From: Sphaerolaimus hirsutus
Lineage: Eukaryota; Nematoda; Chromadorea; Monhysterida; Sphaerolaimidae
Direction: 5' to 3'
Length of the DNA: 64,000 bases
Assembly (NCBI GenBank): GCA_964036195.1
Contig: OZ038460.1
Location: 7,195,504 to 7,259,503, forward strand
Below the pieces are notes generated by a model. It made no database searches, had not been told where the DNA came from, and saw nothing but the letters and a program-made list of their open reading frames with translations. The position numbers and the translations under genes were made by a program. Shown piece by piece: positions 1 through 64,000 of the stretch (its first letter is position 1; every line of letters begins with the position of its first letter).

Positions 1-634
1 AGTCAAGGCAGCTAAAGTAAAAGTTTTTACGAAACCATAGCAACTGCTTCTTCTGCACCGGGCGCACCTGTCTTGCTCAATAGTTTTGGCACTTTGCCAT
101 AAAGAAGCAAGTTATGTTCAATACAATTTGTTATTTGAAACACGATAACAAACAAACTTCAACTGATTTCTGCAGAATTTAATATTGCGTGTGATGGTAT
201 TGAAATGAAATGAAAATTCAATTTGTGCGAATTTCTAACTGAAACGCGATTAACCGGCGAAACCTTTATTTTACCGTAACCTGTTAAAACAATTACGGAT
301 AAAAGTCATCATCTCTTTTGTTCGTGGCATTGTGCCAAGAAACGCCTGAAACTCTCATTCGTACTAAGCACATAACTTTCGTGGCTTTGAGGAGTTGAGG
401 CTGTCTATTTTCAAAAGATTCACGCGAATTTCTTCACAACAAATGGCAGAAAAAATTTGCAAATTTTGAAACTGCAAACACAATACCAGTGTAGCATCTA
501 AAAATCAGTTTGAAGTATCCGTTACAAATTGTAATAACTTCTTTCGCGACAATCACATTCCGTTTTGTACGGAGTTGAAAGAAAACTAAAAAGAAAATTG
601 TTAGTTGACGTGTGTCCGCTCGTCTGTCTGCGCC
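1..634. other. 5' flank of LMAN1, no gene recognised
   Basis: AT-rich sequence upstream of the LMAN1 start codon. I see no open reading frame with coding character and no clear repeat. It should contain the promoter and 5' untranslated region of LMAN1, but no core promoter motif is convincing by eye. Confidence 0.4.
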
Positions 635-3600
635 ATGAAGTTGGCTGTATGTATAGCTTTTTTGGGCTGTGTGCTGTATTTTTCAGTTCCTTCAGTGTCA
701 CAGGTGCAATGGCACAAAAAGTTTGAATACAAACACAGTTTTAGGGCGCCAAAATTGGCCCAACCTGATGGCTCTATTCCATTTTGGAAGCACTTTGGTG
801 GTTAGCTATTTACATGGTCGGGCTGAAAAGTCCCCGGGCAGTGCTCGCCATTCGCGCTAGGGGTAAGCTACGGTTATAAAATTTTAACACGTTAATATAT
901 CAGGTGTTTAGAGTTTTCACCCAAAATTTCATTTCTCTAGCTCCACCCACTGCGGAACTGTGGGGGTTACAATTTCGGTCATTTTGTACTGATGTACAAT
1001 GGTGCTCTAGCTCAACGCTGCTTTAAGTTGTGATCATGAAACTTTGGCTAGTGTAAGCCATCAGTGTTGGCAATGTGCTGATACTATTCAACACTTTCAT
1101 CAACATCATCGCTATTAAGGTAAAATTAATATGCAGATCAGGGTGATGTGCAAGAAACGTGGGAACTGTGATGGATGTTTTTGGTTATCATCTGAGATCA
1201 TGTTGTATTGCAGTGATTTTAATGTTGTTTTGAAATGTGCAGTAAATTGAAAAGTGTATTTAAAATTTACATTTGAAAAAACGACCAAAATATACACTGA
1301 ATTGGGTTGGGGACTTTTACCCCTCTCTTGAACTGTAGTTGTTGCCTTTGGCTGGGCATATTTTTATACCAAATTTTTTTTTTAAAAACAACCAAGAGGT
1401 GCCTCGCGGACCTTAAGCGCTTGGCCCTATAAACAACTCGATGTGCAGCCAAAAGTAACTTCTAAAGTACCGGTCAAACTTCAATAACAGTGAAAAAAGC
1501 GAAAAATCCGTCTTTCCCGTGACCAACTCTATAGTCACCCCATCGGCGCAGTTGTTCTGGACCGAAATAAATGTCCGACGCAGCTTGGCGAGGCGCATTC
1601 GCTGCGCCGCGGCCGTGTCCCTGTCCACAAACAGCACTGGCACCTCGGCTGGATCCAGCGGCAGCACCACGAGCGCCGCCACGTTGTCCACGATTTCCGC
1701 CACGGAGTTGCACGCTCATTATGGCACCAGTTAGTCAAATCTGAGCGAAGTTCCGAACAAATTATTTGACAGGGAAAAATAGGCAAAAATGGTGAATTTT
1801 CGATATTTTATTTTTATAAATAATTGATTTCTGATTATTTGCCAAATTTTTGAATTGCCGTCTGACTTGAAGTTCAGGATTTCATGTGAAATATTACGTT
1901 TTAAAAAAAAAACGAAACAGAAATTCTAAAAAATATCTTTTAGATGTAGAAAAATAATTTAAAATTTTCGAAAAAGTTGGGAAATCCAATCTTGTATTTC
2001 AAGGTCATTGAAAAGGCTGAATTTGCACAAAACATTGCTGTATTTTTTGCTGAAAGCTGTAACCGTTGAAATTAACTTTGATTTGTTGTAATTATTTTTT
2101 AATAAAATTTCTATTAGATTAGTAATTCTGTAGGACACATCATCTAACTTTAAGCAAATCCGACAGAATCTGATGCACTGAGAAAAAAGGACGTTGTAAC
2201 ATACATTGTATTTTATACAACTGCCAATATGTGGCATGCTAACTATTCGAAAATTGTAGTCATCTGTTTTGTTATAGACTTTTATATTAAAATTAGGAGT
2301 AGTAGAAATATCCAGATCTAAAAAGTGAGCTTTACATCCATTATCTATTTTTTCCATTTCCAAAGTAAGAGATGGATGGTAAATATTAACTGCGAAATTA
2401 TCTATATTGATGCAAAGAGTGTCATCGATATATCTGACAATGTTATTAGATAGAATTTTTGATTGAGTAGGGAAATTTTTGCAAAAAGCGAACTCCATCA
2501 TTGATAGAGTAAGGTTACACAGTTCTGGGCTCACAGAAGATCCCATCGCTATTCCTCTGGTCTGCTTGAAAAGAAGACCAGAAAAAGAAACATAAGTATT
2601 GTCTAACACGTAATTAAGTAGGTCACAAATTTCTGCAATTCTGTACTGGCTGACATCTTTTTCAGACATCCATCTGTTGGGTTTCAATGAAGCGACATTA
2701 TTGCGAATTGTGACAAAGTGATCAGGCCGAACTAGCAGCGTGATCAGTGTAGTCACATGCACGCGAATTTGATCGATGTCCAGAGATCTATATGCCTGCG
2801 AGAAATCTGCTGTGCATAAATGGTGAATATTTTCAAATGATTTTAATTTGTCAGCTACTATTGTACTATTTTCAACTATCCAATATCTATTTGACCCACC
2901 ATTTTCTGAAATCCGTTCACAATATTGTTTCGTTTTTTTTTGGAGAAGCGATAAAATAAGTGTAAAAGCCATGATAACCCATTTATAGAGGACTTTTTAG
3001 CTCCTGAAATAAAGCGAAATTTTATTGGAGTTTTATGGAATTTCGGTATAGCATAAATAATAGGTATGAATCTATCAAAACGTTTTTTATCTGTACTGTA
3101 TATATTTGACATGTTCAGATGATCATCCATCAACTGATTAAAAAAATTGTCATCTGAATGGATAAACTTATATGTTAAATTACCAAAAGTTGAAGTGTCA
3201 TTTATATTTAATATACCAAATTCTTTACAAATGACACTTAAATAGAATTTTTTACAAATAAAAGCATAAGTATTAGATGCTTTGTCAACACAAGTAATTA
3301 CAAACCGAGACTGCAGTGATTTCAGTTCTGTGTCACATGCCCTTGTCCACTTTGTATTCAACTGTCGACATGCGTCAACTGAAAAAGTAGACAATTTGCA
3401 TGACAATTTATGAATGCAAGAGCGACAATAGGCTTCAATTTCTAATGAATAACCATTATCAGTTACTCATGTAGTTTAGTTATAATATTGGCAATCAATT
3501 GTCTATACTTTTGTTCAGTTTTAGCCATACTGCCATAGCCATTTATACGAAATTTAAGACCCAAATTTAAAAATGTTTTTAAGTCATTATTTTTACAAAT

Positions 3601-6600
3601 CTCGGTATCACCTGAAATGATGTGTTGATGGTATTTATTAATAAACGGCGAATTATGGCACTCACAGGGTTCATTTATGATCTCCTTAAGAGTATTTAAG
3701 TTTAGATTTTTCAAAATTTTGTTGTAATTACAAATTTTCAAACCGAGGGGAGGATTGTAGGCTACTTTGAGTTGAAGTCTATCGATATATTTTTTGGCTA
3801 TATCAGGAAGGTTATGTTTCTGTCTGTTGCGATGCAGAATGTTTAGCGAAATGGCTTCATCAAAGTGACTTTCATATTTCATTGGAATGCAAATAGGGTT
3901 TTTCACATGACTCTTTTTTGAGTAAAATTGACGCCTTCTAGCTTCAGCTCCAAACTGTAAACATTTACAAGTATTTTTGCTTATTAGACTATGAAAATTA
4001 GCTACATCTGCTAAGTGGAATATTTTGGGAAGGTGTTTCTTAGGTAAAGAGGTAATAAAAGAGTAGACATCTCTAGGTGTTTTAAGTAAAGAAAAGCGAT
4101 CTAACGATAAAGAAAAAACATTGTGATTGTAATTTTTAGGTCTGGTTCTTTTTCGACGCATAAGTTCATCATTAAAAAATGGAAGAGGTTTGTCGGAATT
4201 TATAAGATTAAACTTGTCGATGAGACCCATACCTTTTATTTTTTGATTTAAGCCAAATGGGTAAGCACTAAAAAGTAGGGAGATCCATCTGAATTCGAAT
4301 TCAGTGTAAATAGAGGTTTTAATAGAGGAAGTATCTGGCATTTTATGTATGATTTGTATTTTAACGTTGTCAAAATTGCAAGGTGAATTAGTGAAATGTG
4401 AATATAAAACATTGCTTGCACATTTTCTTTTGATGTGAGATAGGTGTTGGCTGAAACATTTGTGCAAACTATGCTTAGTTTCACCAACGTACTGCATTCC
4501 ACACTCACAGGACATAAGATAGATGACGCCTTTAGTTAAACAGTTTAGGGGGCCACTGGTACAAGGTAGGAAATTTTTGCTAGTCACATTTGATGAAAAA
4601 AACATACTTCCAGAGACGTGTGGGCATGTCCGGCAGCTAGCGTGCCCACACTGTTGAGTTAGGGTCCCTTGGCACTTTTCCAAAATTTTAGACGTATTAA
4701 GGTCGAAGTCAACAAGATGGGCAAAACAGGGCCCATTGACAGCAACAGACTGGTTCTGCGAGACAGGTACTATGTGATAATTGTAACAAGACCCTGACAC
4801 ATATTTCACACTACCACCCAGGGTACCAGGTAGCGTGTCGCCTACGGGGGACGCCCTAGTATCAAGGATAGACATGTGAACTTGTTGAGTCATGATCAGT
4901 AGGGTTGCTACCGGAATGGGAAAAAGGGAAAATAACAAGGTAAAAGAGTGGGTATACAAGAGTACCGTTTCAAGTACACAACTGATGGGAAGCAAAGTAA
5001 TGTATTGAAAAAATCTTTTATTTCAACAAAAAATTGGGAAATATCAAATAATCGGCCAAAAATAATATAAAACAGCGTCAACACCACAAATAAAGGAAAT
5101 ATTTTTATCCAATATTCCAAAAATACATCAATCTAATCACCCAAGCCTGTGTAGACCATTCTGAAATTAGGCCATGTCATTCGGTTCCGCGTCCTGTATG
5201 TAAAGCAACGAAGTCAATTTTTGGTTTATCTTGAGTTCGCAGAGACCTTCTCAGGGTAACTTTACTAGGGGACAAAGGTTCTGTGGTTGAAACAGGCAAA
5301 ATACTTGGTGATTCAAAGCTGAAATCTGAAACAGGAGATTGAATCGAGTTAGAAACATCTGAAATAGAATTTATTTTTCCTTTTTTACCAGGAGGAGTGT
5401 TAGGAGTCACAGTGGAAGAATCAGAAAATATTTCACAGCGTCGACGAACGACGCCTCTGTTTATTTCGAATTTTCAAGTAAAGACGCAGCCTGTGAGAGA
5501 CCACGTCTATTAAGAATTGGAACTATGCCAAAAATGGTTACAAACTACCTCTAAAGCACTTTCATTCATTTGCGAGTCATGCGCCAGCGTGGACTGGTGC
5601 ATGGCTTGATTATCCAAATTTTCTCCATGGTTGGTAGCCTCTGAAGGTTGTTCAGCGCTGCTGCGTTCTAACGCGACGTTTACCACGCGTCCGGCGTGGT
5701 TTTCTTGGTCGCGTTCGCCATCCAAGATTTGTTGACCGATTTCTAGGAGAAAATTGCGAAAAAGCGATAAAATGAAGTATATATGGCCAGGAATAATCCA
5801 TAAAAGTGCTCTTATATTTAATGTACCTATATATTCAGCGAATTCACTGGCGAATTCTCCAATAAACTTCCACCTCGCCTCTGAATTAGTATCGCCTCTA
5901 GTTCTAATGATAATTTTGCCAGACCCAGTATCACAGTCGCGTCGCCAGCGAGCTGTGTAGCCCGTCTGACCTTTGTTGAAACGAGCAATTAAAACAAGCG
6001 CGTGACTCTTTTCCTGCCTTTGCTCAGTAATTTTGTCCATGCTCATGGTAATACGCTTGTTTTTACACCTATGTTAACAAGAAACACTTTGATTGGAAAA
6101 GCTGAGCATGTATCCAAAAGACTAGATATAATGTGCGAAAGAAAACTAATGAGTAGTTTTCCTTCATTCTAGTGTGCAAAACTTCGCGCGCCACATTATA
6201 CGTTGCAAAACGGAGTTTTAAAGAGCCGCCAATTTGGTCAACTTTCACTAATCCGATCATGGGCGCGCTGTTCGTTTTGAACCCTAGTCCCTGTTGCAAA
6301 ATCGTACGGGCGGTGGGCATCAATTTGTGTTTTTTCAGGCGAGGGTTTTTACCCACACCATGGAAAATAACGTGATGGCTGTTAATCCAGCACTCATTGT
6401 TTTGCAGGGGCTGCCACAGTTCGCCCGTCGATGGCAAAAGAGGCTGTAAACAAGCAGGTGATTTTAAAAAAATCAAAATCTTTAAAATGTAAATTTTAAA
6501 TTTATTTTTGTTTTTGTGATCGCTACCAGTTCCGGTGGTTGCCCACTGGATTAACTGGTGAAAGAAACAGGTGGCAACTGTGCATGAGCGCGGTTGAGCT

Positions 6601-9600
6601 CCACCTAAGACACCCATGAGCCGGGTTGCCCCAAACTTGAATAATGGGTGTAAAAAGAACCAAATAATTTACGAAACTAAGAATGTCTATGTCTACAAAG
6701 TACTTGTGTATCGGGAAGGAAAGAACGGAAAGAAATGAAAAATTGTAGAAATTAAAGTAAATTGCAATTTCAAGTTTTCGAATTTTTGTAGAAATTTTTG
6801 TTAGAAATTTTGTTAATTGTAGTTATCGGAAAACAGTAAGCCCGGCCCCGGGTTTCTACAAACCACTGGGGAACCAAGCCGGAACTGTTAGCGACAAATT
6901 GAAAAGTGTATTTAAAATTTACATTTGAAAAACGACCAAAATATACACTGAATAGGGTTGGGGACTTTTACCCCTCTCTTGAACTGTAGTTGTTGCCTTT
7001 GGCTGGGCATATTTTTATACCAAAATTTTTTTTAAAAAACAACCAAGAGGTGCCTCGCGGACCTTAAGCGCTTGGCCCTATAAACAACTTGATGTGCAGC
7101 CAAAAGTAACTTCTAAAGTACCGGTCAAACTTCAATAACAGTGAAAAAGCGAAAAATCCATCTTTCCCGTGACCAACTCTATAGTCACCCCATCGGCGCA
7201 GTTGTTCTGGACCGAAATAAATGTCCGACGCAGCTTGGCGAGGCGCATTCGCTGCGCCGCGGCTGCGTCCCTGTCCATGAACAGCACTGGCACCTCGGCT
7301 GGATCCAGCGGCAGCACCACGAGCGCCGCCACGTTGTCCACGATTTCCGCCACAGAGTTGCATGCTCTTTATGGCACCAGTTAGTCAAATCTGAGCGAAG
7401 TTCCGAACAAATTATTTGACAGGGAAAAATAGGCAAAAATGGTGAATTTTCGATATTTTATTTTTATAAATAATCGATTTCTGATTATTTGCCAAATTTT
7501 TGAATTGCCGCCTGACTTGAAGTTCAGGATTTCATGTGAAATATTACGTTTTTTAAAAAAACGAAAACGTTTTTTAAATTATTATGTCAATTAAATTTCA
7601 TTTGTGTTTCATTACTAATCTGTAGTGGACACATTACCTGTGTTCAACAGCAGTGTGCATAAAAAACGCCTCCTGTATTAACCTGTATTGACCAACCGTA
7701 GAGGCAGAATGATGAATTTGGTAGTGAGAGTAGTGACAGTAATGGCAATATGGACTAGGCTTATGATATCATAGCTAATGTTGGTAAGTGCTGGCACATT
7801 GCCAACACTGGTGGCTTACACTAGCCAAAGTTTCATGATCACAACTTAAAGCAGCGTTGAGCTAGAGCACCATTTGTACATCAGTACAAAATGACCGAAA
7901 TTGTAAACCCCACAGTTCCGCAGTGGGTGGAGCTAGAGGGGTGAAATTTTGGGTGAAAACTCAAAACACCTTATATATTAACGTGTTAAAATTTTATAAC
8001 CGTAGCTTACCCCTAGCGCGAATGGCGAGCACTGCCCGGGAACTTTTCAGCCCGACCATGTACTTTCACATTACGTGCTTTTGTTGTTGGGATTCACATG
8101 TTCTTTTTGTAGATGCAATCGCGAGTGCTGAGCAGCTTCGTTTGGTGCCGTCGATGCGAAGCAGGAAAGGTTGGCTCTAATTTACGAAGCTTGCCCTTGC
8201 CTCAGTGTTCGTTTACTAATTGGCTTAGGTCCAAGAGACACTCGTACCTCCTTTCAGAGATTGAGCGCGTCACCAAAACACTCAGACCTAAGCCTAAGCC
8301 TAAGCAGAGCCTAAAATATCGTGAAAATATTACAAATTTGTATGTTAGGCTTATCCAAACCAAATAAATGCGAAGTACAAACCGTATCCAAATCAATAAT
8401 CTCAATCGAATTTTTGGCACATTATCAAAAAAGTCGCAAAAAGAATGCCGATGAATAGAATCACGCCGTTTTCTTCTCTTTTCTAAGTGGAGGAATGTGT
8501 GATTCTATTCATCGGCATTCTTTTTGCGACTTACGAACACTGAGAAATTGTTTGCCGAGGAATGTTGTAAGGGAATCGTTGTGCACCGTAGCATATAGTG
8601 ATATGTTTTCAATGTTACATACCCCTGACTATCGATATTCGATACAGTAAAAAATCAGACAAATGTATAAAAAATGTTATGGTGTGAGGTGGGATTCGGA
8701 CACGCCCACCTGGAGTTGGCAATCCACCAGACTTGAGTGTCTCGTTATAAACACTGGACAGGCTATTTATAACAATAGTATGACGACAGATACTTCATGT
8801 CATTCTAAACCCACTTCTTTGTCTATTTACAAATGATCTGCCGCTCAGGTGCCGTATGGAACACCAAGCCGATGACCGAGTCGGAGTGGTGGCAGGCGGA
8901 CATCGTGTTCCGCGTCCAGGGACAGGGCCGCATCGGCGCTGATGGACTGGTGCGTGCTGAGACGTTATTGATCGATATTTTTCACTGGGGTCTCCAATGG
9001 TGGAGGTTACCCCCAAATCAGCCATCTATTTATCTGTCCCGGATGCCGCTCAGCTGTCTATCATTTAGCGAAAATTTTGGCCACGCACCCCCGAATACCC
9101 CCTTCTAAAAACATCACTCATCTAGCGATTTTTGGCAAATTTTGCCACTATTTTCACTCAAAATCTTTTACTTTCACCTTCAAAATCTCTATTTTTTAGC
9201 CCATTGAATCGATTTCTGGCTATTTTTACCTCAATCCTGGGTCAAAATCCTAACAACTTTGTGTACTCATTTCAATTTTTCATTTGAAATATCGAAATTT
9301 GATGTGCTGATCTGATTACAAACACTCCTCCATTCGCAGGCATTCTGGTTCACTTCGACAGCGGGCCAACAAGTGGGGCCGGTGTTCGGTTCGAACGACT
9401 TGTGGAACGGGCTCGGCTTGCTGTTCGACTCGTTCGACAACGACAACCAGCGGAACAACCCCTACATCATGCTCATGATGAACGATGGCACTCGCGCTTA
9501 CAACCATCAGACGTAAGTGTGAAATTAGGGATGGTTTTGATCTTAGGCACTTGATGTTTTTAACTGATTGTTTTTAAAATCTGATTTTTAATAAAAATCA

Positions 9601-12600
9601 CATGTTGGAAACTGATTTTTTATCAAAAGCATAGTCAATACATTGTGTTACACATACACATATTTTTGCTCAAATTTTGGACGATTTTGTCAAAATGTGA
9701 TTTTAATTTAAATCAATTTTTAAATCAAATCATTGATTTTTTCCAACCCAATGCGACGTTTTTATCAAAAATCGCATTTTCCCGTTGCAGAGATGGCGCT
9801 GGACAAGGGGTGGCGGGTTGTCAAAAGGATTTCCGCAACAAGCCTTACCCCATGAAGGCGAGAATCGTTTACGCGAATCACGTGCTCACTGTAATGATTC
9901 ACGACGGAATGACGGCGCACGATAGATTTGAGCTGTGTCTTAGAGCTGAGAACATTTTCTTGCCCAGAAACGGCCACTTTGGATTGTCCGCGGCCACTGG
10001 TGGACTGGCTGGTTTGTGGTTATAGGATTTGGATTTTACCGGGGGTTCCGTGAATCTTGGACCTGGGAGTCGTTGGGTTGGATTATTTTTTAATGTATAT
10101 TTTACTGAGTATTGAACATTTTTAAATTTTCATTTTCATTCGGACTCATTTTAATAAATCGATATCATTATTTCAATATTTATTTATTATTTGAATATTT
10201 AGTATTGTCTCAAAAAGTTGATGTAATTGAATCTCTGTAAAAATATAAATATAATGGTTTCAAATTGTTTTCAGATGACCACGATATCCTGTCGTTCAGT
10301 TTGTGGGCACTGCACGCAGAGGCGCCTAAACAGGTCACTTTGTTGTCCATATTTTTACATGCCACTTTTTTGTGTAATAACGACTGTTGCCCACTTTTAG
10401 CCTGCCGCAATGCCAGAACAAGAACGTGAACAACTGCAGAAAAAATTTGAACAACAACAGCAGCAGTACCAGGAAGAGCGGGAAAAGTATGACTTTTCTT
10501 GTTGTTGTTTAACCGTATCACATAATAGCGTTCCAAAAATGGGTGTTTTCCTGGAGAGAACACGCAGAGAAAAATCGCGAAATATCAATGGTATTTTTTA
10601 TGTTCTTTTGAATTAAATTGGTTAAATCTCTCCGGTCATACCTAATGAAATCATAAATAAATATCAGTTTTTTAAATATCTATTTATAAATAAATTTTTT
10701 CAAATATCTCGAGACATTTGGAGCGCTAATCACACATATTTACAAGCAAAATTCAGTGCGAAAATTCATTCTGTAGAACTGTCACTTTTTTCTTTTTGCA
10801 GATTCAAAGTGGAACACCCTGACAAAGTGCAGCCAGATGATGGCGAGGAAGAAGAACTTATGAAATGGGTCAGTTTTTGTGTGATGATTATTTTCTAGTC
10901 CGACCCATTTTCCTAAATTGTCAAGTGGCAGAAAGAATTTGGGTGGTGAGCGCAGCAAATAATTACTTAGTTGACATGTCAATTGATTGATCACTTGAAC
11001 TCTTTTTGTCACTTGAATATTGGGAAATGATCATGTTTTTGTAGAAAAAAAAACAAAGTTACTAAAACTTCACGAATGTCTTTTTGCATTTCAGTTCGAG
11101 GACGCAACCCAGCGGGAGCTGCGACTCATTTACGAAGGCCAATCGAACATCATTCGTATAATTCAAACATTAGAATCCAAATTGGAAAGGATCAGTCAGG
11201 AACAGAACAGCCACACTGCCATGCTGAACAGAGGTGCGAACATAGTGTACAATTTTGATAATTTTTAAAGGTAAACAGATGTGCCTTGTGAAATGAACCT
11301 CATATCAGTGTAAATGCGATGTCTTTTCCGCCAAGGGAGTCCCTCCTGCCCGTGTATACGTCCTTGATCGTGTTCGTGATATTTACGATGGAAGCACTCA
11401 TAAACTACTTCCGACTCAAATTCGGCAACAGAACATTTTTCGTGCCGAACTTGAGTAGGAAGCCGTGTATATACAGCTTCCCAATGTCTTTGCATTGGCT
11501 CTCGTTTCAATCTAATCCCTCCCACACACTTAACCACTATGGTCCCTATTCCAAATTTCCAGTTTCCACCGGTGGCGGGGGCGCAGTCCAACCTGGACAG
11601 GGGGGCGGCGGGGGCGACGGATTAACTCGACACGAGGCAAATGAACTATTGCAGATTACTAGAGACGTGGGCCAGAGCGTCAGGGACATGAAAACTTATG
11701 TGAATGAGGTTTATACCAGGACGTATAATATTGAACAGAAAGTGCAGGGTTGGTTGAGATTTTGGGGGGTTATGAGATTGTTTAGGGTGCTGAAAATCAC
11801 CGTACCGGTTTTGAATAACGTCGGATGATGGTATTGATGGAAAGGCTAAAAAGAACTGGCGCAAAAGAAAAAGGCACAATTCCATCACCAGGGACAATTC
11901 CGCACCCTGTAAAATGTGAAGTCATATAAAATGTCAATCAATACAAGAAAAAGAAAATATTTATGTTATTTCTCCACTGTTGACACTTTTGCATGACAAT
12001 TGACAAATTTGTATGACATTTTACATTACATTTTACACTTGACTTTACACTTTACATGGCGCGGTATTGTGCCTGCGCACACTAGTTTTCACACGAAATT
12101 TTGAAAACTCACAAATCAACCTAGAACGCATTTGAGTTTTCTACAATGAGGTGGCCGTCAACTACAGTTGACGGAGATGAAAAATGACTCATTGTGGAAA
12201 ACTCAAACACGTTCATAGCTCGTTTATGAGTTTTCGAAAGTTCGTGTGAAAACTAGTGTGCGCAGGGCCATTGGCTCCAGTTTGCAGTCTTCCAGACTAC
12301 ACTAAGTGTTATCCTATTTTAAAATTTCTGTTCTGTTTTGATATAATCCCACATTTAGGCGGCGGCGTGGGCAGCGTGCAACAGGCGGGCGCCACTGGAG
12401 ATCAGTATCAAATGCAGCAGATCCGGGCATTCGTAGAAGGCATCAAAGTCGACGTGGAACATATCAGAACGGCTGGATTGAAGGTTCTTGTGTTTTCTTG
12501 TTTCTTTGAGTCAACTCACACGTGCAGATATCTTTTGCTTAGACAGAAGTGGGATTTTTTGCCGAGTCTACCTAGTTATATAGGCGTAATGGCCGTGTTG

Positions 12601-13031
12601 AGGTGTTGTAGTAGCCGAACTAGCGCCTATACTTTTATGTCATGATTTGGTAGGTATTTTTCAACAAAAAATTGGTGCATCTTCACCCCACATGACGAAT
12701 TTTCGTAAAGCGCTTTCTGAGTGTCATACAGAAACGTCCAAACGTTACCGGGACGGATGTCATTTTCACTCTGGTAATCGGACCCGCACATAACCAAACA
12801 ATTATGCACCTCCGATGCAGGGCGCCAGCGCAGCAGTATGTCCAGCGCCAAACTGCATAGCGGCCGGAATTTTCTATGGAGTTGTCGCCTTGCAGACCGC
12901 TCTCATTTGCGCCTTAGTACTTTTTAGGTTGGTACTTTTACGTTTATTGTACACAATGACGTATTAATCTATTCAATGCTGAGTATTTGTAACGTTTCAG
13001 GCGACCGGAGCCAAAATCGAAATTCTACTGA
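635..13031 (+). CDS. LMAN1: ERGIC-53-like L-type lectin cargo receptor, 13 exons
   Basis: Mannose-binding cargo receptor that cycles between ER and cis-Golgi (family knowledge). Exons: 635-800, 8113-8169, 8849-8949, 9340-9512, 9791-10011, 10275-10333, 10401-10486, 10802-10868, 11095-11233, 11563-11748, 12359-12483, 12821-12927, 13001-13031. They total 1518 bp, 505 residues, close to the ~510 of the human protein. The ATG at 635 opens a signal peptide (MKLAVCIAFLGCVLYFS). The lectin fold shows FEYKHSF, GRIGADGL, FDSFDND, NHQTDGAG, DFRNKPYP and SAATGGLADDHD. A Gln/Glu-rich coiled coil follows (exons 7-10), interrupted by a Gly-rich stretch. Exon 12 encodes the single membrane span (IFYGVVALQTALICALVLF). 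The cytosolic tail ends KSKFY, a KxKxx COPI-type retrieval signal with aromatic last residues. Intron 1 carries a 7.25 kb nested transposon insertion. Exon boundaries were chosen by eye from homology and phase. Confidence 0.95.
1244..1915 (-). repeat. Left copy of ~670 bp direct repeat (pseudo-LTR-like)
   Basis: Nearly identical and in the same orientation as 6896-7566; the pair brackets the Penelope-like element. Penelope-like elements often carry such pLTRs from tandem partial copies (family knowledge). A GC-rich island at about 1540-1715 stands out from the AT-rich surroundings. On the minus strand it stays open in more than one frame, one reading AEIVDNVAALVVLPLDPAEV and another rich in Arg-Gly-Gly. 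I do not recognise either product. Confidence 0.75.
1959..3455 (-). pseudogene. Penelope-like reverse transcriptase, frameshifted
   Basis: Copies element RNA into DNA in Penelope-like elements. Minus-strand coding runs from about 3455 (NGYSLEIEAYCRSCIHK) through FVITCVDKASNTYAF and PIKFRFISGAKKSSINGLS. It changes frame in the A-run at about 2935-2943, then continues to the stop at 1959. The second part shows motif A (CTADFSQAYRSLDIDQI), motif B (GIAMGSSVSPELCNLTLS), motif C (VRYIDDTLCI) and a following FLDLDIS. All catalytic Asp residues are present, so the damage visible here is the frame changes rather than lost active-site residues. Slippage in the A-run is an alternative to mutation. Confidence 0.85.
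3463..4995 (-). CDS. GIY-YIG endonuclease plus Penelope core N-terminal region
   Basis: An open frame of about 510 codons; the true start is uncertain and may be an internal Met before TQQVHMS. A Cys-rich segment (CQGTLTQQCGHASCRTCPHV) precedes the GIY-YIG domain: GVIYLMSCECGMQYVGET, then SLHKCFSQHLSHI, then the conserved FRWISLLFSAYPFGLN. In the family the position after SLHK is usually Arg; here it is Cys (codon TGT), as a CpG transition of CGT would give. The C-terminal part has the Penelope core signature CECHNSPFINKYHQHIISGD and LKTFLNLGLKFRI that leads into the RT. The endonuclease nicks target DNA for insertion (family knowledge). Confidence 0.85.
   Translation of the reverse strand: MLPISCVLETVLLYTHSFTLLFSLFPIPVATLLIMTQQVHMSILDTRASPVGDTLPGTLGGSVKYVSGSCYNYHIVPVSQNQSVAVNGPCFAHLVDFDLNTSKILEKCQGTLTQQCGHASCRTCPHVSGSMFFSSNVTSKNFLPCTSGPLNCLTKGVIYLMSCECGMQYVGETKHSLHKCFSQHLSHIKRKCASNVLYSHFTNSPCNFDNVKIQIIHKMPDTSSIKTSIYTEFEFRWISLLFSAYPFGLNQKIKGMGLIDKFNLINSDKPLPFFNDELMRRKRTRPKNYNHNVFSLSLDRFSLLKTPRDVYSFITSLPKKHLPKIFHLADVANFHSLISKNTCKCLQFGAEARRRQFYSKKSHVKNPICIPMKYESHFDEAISLNILHRNRQKHNLPDIAKKYIDRLQLKVAYNPPLGLKICNYNKILKNLNLNTLKEIINEPCECHNSPFINKYHQHIISGDTEICKNNDLKTFLNLGLKFRINGYGSMAKTEQKYRQLIANIITKLHE
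5177..5410 (-). CDS. Small ORF upstream of the Penelope-like ORF
   Basis: A 77-codon frame, Ser/Pro-rich, ending LRRSLRTQDKPKIDF and LHTGRGTE. The RRSxRxxxKP pattern is common near the end of a retroelement domain, so it may be part of the element's 5' coding region cut off by a stop. Its start is unclear. It could also be chance. Confidence 0.35.
   Translation of the reverse strand: MTPNTPPGKKGKINSISDVSNSIQSPVSDFSFESPSILPVSTTEPLSPSKVTLRRSLRTQDKPKIDFVALHTGRGTE
5510..6046 (-). CDS. Unrecognised 178-codon ORF inside the nested insertion
   Basis: Starts MSMDKITEQRQEK at an ATG at 6046. It continues with a charged segment and a hydrophobic stretch (ALLWIIPGHIYFILSLF) that could span a membrane, then an acidic tail. 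I cannot assign a family. It lies between the right direct repeat and the Penelope-like ORFs, so it may be an accessory reading frame of the element or captured host sequence. The possible donor GTAGTTTG near the 3' end suggests it could be an exon. Confidence 0.35.
   Translation of the reverse strand: MSMDKITEQRQEKSHALVLIARFNKGQTGYTARWRRDCDTGSGKIIIRTRGDTNSEARWKFIGEFASEFAEYIGTLNIRALLWIIPGHIYFILSLFRNFLLEIGQQILDGERDQENHAGRVVNVALERSSAEQPSEATNHGENLDNQAMHQSTLAHDSQMNESALEVVCNHFWHSSNS
6069..6617 (-). CDS. Unrecognised 182-codon ORF inside the nested insertion
   Basis: Opens MGVLGGAQPRS and stays open to 6069. A central AT-rich part (KNKNKFKIYILKILIFLK) looks like intron, with GTAGCG and TTTACAG at its edges, but the phases do not match for a simple splice. 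The downstream part (GGSLKLRFATYNVAREVLHT) faintly recalls nucleic-acid-binding ORF1 proteins of retroelements. That is a weak guess and no function is assigned. Confidence 0.3.
   Translation of the reverse strand: MGVLGGAQPRSCTVATCFFHQLIQWATTGTGSDHKNKNKFKIYILKILIFLKSPACLQPLLPSTGELWQPLQNNECWINSHHVIFHGVGKNPRLKKHKLMPTARTILQQGLGFKTNSAPMIGLVKVDQIGGSLKLRFATYNVAREVLHTRMKENYSLVFFRTLYLVFWIHAQLFQSKCFLLT
6896..7566 (-). repeat. Right copy of ~670 bp direct repeat (pseudo-LTR-like)
   Basis: Same orientation and near-identical sequence to 1244-1915. In the GC-rich island the frame AEIVDNVAALVVL stays open in both copies; differences give Val to Met and Thr to Ala replacements, and no stop appears. This suggests recent duplication, or constraint on one reading frame. 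Confidence 0.75.
8431..8532. repeat. Perfect 34-bp inverted repeat (hairpin)
   Basis: Arms 8431-8464 and 8499-8532 are exact reverse complements around a 34-nt loop. The arm begins AAGTCGCAAAAAGAATGCC. It lies in LMAN1 intron 2 and is probably a young foldback element, though a structured small-RNA precursor is possible. Confidence 0.8.
11889..12074. mobile_element. CCCTGTAAAATG-family foldback element, LMAN1 intron 10
   Basis: Left end GGACAATTCCGCACCCTGTAA, right end TTTACATGGCGCGGTATTG. The interior is built of TGTCAAxTGTCATG-like words, as in the other copies in this window. It is followed immediately by the foldback at 12074-12264. Confidence 0.55.
12074..12264. mobile_element. ~190 bp foldback element, LMAN1 intron 10
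   Basis: Ends TGCGCACACTAGTTTTCACA and its inverted copy before 12264, with paired interior segments (GAGTTTTCxxCAATGAG) and a central short palindrome CCGTCAACTACAGTTGACGG. Confidence 0.7.
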
Positions 13032-14021
13032 TTCACTTGCTCGATCTTCATGCTTCATGTGATTGCACTTTGTTTTTGTTGATTTTGATCGTTCCAAAGA
13101 CATTTCACTGTGTTTTAATTCTCGCGACTCGCAGCAACGTTTGGAGTTCTAAGTCACATTTGTTGTCCGTTGCAGAAACATTTTTGTTTTTTAATTTGTA
13201 TCGGGGATATGGTGCAGGGAGTAGGTGGTGGAATTTACCAGATTTTTTTACATTTGGTGCATTGCAAACTTTTGTCGTCCCTGATTGTCATTAGCAAATC
13301 AAATTTTTGTACTGTCCTCGTTTCCATCAGGTGAAATGATATTGCCACGGTAGGAATTATTGATATTCGAGAAGTGTAGCGGCAGTGTGCAACTAAAAAC
13401 TCCTGAATGATTTTTCACTAAAGACAGCTTAAATACACCGTTATCAGTATTTTGCAGACTTGATCGAGAATATTCACTACTTATTGTTTAGTTGTTGCAT
13501 AATTCAAAATTAGAATTCCTTCTGTGATTCTTGTGGGCTATTTATTGTATGTCCGTCGAAAATTTGGGTACTTTTCCAAGTGCTGTGTTCTTTCCGTGCT
13601 ATAAACAGATTATATAAAAAATGAAATTTGCATTGTTTTTTACCTGCACTCTGTCATTTCCTCCACATATGTATGCTGCTCATATGGTGTATTGCGTTTC
13701 ACCCTCTCTGTTCTTTAAATTTCTCAAGTTTTTAAAAAAATTTCTGACACTGTTCAGACTGCGTCGCAGCGGTGCGTCGTCATCCAAAAAATGGTGGGTT
13801 TTGTTTTGTTTCACGACCTTTTCGCGCACATTGTCGGGTTTAAGGGATCGCATAAATTCCCCATTGATTTTTAAGGTCCGGAAATCCACAAATGAAATGC
13901 CTAAGTTTTATGCAAGTAAAATGAGATGCAAAATGTGTTCTTGGACGGATTCCTAAAGACTGTCCACTGTACGGCTACTCACACATCAAATTTCTCTCGT
14001 TTTCGGGTCACTCAACAATGG
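13032..14021. other. LMAN1–TMEM161 spacer
   Basis: Holds the LMAN1 3' untranslated region and TMEM161 promoter. ORFs at 13621-13956 (+) and 13680-13889 (-) overlap each other and match no family I know. No repeats stand out. Confidence 0.4.
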
Positions 14022-17000
14022 ATGGTAATTGCGCGATAGTTTTTATTATTAACTAAAAATACTTGCCGCAGGCGCTGCTCGGCTTCCACCTGGTGCTCAC
14101 GCTGATTTCGCTCAGCGTGCTGCAGAAATTCTCCGCCAGATACTCCATAGGTCGATGGCTGCTGGCTCAGGGGTGTGTTCTTTTTGTCGCATCGTGGCAA
14201 GTATTACGAATAGTCGCATTAGCGGCCCACACAATAGTTGACACATGTGTGTTGACTTATCTGTGTCAACTCAGATTTTGGCTTCACGTGTCCTCTGAGC
14301 GATCTTCTAAGGCACTTTCCGTAATATTTATTTTTCAACATTGCCGCATGTTTATTTGGAGATCACTCAGCGACACGTGAAGGCGAAATCTGAGTTGACA
14401 CAGCCAGTTGACACACATGTGTCAACTGGTGCGCGGGCAGCCGTTATGTGGATGTTAATTCGCAGCCTGACGCGCTACCTCCACCCGAGCACTGAGAGTC
14501 TGCGCAAAGCCGCCGGCCTCACTGGTGACAAGAATAAAGCGCGCAGACGCAAACGCGACAAGGAGTTGGTTCAGTTTTCCTTTTTGAAGCGCGTTTTGTG
14601 GAATAATTTGTTACGGGTTTCAGCGTAGCTTTTCTATAATCGCCGCCAAGGTAGGGTTATCAGGGGTGTTTATCTTGAATTTTGACCCTCCGGGAAGTTG
14701 GACAGATCGCTCTTTCGGTGGGATAGATAGCTGAAAAGTTTGGAGCGGGTTGCGGGGGTTCAATATATAGGCCTTTTCAAGCTGTAGAAGTAGAAAAAAA
14801 GGAAAATCGTTCAATATAAAGGAATATTGCTAAAATGGGTATACGAGCACATACAGGGTGGCCCACGCCAGGCGCACGGTTTCAATTAGCTCCCAACACG
14901 TCAATATTGAATGAAAATTGCTCAAATTTGGTGTGGGGGTAGATAAATGTACCCCATTTGTTGTGTGAAGTGCACTATCGCAAGATTTAGTGTCAGAGCG
15001 AGAAGCACAGTTTCATATTTGCGTGTTTGAACGTGTACCATTGTAGGTGGTCCTGTGAAGTGACGTTGTTTTTCATATGATGTGATAAATGTTAAAATTT
15101 TGCGATATGAATGTGTGCACGTAACATACTAAATAGGGTACATTTATCTACTGCCATGCCAAATTTGGACTATTTTTATGAACAGTTGGTGCTTTGGTAG
15201 ACGATTGAAACTGTGCGCTACTTTCAAACATGTATTAAACTGTGCTTCACGTTCCGACATGAATTTTTGTGATGTGGAACCGTGCACTTAACACAACAAA
15301 TGGGGTACATTTATCTACCTCCATACCAAATTTGAGCTGTTTTCATTCAAAATTGGCGTGTTGGGAGCAAATTGAAACCGTGCGGCTGACGTGGGCCACC
15401 CTATATATCAAACATTGCTGAAGATAGGAAATAAGGCGTATGATTGATGATTTTGAAGGTGAAAATCTATAAAACGGTATGAAAATTAGCGATTTTGATT
15501 GTGTTGGTTAATGATAGTTGTTTGTATTTACGTTAACTCAAAAAGTACGTATACTTGGCTACTGGGTGAATACGGTTACGTATACTTTGAAAAAGTACCT
15601 GTACTCGCTTTTACGTATACTTATTGACAGTACTCGAGTACAGAAAACGTATTTCAGATCGCCTGTTTACAGATTTTTTCAAGGTATAGATGGGAAAAAT
15701 TCAGACAAGCGAAAAATAGGAACAAAATTGCAAAAAAAATATCTGAAAATAGGCAAATAACACATGAAATAGTTAATGTTAAAATGGTGAATAATGCGCG
15801 AAAATTATAGATTTTTGATGAAAATTTGCGCAAAACTCCTAAAAAAAGACTCACTTTCACGTTTTCTGGGGAAAAAGTATTCTACTCATGTTTACTCACG
15901 AGTAACAGTAAAAAAAACTTTTACTTGACGTTTTCTGTACTCAGGGGGTGAGTAAAAACTAAATTCGTTTACGTATACTTTGAAAAAAGTTTGGTACTTT
16001 TAACAACTCTGGCCGGTAGTTGTGCCTCCGTGGGGATAGATAGCTGAGCGATTTGGGGGGGGGGGTGAAGGACCCCCATATTCGAGACCCCTGATCGTGA
16101 TTGTTGTTTTTTTCAGTGAAAAGGACGACTTCCTGTTGCCCAAATCGACCGAGTTCGATTTGTACTGCGTTCCGGTGCGCGCGGTCGACGTGCTTCCATT
16201 ACCCTTTTACGTGGAATTTCGCTGGCTGGTCGATTTTACCTTCGCCGCGCTGATAGTCTATGCGCTGAGCGAATTTCATTCCTATTTGATTCATGGCGTC
16301 AAGACGAGCGAGGTGAACCTGTCGATCATTTGGTGCACTGTGGTCATTTGTTTCTGTTTGTGAGTTGCATTTTACTAATGCTAGCTGGGGGCAGTCCCAA
16401 GCCTTGTAAAATGCCCTGTAAAATGTCAAATGTCATGCAAAGTATAAAAAGTCATGGAAAATGCCCTGCAAAATGGCATTTTACATGGCTTTTGTCACTG
16501 CATGACATTTGGCATTTTACAGGGCTTGGGACCGGCACCTGACTGCAGTATATATATTTTTTTAATTACACCTTGAACCCTGCAAACCCTTCAAATTCAG
16601 CAAATCACTGACATCAATGTGCGCACTGTATTTTCGTCAATCGACTGACGGCGGCGCGTCGGGTTCTGGCGCGGACAAAAATGACGCCACTTCATATGGC
16701 GAGCGCTCAATGGTTCTCTCAGTGGGCGTGGCCTATTTCCTGCTGAGCATGATTCTACTGCTTGGAATGGAACGGTTCTTTGACCTGCATTTGACTGAAT
16801 GTCAGTTCCAACACGTTTTATTTTGGTGGTTCTTTTGTGATTTGTGGATGTGGATTGGATTGTTCCATTTCAGCTTACGCCAACTTTTCTTCCGCCGCGA
16901 ATGAGTACTTGCGCGCGCAGGACGTCTCTATTACCAGGTATAAAATTTGCCTTGTATGCGTTGTTTTTTACAGTATTCTCACATGATATTTTGACACAAG

Positions 17001-18968
17001 CTCAACTACAGATCCCGCGGCTCATCAGTGCTGCTCTACTTTTTCTTCTCGATTTACTTCGCCTTTCTCGCCGGCATGCTCGTGTTTCCCGCATTCCGTT
17101 TCGCCCGGATGCACGTTGATGGGGTCAACGACGCTGAGAGCCCTCTAAAAAAGTACGCTCGTTCTTGCCGGTATTTTTTTGGCTAGTAAAAATCGAAAAT
17201 CGATCTTTTTGCGTTTGCGAAAAAATTAATTTTTTAAACAGATCAAATCAAATTTTCTCATTGTTTTTTGATCGGATTTTTTTCGAAAATGAAGATTGTG
17301 TAAATATGTCAAGTCTCGGACAATATATTGTTATAGGAGTTATATATTGTGGTCATATTGTTTCAATATCACTGTGGAGCCACGGGATAGCATTATAACC
17401 AATTGTTTCTTTCAAAAATATCCATTTTATGTCGAATTATTACGTATATCCCTTTTTGTCGAACGTTCGTGACTTCTAGTGAAGTTCAGCATGGCATTAA
17501 GCACTTTATTGAATTTTTGTATTCCACAGGGTGCTGCTGCAGGTCGGTTTTTTCGCTCCGTTGGCCGCCGTGGCGTTTTGGCTCCGCCCCCTTTCTTATC
17601 GGATACTCACCAGGGACCCCCCAGTGTTGGTTGAATTTTAAAGGTTTGATATTGTAGTCGGTTTTATTTATTTCAATTTGCAGTCATTTGGGTTTCATTG
17701 CAAAGCTGTATTGGAAGTGTGTTGCTTTAGCGGCGCTTACAAGGTTTTTAAATATGACAGGTCACGACAATGCTCAAGTTGAGAAAATAGATCGCAAAAT
17801 AGAGTTGAGATATTCGCAATAATGTGTCCCATTTGGGATAAAAACGTAAATATGTCCGGTTTGCGTCACGTGCACCGCTAGTCATAATTCATTCACATTG
17901 ACAACAAAAGTGTAACACATGAAACATTGTGGTGACTTCTAAACCGTCTGACCCCCTCAAAGTCCCACCAAATAACCACCCCCTAAATACCCGCAGGATA
18001 ACTTCATCTCAACTGGACAGCGTGCGCTTGTGGCTGGTCGTATTGGCCAGTCTGATGCGTTTCTGCTTGGCGCGCACTTACCTTCAGGCGTATTTGGACG
18101 GCGCCAGAAAACGTGTGGAGGCCATGCGAAAGGAATCTGGCCGGATCAATAGCGCTGAACTGCAGAAAATGGTCACTTTTTTTGTTTGTTGCCCTCAGGG
18201 GTTTTGTAGATTTGGACCCCTGCCAGATAGCTCGCGGATTTGGGGGGGATACCCCACCCCCTCCCCACTAAACCCCTGGTGGCCTTGAAGTGCCAAATAA
18301 CTATTTAGAAGAATTTCAATTCGCAGATCGCTCGCGTGTTCATGTACGTGTGCGTGGCGGCGCTGCAGCTGCTCGTGCCCATCGTATTGATTTTGATGCT
18401 CGCGTGTCTGCTCAAAACGCTCGGAGCCTATGCGTGGCTGGAGGCGTTCCCCGCGCCCGCCTTTTTACAGACAAGTAAGTTTATGTACGTGTAAGGGATG
18501 TAAGTTTATGTAGATGCCTAAAATCCCCAACTTGGGGGATTAGTCACTGGGGTCTTGAGAAGACATCAGTGGGCAATGGCGTAGCCAGGAGTTGGGGGGG
18601 GGGGGTGGGCGGCCGCCACCGCCCATTAACGGGCCAGACAAAAAGATGTACTTTCTATCATCTCACATCAAAGATGTCTTTCATCACAGCTAATTTCAAT
18701 TCCCTGCTTCAACAACTCCGCAGTGCCGTTTCCCCCAGTGCGTGCCATCCTGGCCCAGTGGTCCGCCGGCAGCGTAGCTTCCGCAAATGCGACCACAGCG
18801 GCCTATGCAAAAACCGATCTGGCCGCCTCGCTGGCCCAACTGTCCCACTTGTTCAGTGCTTATGTGAATCGCGGACTGTTTTCTTTCGGCTTGGTCATGA
18901 CAATGCTGGTGCAAGTGTCGCTGGAAGTGATGGGTTTGATCTACTGCACGCAGTTTGTGCCGCAGTGA
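14022..18968 (+). CDS. TMEM161: TMEM161-family multi-pass membrane protein, 11 exons
   Basis: Exons: 14022-14024 (only the ATG), 14072-14172, 14466-14564, 16117-16359, 16601-16800, 16874-16937, 17012-17152, 17530-17625, 17997-18171, 18327-18474, 18724-18968. Sum 1515 bp, 504 residues, near the usual ~480-490. Family hallmarks: LLGFHLVLTLIS near the N-terminus, RWLLAQGLTRYLHPSTESLR, FRWLVDFTFAALIVYALSE, NLSIIWCTVVICF, FPAFRFARMHVD, DSVRLWLVVLASLMRFCLAR, YLQAYLDGARKRVEAMRKES, GRINSAELQKMIARVFMYVC and a hydrophobic C-terminus ending CTQFVPQ. The start was chosen because human TMEM161 begins Met then a hydrophobic LxG-like segment, and ATG directly followed by GTAATT fits a 47-bp first intron. 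Molecular function is poorly known; TMEM161B affects membrane excitability in vertebrates. Confidence 0.93.
14222..14443. mobile_element. Foldback element in TMEM161 intron 2
   Basis: Inverted arms built on AGTTGACACATGTG and GACACGTGAAGxCxAAATC with matching words on the opposite side. About 220 bp long with a short loop. Confidence 0.65.
14853..15406. mobile_element. ~550 bp inverted-repeat element in TMEM161 intron 3
   Basis: Ends ATACAGGGTGGCCCACG and CGTGGGCCACCCTATAT. Both arms carry GGTACATTTATCTAC and the word GTTTCAAT, with the central part repeating milder versions. A non-autonomous TIR element. Confidence 0.65.
15523..16011. mobile_element. hAT-like element rich in TTACGTATACTT words, TMEM161 intron 3
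   Basis: Right end GGTACTTTTAACAACTCTG resembles the CAACTCTG end of the hAT-type element at 33533-34349. Internal words AAGTACTCGAGTACAGAAAA and ACGTATACTTTGAAAAAGT recur at 19310-19470 and near 56800. The left end is decayed and no target duplication was found. Confidence 0.5.
16391..16540. mobile_element. CCCTGTAAAATG-family foldback element, TMEM161 intron 4
   Basis: Arms GCAGTCCCAAGCCTTGTAAA and its inverted copy GGCTTGGGACCGGCACC, with TGTAAAATGTC words between. It takes up most of the 241-bp intron 16360-16600. Confidence 0.7.
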
Positions 18969-20933
18969 GGGTTGTTTAGTTTAGGAGAAATGGCAGTGGT
19001 GCTCGATGGCGAAGTACAAAATGACTAGATGGTGGACGGTGTTTCAAAAATGTGGATGTTATTGTCATTGGAATACGCTTGAAATAATGTATTTATTCCG
19101 TCTGGGTGGATAATGGTTTTTTCACGGACTCTCAACTTTCAATTTAAATACTGTGCCGTTTTTCGTTTTAAAAAGGCACACTTGATTCTGCTTTGTTGAA
19201 CCTTGGGTCTTATTGGCGGAAATTCTCAGCGCAGCTAAGTTCTCGGTGCATCTAATTCGCCCGCAGCGCATCTAAAATCCTGTGCAGCAGCGGCACAATC
19301 AAAGCATAGTTGTTAAAACGTATTTACATTTACTCAAAAAGTATGTATACTCGAGTACTGAGTAAATACGTTTACGTATGCTTTGAAAAAAAGTACCTGT
19401 ACTCTCTTTTACGTATACTTTTTGAAAGTACTCGAGTACAGAAAACGTATTTCAGATAGGTTTTGTTATAATTAGGCTTTTTCAAGGGATATATGGGGGA
19501 AAAGGGAGAAAAAAATAGGGGGGAAAATTCGAAAAATAGCTTAAATTGGAAAAAACACACATAAACTAGTGAATTTGAAGGTTGAAATAGTCAAAAATGT
19601 ACAAAAATGAGTGATTTTCAGTGAAAATTGGTGCAAAGTTTCTCAAAAATTCTCACTTCTACTGAGAGCTTAGATGCGCTGAGGCACACCGCCACTGCTT
19701 GTTGTTAATTAGTGATGGAATAACTCTGGTGTATTTTACATCAATGTTAAATATGTATCAGTTTTGTTGATTTGTTTACTTTCTTAGTCTTAGTTGGTGC
19801 TCCTAGCTACCCGAGAATTTGATCAAGTTACAGCGCATAGGTACTTTTATTATGCATTACACGAATCATTTGAATACCTCAGGTGCTTTCCTCGTTTGAA
19901 ATATTTACCAACTTTGTCATCTATGTCAGAACATTTTCGAGTATTTTCTTGTCTTGTCAATTTTCTATAACCTTAATGCCGGTCTTGGCCTAATTCATTC
20001 AGTAATCCATATCGCATAAATTTCTCTATTCCATCTCCCGTATTACATCGAATTATCCCCCTTGAATTAACCGCCCTCGAATTAACCCCCCCCCCTCAAA
20101 ATATGCTGGGAAATAATAAATCCCCCTCGAATTAACCCTCCCCACCTCAAAATATGCTGGGAAATTATAAATCCCCCTCGAAATACCCCCCCCCCGGAAA
20201 AATGTACATCATGTATACAATGTACATGATGTATTTATTAGTGCTAATTTGCATTGCAGCTACACAGACTAGTTGGTGTAGCTATCTACGTTCTTATGTC
20301 CAAATATATCCTGTTTGGACACATATATTACCTGTTTTGGGTACGCAAATGCCTACTTTTTACTACGATCCTTAAGAAAATTTCTGACGAAATAATATAA
20401 CCCTCCCCTCGAATAACCCCCCTCGAAAAACCCCCCCTCGAATTAACCCCCCTCAAATTTTATCTGGCGAAATAATAAACCCCCATAGGGTATTTCGAGG
20501 TAATACGGTAATTGCGTTTAACTTCTAGTCATAAAATGGCTTTCTCTTTGTGGTTTGCTTTCTGCCCTCAGTACGATTGAATAAAATAAAGTCTTTAATG
20601 TGGTTTGTAGGCTATGTATTCCTGCACGCTGTTTGCTGATTAAAACTGCCGGTGCGAAATTTAATTAGCCCGACACGTCTTTCGGACAAAAAGCTCGGAG
20701 TTTACCGGAATAAAGCGTCTGTCAACTAAAGGTGATGGGGATACAACAAAAACATTCTGGTAAATCCAAATGCGTTCAAATCTGATTTATGAGTTTCAAA
20801 ATTTCTGTTGAACGTTTGTGCAAGACCAAATTGTCCCCAAAAGATTCGGGCTGGTTAAATTTGGTCACAGATACCGTATACTAATAAATTTGGTAATGGA
20901 AACAAATTTACACTGTCACCAGACATTTCAGCC
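18969..20933. other. TMEM161–UBR7 spacer
   Basis: No gene recognised. Contains a hAT-like ACGTATACTT fragment (about 19310-19470), a C-rich TACCGTATT-family element (20034-20511) and otherwise AT-rich sequence. Confidence 0.5.
20034..20511. mobile_element. C-rich TACCGTATT-family element
   Basis: Opens CCCGTATTACATCGAATTAT and ends GTATTTCGAGGTAATACGG, an imperfect inverted repeat, with repeated CTCGAATTAACCCCCC blocks. Same family as 30426-30783, 41752-42203, 47553-47814, 51575-52336 and 62493-62929. Confidence 0.65.
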
Positions 20934-23900
20934 ATGTCGGAACAGCCTGCCCAAAATGGATGCGGGGAAAAGAGTCCTGAAAGTTCCGCGACCGATGTGA
21001 AAACCTCTGAATCGATGAAACGGCACCTGGATGGGGCGGAGCCAAGTGCAGAAACTTCCCCTAAGAAAGTTAAGGTCGATATAGAAAGCCCTTCGAAGGA
21101 TGTGAAAGTTAATAATGAAAGAAATCCAAATGGCGTAGTTGATAATGAAAGTCTTTCAAACGGCGTGAAAGTTGAGAAGGACAGTCCATCAAAGAATCTT
21201 AAAATTGATAATGGAAGTCCCCCAAAGAATGTGAAGGTTGATAATGAAAACCGGAAACGGACCGTCTCAGACAATAATGACGACCCACAAAGAAATGCAA
21301 CAGCGCAGGGCGGGGAAAATGCAGGTTTGCTGCTTTTTTCCCGTTTTCTATATTTGCCGAGTGATCCGGGCGCCGCGTTTGAAATGCTCGTTATTTCTGT
21401 ATTTCGAAATTTTGTATGTAAGTTTGACGTGTAATGTCTGATTGCTGTGTGGGTAAATGTCATTTCGTGTGGAAATTTCGATGGAGTTGCGATGAGTCCT
21501 TCGATAGATGCGTAAGCGGTGTTTTATCTTTGGGATTCTCGCGAACGTAAATATTTACAAAACCAATTTCTTCGCAACAATTTGCCTTTCCCTCGAAATA
21601 TTCCTGAAATATATAAAAAGAAAGAATAATAAAAAATCCATTTAAGCTGCGCTGGAAGACAGCGACGATGAAATGACCCTGGACGACATCGTGAAGGATG
21701 CCGAGCACAATGCCCAGCTGCAGGACGACGCCAGGGCCGTGCTCGCTGCCGAGGAGGAGAACATCTGCACCTACAACCAGGTGGGTACCTCCTAACTGAT
21801 GTTACCGAATCGGCCAGCTATCTATCTGGCTTAACCCCCCCCCCCGAAAAAAAACACAAAAATTCAGCGATCTATCCCCCAGGAGGGTGATTTGCCTAGG
21901 CAATAACGCACATGAACTAGTGATTTTGAAGGTGGAATGGGCGAAAATTGGCGATTTTGAGCAAAAATTTGGTCAAACTATCTGAAAAAATTGCTCCAGA
22001 TGGGCGATTGTGGGGGGTTCAGGCAGTGGCGTAGCCAGGATTTTTGAGCGGGGGGGGGGCGGATTGTATACGGAGCCCGGCGAACGGGGGGGGGGGGGCG
22101 GCGCCCGCCCCCGGCTAGGGCCCATTCAGCATCAAAGCCCATTCCGCATGTAGACTCATTATAGACACATTCTGCCTGCAGAGGTAAGAAAGGGGGGTGG
22201 GTAACACCACCCCAAACCGCCCAACTATCTATCTATCCCTGGCGCAATTTTTTGGCTACATTCCCTTGAACACCCCCACACCGGCAAATTGCCTAGCTAT
22301 CTAGCTATCTGGAGCGCTTTTGAGCAATTTCACCCTGATTTTCACCAAAATTCCCTGATTTTCCAACTTCTTATAGATTTTCACCTTCAAAATAACTAGG
22401 TCATGTGTTTTATAACCTATTTTCAACATGCCAGGTATAATTAAATGTGTTCCGGGTCAACATGCGGGATGGGTTTAGATGCGGAATAGTGCACTGCCCC
22501 CGCCCCCCCCCACCCCCCTAAAATTAGGTCCCTATTATAGCGGTATGGAGTTATGGCGCTGGCGCCATTTGTAGGCGCCGCGCCATGGCACGATTGGCGC
22601 TGGTGTTGGCGCCAATGTCTACTAAAAAGAACATAAATATTTATAAACACCTAAAATGTGTGAAAATTGGCCCCAAATTGGTTATTTGTAGCGGTTGTGC
22701 ACTCCTAAACTGTACAGAAAAATAAGAAAGATTGATGGCGTGTAAATGCGCGCTTGCGCGCAAAAAATTTTTGAACTGCCGGCAAAATCGCTTCCTGGAA
22801 GTGTCATTTCATGCATAATTCTTGTCCGGCCCGGGAAGGGGGGAGGCGGCCGCCCAGTATCGATAGTTGCCTCCGAGATAGATACATACCTGAGCGGCCT
22901 CCGAGATAGATAGATGGCTGGGCAATTTGGGGGGTTACCCTCCCCCCATTTGGAGACCCCTGATTTTCCACCTACACTAATTCCCCACCACAGGGCTATC
23001 GCGACCGCCAGGCGCTATACAGCTGCATAACATGCCGCAAATCGCCTGAACAGCCCATCGGCGTGTGCTACGCGTGCAGTTTGAATTGTCACGATGGGCA
23101 TGACCTGGTCGAGTTGTATACTAAAAGACACTTTCGGTGCGACTGCGGCAATAAAAAGTGTCCTCAGGGGTCCGAGTGTCGTTTGTGTCCGGTGAGGTTT
23201 GGGGTTGATGGATATCGCGCATATTTTGAATACAATCAACAACGTAAAAATTATTCAATCCTGATGGAATAACATCCGTGAACATCTGGTACAATTCCTA
23301 GACCCTGTAAACTGTAACTGGTGCACTGTAAAATGTCAACTGTCATGCAGTGTCAAAATTCATGTAAAATGCCCTGTAGAATGTCAAATGTTCTTTTATT
23401 TTTACCATTGACCAGTTATTTGATATTTTACATGGCATTTTACATGCCCTTTGACACTTGGCAGTAAAATTTACATTTTACAGGGCATTTTACAAGTCTT
23501 TTGACACATTGCATTTTATTTTACATTTTTCCAGAGCATTTTACATGGTTTAGGAGTGACTTCTGGTGATGATGCATAAAAATTGCACATTTACTTTCAA
23601 GTGCAAATGCATTTACAAGCATTTCGACACATTTATAATTTGTCAATAAATGCAATCGTGCAATATCTAATCGTTTCAGATCAAGTCTGCCGGCAACGAC
23701 GAGAACACGTACAACCAGAACTTCCTGGGCACCTACTGCACCTGCGAAAAGCCGTACCCCGATCCAGAAGGGGAGGATACCAATGATTGCATGGTTCAAT
23801 GCAATTTGTGTGAAGATTGGTTTCATACCAGGGTCTGTTTTCTGTTGATTTCTTTTTGTTGCGTTTACTTTTTATTTGACGTAAGCTCTATTATCGTGTC

Positions 23901-25149
23901 ACGCGGAAAAACCTAACCTAGTTTGTGGTTAAAAATTTAAAGAATTCTTTGCATCTGCAGAGATATTTTTATTCATTCATATCAGCTTGTTTCACGTACG
24001 GAATTCGTATCATACGTATTCATATGCGAATCAATGTATCGAATTTGTACCACAGCATGTGAGTGCAGACGGGCAGCCGCGAACATCCACGGATTACGAA
24101 GAAATGACGTGTCCCGCTTGTCTCAACAAACACAAGTTTCTCGGAATTTATGCACTGCGACTGTGTTCTGAAAAACAAAAGGTGACTTCATAGAGCCACA
24201 TTTTGTTGGAATTTTTTACTCATTAAAATCAAAATTATATTCCATGCTGAATCCTCCCCACATCTAGTCGGACAATGCTGGTAATGACGACTGTACTGAC
24301 GACAAATCAAAAAGTGAAAATGATAAAATTTCACTGGATCCCGAGGCCAGTGTATGCTCAATAGCAGATGCGGATCGAGAGAAAATGGACGATAAAGTAA
24401 CAAAAGAAGCAATGTATTGGCCAAGCGCCTGGCGAAGCAAACTGTGCCTATGTAAAAGCTGCCGGGTAATTTTAACCTTTATATTACTGAATTTTACATT
24501 TTGCGCGTTTTACAACTGGTTTTTAACTCGCGTAAATTAATAGTAGGTATTATAATACGGTAAATTTTGTCTAAAATAAATCGAAAGAAATAATAAAAAC
24601 GTCGCATTTTTTTCACAGGAAATGTACTCGCGCGAGTGCGTGGAGTTTCTGCTGAGCGCCGAGGACCCGGTGGCCGCGCACGAGGCTAAAGGTGCCGCCA
24701 AGACAGCCGCAGAGGGCGACCCCTATGAAAACTTCTTGAAAAAGCAGCCCATAACTGTACAGAACGTTATGGTGCAAGGTACTTCTGAGTGCTGGTGCCA
24801 CTACCAGACCCTGTAAAATGACATGAAAAGTGCTAAATGTCATGCCTTTTTTACAAGTCGTTCGACACTTTTCATGACATTCACATAACTTTTGACACTT
24901 TGCATGACATTTTAAAGGCTCTTTAAGTGGCATCTGATTTTGCGGTGTCTAAACTCCTTTGATATGACATTCATCGATTTCATGTTCGCAGGCTACGCTT
25001 CGTTCCGCCAAAATCTCACGCAGTTTTTGTCGGGGTTCAGCAGCGCCGGAAAAGTTGTCACTCAGCAGGACGTGAAGGAGTTCTACGACAGCCAACGCGC
25101 AAACATTCCCAATTTGGTCCGCGGCACGCCGTCACACACGTGCAAATGA
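20934..25149 (+). CDS. UBR7: UBR7 E3 ubiquitin ligase (UBR box plus PHD), 8 exons
   Basis: Putative E3 ligase. In vertebrates UBR7 acts in the nucleus on histone H2B and in histone handling (family knowledge). Exons: 20934-21324, 21647-21780, 22994-23191, 23680-23832, 24056-24181, 24268-24465, 24619-24778, 24992-25149; 1518 bp, 505 residues. UBR box: GYRDRQALYSCITCR, ACSLNCHDGHDLVELYTKR, FRCDCGNKKC. PHD-type finger: YCTCEKPYPDPEGED, VQCNLCEDWFHTRH, MTCPACLNKHKFL. The C-terminal UBR7 region has YWPSAWRSKLCLCKSCREMY. Human UBR7 is about 425 residues. The excess is mostly an N-terminal exon 1 extension of imperfect Lys/Val/Asp/Ser-Pro repeats (SPKKVKVDIESPSKDVKV onward) that looks disordered and could include a nuclear localisation signal. 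Confidence 0.95.
23288..23565. mobile_element. CCCTGTAAA-family foldback element, UBR7 intron 3
   Basis: Left arm GGTACAATTCCTAGACCCTG, right arm ending GGTTTAGGAGTGACTTC. Several tandem TTTACATGGCATTTTACA segments lie inside, suggesting internal duplication. Confidence 0.6.
24794..24935. mobile_element. CCCTGTAAAATG-family foldback element, UBR7 intron 7
   Basis: Begins GGTGCCACTACCAGACCCTG, ends TTTAAGTGGCATC. It starts 16 bp after the exon 7 donor and fills most of the 213-bp intron. Confidence 0.7.
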
Positions 25150-25162
25150 GGTGGTGAGTCGG

Positions 25163-25168
25163 AATAAA
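25163..25168 (+). terminator. Poly(A) signal AATAAA of UBR7
   Basis: AATAAA 14 bp after the UBR7 stop codon, so its 3' untranslated region is probably very short. Confidence 0.7.
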
Positions 25169-25182
25169 GTTTCATTTTCACA

Positions 25183-25188
25183 TTTATT
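25183..25188 (-). terminator. Poly(A) signal AATAAA of the globin gene
   Basis: TTTATT on the plus strand is AATAAA on the minus strand, 122 bp after the globin stop. It lies only 15 bp from the UBR7 signal on the other strand, so the two transcripts probably overlap at their 3' ends. Confidence 0.65.
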
Positions 25189-25309
25189 GAATCAAGTTAC
25201 ACATGAAAGTTTTGATACGATATGCTGCAAGCCACTCCGTACGTGTGGTAAATAATATTTACCGCTTCATGTATTAATATCACTATACCCCTGCGTAACC
25301 CAATTAGCC

Positions 25310-28300
25310 TCACTTCCTGTTGAGCGCGGCCAGCAGAGACCCGCTGGACATCCATTTGGGGTGCGCCAAAGTCGGCCGCTGGTGCGCGCTGTACGCCCGG
25401 TGCCGCCGCGAGACATGTTCGGGCGTTTGTTGCTGCGGCTGCGCCTGGCCGCCCTCGTTGCTCTGGCCGCGCGTCGCGTCTCGCTGCAGCATCATGCCTG
25501 CAGACTGTTGCCGGTACGGCGGCACGGGCGACCGGCCCTCGCGCATGGGAATGGTGCCGTAGCGCTGGTGTACCTGCGCGTGTGCTGAAAGGTTGATGGA
25601 GGAAAAATCTTTGAATAAGTCCCCAGTAGGTTTTTATCCCATAATTCGGGCATTTTACGGTAGCTGCTATTGAACCAGTATGCACGCGAACCTGCTGCTG
25701 TTGGTGCTGCGCGAACATGTTGACCACGTCGAAGGGCGCTGCGACGCTGCTCGGCAACGATGAGCTCATGAGCATCATCTCGGCCACGCTGACCGGCGAC
25801 ACGTTGCGGCTGAGCACCGCCGCCTCGTCGTTCGAGTTGCGCTTGCGCATGTCCATACCGTACACGTTGTGCGACGACCGCCGCGGCACCGGCACAGGTG
25901 TGCGCGACTGCGCCGCGCCGCTGCTCGAGGCCACCAGCGACCGTCCCATGGCCGGCGCGGTGTCGTAGCTCGTGTCGTAGCTGAGTGGTTTTTAATGGGT
26001 ATTGTGACGTTTTTGTGTATCGACAGTATTTATACCGCACCTGGAGTTGACGACGGTTTCGCTGACGGCCGCCTGCTCGATGGCGCGTTTTCTTTCGCGC
26101 AAGCCGTCCTGGAAGCCCATGCGCAGGCGGTCGACCACGAACGAAACCAATTGGTTCAGTGCTCGCAGCGCCTCTCTGCAAATGTGTATGCATGACTTAT
26201 ATCTAGGGAGATGCATGACTTACAGTGCGCGCAGATATTTTGCTTTGCATGCAGCGGTCGGCGCAAGCTCCGCCCACTTTCGTGTAAATGCCCACTAGCG
26301 CTAACCCCAAAAATCACGAACGTTCCGTCAGGCTCGTCTTTTTTTGTGTGTGAGCTCAATAACGACAGTTAAATTTCTACGATTTCTTACATTTGACAGA
26401 GAACGCACATAATTTTAGCCCCCTGTGCGTACGCTCGACCCACACTTTCCCATTTTTAAGCGCGTAGTGGGCCTCGGAAGGTTTGTAAAAATCACAAGTT
26501 TGTATAGGGAAAACAACACGCCCAGCCGAGCAAAATTCACGTGCAGTTTTAAAAGATGTAGGCTGGCGCGAGTGCGCGGAGTAACAGTGGCACATGGCTT
26601 GGTGCCAATACGCACAGGAATTTCTGCGCGCACTGTATGTCTTGGGTTCGAAATAACACTCGAATAGGGCAAAGTCCTAACTTGGTTTCATAATTTAGAA
26701 AGTCGACATTGGGTCTGTGCAAAACCGGTTCCTCAAAAGGTCAACAAGTATCAACAAAACAACACGAAACCGGATACTCTTTCCGAGGCCTTATCATATA
26801 TCTTGTCCTTTGCGAGCAACATTGTTTTAATTGCCGAGTTAACTACTGAGTTTTGAGTTCGACCTACACCTCCATACAACCAACTATGGATCACCTTGCC
26901 CTGGTGCTATTCCCACACCCTGTAAAATGTCAAGTGCTAAAAGTCATGTAAAATGCGGTGGAATGTGTCAAGTGTCATCCAGTGTAAAAAGTCACGTAAA
27001 ATACCCTGTAAAATTGTGAAACAAAGTTTTACATGACTTTTAGCACTTTGCATTTTACAATCTCTATCAGCGCCCCCTAACAACCGTGCCACACCACACC
27101 TGTGCGTCCTCCAGCCCTGCCACTCCCTGGCGGCCTCGGTGACCGCCTCGCCGAACTTGTCCCAGTACTCCGCCCTGAGGCCGTAGTCCTCGGCGAATTG
27201 GGCGTGCCGCCGCCCCACCGACCAGCACATTTCCTCCAGCCGCGCCGGCTCGGTCACTAGTTGCAGTGACTGCGCGGACGGGGGGGTATTAGAGCTTGGG
27301 GTATGTAGATTCATTTGGGGTAGCAGGGGTTTCTTTGGGGGTAGGTGGCTGAAATAGTGTGAGGGTTGAGAAAAATGGCTTTTTAGATGTAAATAGATAC
27401 GTATGTATTTGTATGGTTGCTGGCTAGGCCCAATAAGCAGCATATCGGGTGGGCGCGCCAGCGCCATCCCTCGCTGCCGAGGGAGGGCGCATGCGACCCA
27501 CCCATAATATGGTCAGACACACCAAAATGCGGAAATCGCAAATTTAAAATTGCAATAACTTCGGAACGCAATGCCCTAGTGCAAAACCGACTGCACCATT
27601 AAAAAGCCCGTGTCGTAAAGTACCACCATGCAAATTTTCAGATCCAACGGTTGAGTTCGAAGGAAGTTTTTACGGATTTTCTTTTTCAAGTAGTGTTGTT
27701 GTTGTTGTTGTTCTTGTTCTTGTTTTCCCGACAATCTTCAAACTGCAATGACTTCCTTGAAACACGACCGATTTTCATGGTTGATGGCTCATATGAAAGA
27801 GCATATGATGCCATTTCTTATTTTCGGGAATTTTTTACACAGGCTCCGCCCACTTTGGGACGGTATCTGTTTGAAATTTTCAAACCTCAATAAATTTAAA
27901 ATTTGAATACAAATGCAGCAATAAAAAAATTTTGTTGATGTGCGCCATGACTAGAGGTTTCAAATGAGCCAATTTTTGGCGATTTCGGTTGAGATTTACA
28001 AAAGTTATTCAAGTTTGCTTGTTTTGTGTAAAATGCGCAAACATGCCTGAACTACTGCTTGATGTGATACTGAGCATGTGACCTTGCATGTGACCTTGAC
28101 CATGTCTAGTGGTTAATGTTAAGTCAAATGTCAAGTGTTAAATGTCAAGTCAAATGTCAAGTGATGAATGTCAAGGAATAAATGTCAGGCCAAATGTCAA
28201 GTGATAAATGTCAAGTGATAAAATATTAAGTGATAAAATATCAAGTCAAATATCAAGTGATAAATGTCAAGTGGTAGATTTCAAGTGAAATGTCAAGTGA

Positions 28301-29945
28301 AAAATGTCAAGTGATAGATGTCAAGTGATAAATTTCAAGTGAAATGTCAAGTTTAATGTTGAGTGATGAATGTCAAGACAAATGTCAATTGATAAATGTC
28401 AAGTGATAGATGTCAAGTGATAAAATATCAAGTGATAAAATATCAAGTCAAATATCAAGTGATAACTTAATATCAAGTGATAAGTCAAATGTCAACTGAT
28501 AAATTTCAACTGAAATGTCAAGTTTAATGTTGAGTGATGAATGTCAAGTCAAATGTCAAGTGATAAATTTCAAGTGAAATGTCAAGTAATAAATTTCAAG
28601 TGAAATGTCAAGTCAAATGTCAAGTTAAATGTCCAGCTTAATGTCAAGTGATAAATGTCATGTCAAATGTCAAGTTTAACGTCAAGTGATAAATTTCAAG
28701 TGAAATGTCAAGTTTAATGTCAAGTGATAAATATCATGTCAAATGTTAAGTCAAATGTCAAGTTTAATGTCAACTGATAAATGTCATGTCAAATGTCAAG
28801 TGACAAATTTCAAGTCAAGTCAAACAACAAGTCATATGTCAAGTCAAATTTCAAGTTGTAAATGTCAAGTCTCAAGTCAAGTCAAGTCAAATGTCAAGTG
28901 ATACATGTCAAGGTGAATATAAAGTGATAACTTTCAATTGAAATGTCAAGTCAAATGCCAAGTGATAAATTTCAAGTGAAATGTCAAGTAATAAATTTCA
29001 AGTGAAATGTCAAGTCAAATGTCAAGTTTAATGTCAAGCTTAATGTCAAGTGATAAATTTCATGTCAGATGTTAAGTTTAACATCTACTCCAAAACGGTG
29101 CCATTTTCATGGAGTGGCGCCAACTACTCCAAAATGGCATAATTTTCATGGAGTGGCGCCATCTACTCCAAAACAGCAGTGCCATTTACTCCATAATGGC
29201 GCCATTTTTGTGGAGTGGCGCCATCTACTCGCCAGCATATATTGTTCAGCAAGATACCTACTGGGTGTCATTCAGGAAAGACTGGGCCACTGGCCACACA
29301 AAAGAAGTATATCAGCCACGAAATATATCACGAAATTTACATAGCTGCCGGCAATTGCCCCCCCCCCCCCACAGTGACTGAACCCCTGGTGTGGTGTGTT
29401 CCGGTATTAATGAATTATGTCTATACGTGTTGCATCTGACAGTTCGTACCTGGTCCAGTAAGTTGACAATATAAGCGCTGTGGTGTTGTCGGGCGGCCAA
29501 CGGTGTCAGTGAGCGATTTTCATTTTTGGACGCACCGCTGCTGACGTTTGAGCAGCTTGTAATCTGATCAGACAATGAACGCGATAGTCATAAGATTCAC
29601 GCCATGAAACAAAGTCGCTTCTGAACGCACCTGCAACATAATCCTCCTAATATCGGCGTCCCTTTGGATCATGCGATCGTATATCATGCGTCCCACATTG
29701 CTAGAGCCAGTTTTGCTCATGTGGCTCCATACCTGGCGCACCAGACGAGTTTGGTAAGCGGTCAAAAGTGGCCGGCGACCCCCCTTGCCCGCCACCGGCG
29801 CCGCCAAGTCGCTTGACTGGGTTGTTAATGGATTAATTATTGCCGCTGTTCATTTTGAGCGCATGCAAATTTCTATTCAAAATTGTCGTGATCTGACCGT
29901 GAGTCTTAGTCCGGCGCCGCGCTGCTGCGCTATCTCGTTGCCCAT
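25310..29945 (-). CDS. Globin with putative N-myristoylation start and long Q-rich C-terminal tail
   Basis: Exons in coding order: 29945-29898, 29816-29631, 29563-29450, 27269-27100, 26175-26041, 25980-25692, 25573-25310; 1206 bp, 401 residues. Helix A/B: TAYQTRLVRQVWSHM, GRMIYDRMIQRDADIRRIML. Helix E: LAARQHHSAYIVNLLDQ with a candidate distal His. Helix F: MCWSVGRRHAQFAEDYG with the proximal His. Helix G/H: YWDKFGEAVTEAAREW, ALRALNQLVSFVVDRLRMGF. The usual CD1 Phe is not obvious in the Ser/Asn-rich CD region. Exon 1 reads MGNEIAQQRG, a Met-Gly start that could be myristoylated; that exon is inferred from phase and splice sites. About 190 residues after the fold are Ser/Gln/Pro-rich, probably disordered. 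Similar to nematode neuronal globins; sensor or redox roles are likelier than oxygen transport (inference). Confidence 0.88.
26902..27072. mobile_element. CCCTGTAAAATG-family foldback element, globin intron 4
   Basis: Begins GGTGCTATTCCCACACCCTG and ends TTTTACAATCTCTATCAGC. It lies 28 bp inside the intron from the donor of the exon ending at 27100 (minus strand). Confidence 0.6.
28100..29075. repeat. ~1 kb degenerate minisatellite of AAATGTCAAGTGAT words
   Basis: Tandem variants of TCAAGTGATAAATG, AAATGTCAAGTCAAATG and TCAAGTTTAATG fill nearly the whole interval in globin intron 3, with no fixed period but a common 13-17 bp word. The word equals the interior TGTCAAxTG core of the CCCTGTAAAATG foldback elements, so the array may have grown from one. 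Confidence 0.85.
29076..29240. repeat. Short tandem repeat of TGGAGTGGCGCCATCTACTCC units
   Basis: Three to four imperfect units of about 45-55 bp containing CATGGAGTGGCGCCA and ACTCCAAAA adjoin the minisatellite. Confidence 0.7.
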
Positions 29946-30345
29946 CTGGCGTCGCTCAAAAGTTACGCGACTGTGGCCGCTTAGCTTCGTCTCGCTGCCG
30001 CCTCGTCGATCAGCCTGTCCGGATCAATACAGCGACTCGACTCGCAGTCGACTTGCGGCCCTCGCAAAAAGTGCGGGCCACGAATGAAAACAGAACGGCG
30101 CGTTGTTGCGGCGGCGCGGCGGCGCGCGCGTGCACCATTTGGGTCGGCGGCGCGGCGCGCCCATCTTGCCGCACTGCGGTGCGCTGCCGCGCGGCACTAA
30201 GCACCTCGATGCATGTGCACTTGTGGATGCTGATGCGCCCGGGCCGAGAGGGCCGAGCCTCCAAGACTTGTTCCGGCCTCGTGATTACCTTTGCGAAATG
30301 CTCGGGCCGAGGCCCAGCGCGCTCGGACGCACACCGCCGGTCGAA
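29898..30345. promoter_or_regulatory. GC-rich CpG-dense region at globin 5' end
   Basis: A stretch with many CG dinucleotides surrounds and precedes the inferred globin first exon, in contrast to AT-rich flanks. It probably contains the promoter and 5' untranslated region. No TATA box recognised. Confidence 0.4.
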
Positions 30346-30425
30346 TAAATTGCCTCCGAACTGAGAATTGAGCGACTTTGCTGGATAATGAACCCCATTT
30401 GCAGGGGCTCCTCGAGGAGGGAATT

Positions 30426-30783
30426 TACCGTAATCCTCGAATTATCCCCCCGTTGAATTGACCCCCTCCCTTGAAGTACCCACATATCTGAGTCAGCTGG
30501 GAAAATATTACCCCCCCCCCTTGAAATACCCCCATCCGAATTTAGTGTCTGTAGAATATAAATGACAAAACTGCAGTTGTAGATCCATGTAAAGCAAAAC
30601 ACATGTTAAAAAATAATGACTCAGCTGTATTAGGAAAAAGCTTCTACCGTCTATATTCTTATAATTATTTGTCGGATCTCTTTAATTTCCGGCGAAATAA
30701 TAAACCCCCACTCTGAATTAACCCCCTCCAAATTTGCCTTAGAAATTATAAACCCCCTGGGGGCTTTTCGAGGAAATACGGTA
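30426..30783. mobile_element. C-rich TACCGTATT-family element
   Basis: Starts TACCGTAATCCTCGAATTAT and ends TTTTCGAGGAAATACGGTA, with CCCCCC blocks inside. Confidence 0.7.
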
Positions 30784-31159
30784 TTTATTCTTCCCCGATG
30801 CCGCTCGCATGGGAGACTTATTTAGGAATATACAGTCCATTAATGCCCATTTATTGACATAGTGAGTTCGCCGCCGCTGCGCTAGCATCCTTTAGCGGCA
30901 GTCTGGCCGGTTTTATAGTATGTTTGTCGTTTTGGGGCCGAAGAAGGTACAGCACGCTAATTCACTTTTTCAACCCCCCCCCCCTCTGGCCCGGCGCAAA
31001 CATGAACACTGTCTTTCTATCGGTCGCTTTTAAAGAGGCACGTTGGGTAACTGCTTGCGTGAATGAATGGCGCCGTTTTGGCGCTGCAAATGCAAATGGC
31101 GTCGCTAAATTGAAAGTTGAGTGATAATTGAAAGCCTTTCAAGATGTGTACACTTTCAG

Positions 31160-31259
31160 GCGAAACCCGCGGGCGTTGTGGTGCTGTTTCTCTGCTGCGG
31201 CCTGCGTGCAAAGTGGATTCGTTTTTTCGGCGACGGTTTCATTGATTACACGAAAATTG
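31160..31259 (+). other. Candidate orphan exon, hydrophobic peptide
   Basis: A GC-rich stretch with acceptor ACTTTCAG and donor GTATCA reads AKPAGVVVLFLCCGLRAKWI in one frame, then RFFGDGFIDYTKI. It looks coding but has no partner exon that I could identify; it may be a remnant. Confidence 0.25.
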
Positions 31260-32019
31260 GTATCAATTGCATATCTTCTTTATAAACTTTAGCGAGTATT
31301 ATGTTTGTAAATACCTACGATTTACTTCGTTAATCAAAACGAATTTTATAACTGCATGGCTGTAAGCATTGTAAATTGTCCAATTGTAATATGTCATGAT
31401 TTGTCAAAATTTGTCATAAATTGTTGGTATCCAATTTTTTTCATTCACAAATTCATTCAAAAAGTAAAAGGTAGTATTTATTTACGTAGAAATTCGAAGA
31501 CCGAATTGTAATCAAAAAAATTTAGTTTTCTACGTTACAAGACCTGCAATTTTGCATCCTATTTTGTTATCTTATTGCGTGACTCGCTGCAATTTGTACT
31601 TTTTTAATCAGTTACAAATTTTGTGTTTTTTTCTCTTGATTGTTGTCTGAACGTGGACAGGGTCGTTCTTAAGATAAATACTGATCTCTGACCATCTTGT
31701 TTTATTTGTCGATATACGGAAGCGATTTTGTAAATTAATGATCATAACGACAGGTGCAGTAGTAACTCAGTAAAATGAATTTATGTATTTAGAGGTGCCT
31801 TGATTTGAATCATTGTCCGAGTCTGAGTTTTTAAGTGTCAGACAACACGGTTTATACCTGCCACCAAAGGAGTCTTACCTTGAAAATTGTTGAAATTTGA
31901 CGGTAAAAGTTTTGTAGTTATAGGTTTGTACTTATAAAAGACTTCCCAGCAAGTACCAATTGTCAAGTGACAAAAAGTTCATAAGTGACTAATGTAGTTC
32001 CAAAAAATACAACTCTTCC
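31260..32019. other. Intergenic AT-rich stretch
   Basis: No open frame or repeat of note between the globin promoter side and the palindromic elements upstream of PIGU. Confidence 0.4.
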
Positions 32020-32210
32020 CAGGGAGCCAGATCCTGTAAAGTAAGGTGTCAAATGTCATGTAAAATGTCAATCAAAACCAAAAAAAATATTACTGGACTA
32101 TGCATGACAATTGACACTACTTTACATTTGTCATGACAATTGACACTCTGCGTGACATTTTACATGACATTACTTTACTTTATACTCTACAGGGTTTTGG
32201 ATTAGCACCT
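32020..32210. mobile_element. CCCTGTAAAATG-family foldback element
   Basis: Left arm AGCCAGATCCTGTAAAG, right arm CTACAGGGTTTTGGATTAGC with TGACATTTTACATGACA words between. Confidence 0.6.
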
Positions 32211-32250
32211 GAATAGTCGCTCGACGAAGTGTTGTTTCCTTCCCATGATA

Positions 32251-33322
32251 AAAAACACCTTCCCGGTCACGTCCGGCACCCAATTTTTGATTTTACTTGT
32301 TACATCCTATCCCCAGTTCTAGGGCGCGCCAGAAGCTGAAACTTGGGGGAGGTATTGGTGGAACCCCCCTCTACTTCGCATAAATTGGGGGGTCGCGACT
32401 ACCCCTTACAGGGTGGGTCGCCCTTAGTGCAAAAATTTTATTGGCTTTTTTGGTGTCCCACACAGATCCAGCACCCACTGATTTCTGGGCTGTGGGAGGG
32501 GTATAAATTTTTGGGATGTGTTACTAACACCACTCCCCTACTATACAGTATTCCATAATGTGAGACTAATGTGAAAAATTTCTCAAAAATTCACTTATTC
32601 TCAAAAAAACAATCCTCAATAGATGGATTACAAAAAATTCACTTTTTGGAACTTTTTTATTATGCACTTGAAGAGCTGGTTTATGATACTTTAAAGGGAA
32701 AGGGTTTAATGTTAAAAGTTATGTAAAGAACCGCAAAATTTACTTGGGGCTAATTTTATGACATCATTGGAGGAACAAGAATTGAACACTTTGAAATTCC
32801 ACCCAAGTAAATTTTGCAATGCAGGCATTTTAGAGGTATGGTTCTTTACATAACTTTAAACATCAAACCCTTCCCTTTAAAGTATCGTAAACCAGCTCTT
32901 TAAGCGTCTAATAAAAAAGTTCCAAAAAGTGAATTTTTTGTCATCCATCTATTGGGGAGTGGTGTTTTTTAGAGAATAATAGAATTTTTTGAAAATGTTT
33001 CACATTATTGAATGGTGTATAGTAGCCGAGGGGTGTTGGTAACACCACCCCAAAATTTTAGATTTATACCTCTCCCACAGCTCAGAAATCAGTGGGTGCC
33101 GGACCTGTGAGGGACACCAGAAAAGCCAATATGAAGTTTGTACTTAGGGCGACCCACCCTGAGAGGGGTCGCCGGGACCCCCCCCCCAATTCATGCGAAG
33201 TAGAGGGAGGTTCCACCAATACCTCCCCCAAGTTTCAGCTTCTGGCGCGCACTAGAACTGGAGATAGGATGTCACAAGTAAAATCAAAAATAGGGTACCG
33301 GACGTGACCGGGAAGGTGTTTT
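32251..33322. mobile_element. 1.07 kb near-palindromic element
   Basis: Arms of about 500 bp. The outer ends read AAAAACACCTTCCCGGTCAC and its inverse ending at 33322. Matching internal blocks include CTGAAACTTGGGGGAGGTAT and CCCACTGATTTCTG. The two arms meet near 32760 with a very short loop. It lies 73 bp upstream of the PIGU ATG. A foldback transposon; transcription across it would give a long hairpin RNA. Confidence 0.8.
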
Positions 33323-33395
33323 TAATTACATCACAACTACAGCAATCAACGCAACATTGTTCCCTTTTCCAAGTGCACTGGACCCTCGCGGCAGG

Positions 33396-36300
33396 ATGTC
33401 GTCGGCGACGGTGACCAGCTACGTGTGCGCCGCCCTGCTGCGCGCGCTCGTCGTGCTGCTGTGCGGCGTCGGCTGGCAGAGGGTGGAAATTGCCTCGGTG
33501 GCTAATTCTAGGAGGAGGTGTTAGTGCGACGGCAGAGTTGCAAAAACGTATTCACGTTTACCCGAAATACCCGGTTATTCGGGTATTTATACTTACGTTT
33601 ACGTTTACGCTTTCCAAAAAGACCGTTACGTTTTGTTACGTTTTCCTGGCACAATTACCCGGGTACCAGAGAAAACGTAAAAAAATAAGTTAACGGAACT
33701 GTATTATTTGACAAAAGTAGTGTATTATGATGATTTCATCATGCTTAAATGGTAAGATGGTGCCAATGTCGCAAGTGGAGAACTGAAACAAGTTATAAAT
33801 TATAAGTGAAAGTAAAAACTTGAGAGGAATGTCAATTTATGAGTGAGAAGTGGAATGACGTCAAAAGTCAAAAACGTTTTTAGTGTCTTCTCGTGACCTG
33901 TCATGTGTCCTTTAACTTGCCACTTATCAATGTACTGTTTTTTTTAATACTTTTTACTTGCCATTCAACTTGCCTTTCTCCACTTAAGGAATAGGCACCA
34001 TATGACCCTACATCCGCGGTAGTTGACAACTACGCCAAATCTCAACCCGTTCCGGTCCGATCCCAATTCAATATCGCGATCCCATAATTCTATATAAAAT
34101 ATAGGTATGTAGGTAAACAGATGATGTCAATGAAGATCATAGGAACATACATAATGTTGTAAAAATGTTCTTTTTATTTTCTGTGATAGTGGTAGCACTT
34201 AATATTAATTTTTACGTTTACGTTTTATTTTACGTATTCCCAGGTATTTTAAAAATACCTTACGTTTTAGTATTTATACTCCAAGATTTGAAAAGGTATT
34301 TACGTTTACGTTTACGTTTTCAAAAAATACCAGTATTTGTACAACTCTGTGCGACGGCTTTGGAGACTTTGTTTTTGTCCTTGTTTTTTATTTGTTTGGT
34401 GTTGGATTGTTGTCAACGGGCCCCACTATCACAAGTTGAAATCACATAATAAACCGAAATTTAGTTGACATGAATTCAGTTGACATCGAGCTAGTGAGGG
34501 TCCAATAAGTACGAACTGCATAGTTTGTCGGATCCCGCTCGATATGTGTTTGTGGATTGAGTGATGTTCATTCTCTGTGGGAACAGTGTGCCGAAAGAAT
34601 ATACAGTTTTATCACAAGTCTTGATGCCGCATTGTACGTCGCCGCTGAAACTTAATCGCCAATTTCCAGTGTTGGTTAACGCACCAAAAAAAATTTCACA
34701 TCGAATTAGTGTGATGTTGGTTCATATTTAAAATGAAATTGAACTCCGATTTGGTGCTATTTAAAATTAAACTCCAGATCAGAGCCAGAAACAACTATCC
34801 ACAAAACCTCCCATCTAACCCCCAACGACACACTTATCTATCACTCGCCCTTCCTTCCCAGTATTCGAATGCGTCTACACCTGGCGTAGCACCGGGCTGC
34901 CCTACGACGGCGACCTGTGCCACGAGCAGCCCGTGTTCTTGCTGCTCACCGACTGGCTTCTGCGGCTCGCCGGCGCCGCCGCTTTACCTGTTGCCGCCAT
35001 TGTGCTGGACTTGGTCGCGGCTGCTTGCATGGCTAGATTTGCTGGCGAGTATGTCGGGGTTATGGTCGGTTGGTGGTGGGTTTTTGTCGTCGCTGTTGGG
35101 GGTGGAATCGGGTCTCCGATGTGGGTTGGGGTAACCCCCCCCCCCACCCCAGAAACCGCCCAGCTATCTTATTCTCTATCCCGGAAGCCAGGTTTGTGGC
35201 GACTATTCCTTGAACAACCCCCCCCTCAATATCGTCCAGCTATCTGGAGCTATTTTTGAGAAATTATACCCAAAGTTTTGTTGAAAATCGCTTATTTGTA
35301 TACCTTCTTATATATTATACATTAACTACTTTAAATTGATTTACTACCTAGATATATTCAAATATCATAAACCCCATTTTGACCCGTACTGTTGCTGCAG
35401 ATTCAGACTGAGATGGATATAAATTCATTGTAACCCTCACGTCACAGGCGCAGCCCGCCGCATCAAATCTGTCCACATTGCCGCCGCAGCTGCGCACAGA
35501 CGACGACCCAGAAAGGGTTCAATTTCGCCGATCCATCCCGATTGCACAAGGTGCCAAATATGCCGAACTTCTGTCGGCCTTGTGCTATCTGTTCAACCCT
35601 GTGACAGTGATGGCGTGCGCCAGCTACAGCGGTGCGTGTATTGATAACGCGCTCTCCGCTGTGGCTGTGAGCGCCGCTTGCCGCGGTTGGTTACTTTTTG
35701 CATCGTTTTTGTTTATTTATTATAATCCGCTGACCGCACACTATGCATTTTTCTGTAAGAAACACCATGACGTCATCGTTAATAAAATGAAAATTGTTCC
35801 AACGAAAAAGAAAAAACCGTTTCAGGAAAACATTTGTCACTTGTACGCGACTCCGCCTTTTTCTTTTTTTAATATTTTTTTGTGAAATATCGTTCACGCG
35901 TTATCGACTGAGACGAAAATAAATTTGGGCCCATACTTTGCGGTCCGCCTGAGTATACCCCTTTGTCAATGTGTTCTGTGCAGGCTCTGCGATCTTTTCG
36001 TTGGGCGCGCTGGCGCTGTTGGCGTACCGTTCGCTGCACCCAGTGGCCCTGCTCCTCCCCGTTGTGCTGCTCTTGTGTCAGACACACGTGAGTGAGACGT
36101 TTCACTTATCACAGCACGATTTTCTCGCAAATAAACTTCCCCATTTAATTATAATCCTCAGCGGGTCGGCGACGAGTCTCCTAAGTTGATCTGGTCAAAA
36201 GCAGTCTTTCATGTTGCCGTATTCCTTGCGTTGTTTGCTACACTGGTCGGGTGTTCTTGTGCACTTGTGGGTGATCAGTGGCCTAGATACCTTCAGAATA

Positions 36301-37562
36301 CATACGGGTTCCTGTGGGTGCATTTTTGTATTCATTTATTTTTTGAAGTTACCTAAGCGGCATGTAATCCAAATTCCTGTCAAACACTTACAATCATCTC
36401 ACATTTTCAGTCTCACGGCGCCTGATTACACCCCGAACATGGGTCTATTTTGGTACTTTTTCATCGAAATGTTTGAGCACTTTCGCACGCTTTTCCTTTG
36501 CGTGTTCCAGCTAAATGCGCTCACTTACTTGGCGCCCCTGGCGCTGTTGCTGTGGTAGGTCGAAAATATTTTTTACAATAAATACAATGTCAAACTTGTT
36601 TTCACCACATCCAAACTCATAGGCGTGACCCGTTCATATTGTGGGTGATTTTGGGTTTAATGTTGGCCACACTGAAGCCGTACCCCAGCGTGGCCGACGC
36701 GGCGCTGCCCCTGGCCATGCTGCCCGCTTGTCAACAGTATTTTCCACGTGCGTTTCCTATCTGTGTTGTTGGCAACAGTCCAGCAGCGGTTGGCCATTTC
36801 TGCGCCACTTTCACAGTGCTGCGACACACTCTGGTGGTGGCGTGCGCGGCGCTGGCCTCGCTCGCGCTGGCGCCCGTCATGTGGCATCTGTGGATCGACG
36901 CCTACTCCGCCAATGCGAATTTCTTTTTCGCCACCACACTCGTGTATAACACTGCCATTGTGAGTTTTTGAACTGGGGGCATTCCGAGACCCTGTAAAAG
37001 GTCCTGTAAAATGTAAAAGACCCTGTAAAATGTCATGTGTCATGTAAAAGACCCTGTAAAGTGTCAAATGTTATGTAAAAGACCGTGTAAAGTGTCTTGT
37101 GTATCCAAATGTTATTTTATCGTATCCAAACTTTATGTTTTTGTATCCACATTATGTCAAAAAGTAAGATTTGGATACAAAAACGTAAGATTTGGATACG
37201 ATAAAATAAGATTTGGATACACATGTTGCCTTACAGGATGTTTTACATGACACTACATTTTACAGGGTCTTTTACATAACACATGTCATTTTACAGGGTC
37301 TGGGAGTGGCACCTTGAAATTGAGTTGTGTGCATTCATTGCTAATGTGCCCCGTTTTCGCTCAGGTGCTTCTGATAACTGATCTCCTTTACGCGCGACAA
37401 CTTTTCGACACGTTTCTGCTTTTTGGCGGTCGGCCAAAAATAGATGGCAAGCCGTGCCGCATCAAACTTGAGAGATATGATCCCGACGAAAGTAGGGTAC
37501 CAAAAAGTGGTGCTATAATTTTTTTAACGAATTTAAAGGCGAAGTTTTTCGGTGGAAAGTGA
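33396..37562 (+). CDS. PIGU: PIG-U subunit of GPI transamidase, 9 exons
   Basis: Membrane subunit of the ER GPI-transamidase complex, which attaches GPI anchors to proteins. Exons: 33396-33519, 34862-35052, 35448-35685, 35984-36087, 36162-36313, 36411-36554, 36623-36747, 36817-36959, 37365-37562; 1419 bp, 472 residues (human 435). Hallmarks: [34 protein letters not shown], the highly conserved [58 protein letters not shown] and [13 protein letters not shown]-like end (junction gives [12 protein letters not shown]). The exon 2 donor is the least certain; GTCGGG after TAT keeps phase. The C-terminus continues about 29 residues past the conserved end ([20 protein letters not shown]). Intron 1 holds a hAT-type element only 13 bp after the donor. 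Confidence 0.93.
33533..34349. mobile_element. 817-bp non-autonomous hAT-type element with 8-bp target duplication
   Basis: Ends CAGAGTTG and CAACTCTG, flanked by exact direct 8-mers TGCGACGG at 33525-33532 and 34350-34357. The subterminal parts are rich in ACGTTTACG words on both sides. It sits in PIGU intron 1, 13 bp after the donor; the donor GTTAGT overlaps the start of the duplication. Confidence 0.9.
35690..35960. repeat. Dispersed repeat, PIGU intron 3 copy
   Basis: Shares with 60590-60850 the ordered blocks GTGCATTTTTCTG-like, CATGACGTCATxGTTAAT, CAAATATTTTTTT-like and CGCGTTATCGACTGAGAC. These are diverged copies of an unclassified ~200 bp repeat carrying a CRE-like TGACGTCA. Confidence 0.6.
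36975..37313. mobile_element. CCCTGTAAAATG-family foldback element with nested palindrome, PIGU intron 8
   Basis: Left end CATTCCGAGACCCTGTAAAAG, right end ACAGGGTCTGGGAGTGGCACC. A second inverted repeat of AAGATTTGGATAC words (about 37100-37225) is nested inside. The element starts 16 bp after the donor and makes up 339 of the intron's 405 bp. Confidence 0.75.
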
Positions 37563-38865
37563 GACCGTCTGGATCTCACTTGAGTGGCAAAAAAGTTTGC
37601 GGAAAACCCGACAAATGAAGAGTTCCATCACAAAAGTGAATATATCCACATATTTCGATTTTTCGCAATCCAATGCTATGCATCGTTTTTCCTGTTCATG
37701 TATCTCGGGAACGACACTGACTATAATCCTAATTTTCTCTTAAATGTGAAAAACTACTACATGTGGATGTCAATCAAATCCACGCTTAACTCATTTTTCT
37801 ATGGCTTTGCCGCTAATACACTTATGCGATGAAACTGTTCAAGTATAGAAATGTTTACAATAGTGTTATAACTGTAACCTTTCTTTGCACTTGACAATGT
37901 GTGGAATTGGCCCCTGATCTCAAGTGTCATATTTTGAATTTCGTCTCTACGTTCGCTTTACATTTGATTTTGCTTAACGATAACGGTTTGATAAGTGTCA
38001 ACAGCCTACTGGTCAACCCGCGTGCTCATTATTTTTGTATGTGTCTGTTTTGGCTCCTGCGCTTGTATTTATTTTTACGTTGTAAAAAGTAATGTTGTTA
38101 AACACTTTGCGCCAAAATGAATTATTTTAGAATCACTCACTCCCCCAAACAAGAGCTAAAATCATCATTTTATAAATCATAAATAAAACAACTATCTTAA
38201 GCTAAGTCTTATCTTCCTTTAATCATAATAATCGAATCGCGCCGTTCATCTAAATACATTCACTGACACGCCATGATTTTCAGAATTCACAACATACCCA
38301 CACACAGGACTGGTTTCAACATTTCACCCATTCTAGCATCACACCATTGATCTGCAACTTGCTACTTTTAATTTGTGGGGAACCACTTATGTCAAGGATT
38401 TACTGTATTTACTATACGGATTTACTAGGAAAAATGACTGTTTCCACAAAAATTTCCGTCCTCGTATATTTGCCCACACGCTAGTTGACTTCGACACCAA
38501 ATGTCAACTGGTGTCGATCCCGATTCGAAGCTTGCTGACGAGTGGACGAACGACGTTCATATGCGATCTTTGAATTAGGAACGGAACCAGTTGATATTTG
38601 GTGTCGATGTCAACTAGCGTGTGTGGGCCCTATCCTACGAAAGCAGTTCCTGACACAGTTCAAAAAAAGCATTTGTAAATACGAGGGGTGGTAAACGCTA
38701 CGCCTTGTCGGTAAACTGTACGGTACGGTCAATATTTCAGAACGCAGTAAACCATACGGTATAGTAAATTTTAGAAATTGCGGTAAACGTGGCACTAAAT
38801 TTCCAATTCTAAGGTAAATACGTTCTGCCACCCCCCTATTCACACATTTCCTCCACACCCATCAT
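37563..38865. other. PIGU–TULA-like convergent spacer
   Basis: Holds the two 3' untranslated regions. ORFs at 37584-37832 and 37901-38092 are AT-rich and unassigned. AATAAA occurs near 38182 (+). A foldback element is at 38472-38628. Confidence 0.4.
38472..38628. mobile_element. Foldback element
   Basis: Arms CCCACACGCTAGTTGAC and GTCAACTAGCGTGTGTGGG, with inner pair CGACACCAAATGTCAACTGG / CCAGTTGATATTTGGTGTCG. Confidence 0.7.
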
Positions 38866-41800
38866 TCACTTAGTCCAGAACTTGTGTCTATTCGCGTCGA
38901 TGGCGGCCACCACGGTGCCGGGGGCGATCCTGTTGTGGAACTGGGTGTCCACGTGCGACCCGTAGCCCGTGTAGGTGATCGGCGGCACGATGCTGTACAC
39001 GTAGCTCCACTTGCCGCTGCCCGACATCTTGTCCTGGGGGGGGGGGGGGGGTTGTGTGGTTTTGAGGTAGATTTGTTGGTGTTCGGGAAGTGATTTAGCC
39101 GTAGGTTTGCCTAGTAGTAAGGTGTGTTATAATTGCCCCGATTTAATTTGGGTGCTTTTATGTACATTTAAGGCATTACTACTTTGATAAATGGGACCGT
39201 GCACAACAGTACACCGAAATTTGGGAAAGCCTTACATCTATTTTGAACACATTCGAGTTGACCAGAATATGGAGTCTGTCAACTACTGTTGCAGACTATC
39301 AGAAATGATTCACTCGGGTAAACTAAAATTTGTTCAAAACAGATTTATGAGTTTCCCAAGTTTTGATGGTGTACTAGTGTGCGTGGCCACATTGACGCCT
39401 CACAGGCGGTGTAGCACCGTCATGGAATTCATGACATAATAAATCATCAGCTGTTTATTTCCGCAACCATTCTCCAGTGTCACGTGTGGCGTTTATTCGT
39501 AAATCCACAATTCATTCAACAACCATACCCTACCCGTGCGAGAGCGATGTGCCCGCAGTAGGGGTAGTAGATGCCCATGTTGTCCATCTCGTCCCTGTCC
39601 GGCGCGGTGACCGGCTTGCCCACCAGCGCGCGCGGGCCCGCGTCCATTGTGGATGCGTGCCCCACTATTACCGTCTGTGGTTGTGTTTTGTTGACAACTG
39701 TGTAGTGACAATGCTCTTTGGATAAAAATTTACGCACGTTGGAATGTTTACGTTGGAAGAGTGGAAAATGCTACAAAAATAATAATTGAATATAGGGCGG
39801 GGTGAGCCTCCAAGGTGTTCAGAACTATGATTCGGGTGTTGTTTTCACATTTGGTTTTGTTTGAGTTATGCTCTGATATTAAAATGTTGCTCATGTTTCA
39901 ATAAAATTACTACTGTCAAATGAAAAAATGTGTGAAAAGATTTGTGAAAAATAGAACGGTAGTCTCCAATAGAACGACATCTCCATCTCCACATAAATCC
40001 ATATGAAATTGATGTTTTGAGTAAAATTTCTGCATTTTTTACTCATTTCTGACCAAAAATACCCCCCAACAATAGATTTTTGAATATTTTTTCATCGTGT
40101 GATCAAAAACTCGATAATGCCATAAAATGCTTTTCTGTCATCGAATCTTTTTGTCATCGTTGCACCTCCAATTGAACATGGAAAAAAGTTAAAGAAAAAA
40201 AAGAATCTTCTATTACAATAAATACGGTATTTATCTATGGGACCGTAAATGTACAACGAACCAGTCCGGTGCTGGGAGCCACGTTCGCTATATAACCTAC
40301 GGCACGGGTCACCCTCTGGTAGTAGGTGCTGAGTTTCTCCTCTAGGTTGACCACCCCGCCGCAAGTTGGCCGTTCGCCAATTTTGTCCTCCTCGTCCCTG
40401 GCAATTACCTGTGTATTTGGGGGGGGTTCCAGGTGGGGTGGATTTTTTTTCGCTGCGATTAACGTGGGTATTTTAAGGGGAAGACATTTGACATGTATCT
40501 TTTGGCACTGCGCGCGCTGCTAACACCACACTTGTAGCATTAATGCTACGATTACAGCTCGGGCGTAAAATTCCAGCGTAAAATTCCATCGCAAAATTGA
40601 TTACATAAAAGTGGATGATGATACAGGTCTGCAATTTTTCATGGACAATATGTTTATCAATACCATCATTGTGACCAAGGGTCATCGTCCACGGTCACTT
40701 CTATTTGATTCTGAAAATTCAAAAATTTCTATTTTATGCTGCAATTTTACGCCAGCTGAAGAAAAATCAATTCTACGCTATGTCATTGCATGCAATCACC
40801 TGGCGTAGAATTGACTTTTCTTCAGCTGGCGTAAAATTCCAGCGTAAAATAGAAATTTTTGAATTTCCACAATCAAATTGCAGTGACTGTGGATGATGAC
40901 TCTCGGACACAATGAAGGTATTGATAAACATATTCTCCATGAAAAATTGCAGACCTGTATCATCATCCACTTTTATGTAATCAATTTTGCGATGGAGTTT
41001 TACGCTGGAATTTTACGCCCGAGCTGTAATCGTAGCATTATGGAGCGATTACAGCTCGGACGTAAAATTCCAGCGTAAAATTCCATCGCAAAATTGATTA
41101 CATGAAAGTGGATGATGATTCAGGTCTGCAATTTTTCATGGATAATATGTTTATCAATACCTTCATTGTGACCAAGAGCCATCGTCCACGGTCACTTCTA
41201 TTTGATTCTGAAAATTCAAAAATTTCGATTTTACGCTGAAATTTTACGCCAGCTGAAGAAAAATCAATTCTACGCTATGTCATTGCATGCAATCACTTGG
41301 CGTGGGTGATATATCGAATGATTTTTCTTCAGCTGGCATAAAATTGCAACGTAAAATCGAAATTTTTGAATTTTCAGAATCAAATAGAAATGACCGTGGA
41401 CGATGACCCTTGGTCACAATGAAGGTATTGATAAACATATTGTCTATGTCAAATTGCAGACCTAAATCATCATCCACTTTCATGTAATCAATTTTGCGAT
41501 GGAATTTTACGCTGGAATTTTACATCCGAGCTGTAATCGCAGCATAAGGGTCGTTTACACGGTTTCATGTGCCGACAAAAAAAATTAAGTGAGAAAGTTC
41601 CATATATTGGAATAAAGTTTCATATCTGCAAGGAAAGGTAGTGATAAGAGAAAATATATATAAAAACCTCTAGGTAACTTCAGTTTTACTGAAATTTTGA
41701 TGAAAAATAATTTTGAGTTAGAGTTTGATTCGAGTTTACAAGAAAATATACTACCGTATTTCCTCGAAATACCCCCCGGGGGGTGATTGTTTCATAGTGG

Positions 41801-44113
41801 TCCCGAGAGGGGGGGGGTTAAACGAGGGGGGGGTATTTCGAGGGGGGGGGTTATTGTTTCACAAGCAAATTTTTGAAAACCAAGTACGAAATTGTCGTCT
41901 GAAACGTACGCAGACGTCGAAAAATGCAACAAAAACCGCCATTTATAAGGTTCTGTAGACTAATATTAGTATGTAGATGGTATGTACACTGTTCTAACGT
42001 GACACCGACATTGTTTTAACGTGTGTTCTGCAGTACACTGAACACAAACTACAGTTATTGTCATGTACGTTCCCTTTACACTCAATTTGGGGGGGGGTAT
42101 TTCGAGGGGGGGGGGGTGATTGTTTCATAGTGGTCTCGAGAGGGGGGGGGTCAAACGAGGGGGGGGGTATTTCAAGGGGGGGGTATTTCGAGGAAATACG
42201 GTATGCTAGAATGGCAATTTGCTCATTTTTTGCATAAAATTTCTATAAAGGTGGAGAGAAACATTGACAGTTCCCTGTTTTGTCCCTTCACAACTACAAA
42301 TCCATCATTAAAACAAACATTCGGCCCGAGGCAAGCGTAAGTGGGGTCGACGCGGATGCCGCGCTGCTCGAACAGCTCCTGGGTGGTCAACAGCGCCGGC
42401 ACTTTGCTGTACCAACCGCCCCAGTCAAACAAGGCTGCGAGCGTATTGCGGGGTTTTCCAATGGATTTTGTTTTTCTCCTCAGTTGAGTGACTCTAAAGC
42501 CGGATTTACAGCATAACGATCAATAGGAGGTGATGCGACAAATTCAACGTCACCGAAAAATTAGTTATTTTCATTTTTTCAAGTTTTATATTAAAAATTA
42601 ATGTTTGATAATCAATATTTTGCAAAAAGACAAATAACTAATTTTTCGGTGACGTTAAATTTGTCGCATCACCTCCTATTGATCGTATGCTATAAATGTG
42701 CCTACGCACACTGCACAGTGACTTCGGTGAAAACTGAAATTTTTACAAATGCAAATGATTCAACTCGGTTGAATGATTTTATTTTTTGTAAATTTGAATT
42801 TCAATTAATGAAAGTTGAACTTGAAAATTTGATTACTAAAACACATGGCATACAGACAAGTGTACACTGGATGTCGCTATGTCGCACTTTCAATTTGTAA
42901 TTTCTAATCAACTTTCAACCAAAGTACCAAAGATCGAGGCATGACGTCGAAAGTTTCACCTTAATTGGGTGAAAGTCCCACCACTACAAGACCACCCCAA
43001 TCAACAGTCTTAACGGACACGTCTCGATGGCGACGTTCGCCTGGCCGGTGGAGGCGCAGGCGCGCGCCAGCGCATTGGCTGTCTGCACGCAGCGCAGCGC
43101 CGGCGAGCTGACGATCAGCGACGGCTTCAACTTGGCCATTAGGATGCCGCGACCCAGCATCTGTGCAGTTTGGTGGTTTTAGTTGACTTTTTTGTGGACT
43201 AAGTTCATTTCATCTTGGAATACCGTACTTCTTCTAATAGAACGGCACTTACAAAAATTGACGAAAAAAATAGAACGGCGCTCTTCTATTAGAAGAAATA
43301 CGGTAAAGCCACTTCGAATTTTTTGCCCCCTCCCTATCTGCATTACTGTTGACTGAGACGACACCCCCTGATAATTCACCTGCGCCGTGAGCCCGCCCAG
43401 CTCGGTGATGGTGGTGTCGTTGACGTAGTCGGCCGTGCCGCCCGACCGGTGGCCGGGCAGCCGCGCCGGCTGGTTGCAGTCGTACAGCACGTATCTGCAA
43501 AGTCACCACGCTTTTCTCATTGGGCTCGTTTTCAAGCCAAGTTTAAGTGCGGGCACACCAACCCTCCGTCGGTTCGAAAGGCTTTGGACAGGTATTCGGG
43601 GAAGATTCGATCTGTTCGCTCGGCCGCGCGAACGAACATGAGAACCTGGTGCGGTGTTTAATTGGCCCGACACGTTTTTTGGGAAGCTAGATTCACTGTG
43701 TCTGGCGCTACATTGCTTTAAGCCGCCCGGGGGTAATCCTACGCCCTGTAAAACACCCTGTAAAATGTCAAGTGTCTTGTAAAGTGTCTAGAGTCCGTAA
43801 AATCTCATGCAAAATGGCAAACGAACAGTAAACCGAAAAATTAAAGTTCACATGACCTTTGACACTTTACATTTTACAGGGTCTAGGAATAACTTGGTTG
43901 ACCGGCAAAAGTATAACTACCTACAGCCACAACGAATCAGTTGTCATCAACAACCAGTTGCCCGAAGAAACATGTCATGCTAATTAAATCGCGCCCCTGG
44001 TTCGCAGCGGCCACAGGTGCAGTTGACGGCACGTGGGCAGTGTACCAGGCAGACTGCGGCCCATCGGCACCTTTCGGTCTGTTTGGCGATTTGATCGCGA
44101 ATTTTGCGTCCAT
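38866..44113 (-). CDS. TULA/UBASH3-type histidine-phosphatase-fold protein with altered RHGE motif
   Basis: Exons in coding order: 44113-43955, 43645-43557, 43494-43380, 43160-43019, 42434-42319, 40408-40262, 39674-39534, 39033-38866; 1077 bp, 358 residues. The order matches the C-terminal phosphatase domain of UBASH3/TULA proteins: VLMFVRAAERTDRIF, GHRSGGTADYVNDTTITELG, SLIVSSPALRCVQTANALA, ETSLFDWGGWYSKVPALLT, TYYQRVTRAV, VIVGHASTMDAGPRALVGKP. The first catalytic motif, normally RHGER with the phosphorylated His, reads RAAER (codons CGC GCG GCC GAG CGA), while the second His (GHAS) and SPALRC Arg remain. Activity is therefore doubtful and a binding or scaffold role is possible. No UBA or SH3 domain precedes it; exon 1 starts MDAKFAIKSPNRPKG and was inferred from phase. 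An upstream exon cannot be excluded. Confidence 0.88.
40541..41545. mobile_element. Two adjacent ~500 bp palindromic elements, TULA-like intron
   Basis: Units 40541-41038 and 41043-41545 each begin GATTACAGCTCGGxCGTAAAA and end with its inverse, and each is itself a near-perfect palindrome built on GTGGATGATGATxCAGGTCTG and AATTTTACGCCAGCTGAAGA. They are tandem copies of the same foldback element in the intron between the exons at 42319 and 40408. Confidence 0.85.
41752..42203. mobile_element. G-rich TACCGTATT-family element, TULA-like intron
   Basis: Exact ends TACCGTATTTCCTCGAAATA and TATTTCGAGGAAATACGGTA. The interior is tandem GGGGGGTATTTCGAGGGGG blocks and a spacer shared with 51840-52070 (ACGTACGCAGACGTCGAAAA). 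Confidence 0.85.
42511..42690. mobile_element. 180-bp foldback element, TULA-like intron
   Basis: Arms of about 60 bp starting GCATAACGATCAATAGGAGG and ending CTCCTATTGATCGTATGC, including TAACTAATTTTTCGGTGACG. Confidence 0.8.
43220..43304. mobile_element. Short TACCGTATTTCTTCTAAT-family element, TULA-like intron
   Basis: An 85-bp inverted repeat: TACCGTACTTCTTCTAATAG ... CTATTAGAAGAAATACGGTA, with TAGAACGGCG in both halves. Related copies at 51107-51239 and 59644-59973. Confidence 0.8.
43729..43893. mobile_element. CCCTGTAAAA-family foldback element, TULA-like intron 1
   Basis: Left arm GGTAATCCTACGCCCTGTAA and right arm ACATTTTACAGGGTCTAGG, within the 309-bp intron 43646-43954. Confidence 0.6.
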
Positions 44114-46577
44114 TTTGGGTTGTTTTTATCTGTTTATGGCTTCCTGTGTGGGGTGGGTGCCCGTTTGCGCTTTTTCGTCAGATTTCTGGGATTTATATTT
44201 GCAGTTGAATGGATTTTGTTGCACGAATGGCTGGTTAACCCTATTTTTATGTGATTTTTAGTGATGTTAGCGATGAAGTGAACCAGAACTTTCTGCAAAT
44301 TTGTTTAACATTCCGTGTTTCAACATTTTTCGAAATCACATATTGTCAAGTTGAATCAATATAGAAATTTTGATTTAATAGTACAAATGATTTGCTGAAA
44401 TTCAAGTGTAGACATTTGTATCTCAGTGGTGTATTTCAGCTATGTCACTTGGCTAGACGTCATGCACTACAGTCGACGACCACCCATCCAGATAATCTGG
44501 TCTGGAGTCAATTAAGACAGTTATACTCGGCGTACGTGATACTCTGCCCTCGCACTGATTTATGTCTCGTGTTGGAAGCGTGCCAATGATTTTTAAATCA
44601 TGCGATTTCCATAAAAATATGAAAAAATTCATTGATGTGTATATGTTAATGAATAACATTATAACAACAATCAATTTTGTCATCTTTTTATGAAACTCGG
44701 ACGCGTTAACCATCGTTGGCACACTTCCAGCGGGAACCACGCGTGCAGGGTGTAAAGTAACCGGAGTATACTGTTCGCCGCCAGCTTCTGTGCCGTCAAA
44801 TCAAAAACCGCTGTTTTCGTAAATAGCTCGCGTGCAGTTTTACGTCGTTCGCATTTTTTTATAAGAGACACTCAATTAAAAGGTCCATTCAGGTGCGGGT
44901 ATGAATCAGTGCAAAATATTACACATGTAAAAAACGTAATAATTACATGCCAACCTACAAATGAGGCGGCAATTTTTTGCGTTAATTCAGACTCGCTAAT
45001 TAGCTGCACGATCAGATAGATAGGGTGATCAGAACCAGTCAATGCAAACAATGGAAGCATAAGATAGCGAATGTCGGCGCACAGGTGCTTGCCGATCGAA
45101 CCAACCGACCCGCTTTGATTATTGCTGCCGCGATGGAAACATCGGTGCAGTTTGCATCGTTGGGGAATCTTGCGCCGCACCGAGGGCTGGCCAGGTAGAG
45201 TTGGCCAAATAACAGAGAAATCCAACCGCCAAGCCCCAGCGCCAGGCATTTTGTTTCTGGCGCCAGGCAAAAATAGCGCCTAGTGCGCCACAGCAAAATA
45301 CCGCCAAGCGCCATGGCGCCTTTTCCTTTGGCGCTAGCGCCATGGTGCTGTTCCATCACTAGGCAAGTGTCAAATGTCATGATAAAATGACATACAATTG
45401 CCATGCAAAGTGTCAATTAAAGTTCAGTAAAAAATCTTTTATTTTTTCCTTAAATTGACATTTCACGTGACATTTGACACTTGACATGGTACCCTTTACA
45501 GGGCTCATGGTAGCCCCCAGCCCCCCCCCCCCACCAATCCTCTCAGCCCCCCACCCGCCGCTGCTACCGGGCGTCCGCGTGTGTCAATCAGCGCGGCGGC
45601 GGCGGCGGCCGTGGGAAGGGCACAGGTGCGCTGATTGCGTGACGCACGTGATGTAAGCTGCATGCACCTGGGCGGCATGATCCCGATCGTATTGTGTTAC
45701 CTGTTGTCTCGCCGGCCCGAGCCCAAACCCACAGGCCAATTTGCAGCTGATCGACTGGGCTGGGGAAGTGGTTAAGTGTGTACCTAGATACTTGATTGAT
45801 ATGTGGTCGAGATATCCAGAATCTAGGATAAAAGCCAACGACCTAGGTACTTTTTGTATTGAGTATTGTCTTTTGTATTGTAATTAGAAACTTTGAAACG
45901 ATATCTGATATCGACATCAAATGTCGCAAATTCTTTCAAATCTTTCACAGATCTTTCACAGATCATTCTTTCAAAAAATCCTTTGAAATATGGTACATCG
46001 ACATCAACCTAACAAGATACCACAATGTACCCAATTTAATCCAACCATAGGTGCACTGCATCACTTGAATCTTAAGTATATATACTCCAGCGACATTACA
46101 CCTTACAATGAAATCTACCATATCCCATCTGAATAAAAGAACAAACATTAAAAAAATTCATCATATTTATTAAATTGCTTTGATAAATATGATGAAAATT
46201 TTTTTATGTTTGTTCTTTTATTCAGATGGGATATGGTAGATTTCATTGTAAGTTGTAATGTCGCTGGAGTATACACGGCTGGGCTTTTAAATTTCAAGCT
46301 TAAAATTCCGCGCCAAAGCTCGCGTGGGACCCATTTCTGATTGCCTGGCGCACGGCACAACTTTCGATTCCGCCCGCCCGGCCCCGCTTCTCTCAATATC
46401 CCATGTCGTCTGTGTTTGTCTGATCGAGTTGTCATTTTCGCGGCTTTCGAGTCTCAAAGCGCAAATAGGGTTTCCAGTTCCAACTTATTGGGACTACGGT
46501 AGCGGGACAGAAGTAGCCGTTGAGTAGAGAAATGGGTGAGTTCTGATGCTATACCTCTTTGAGGGGGTACTCCCGAT
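44114..46577. other. TULA-like–receptor spacer, left part
   Basis: No gene recognised. Contains decayed GGCGCC-rich hAT material (about 45160-45359, ending TTCCATCACTA), a CCCTGTAAAATG-type fragment (about 45361-45515), C-rich sequence and a foldback element at 46079-46275. The ORF 44680-44871 (-), FTKTAVFDLTAQKLAANSIL, is unassigned. Confidence 0.4.
46079..46275. mobile_element. ~200 bp foldback element
   Basis: Arms TATACTCCAGCGACATTACA and the inverse before 46275 with almost complete pairing through AATGAAATCTACCATATCCC and TTCATCATATTTAT. Confidence 0.85.
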
Positions 46578-48127
46578 TAGTGATGGAAAAGCGCCATGGC
46601 GCTAGCGCCAAAGCAAAAAGCGCCATGGCGCTTTTGGCGCTTGGCGCTAAAACGCTCTGGCGCCATTGGCGCTTGGCGCCGGGATCTGATAAAGCGCCAT
46701 GGCGCTTTTGGCGCTTGGCGCCATTTTATGGTGGTGCTATTGGCGCCTGGCGCCGGCATTTTAAATGGCGCCAAAAAAGCGCCAACCATGACTATAAAAA
46801 TTGTTATAATACCGTGAAAATCGACAGTCCAGTTGACCAATTTCGAGAACAACTGTATAAGTATTGGTCAATATAAGGATTTTGGGGCCATTTATATAAA
46901 TTACATATTGATGAGGCAATATTTGAGGGACAAATGGATATAGGGACATAGAATAATAGCAGACATTTTAAAACATGTTTACTTTTTACTCAAGAGGTCC
47001 TCATATTTGAGTGTGGGGCAAATATTTTCTTGTTTTGCCAAAAAATGTGCTAGCATTATACCCACCAATTATGCTAGCATTATTCATTCATTTAAAGCCT
47101 CAACTGATAAACATTGATAACTTAAAGTTTATTTTAAAACAAGGGCATTTTATATCTTCTAATGGCCTCAAATAATGTCCCTTCTTGAATAGTTCCCCCT
47201 CAAAAAATCAAACGAAGTCATAATTCCCTAGCACGATTAATACAAACTTGGGCAACCAGGGCAATTAGCAAATGAACATTTACTCTGGGTATATGTATTT
47301 TTCGAGTGCATGTAAATATATTTTAACAATAAATTGCTTTGTATAGCAAAGGAAAAACACCATGAATTCTCAAATAAGTCCTCTCCGTAGAATACCACCA
47401 ACTGTTAGTCAAATGAGAAAAAAACGTCCCTTAAATAACTGCACCTTATAGCTGTGTGCGGGACAAAGAACTCCCCCATTGAACTCCCCCAGTCACAATT
47501 TTTGGCTGAAACATTTATCCTTGGTGATTTTAACAATGTATGAAACATTGTATACCATATTTACTCGAATTACCCCCCGGAGGGTTTATTTTTTCAGAGT
47601 GGAAATTTTGAGAGAAAAACGTGAAAAATGCAACAATAACCACCATTTATAAGTTTTTACAGCCTTATATAAGGATGTAGATGGTATAAACGATGTTCTA
47701 ACGTAACACAGTAAGTGTTTTGAACGTCTGTTATGCATTTCCCGGACCACAAATTCATAGGGCCCATTTTGAGGGGGGTATTTCGAGGGGGGGGTATTTC
47801 GAGGAAATACGGTAGTTGGTTGATTGAACTTTTATAGCAAAGGTGAAATCGACTACTACAACGTACGCGGCACGTCACAGTTATGAATTCATTATTCTAC
47901 AAATGAAATGCAGGAAGTTTTTTTGGCGCTGGCGCTATTGGCGCTTGGCGCCATTACCCTCTGGCGCCATTGGCGCTTGGCGCTGGGGTTCAGAAAAGCG
48001 CCATGGCGCTTTTGGCGCTTGGCGCTATTTTGCTCTGGCGCCATTGGCGCTTGGCGCTGGGGGTCAGAAAAGCGCCATGGCGCTTTTGGCGCTTGGCGCT
48101 CAAAGTCTGGCGCTTTTTCCATCACTA
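46578..48127. mobile_element. 1.55 kb hAT-type element with GGCGCC arrays at both ends
   Basis: Ends TAGTGATGGAAAAGCGCC and CGCTTTTTCCATCACTA, flanked by exact direct 8-mers CTCCCGAT (46570-46577 and 48128-48135). Subterminal arrays (46590-46790 and 47925-48115) consist of GCGCCATGGCGCTTTTGGCG and TTGGCGCTTGGCGCC words. The AT-rich centre contains a nested G-rich element (47553-47814). No transposase. The target was the left end of a CCCTGTAAAATG-type element that continues at 48128-48284. Confidence 0.9.
47553..47814. mobile_element. G-rich TACCGTATT-family element nested in hAT element
   Basis: Starts TACCATATTTACTCGAATTA, ends GTATTTCGAGGAAATACGGTA. The interior CGTAACACAGTAAGTGTTTT is shared with 52230-52320. 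Confidence 0.7.
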
Positions 48128-48284
48128 CTCCCGATTCTCGAACCCTGTTAGATGTCCTGTAGAATGTCAAATGACATGCTAATCGTTTGCCAATTTGCAT
48201 CACACTTTACATGACTTTTGACACTTTGCATGACATTTAACATTTTACAGGGCATTTTACAGCGTTTGGGAGTGACACCAAGTG
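48128..48284. mobile_element. CCCTGTTAGATG-type foldback element interrupted by the hAT element
   Basis: Body from TTCTCGAACCCTGTTAGATG to TTACAGCGTTTGGGAGTGACACC. Its missing left tip (GGTACTCCCGAT) lies at 46566-46577 on the far side of the 1.55 kb insertion. Confidence 0.65.
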
Positions 48285-48497
48285 ATCTCGATTTGCCACT
48301 TCAGCTGACTGACATGAATGGCGTTGTCCGCGCAGTGGACACCAGAGAAAACAAACGATATCCATTTCGGTGTCACCTGTGCCGTGATAATTAGCGCTGG
48401 TGAAACGCGACACACCGCGGTCGTTCGCGTGCCACTTGCAAAGTGCTCTATGATATGACCACATTTGTGAACCGTTTCGTTTGCCGTGATCGCGTGA

Positions 48498-52731
<4,234 letters not shown>

Positions 52732-52741
52732 AGACAAGTCT

Positions 52742-52831
52742 AGTGATGGAAAAGCGATAGGAAAAACGCCAATGGCGCCATGGCGCGGCGCCATTTAGTG
52801 CCCTCGGATGACGCCGTTCCATCACTAGATA
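52742..52831. mobile_element. Short hAT-type relic with GGCGCC core
   Basis: Ends TAGTGATGGAAAAGCGATAG and GTTCCATCACTA around AATGGCGCCATGGCGC. No matching 8-bp duplication, so probably old. Confidence 0.6.
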
Positions 52832-55067
52832 CAAAGATGACTCAATGGCACTATTATATCCACTAGGTTTTGACGTTTGGCTTGTGGACTGCTGCATAGT
52901 TCGACATATTGTAGTAGTCGATTGAAGGCATTCATAGGATTGAATTACTACAATATTTTAATATTGTAGTAATTCAATCAAATACTACAATAGTCGATAA
53001 GCAAGTGAATATTACCGTATATCTTTAAATAGATTCCCTGGGTATTTTTTTAGTTTAACCTATCATATGTCAGACTTTTTTGACTGGGAGTTGTTCGAGG
53101 ATTTACGGTATACACATCGACACGAAAGATGTTGTGATACTTCAAGGTTGTGTGATAGATTTCGATGGCATTCCCTCAGAAATTTTTTTCCACTTTTTGG
53201 CGTTTTTTTGCAACAGTCAACGCTTCTAGTCATATTTACTGGGGAATCATTGAGAAGTACGCTTTATCAATGCTGTATTTTGTGGTTTTGTGGCGCTGAG
53301 CAGTGTATCCATTTATTTCTCTCGTTCTAGTATCGTACATTTTTTGGTTTGAAAAAAAGCCACAAAACAAAAAAGTGTGTAGTTGAGACAAAATAAAACG
53401 TTACAACAATGATATCTTAATGATTTCGCGTTGTGTTTGTTTCTTGTTGCATTCCGGTTGAGATGTATGCGCTTACATCTTGATCATTTCCGCAGTCGAT
53501 AAGAAGAATCTTATCGCATGTATCCAATTAAAATAAATTTCGGATCTGGTCACATATATGAAATTGGCCCACGTCCAAGTATACCGGTTGCGTATTGTAC
53601 TTTGAGCAATCTTTCCCAATTTTTGTTCAAAATCGCTAAAATGTGCTTCATTGTGTCAATTTTCACCTTCATAATTACTATTTTCGTCTATTTACGGGTT
53701 ATATACCTAAATTTCGTTATTTTTGGCCGATTTCATACATATTGATAGCGATTTCGAAATTTTTGGCCGGCTGCCAATTTCACATTCCCCGGATTTCTTT
53801 GGTACGAGTGTGGCTACTGGTGGCCCCGGCAAAAGGAAAAAAATTAAACCTCCGGTGGCAGCGATCCTTTACTTTCGCATAGAGCTAAATGGGAATGCAA
53901 CGCTGGGTTATCTATTATGCTGTTTACTATTTGTAACTGCATAGACACGCTCCCAAGAAGCGTAACAGATTATTTGCTTCAGTTGTCTCGTATGGCTGCC
54001 GTGCTTTTCGCTTTGAAAATTTCGTGCGCCAGCAGACAAGTGTTTGTTCTATTATTTGTTTGCCATTCGTATGCAACGACCGCGACCGAAAGAATAACCG
54101 TTTTTTGTAGCTTTTAAGAGAGCTGGCACTGTGCCAAGATATACATTTCTCTGCGTTTCGTAAAATCGCTGCGGTTTTTGCGGCGGACGTCAGAATGAAG
54201 ATTTTTCGTAGTTCAGTGGTGCTTTATCTCAACATCTTCGCCTCGCATTCCATTACCGCAACGTGTTTTAGCCTTCACAACGTGGTTCACTCGTTTTCAG
54301 TATATTTATGCGCCGCTTTTACCGACTTTCCGTTGATTGGATGCTACAATGTGCCGCTTTTTCACGCTTTGCGTGATGGACCCGGTTGTGCTGCAGACGC
54401 TGTGCTGTAATCTTCTGTAGTGGTTGATTGAACTTTTTATGGGTAGGTTTCTGTTGAGTGGACTAAAGATTCTACACTTTGTTACATTGGCGGCGTAATA
54501 TGTCGAGCAATAACTCGGGTTGCAAGCACGCTCTGTTAGCTGAACAAATTTAGATTGAATAGTACCCGCCTTTTTAATTGCTCGCCCAAAAAAGTGCGGA
54601 CGCTTCAACAACTTTTCCAGCCTCGCCCCCCTTGCCTGAGCGTCTTTTTCCTTCACCTTACTCCAATTGATTTCCACCAGTTGCACGCCGGCAGCAGCTT
54701 AGCAGCGATGCTACAGTTGCGCTTGAAGTTGCGTCGCGGCCGGCGGCGCTTGAAAGGGCACTTTTTATCGAGCCACGTCTCGCAGTGTTAGCTGCGCTTG
54801 TGTGGGACGTGGGTTGTCGTGTCGGCGCACGCTTGTGTAGGAGTGTTGGGTACACAGTTGGCAGGCGTTTTTTCAAGCTGGCAAAACGCCAAATTCGGAA
54901 AATTTGGTGATTCTGGTAGTCTAGTATGGAGGACTTATGTACAATGAATATCATTTTGTGCTACTAAGCAGGGGTCTCCAAGATTTTGGCCCTCGCGGGG
55001 GCTGGATAGATGGGGAATCGCTCCTCCAGAGGGATAGATAGCTTGAAAAATTTTCTGGGGGGGGGCT
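52832..55067. other. Intergenic stretch, no assigned gene
   Basis: ORFs at 53067-53330 (+) and around 54306-54686 (-) are unassigned. The latter (QLVEINWSKVKEKDAQARGA then RLEKLLKRPHFFGRAIKKAG) lies in a locally GC-rich patch (54550-54860) and looks more coding than its neighbours, but no splice partners were found. A short inverted repeat of CTACAATATT words lies at about 52905-52990. Confidence 0.35.
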
Positions 55068-55659
55068 TAGGGTTGGCCGATGTTTTTTTTAAAACGTTTT
55101 AAAAAAAAAAACATCGGCTGAAATTTTTAGTACTAAGCACTAGGTATTTTGCAAAATTTTTGCGCGCAAGCGCGCAATTTCACACACAAATTGACATTGG
55201 TGGTTGTTTTCATTGGTTTTGTTGCATTTTTAGTATCAAAACATCCATTTCTATGCGCTACCATGGGTGAATAAGCCGACATATGTCGCTGTAATATATA
55301 ATATTGAGGTAATTTGCTTCCATGTACCTCCACAGTGTGTAACTTCACTCCCAAAGTAACAACCTCCTTTTATAACCTTGTTTGATCACCATTCCGTGCC
55401 AAACTTTACCTGAAGTCACGAACATTCGACTATAAGGCGATATACGAACGATATGTCGACGAAAAATGGATATTTTTGACACAAATCACCACTTATAATG
55501 CTATCCCATGGCTCCACAGCCATTATATGGTCATATTTAACATCACAGAGTATTGCCAGTGTCTGATATACCTATATATGTTGACACTAGGTCATATCTG
55601 GGAGCTTTTAAAAAAAAAAACATCGAGTTAAAAAAAAAACGTTTTTTTTCCAACCCTAG
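55068..55659. mobile_element. TAGGGTTGG-ended element with A/T homopolymer arms
   Basis: Ends TTAGGGTTGGCCGATGTTTT and GTTTTTTTTCCAACCCTA. Interior words TTTAGTACTAAGCACTAGGT and GCGCGCAAGCGCGCAATTTC recur at 57471-58727 and 61397-61771, often in inverse order. Confidence 0.65.
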
Positions 55660-56120
55660 GGGGGCTCCCGGGGGCAAAATATATATAGGCTTTTTCGGTG
55701 CATAGAAGCCAGAAAGGAGAAAAAATGGCTAAAAACAGGTTAAAAGACCCAAAATAGGCTAAAAATGGCTAAAAATAGGTATATAAACATGTGTATAGGT
55801 GAAAACCGCGATTTTGAAGGTGACAAACTTTAAAATATTGAGAAAATTAGCGAGTTTGAGCGAAAATTTGGTCGAAATTTCTCAAAATTCGCTCCACATA
55901 GGTAGATAGCTGGCCGATTTTGGGGAAAGATAGCCAAAAATTTTGCCTCCGGGATAGATAGATAGCTGAGCGGCCTCCGGGATAGATAGTTAGCTGGCGG
56001 ATTTGGGGGGGAGCAGCCCCCCCCTAGGAGACCCTGCTACTAAGTAGTTCATGGCTTCAAGAAAAATCATGGACTGCCAAGCCTACCAACTGGATACATG
56101 CCAATACTAGTAGTCAGTGC
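55660..56120. repeat. Low-complexity GATAGATAGCTG / TTAGCGA region
   Basis: Repeats of GATAGATAGATAGCTGAGCG with G-runs. The same words occur near 14700, 16030, 21830, 22200-22300, 22870-22950 and 54990-55030, so this is a dispersed degenerate repeat. Confidence 0.55.
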
Positions 56121-56250
56121 TAGTGGTGAAAACGCGCCAGAACTTTGGCGCCAAGCGCCAACGCCAGGCATTTTGTTCTCGGCGCCACAGCAAAATAGAG
56201 CCATGGCGCTTTTTCTCTGGCGCCAGCGCCATGTAGCTTTTCCATCACTA
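56121..56250. mobile_element. 130-bp hAT-type element with 8-bp target duplication and GGCGCC core
   Basis: Ends TAGTGGTGAAAACGCGCC and AGCTTTTCCATCACTA, flanked by exact 8-mers GTCAGTGC (56113-56120 and 56251-56258). A short relative of 46578-48127. Confidence 0.9.
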
Positions 56251-56258
56251 GTCAGTGC

Positions 56259-57331
56259 TCGACATTTTTTCTTCACTACACAGCTACACGTATTGTCCAG
56301 TGTGTCCCAAGAGAAGTTAGCGTCTGCTTTTCACCGTGTTTTGAAAGAGTGTGTTCTATTTGTCTGAAATGTGCCCTTATCTCTCCGTGACAAATATGTT
56401 TTGTCGCTGTAAGTGTGAACGATGAATAAGCCAAACAGATTTGTCACAATCTAAAACATAATAAATGCATATTTAAAGTGAATTTTTCCGCCATATGGCC
56501 ACATTTCTACCAACCATCCACTCGCTGCAAAAATTAATTTCTACCCTGCCCAAACATTAATTCATTTGATTGGCAAAACGCGAGTAATCGATTTGGGCCT
56601 TTGCCTGCCGGCGCGCAGATGTGCCATGTGCTCAGCTGTGCATGAATATGAATGAAATGTCACCCCGCGCCATGTGTCTGTCTGTCTGGTTGTGGTTTCC
56701 ACCAGACTGGCGGACATAATTTTTTGATGTCGACCTACGGTGTTTTTCTAAATGAATTCTTTCCACAATTCTTTCGTCCACAAGTTCATAGGTGTTAAAA
56801 TGTGTTTACGTTTACTCGATAAATACGTATACTCGAGTACTACGCATTTTTCAGATACCTAACTTGAAAAGTGTCACATTTTTGGTAATTTCAACTTTTG
56901 TTGCACATCAAATATAGGAGTTGTGTCATATTTTGAAATACAAATACATGGATTATGCACTTATGGAATGAAACTCTTGAAATCCTCGTTTCGCTCAACG
57001 ATACTTTTTTCTAATTTTTTTAATCGATACTAATTTTTTTCGCTATCGATATACAAAACTAAAGCTACTTGATTTCCGATAAACTATTGGGTAATAACCT
57101 AATCCCCGGTAAATATATGATGCAATATGCAGTGACAAGTAGACCTCCATTCTATTCTCGTTACGCACCTGCGCATCCATCTCTCACTAATTTAGCACGT
57201 AGCGTTTGCGCACTGTTAAGCCGAGCCGTTCCCCGTTCCGCGCCGCTCGGCTCATCTTGTCTGCGAGGCTTTGCAGGCGCGACACGAAGCCAGCGGGGCT
57301 TGGCTGTGTTTTGCATGGATGAATAAACTTA
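56259..57331. other. Intergenic stretch, no assigned gene
   Basis: Contains a small ACGTATACTT-type fragment near 56800 and a CpG-rich patch at 57160-57310 with an unassigned ORF. Nothing else recognised. Confidence 0.4.
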
Positions 57332-59368
57332 AACATATTGTCTACTCTAACATAATGTGAGATCTAACATGCGCAATAGGACTTTAACATATTGTGGAAT
57401 CTAACATGCGCAAACTGACATGCCCAGCCCATGCTGGAGATGAAAAAACAACAACGAAAAACAACAACAGGGTTAAAAAAAATAAAACTGTTTTTTTTCA
57501 AAAACAGGTTTTATTTTAAAATAAAATTTTTTTTCTTCAAAAGCCCCAGAAATGGTCATGAGTCAACATATACAGGTAAATCAGACAGGTTACAGTACTT
57601 TGTGATGTTATATATAGCCATAGAATGGCTGTAGAGTCATGGGATAGCATTATAAGGGGTGATTTCTGTCGAAAATATCCGTTTTATGTTGACTTATTAT
57701 GTATATCAGCTGTTGTCAAATGTTCGTGACTTCAATTGAAGTTGGCCATGGAAAAGAGCTTAAATAAGGTAATAAGAGCAGGCTAACACATTGGCAGTAG
57801 TGTTTCACACTGTACAAGTATATGGGGGCACATTGGCTGTATATTATATACTACACATATTATTATGACGTAATAGCACAAACAAATGGAGCTTTTACAC
57901 TAAGAATGCCTCAAAACCAATGAAAACCATCACAAATAGTAAAGTGCAGGTGAGATTGTGCACTTGCGCGCAAAAAAAAAATTGAAAAATACCTAGTGCT
58001 TAGTACTAAAAATTCTGGCCATTTTAAAACAAAACATTTTTTATTAAAAAACCCTTTGAAACCCCCCCCCCCCCAGCCATCCCAAGCCAACGTTTTGTTC
58101 AAAAAAACCCAACCATTGAAACGTTTTTTTTTAAACCTTGGCCGAAATTTTTAGTACTAAGTACTAGGTATTTTGCTTGCAATTTTTTGCACGCAAGCGC
58201 GCAATTTCACCTGCACTTAACTGTTTGTGGTGGTTTTCATTGGTTTTGAGGCATTTTTAGTGTAAAAGCTTCCATTTGTTCTTGCTATTGTGTCATAATA
58301 AGCTGTGATATGTTTGTGTATTATATAATATCCAGTCAATGTGCCTCCATATACTTGTACAGTGTGAAAAATCACTGCCAATGAATTAGCCTTCTATTGT
58401 AACCTAATTTCACACTATTCCAAAGCCAACTTCACTTGAAGTCACAAACATTCGAAAAAGCTGATATACATAATAAGTTGACATGAAACAGATATTTTTG
58501 ACAGAAATCACCACTTATAATGCTATCCATTGACTCTACAGCCATTATATGGATATATACAATATCATGAAGTACTGTCACCTCTCTGATTTACCTGTAT
58601 ATGTTGACTCATGACCATATCTGGGAGCTTTTGAAAAAAATGGTTTTATTTTAAAATATATCCCTATTTTTGAAAAAAAACAGTTAAAAAACCTTGTTGT
58701 TGAAAAAAAATCTTTTCGGTCATCCCTATTTACAGCATATAAAAATATCACTCTGAAATTAAAAATTCCCTTGGCATGGTATAACTGTGAAATTACCTAT
58801 TACCTGAATTTACCAGAGATTAAGTTACCTTCATTGTCTCCAATAATCACCATGAATGGTCAATACATTAAGGGATATTGATATTTCAGTGCTTTCAGCC
58901 AATTTTTAGCAGTTCCTTTTTTGGATAGTTGTCAATTTCACAATGTAAAGGATCAGTATATCCAGGAAACATGGTGAAATACTGATGCTGATTTTTTTAC
59001 ACAATCAAGATAATGGTTCTTCTTGAGAACACATTTTGCATAAAAAATTTCAGAGTCATCTTAATCGATTCTAATGTAATTTATTTTGTGTTGAAGTTCA
59101 ATTTTTGTTGCAGCTTTATTTTTCATTCGTCTGTAAATTCCACTTTAAACGGGTTTATAAATTATTCATTAATGTAAAAATTAATTTCACTACATGCCTG
59201 AGGACTTCATGTGCACGGGCTGGGCATGTCAGTTCCATGATGCACATGTAACTTTCACGCTTCCGCATGGGCATGTCAGTTTCACCTTTGTGATGTGAGA
59301 TTCAACATTATGTTAAAGTCCCATAGCGACATGTTAGATTCCACATTATGTTAGAGTAGACAATATGT
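57332..59368. mobile_element. ~2 kb element with ~100 bp inverted ends
   Basis: Left end ACATATTGTCTACTCTAACA and right end GTTAGAGTAGACAATATGT, with further paired words CATAATGTGAGATCTAACAT and GACATGCCCAGCCC. The interior holds two head-to-head copies of the TAGTACTAAG / GCGCGCAAGCGCG repeat (57471-58030, 58045-58727). No transposase recognised. Confidence 0.65.
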
Positions 59369-59449
59369 CAGAATGATCACCTCGTTTTGCATGCGCGCGC
59401 ACACTGCTGCCCACCTAGTCGCTGTGCCGCCCCGCTGCAGGAGTGTGTT

Positions 59450-60177
59450 CCGTTTTTCATCCCTTACGGTTTACATGCTCACGTTTTTCATCTAAAATGC
59501 TCCGTTTTACTTGCTGAAACGTACGGTTTTCAAGCCCCAGACATGTTTTTACATGTCAAATTTATGTGTCACTTTTCATGCCAGAGTATCCCACTTTACG
59601 TGCCAAAGTATTACGGTTTACAAGCCACAAGCACGCCACTAAATACCGCATTTCATCTAATATACCCTTCTATTTTTTCAACAACTTCTTTACCCACCCT
59701 TCTATTGAAGATTGCCCTTCTATTTTTTTCGTCATCTTTTCAGACATTTTCTTCAAATGTCACCAACATTGTACAGGGCATACTGACCAGTCTTTATTAA
59801 GCATCATTTGAAACAATTCATAGAATATTTGAAAAGAACAATTACAACCATATAAATTTTTTACTACCTACCTACTATGATAAAATGATGGAACTGTCTG
59901 ACATCAGCGCTTCCAGCAGTTTTAAAATGTACCTTCTATTGGAGATGCCCTTCTATTAGAAGAAATACAGTATGCCACATTTCATGTAAAAGAGTAAATT
60001 GGGGCAAAACACACAACTTTGGCTTGAAAAGTGGCATACTTAAAGCAAGTAAAGTGTAATACTTTGGATGAAAACTGGCACAGTAGAGTAGCAAGTAAAG
60101 TGTCACACTTAGCTAGTAAAGTGACACAGAATGGCATGAAAACCGTGAGCATGTAAACCGTACGGGATGAAAAATGG
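59450..60177. mobile_element. ~730 bp foldback element with nested TACCGCATTT element
   Basis: Ends CCGTTTTTCATCCCTTACGG and CGTACGGGATGAAAAATGG, with inner pairs around TTTACATGCTCACG and ACGTGCCAAAGTATTAC-like words. Nested at 59644-59973 is a TACCGCATTTCATCTAAT-family element. Confidence 0.7.
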
Positions 60178-60589
60178 AAATCGCTCCGCTGCAGGGGTAT
60201 TATGTGGGCGTGTTCTCGCCCGCGTACATTGCCCTGGGCTCTGCTCAAAGCCGCGTCAAGTGACTAAAAAGCTAAGCTGATGCGCAAAACGCAAATTATG
60301 TCGCTGTGCTGTCAGAGGTGTTAACATCAATTGCATTTCTCTTGACACTTGACACAAATGTTTTTTTACCAGCTTGACACGGTGTGCAAGATTCCTGCGG
60401 CGTTGCCGCGCGGCCGACGGCAGTGCACTGTATGTGTGGCGGGCGCTTGTGATGCGCTTTCGCGGTGCGATTCATGTGATACTCTGCTCGGAGTAGCGCC
60501 GTCAAGCAGAGTTGTCTCGTGTGCGCCTATTAGGCTTCGGGGCTTGGCTCGGCATTCAGTTGGCATGCCTTTTTGTTTGCATATGTAAT
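60178..60589. other. CpG-rich patch with unassigned Cys-rich ORF
   Basis: An ORF (+, 60349-60588) following a pyrimidine-rich acceptor-like tract reads QCTVCVAGACDALSRCDSCD. The Cys spacing fits no zinc finger I know, and no neighbouring exon was found. Confidence 0.25.
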
Positions 60590-60850
60590 AGTGACGTGTA
60601 CTGTACTCTGTGTTTTTTTTCTATATACTCCTCGGACCGAACGCTGTGCATTTTTCTGAAGGATGACGTCATTGTTAATCACTCCATCATGACGTCATTG
60701 TTAATCAAATAACAATAATTCCAAACAAAACGATAAACTTTCTTTTTCAAATATTTTTTTTGTTGCTAAAGTGCGTACATAAATGTCCCGTTCGCGCGTT
60801 ATCGACTGAGACTTTTGGGCGCGGGCGCGTACTTTCCATCCGCCGAGGAT
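60590..60850. repeat. Dispersed repeat, second copy
   Basis: Diverged relative of 35690-35960. It contains GATGACGTCATTGTTAATCA twice and CGCGTTATCGACTGAGAC. Confidence 0.6.
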
Positions 60851-62492
60851 ACTTATGAAACAAAAATGTTTTTTAAAATTTTTTATTTAATTTACTGTTT
60901 TAATTTAAAAAAATGTTGTTGTTTTTTAAACAGGGTCGTTAAAAGCATTTTTTTGCCATTCCTACTCGGGATAGATATTTATGTAGCTGAGCGGCCGGGG
61001 TGCACAGCGTGCACCCCTGGATTGGAAACATTTGATCTATCGTGGTGGGTCTGTGTTCATTCCTCAAATGTGAAATATGTTTGCAATGGAACCACTGTTA
61101 ATTCAAATGGCGTGTCAATTATTGTTGTCTACGAATCCTTTCAACAAAAGCAGACAAAACTGTGATGCGCCGCTGAGCACAAAGCTTTCGAAGAGGTAAT
61201 CCGCGCTGAATCATTAGGTTTTTTACCTAAATGCCACTTCGATAGATTCGGTAATTTGTGTTTTTCAGTTTATAGGGTTTTAAAATGAGACGGAAATGGC
61301 GGAGAGAAAATTGTTTGGATACCTTCTCCATTCCATATCAATTACTGTTCACTTTGGCAAAATAGACTTGTAAGCAGTATGAAAATAGCAAAAATACCTA
61401 GGGTTGGAAAAAACGTTTTTTTTAACTCGATGTTTTAAAAAAACAACGTTTTTTTTAAAAGCTCCCAGATATGACCTTGTGTCAACATATATAGGTATAT
61501 CAGACAGTGGCAATACTCTGTGATGTTATATATGTCCATATGATGGCTGTTGAGCCATGGGATAGCATTATAAGTGGTGATTTGTGTCAAAAATATCCAT
61601 TTTTTGTCGATACGTTCGTATATCGCCTTATAGTCGAATGTTTGTGACTTCAGGTAAAATTTTGCAAAATACCTAGTGCTTAGTACTAAAAATTTCGGTC
61701 GATGTTTTAAAAAAAAAACATTTCGGACATCATGTAAAAAAAACGTATAAAAAAACATCGGCCAACCCTAAAAAAACCAACTTAAAAGGCATGAAATCAA
61801 CATTCAAAATTAATCTAGTCAAAATCTCGTTTAGGAATCTGTAAACATAGATTCTGAAAAGCAACTTTTGAACAGCCACTGGCTACAACCTACGCTGCCT
61901 TTTCACTGCTCTAATTTTCCGGAACCAAATTTTCTATTTACTTTTTAAGACCTAGCGATGCAAGCAGCAGAGTATTATTTAGATATTCCCACCATAGTAC
62001 ATAAATAAATACATAGTATTTATGATGACTTTTTTCAAGTGGTGCTTATTCCGGCACTTTGACGTGTTTATTGCTCCTCCCATTATGTTTGTCTTGGTTG
62101 TTTTCGGCCAGATTGAAATTGGGAAAGACTAAAATGGTTTTAAGGTATAATTTTGGTTGCTTTGCGCAGACTCTATGCTTGTGTTCCTGAAACATGTAAA
62201 TATGTTTGGTTTGCACTGTGCTAGGTTGATAAGGATCGTGTTTTTCAGGTTAGTATGCCACCATTTTGTTGCAGATCAGGGGCCTCCAGAGTTATGTTAT
62301 CCACCCCATATCCAAAGACGTCTCGACATTTTCCCGATTAGCTGTCCACGTTTTATACATTTATCTATTTAGCTATTTATTAAAACCTTTGATATAAGTT
62401 TTTTGATAAAATCTTGTTACCTTTTTAGCACCCACCATGTTTGATCCTTGTGAAGAAGTGCTCATGTAAAATTGAATACACGCGGCTAAATA
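60851..62492. other. Intergenic stretch, no assigned gene
   Basis: No gene recognised apart from the TAGGGTTGG-ended element at 61397-61771; the rest is AT-rich. Confidence 0.4.
61397..61771. mobile_element. TAGGGTTGG-ended element, short copy
   Basis: Ends CCTAGGGTTGGAAAAAACG and CGGCCAACCCTAA, interior shared with 55068-55659. Confidence 0.65.
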
Positions 62493-62929
62493 TACCGTAT
62501 TACCTCGAATTATCCCCCCTTGAATTAACCCCCCCCTCGAATTAACCCCCCTCCCTAAAAATGGGCTGGGGAAATAATAACCCCCCCCCCCTCGAAATAC
62601 CCCCCCAAGCCCAAATACAGTGTGAACAGCATGTACACAACAAATACCACAGTGTGTGAACTGTATTATGCAGAACACACGTTAAAACTGATGACTGAGT
62701 GATGTTAGGGAAGGGTTTATGTGTATATACAGTAGTATATGCCTATAAACACTCATACGCCTCTGACAATGTTGTATTTTTCTACGTTTGAGTACGGAAA
62801 ATTTTGTAAAATTTCTGGCGAAATAATAGACCCCCCCATCGAATTAACCCCCACCTCGAATTAACCCCCCCTCAAAATTTGCTGGCGAAATAATAAACCC
62901 CCATGGGGGTATTTCGAGTTAATACGGTA
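62493..62929. mobile_element. C-rich TACCGTATT-family element
   Basis: Ends TACCGTATTACCTCGAATTA and GTATTTCGAGTTAATACGG, with CCCCCCTCGAAATACCCCC blocks. Confidence 0.75.
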
Positions 62930-63040
62930 GACATCAGAAAATATAAATGTGCTATGTAAATATTGAAATTTATAAGGTTTCTCGATTATTCCTATCGTTT
63001 TACACAGTATTTTTTTATTTAGGAGACATCGAAAAGATAA

Positions 63041-63334
63041 ATGATGTCTCATTCCACGAAAGTAAATACCAAACTAACGAATTTTGCCTATATGAACTCA
63101 CTTTACAACCGCTACCAAAACGGTCTTGCCTGTTATCGAAAAAAGTTGGCGACAGCCAGACAACTTCCCATGCCATATGAACTATTTTTATATGCTGAAT
63201 CTAACCGTTGTAATTCCGTTAAATTACATAAACTGCCGGCAGAAAATATTGGGACATCAATCAAAAAAATAAAAAATCGCAATTTATTGCAGAACGAAAT
63301 AAATTTGGGGCGGGCCACCCACATCAAAAGATAG
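63041..63334 (+). CDS. Unassigned 97-codon ORF
   Basis: Reads SLYNRYQNGLACYRKKLATA then RQLPMPYELFLYAESNRCNS, Lys-rich at the end with a stop at 63334. A tract TTTTTTATTTAG just upstream could be an acceptor. No family recognised. Confidence 0.25.
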   Translation: MMSHSTKVNTKLTNFAYMNSLYNRYQNGLACYRKKLATARQLPMPYELFLYAESNRCNSVKLHKLPAENIGTSIKKIKNRNLLQNEINLGRATHIKR

Positions 63335-63467
63335 CCCTAACAATTCTCTACAGGAACCCCCGGGGGGACCCCTGTAGCTGCTTTGATGCGGCCGCAGGGG
63401 CGCCTCCTGTAAAAAAATTTCATTTTTGAGATGGCCTAAAAAAACGGGACATCGTAGGCCATTTTTT

Positions 63468-63500
63468 TGCGCTCTTTACACGCGTTGTGTAAAGAGCGCA
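63468..63500. repeat. 14-bp hairpin of GCGCTCTTTACAC
   Basis: TGCGCTCTTTACAC and its inverse GTGTAAAGAGCGCA around a short loop. Function unknown. Confidence 0.6.
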
Positions 63501-63813
63501 AGAGGTTCGGATTGGCATATTCATGTACAGAAATGCACGGGCTTTCTTTATAGATGCCCAGCGCCGCACATATCCTATAATTTTTGGCCAAAATTTGTCT
63601 GCAAAAATCAACGCTTTTTGGTCGCATTTGGAAGTTTTTACGCAATTTTGTTTGGCGCCTGCCCAAATCTGCATGGAGGGGAGCGAAAAGTGAATGAAAG
63701 ATGCACAAAAACATGGCGCATCTTTCTAACCGCTCCAAATTACCCAAAATCCCCCTCAAAAAAAGTTGTTTAAGAACACTCAAACTAACTTTTTGTTGCC
63801 ACGTCTTTCCAAG

Positions 63814-63980
63814 GACTGTGTGCCGCTACACAGCCACGAGGGGCTTCCCATCCCTCGTGGTCCACCCAAAGTTATTCATCAGGCTCGCCACCACCCCGAC
63901 CGCGCGGTGTGGGCCTGTCTCCTGCTGCAGGAGCACCGTCAAGACGGCCTGAACTTGAACGTTGTTTTGGACGAGAAAAA
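63814..63980 (+). CDS. Candidate partial-gene exon at right edge
   Basis: A GC-rich stretch with acceptor TCTTTCCAAG and donor GTTAGT has one open frame: DCVPLHSHEGLPIPRGPPKV, then HPDRAVWACLLLQEHRQDGL and NVVLDEK. Codon composition resembles the assigned exons. I do not recognise the protein; the remaining exons would lie beyond the window. Confidence 0.4.
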
Positions 63981-64000
63981 GTTAGTCGGTTTTCTTAAAC

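Follow-up and report, generated by a model that had tools for sequence, protein, structure and literature searches.

A TULA-like gene on the minus strand

The stretch of DNA analyzed here (the window, 64 kb; C16:7195504-7259503 of a nematode assembly of 348,482,957 bases in 762 contigs) carries on its minus strand a gene of TULA/UBASH3 type, the TULA/UBASH3 proteins being phosphatases of immune signaling. Reading the frames and joining the exons yielded seven exons between window positions 43645 and 38866, with GT-AG introns, agreeing phases and 303 open codons, in which the sole stop is the terminal TGA and no frameshift occurs. The GC3 of the joined exons is 0.84 vs. a GC content of 0.33–0.50 in the six introns. 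The exons, including a candidate for the first one, are as follows.

44033..44113, minus strand: tentative first coding exon MDAKFAIKSPNRPKGADGPQSAWYTAH, defined by an ATG and the weak phase-0 donor GTGCCG; no homology supports it
43563..43645, minus strand: exon with RAAER where RHGER is expected (R379, H380, G381, E382 and R383 of Sts-1); acceptor CACCAG, donor GTTGGT
43380..43494, minus strand: exon YVLYDCNQPARLPGHRSGGTADYVNDTTITELGGLTAQ, from the joined frames and TULA/Sts homology; GC3 0.97
43019..43160, minus strand: exon with SPALRCVQT, Arg462 kept; from the joined frames, the Pfam match and the alignment
42319..42434, minus strand: exon with LFDWGGW, Glu490 replaced by Asp; its 3' end (donor GTTTGT) is the least certain boundary
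40262..40408, minus strand: exon VIARDEEDKIGERPTCGGVVNLEEKLSTYYQRVTRAVGYIANVAPSTGL, whose initial part has no counterpart in the aligned relatives
39534..39674, minus strand: exon with VIVGHASTMDAG, which retains the second catalytic His, His565 (VGHAS); from the joined frames and the alignment
38866..39033, minus strand: last exon, ending in the TGA stop; at the C terminus it aligns with worm paralogs and not with Sts; GC3 0.93

Seven of the eight intact exons counted in the preliminary description of this DNA were thus recovered, and what speaks for the eighth, the first of the gene (best candidate 44113-44033), is an ATG and a weak donor. Between 43646 and 47000 there are 98 chains from an ATG to a phase-0 GT. 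The six that begin below 44400 use one of two ATGs (at 44113 or 43978), and all have weak donors; an alternative start is the ATG at 43639-43637, inside the RAAER exon itself.

The 303-residue spliced product matches Pfam His_Phos_1 at 1.4e-9, above the cut-off, and a phmmer search against PDB sequences returned 15 matches, comprising nine Sts-2, UBASH3A, UBASH3B and ecdysteroid-phosphate phosphatase (EPPase) chains at E values from 1.9e-23 (Sts-2) to 4e-20 (EPPase) and six weak ones (0.0049 or worse). Given these values, we regard the window protein as a real family member and not as a chance match, and by homology of the histidine phosphatase (HP) domain the gene belongs to the TULA/UBASH3/Sts type. 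The HP domains of TULA-2/UBASH3B/Sts-1 and TULA-1/UBASH3A/Sts-2 (PDB 3mbk, 2h0q, 8u5m, 3d4i and 5wdi) are alignable with window residues 3 to 267-274 of 303 (E 1.9e-23 to 2.6e-21), and the EPPase structure (PDB 3c7t) represents an invertebrate TULA-like HP domain. For the N-terminal part of the TULA/Sts proteins, no UBA, SH3 or 2H-phosphoesterase match was obtained on the minus strand between 43600 and 61499 (~18 kb upstream) in a Pfam scan that is insensitive to exon-split domains: in a control, it recovered the exon-split HP domain of the window gene itself only at E 0.0031, and upstream of the C2 paralog (see below) a scan of this kind gave no match at all and missed two of that gene's own HP exons, so that domains divided in this way could escape.

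Upstream of the TULA-like gene and divergent from it, two plus-strand exons (48498-49082) encode a nuclear-receptor DNA-binding domain (zf-C4) that resembles, by eye, the NR2E3/Hr51/fax-1 group. Elsewhere on the plus strand lie two TMEM161-like stretches at 18309-18965 (Tmemb_161AB, E 1.1e-13, and 1.2e-5, the latter below the cut-off), with more exons of this gene visible by eye from about 16040, and UBR7-like exons, also identified by eye, at 21646-25146, where a PHD-finger-like stretch scores E 0.0048 (below the cut-off). A dispersed GGCGC-rich repeat (GCGCCATGGCGCTTTTGGCGCTTGGCGC-like) is seen at several places between genes (45260-48110) and within introns of the C15 and C2 paralogs. Much of the intron 42318-40409 consists of stretches repeated in either orientation (40550-41530), recognizable from the same peptides in several frames. 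The 64-kb window holds no tRNAs and no Rfam families above the gathering score.

Active-site residues

The minus-strand exon at 43645-43563 reads VLMFVRAAERTDRIF (also given as VLMFVRAAERTDRIFPEYLSKAFRTDGG) where relatives have VRHGERxD. The codon at the nucleophile position (43627-43625, minus strand) is GCG, as first described, and the alignment places its Ala opposite His380; RAAE in place of the catalytic RHGE in a TULA/UBASH3-like protein is accordingly confirmed at the level of the exon. Both residues after the Arg are changed (H to A and G to A), but only the first change is diagnostic, since RHAE occurs in a His-bearing paralog on C15. GCG differs from the His codons CAC and CAT at all three bases, so a single read error is no explanation.

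The key histidine is identified as H380 (PMC10253181), and the catalytic quartet of HPs is described as two His and two Arg, in addition to a Glu base and an extra arginine (PMC10218301). The window protein lacks two features of this set, namely the nucleophilic His380 in RHGER (H380A) and the conserved Glu490, the proposed general base (E490D), and it retains the remainder of the quartet (two Arg and the second His) together with the extra arginine, i.e., R379, R383, R462 and H565. The second His, noted earlier as GHAS, lies in the VGHAS of exon 39674-39534. The Sts-1 residue numbers other than H380 fit the alignment, and the choice of which Arg is the extra one is presumptive. R379, E382, R383, R462 and H565 are common to the window protein and the TULA/Sts HP domains, and H380A and E490D set it apart from them; EPPase, an active enzyme (PMC10253181), likewise has RHGER and Glu, unlike the Ala and Asp of the window protein.

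The earlier statement that the rest of the fold is kept proved too strong, E490 being altered as well. Among the 35 columns invariant in six His-bearing relatives (Sts-1, Sts-2, UBASH3A, EPPase and the C2 and C15 paralogs), the window protein retains 26, the nine losses being H380A, W392Y, L408C, P429T, I482V, P486T, G487S, E490D and P522C. In leave-one-out controls with the same six relatives, losses ranged from 0/35 up to 10/45 (EPPase), which puts the 9/35 of the window protein slightly above the top control. Some relaxation of the gene is therefore possible; P486, G487 and P522 are among the changed residues.

Paralogs and the history of the histidine loss

When the genome was searched with the window protein, 11 matches were returned, of which seven fall in its own gene, one on C2, two on C15 and one on C16 at 9.82 Mb. 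With the C16 9.82-Mb protein as a query, 15 matches were obtained (seven to itself, three to the window gene, two each on C15 and C2, and a weak one on C6, E 6.12). A PF00300 search of the genome returned five matches and missed the window gene; the family counts given here are consequently lower bounds, and the genome may contain further TULA-like members. The cuticle-collagen N-terminal domain (PF01484), generally regarded as nematode-specific, has 56 matches in this genome, which makes a nematode origin most likely, vs. none in 14 control genomes, all of them prokaryotes, so that this comparison does not address specificity among animals. Relatives sought in GTDB genomes and in IMG/VR amounted to 20 and seven pattern hits, respectively, with none confirmed.

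The search for an active paralog, proposed earlier as a check, led to two His-bearing TULA-like genes whose activity is putative. The C2 paralog has RRLIVVRHGERLDTIF (RHGE), SPALRCVQT, LFEW and VVGHATT, and uses one GC donor; the C15 paralog has RLIVMRHAERVDRVF (RHAE), SPCYRAAQT, LFEW and VVGHAST. The models of both (312 residues for C2, 291 for C15) begin inside the gene and leave out the N-terminal parts. A second intact gene without the histidine is located on the same contig as the window gene, 2.6 Mb away (C16:9818603-9820928, minus strand), and runs from ATG to TGA over seven exons with GT-AG introns (292 residues). It carries MSDKTSTPRKHVVFVMRAGERMDRMF (RAGE), SPALRCVQT, VEPALADT (E490D) and VIGHAHT, and its protein matches UBASH3B at 5e-31. 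This sister gene keeps 28 of the 35 invariant columns, losing H380A, I482V, G487A, F489A, E490D, W494G and E533P, so that the nine losses of the window gene exceed its seven. Hence, among the TULA-like genes found, two have His and Glu and two have Ala and Asp at the same places, R379, R383, R462 and H565 being retained in both His-less genes. Another histidine-phosphatase gene, with VWVTRHGERQDVVD, is present in two closely similar copies, on C142 and C7; one of these contigs is small, and the copies represent either a duplicate or a second haplotype.

The paralogs are 32–37% identical to the window gene, with amino-acid identities of 31–43% across the paralog comparisons. In a seven-row tree the four worm genes are unresolved and the His-less pair forms one clade in 6% of bootstrap trees (AU p 0.106, not rejected). 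When EPPase is added, the worm genes fall on one side (98/96), the RAGE gene branches first (98/96) and the window gene groups with the His-bearing C15 and C2 genes; the starred branches of this tree force two changes, and a His-less clade appears in 1% of bootstrap trees (AU p 0.044, weakly rejected). The trees thus lean to two separate losses of the His, to which we give only moderate weight because the branches are long (1.48 changes per column for the terminal branch of the window gene, and 1.0) and both tree results are soft. A clade that would reflect a single loss is not supported, and is at most weakly rejected.

A single ancient loss, with the window gene and the RAGE gene descending from one dead ancestor as a conserved nematode pseudophosphatase branch, would account for the identity of H380A, E490D and I482V in the two genes and for their location on one contig; they also have phase-2 and phase-0 introns at nearby (but not identical) positions. 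The best trees keep the two genes apart, even if long branches soften that result, and we hold this history to be possible at a clearly lower probability than the main reading set out below. Somewhat more tentative is the converse proposal that two paralogs of one nematode genome independently underwent both His-to-Ala and Glu490-to-Asp changes with the other four active-site residues kept, and would thus represent parallel natural substrate traps, i.e., a dedicated reader of phosphotyrosine or another phospho-ligand working against two His-bearing paralogs.

A rather unlikely alternative is that of a pseudogene in early decay, duplicated, deprived of its nucleophile and drifting, with a frame that is open by chance. 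The 9/35 changed invariant residues, the long terminal branch and the introns filled with repeats agree with it. Synonymous divergence between paralogs (dS 1.0–1.6) is near saturation, which makes their dN/dS uninformative, and we have simulated neutral decay at seven divergences, starting from the present coding sequence and drifting towards intron composition (the simulation takes no account of indels, of multi-base mutations or of a replacement of His by Ala that preceded the decay). At 0.1 changes per site, the probability of zero stops was 0.0545 and that of a triple-base change in a His codon was 0.001; at 0.15 the two values were 0.0125 and 0.003. None of the seven divergences made both a triple-changed codon and an absence of stops likely, the product of the rounded probabilities staying below about 1e-4. 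The combination of the triple-base change with 303 open codons is improbable under plain neutral decay, as a frame that is still open allows less divergence than the codon change would require. Against decay stand, in addition, the GC3 of 0.84, the kept splice sites, the lack of any stop or frameshift, and the intactness of the second gene with the same His change. The initial description of an intact gene without the nucleophile is borne out by the open codons, the GT-AG introns, H380A and this second intact paralog.

Predicted function and precedents

Overall, the window gene combines a family sequence, a missing catalytic residue and an intact structure, and the reading that we favor (with a probability of roughly 0.55) is that of a functional, protein-coding gene with an apparently isolated HP domain, which belongs to the TULA-like family of nematodes and would encode a pseudophosphatase that likely still binds a phosphorylated ligand. 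Parts of this reading differ in strength. Loss of the ordinary HP activity follows from established chemistry and is very probable: the name-giving His of HPs is the nucleophile, and the three other residues of the quartet appear to stabilize enzyme-substrate interactions (PMC10218301); without His380 the phosphohistidine intermediate would not be able to form, and Asp for Glu490 would also alter the proposed general base. That the gene makes a selected protein seems almost as probable from its sequence. Binding of a phospho-ligand as its mode of action, suggested by the four kept active-site residues, has about even odds and is our best guess as to the function of this pseudophosphatase variant of the TULA-like family. 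Since R379, R383, R462 and H565 remain, the pocket most likely would bind phosphotyrosine or another phosphoester without turnover, and, next to the two paralogs with the His, the protein could take the part of a reader, a competitor or a shield. Strong binding to Syk and ZAP-70 in cell lysates is reported both for wild-type TULA-2 and for a substrate-trapping mutant (PMC10253181).

A comparable loss is described for flea salivary acid-phosphatase-like proteins, also of the HP superfamily, in which the catalytic His was lost after duplication (RHG His to Gly). These proteins show no activity and have biogenic amines and leukotrienes as ligands; a specific pocket takes up the amines, and the 'catalytic site' accommodates fatty acids (PMC10728186). 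As these ligands include amines and fatty acids, a history of His loss does not guarantee phosphate binding. The flea proteins belong to the acid-phosphatase branch and have lost the second His too, whereas the window protein is of TULA type and keeps it (PMC10728186).

Considerably less probable than decay is that the window protein still acts as an enzyme by another route, in which Asp490, the kept His565 or water would support hydrolysis at a slow rate or some related phosphoester reaction. In favor of this route, the arginines and H565 are in place, and Asp is the conserved acidic residue of branch-2 HPs (PMC10218301); the same source, nevertheless, describes the four quartet residues as invariant in all HPs and required for activity, and the flea proteins without the catalytic His had no phosphatase activity (PMC10728186). 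Least probable of all is an artefact of sequencing, assembly or annotation concealing a true RHGE or RHAE exon, a prediction failure of the kind that a 2023 review allows for in roundworm sequences without the His (PMC10253181, section 10.1), because the exon was taken directly from the assembly, three adjacent bases differ from His, a paralog (the RAGE gene) has Ala at the same position, and no unsplit RH[G/A]E is found in six frames of the 64 kb, a scan that a motif split by an intron would evade. The window contains four RHxE strings in its six frames, none of them usable; the one near the gene, RHSESS (43703-43692, minus strand), was rejected as the true motif, having no GT after the Glu and no family continuation. 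The original claim thus withstands the search for a single alternative exon supplying an unsplit RHGE.

Published work already contains hints of roundworm TULA-like proteins without the His: section 10.1 of the review notes members without His-380, leaving prediction failure possible, and most roundworm members are said to be without the N-terminal part with UBA, SH3 and 2H-phosphoesterase domains (PMC10253181), the annotated C. elegans paralogue being an isolated HP domain (PMC10218301). The window gene resembles these nematode proteins in its apparently isolated HP domain and in the loss of His-380; the earlier cases, as presented there, are annotated proteins, whereas here the genomic exon, the other frames of the window and the set of paralogs have been checked. 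Among the matches listed for the UBASH3/TULA literature, titles and abstract openings offered no other account of His-less roundworm forms. The present analysis adds genome-level support for two His-less genes, the companion change E490D, the kept active-site residues and the presence of His-bearing paralogs alongside.

TULA proteins are atypical tyrosine phosphatases, and in mammals it is difficult to disentangle their partly phosphatase-independent roles from catalysis. Genes of both kinds, with and without the His, in one nematode would provide a natural separation of binding from catalysis. Their occurrence also bears on the printed doubt as to whether TULA-like proteins of roundworms truly lack His-380 or only seem to do so through an error of gene prediction, and for both the window gene and the RAGE gene the assembly DNA argues against such an error.
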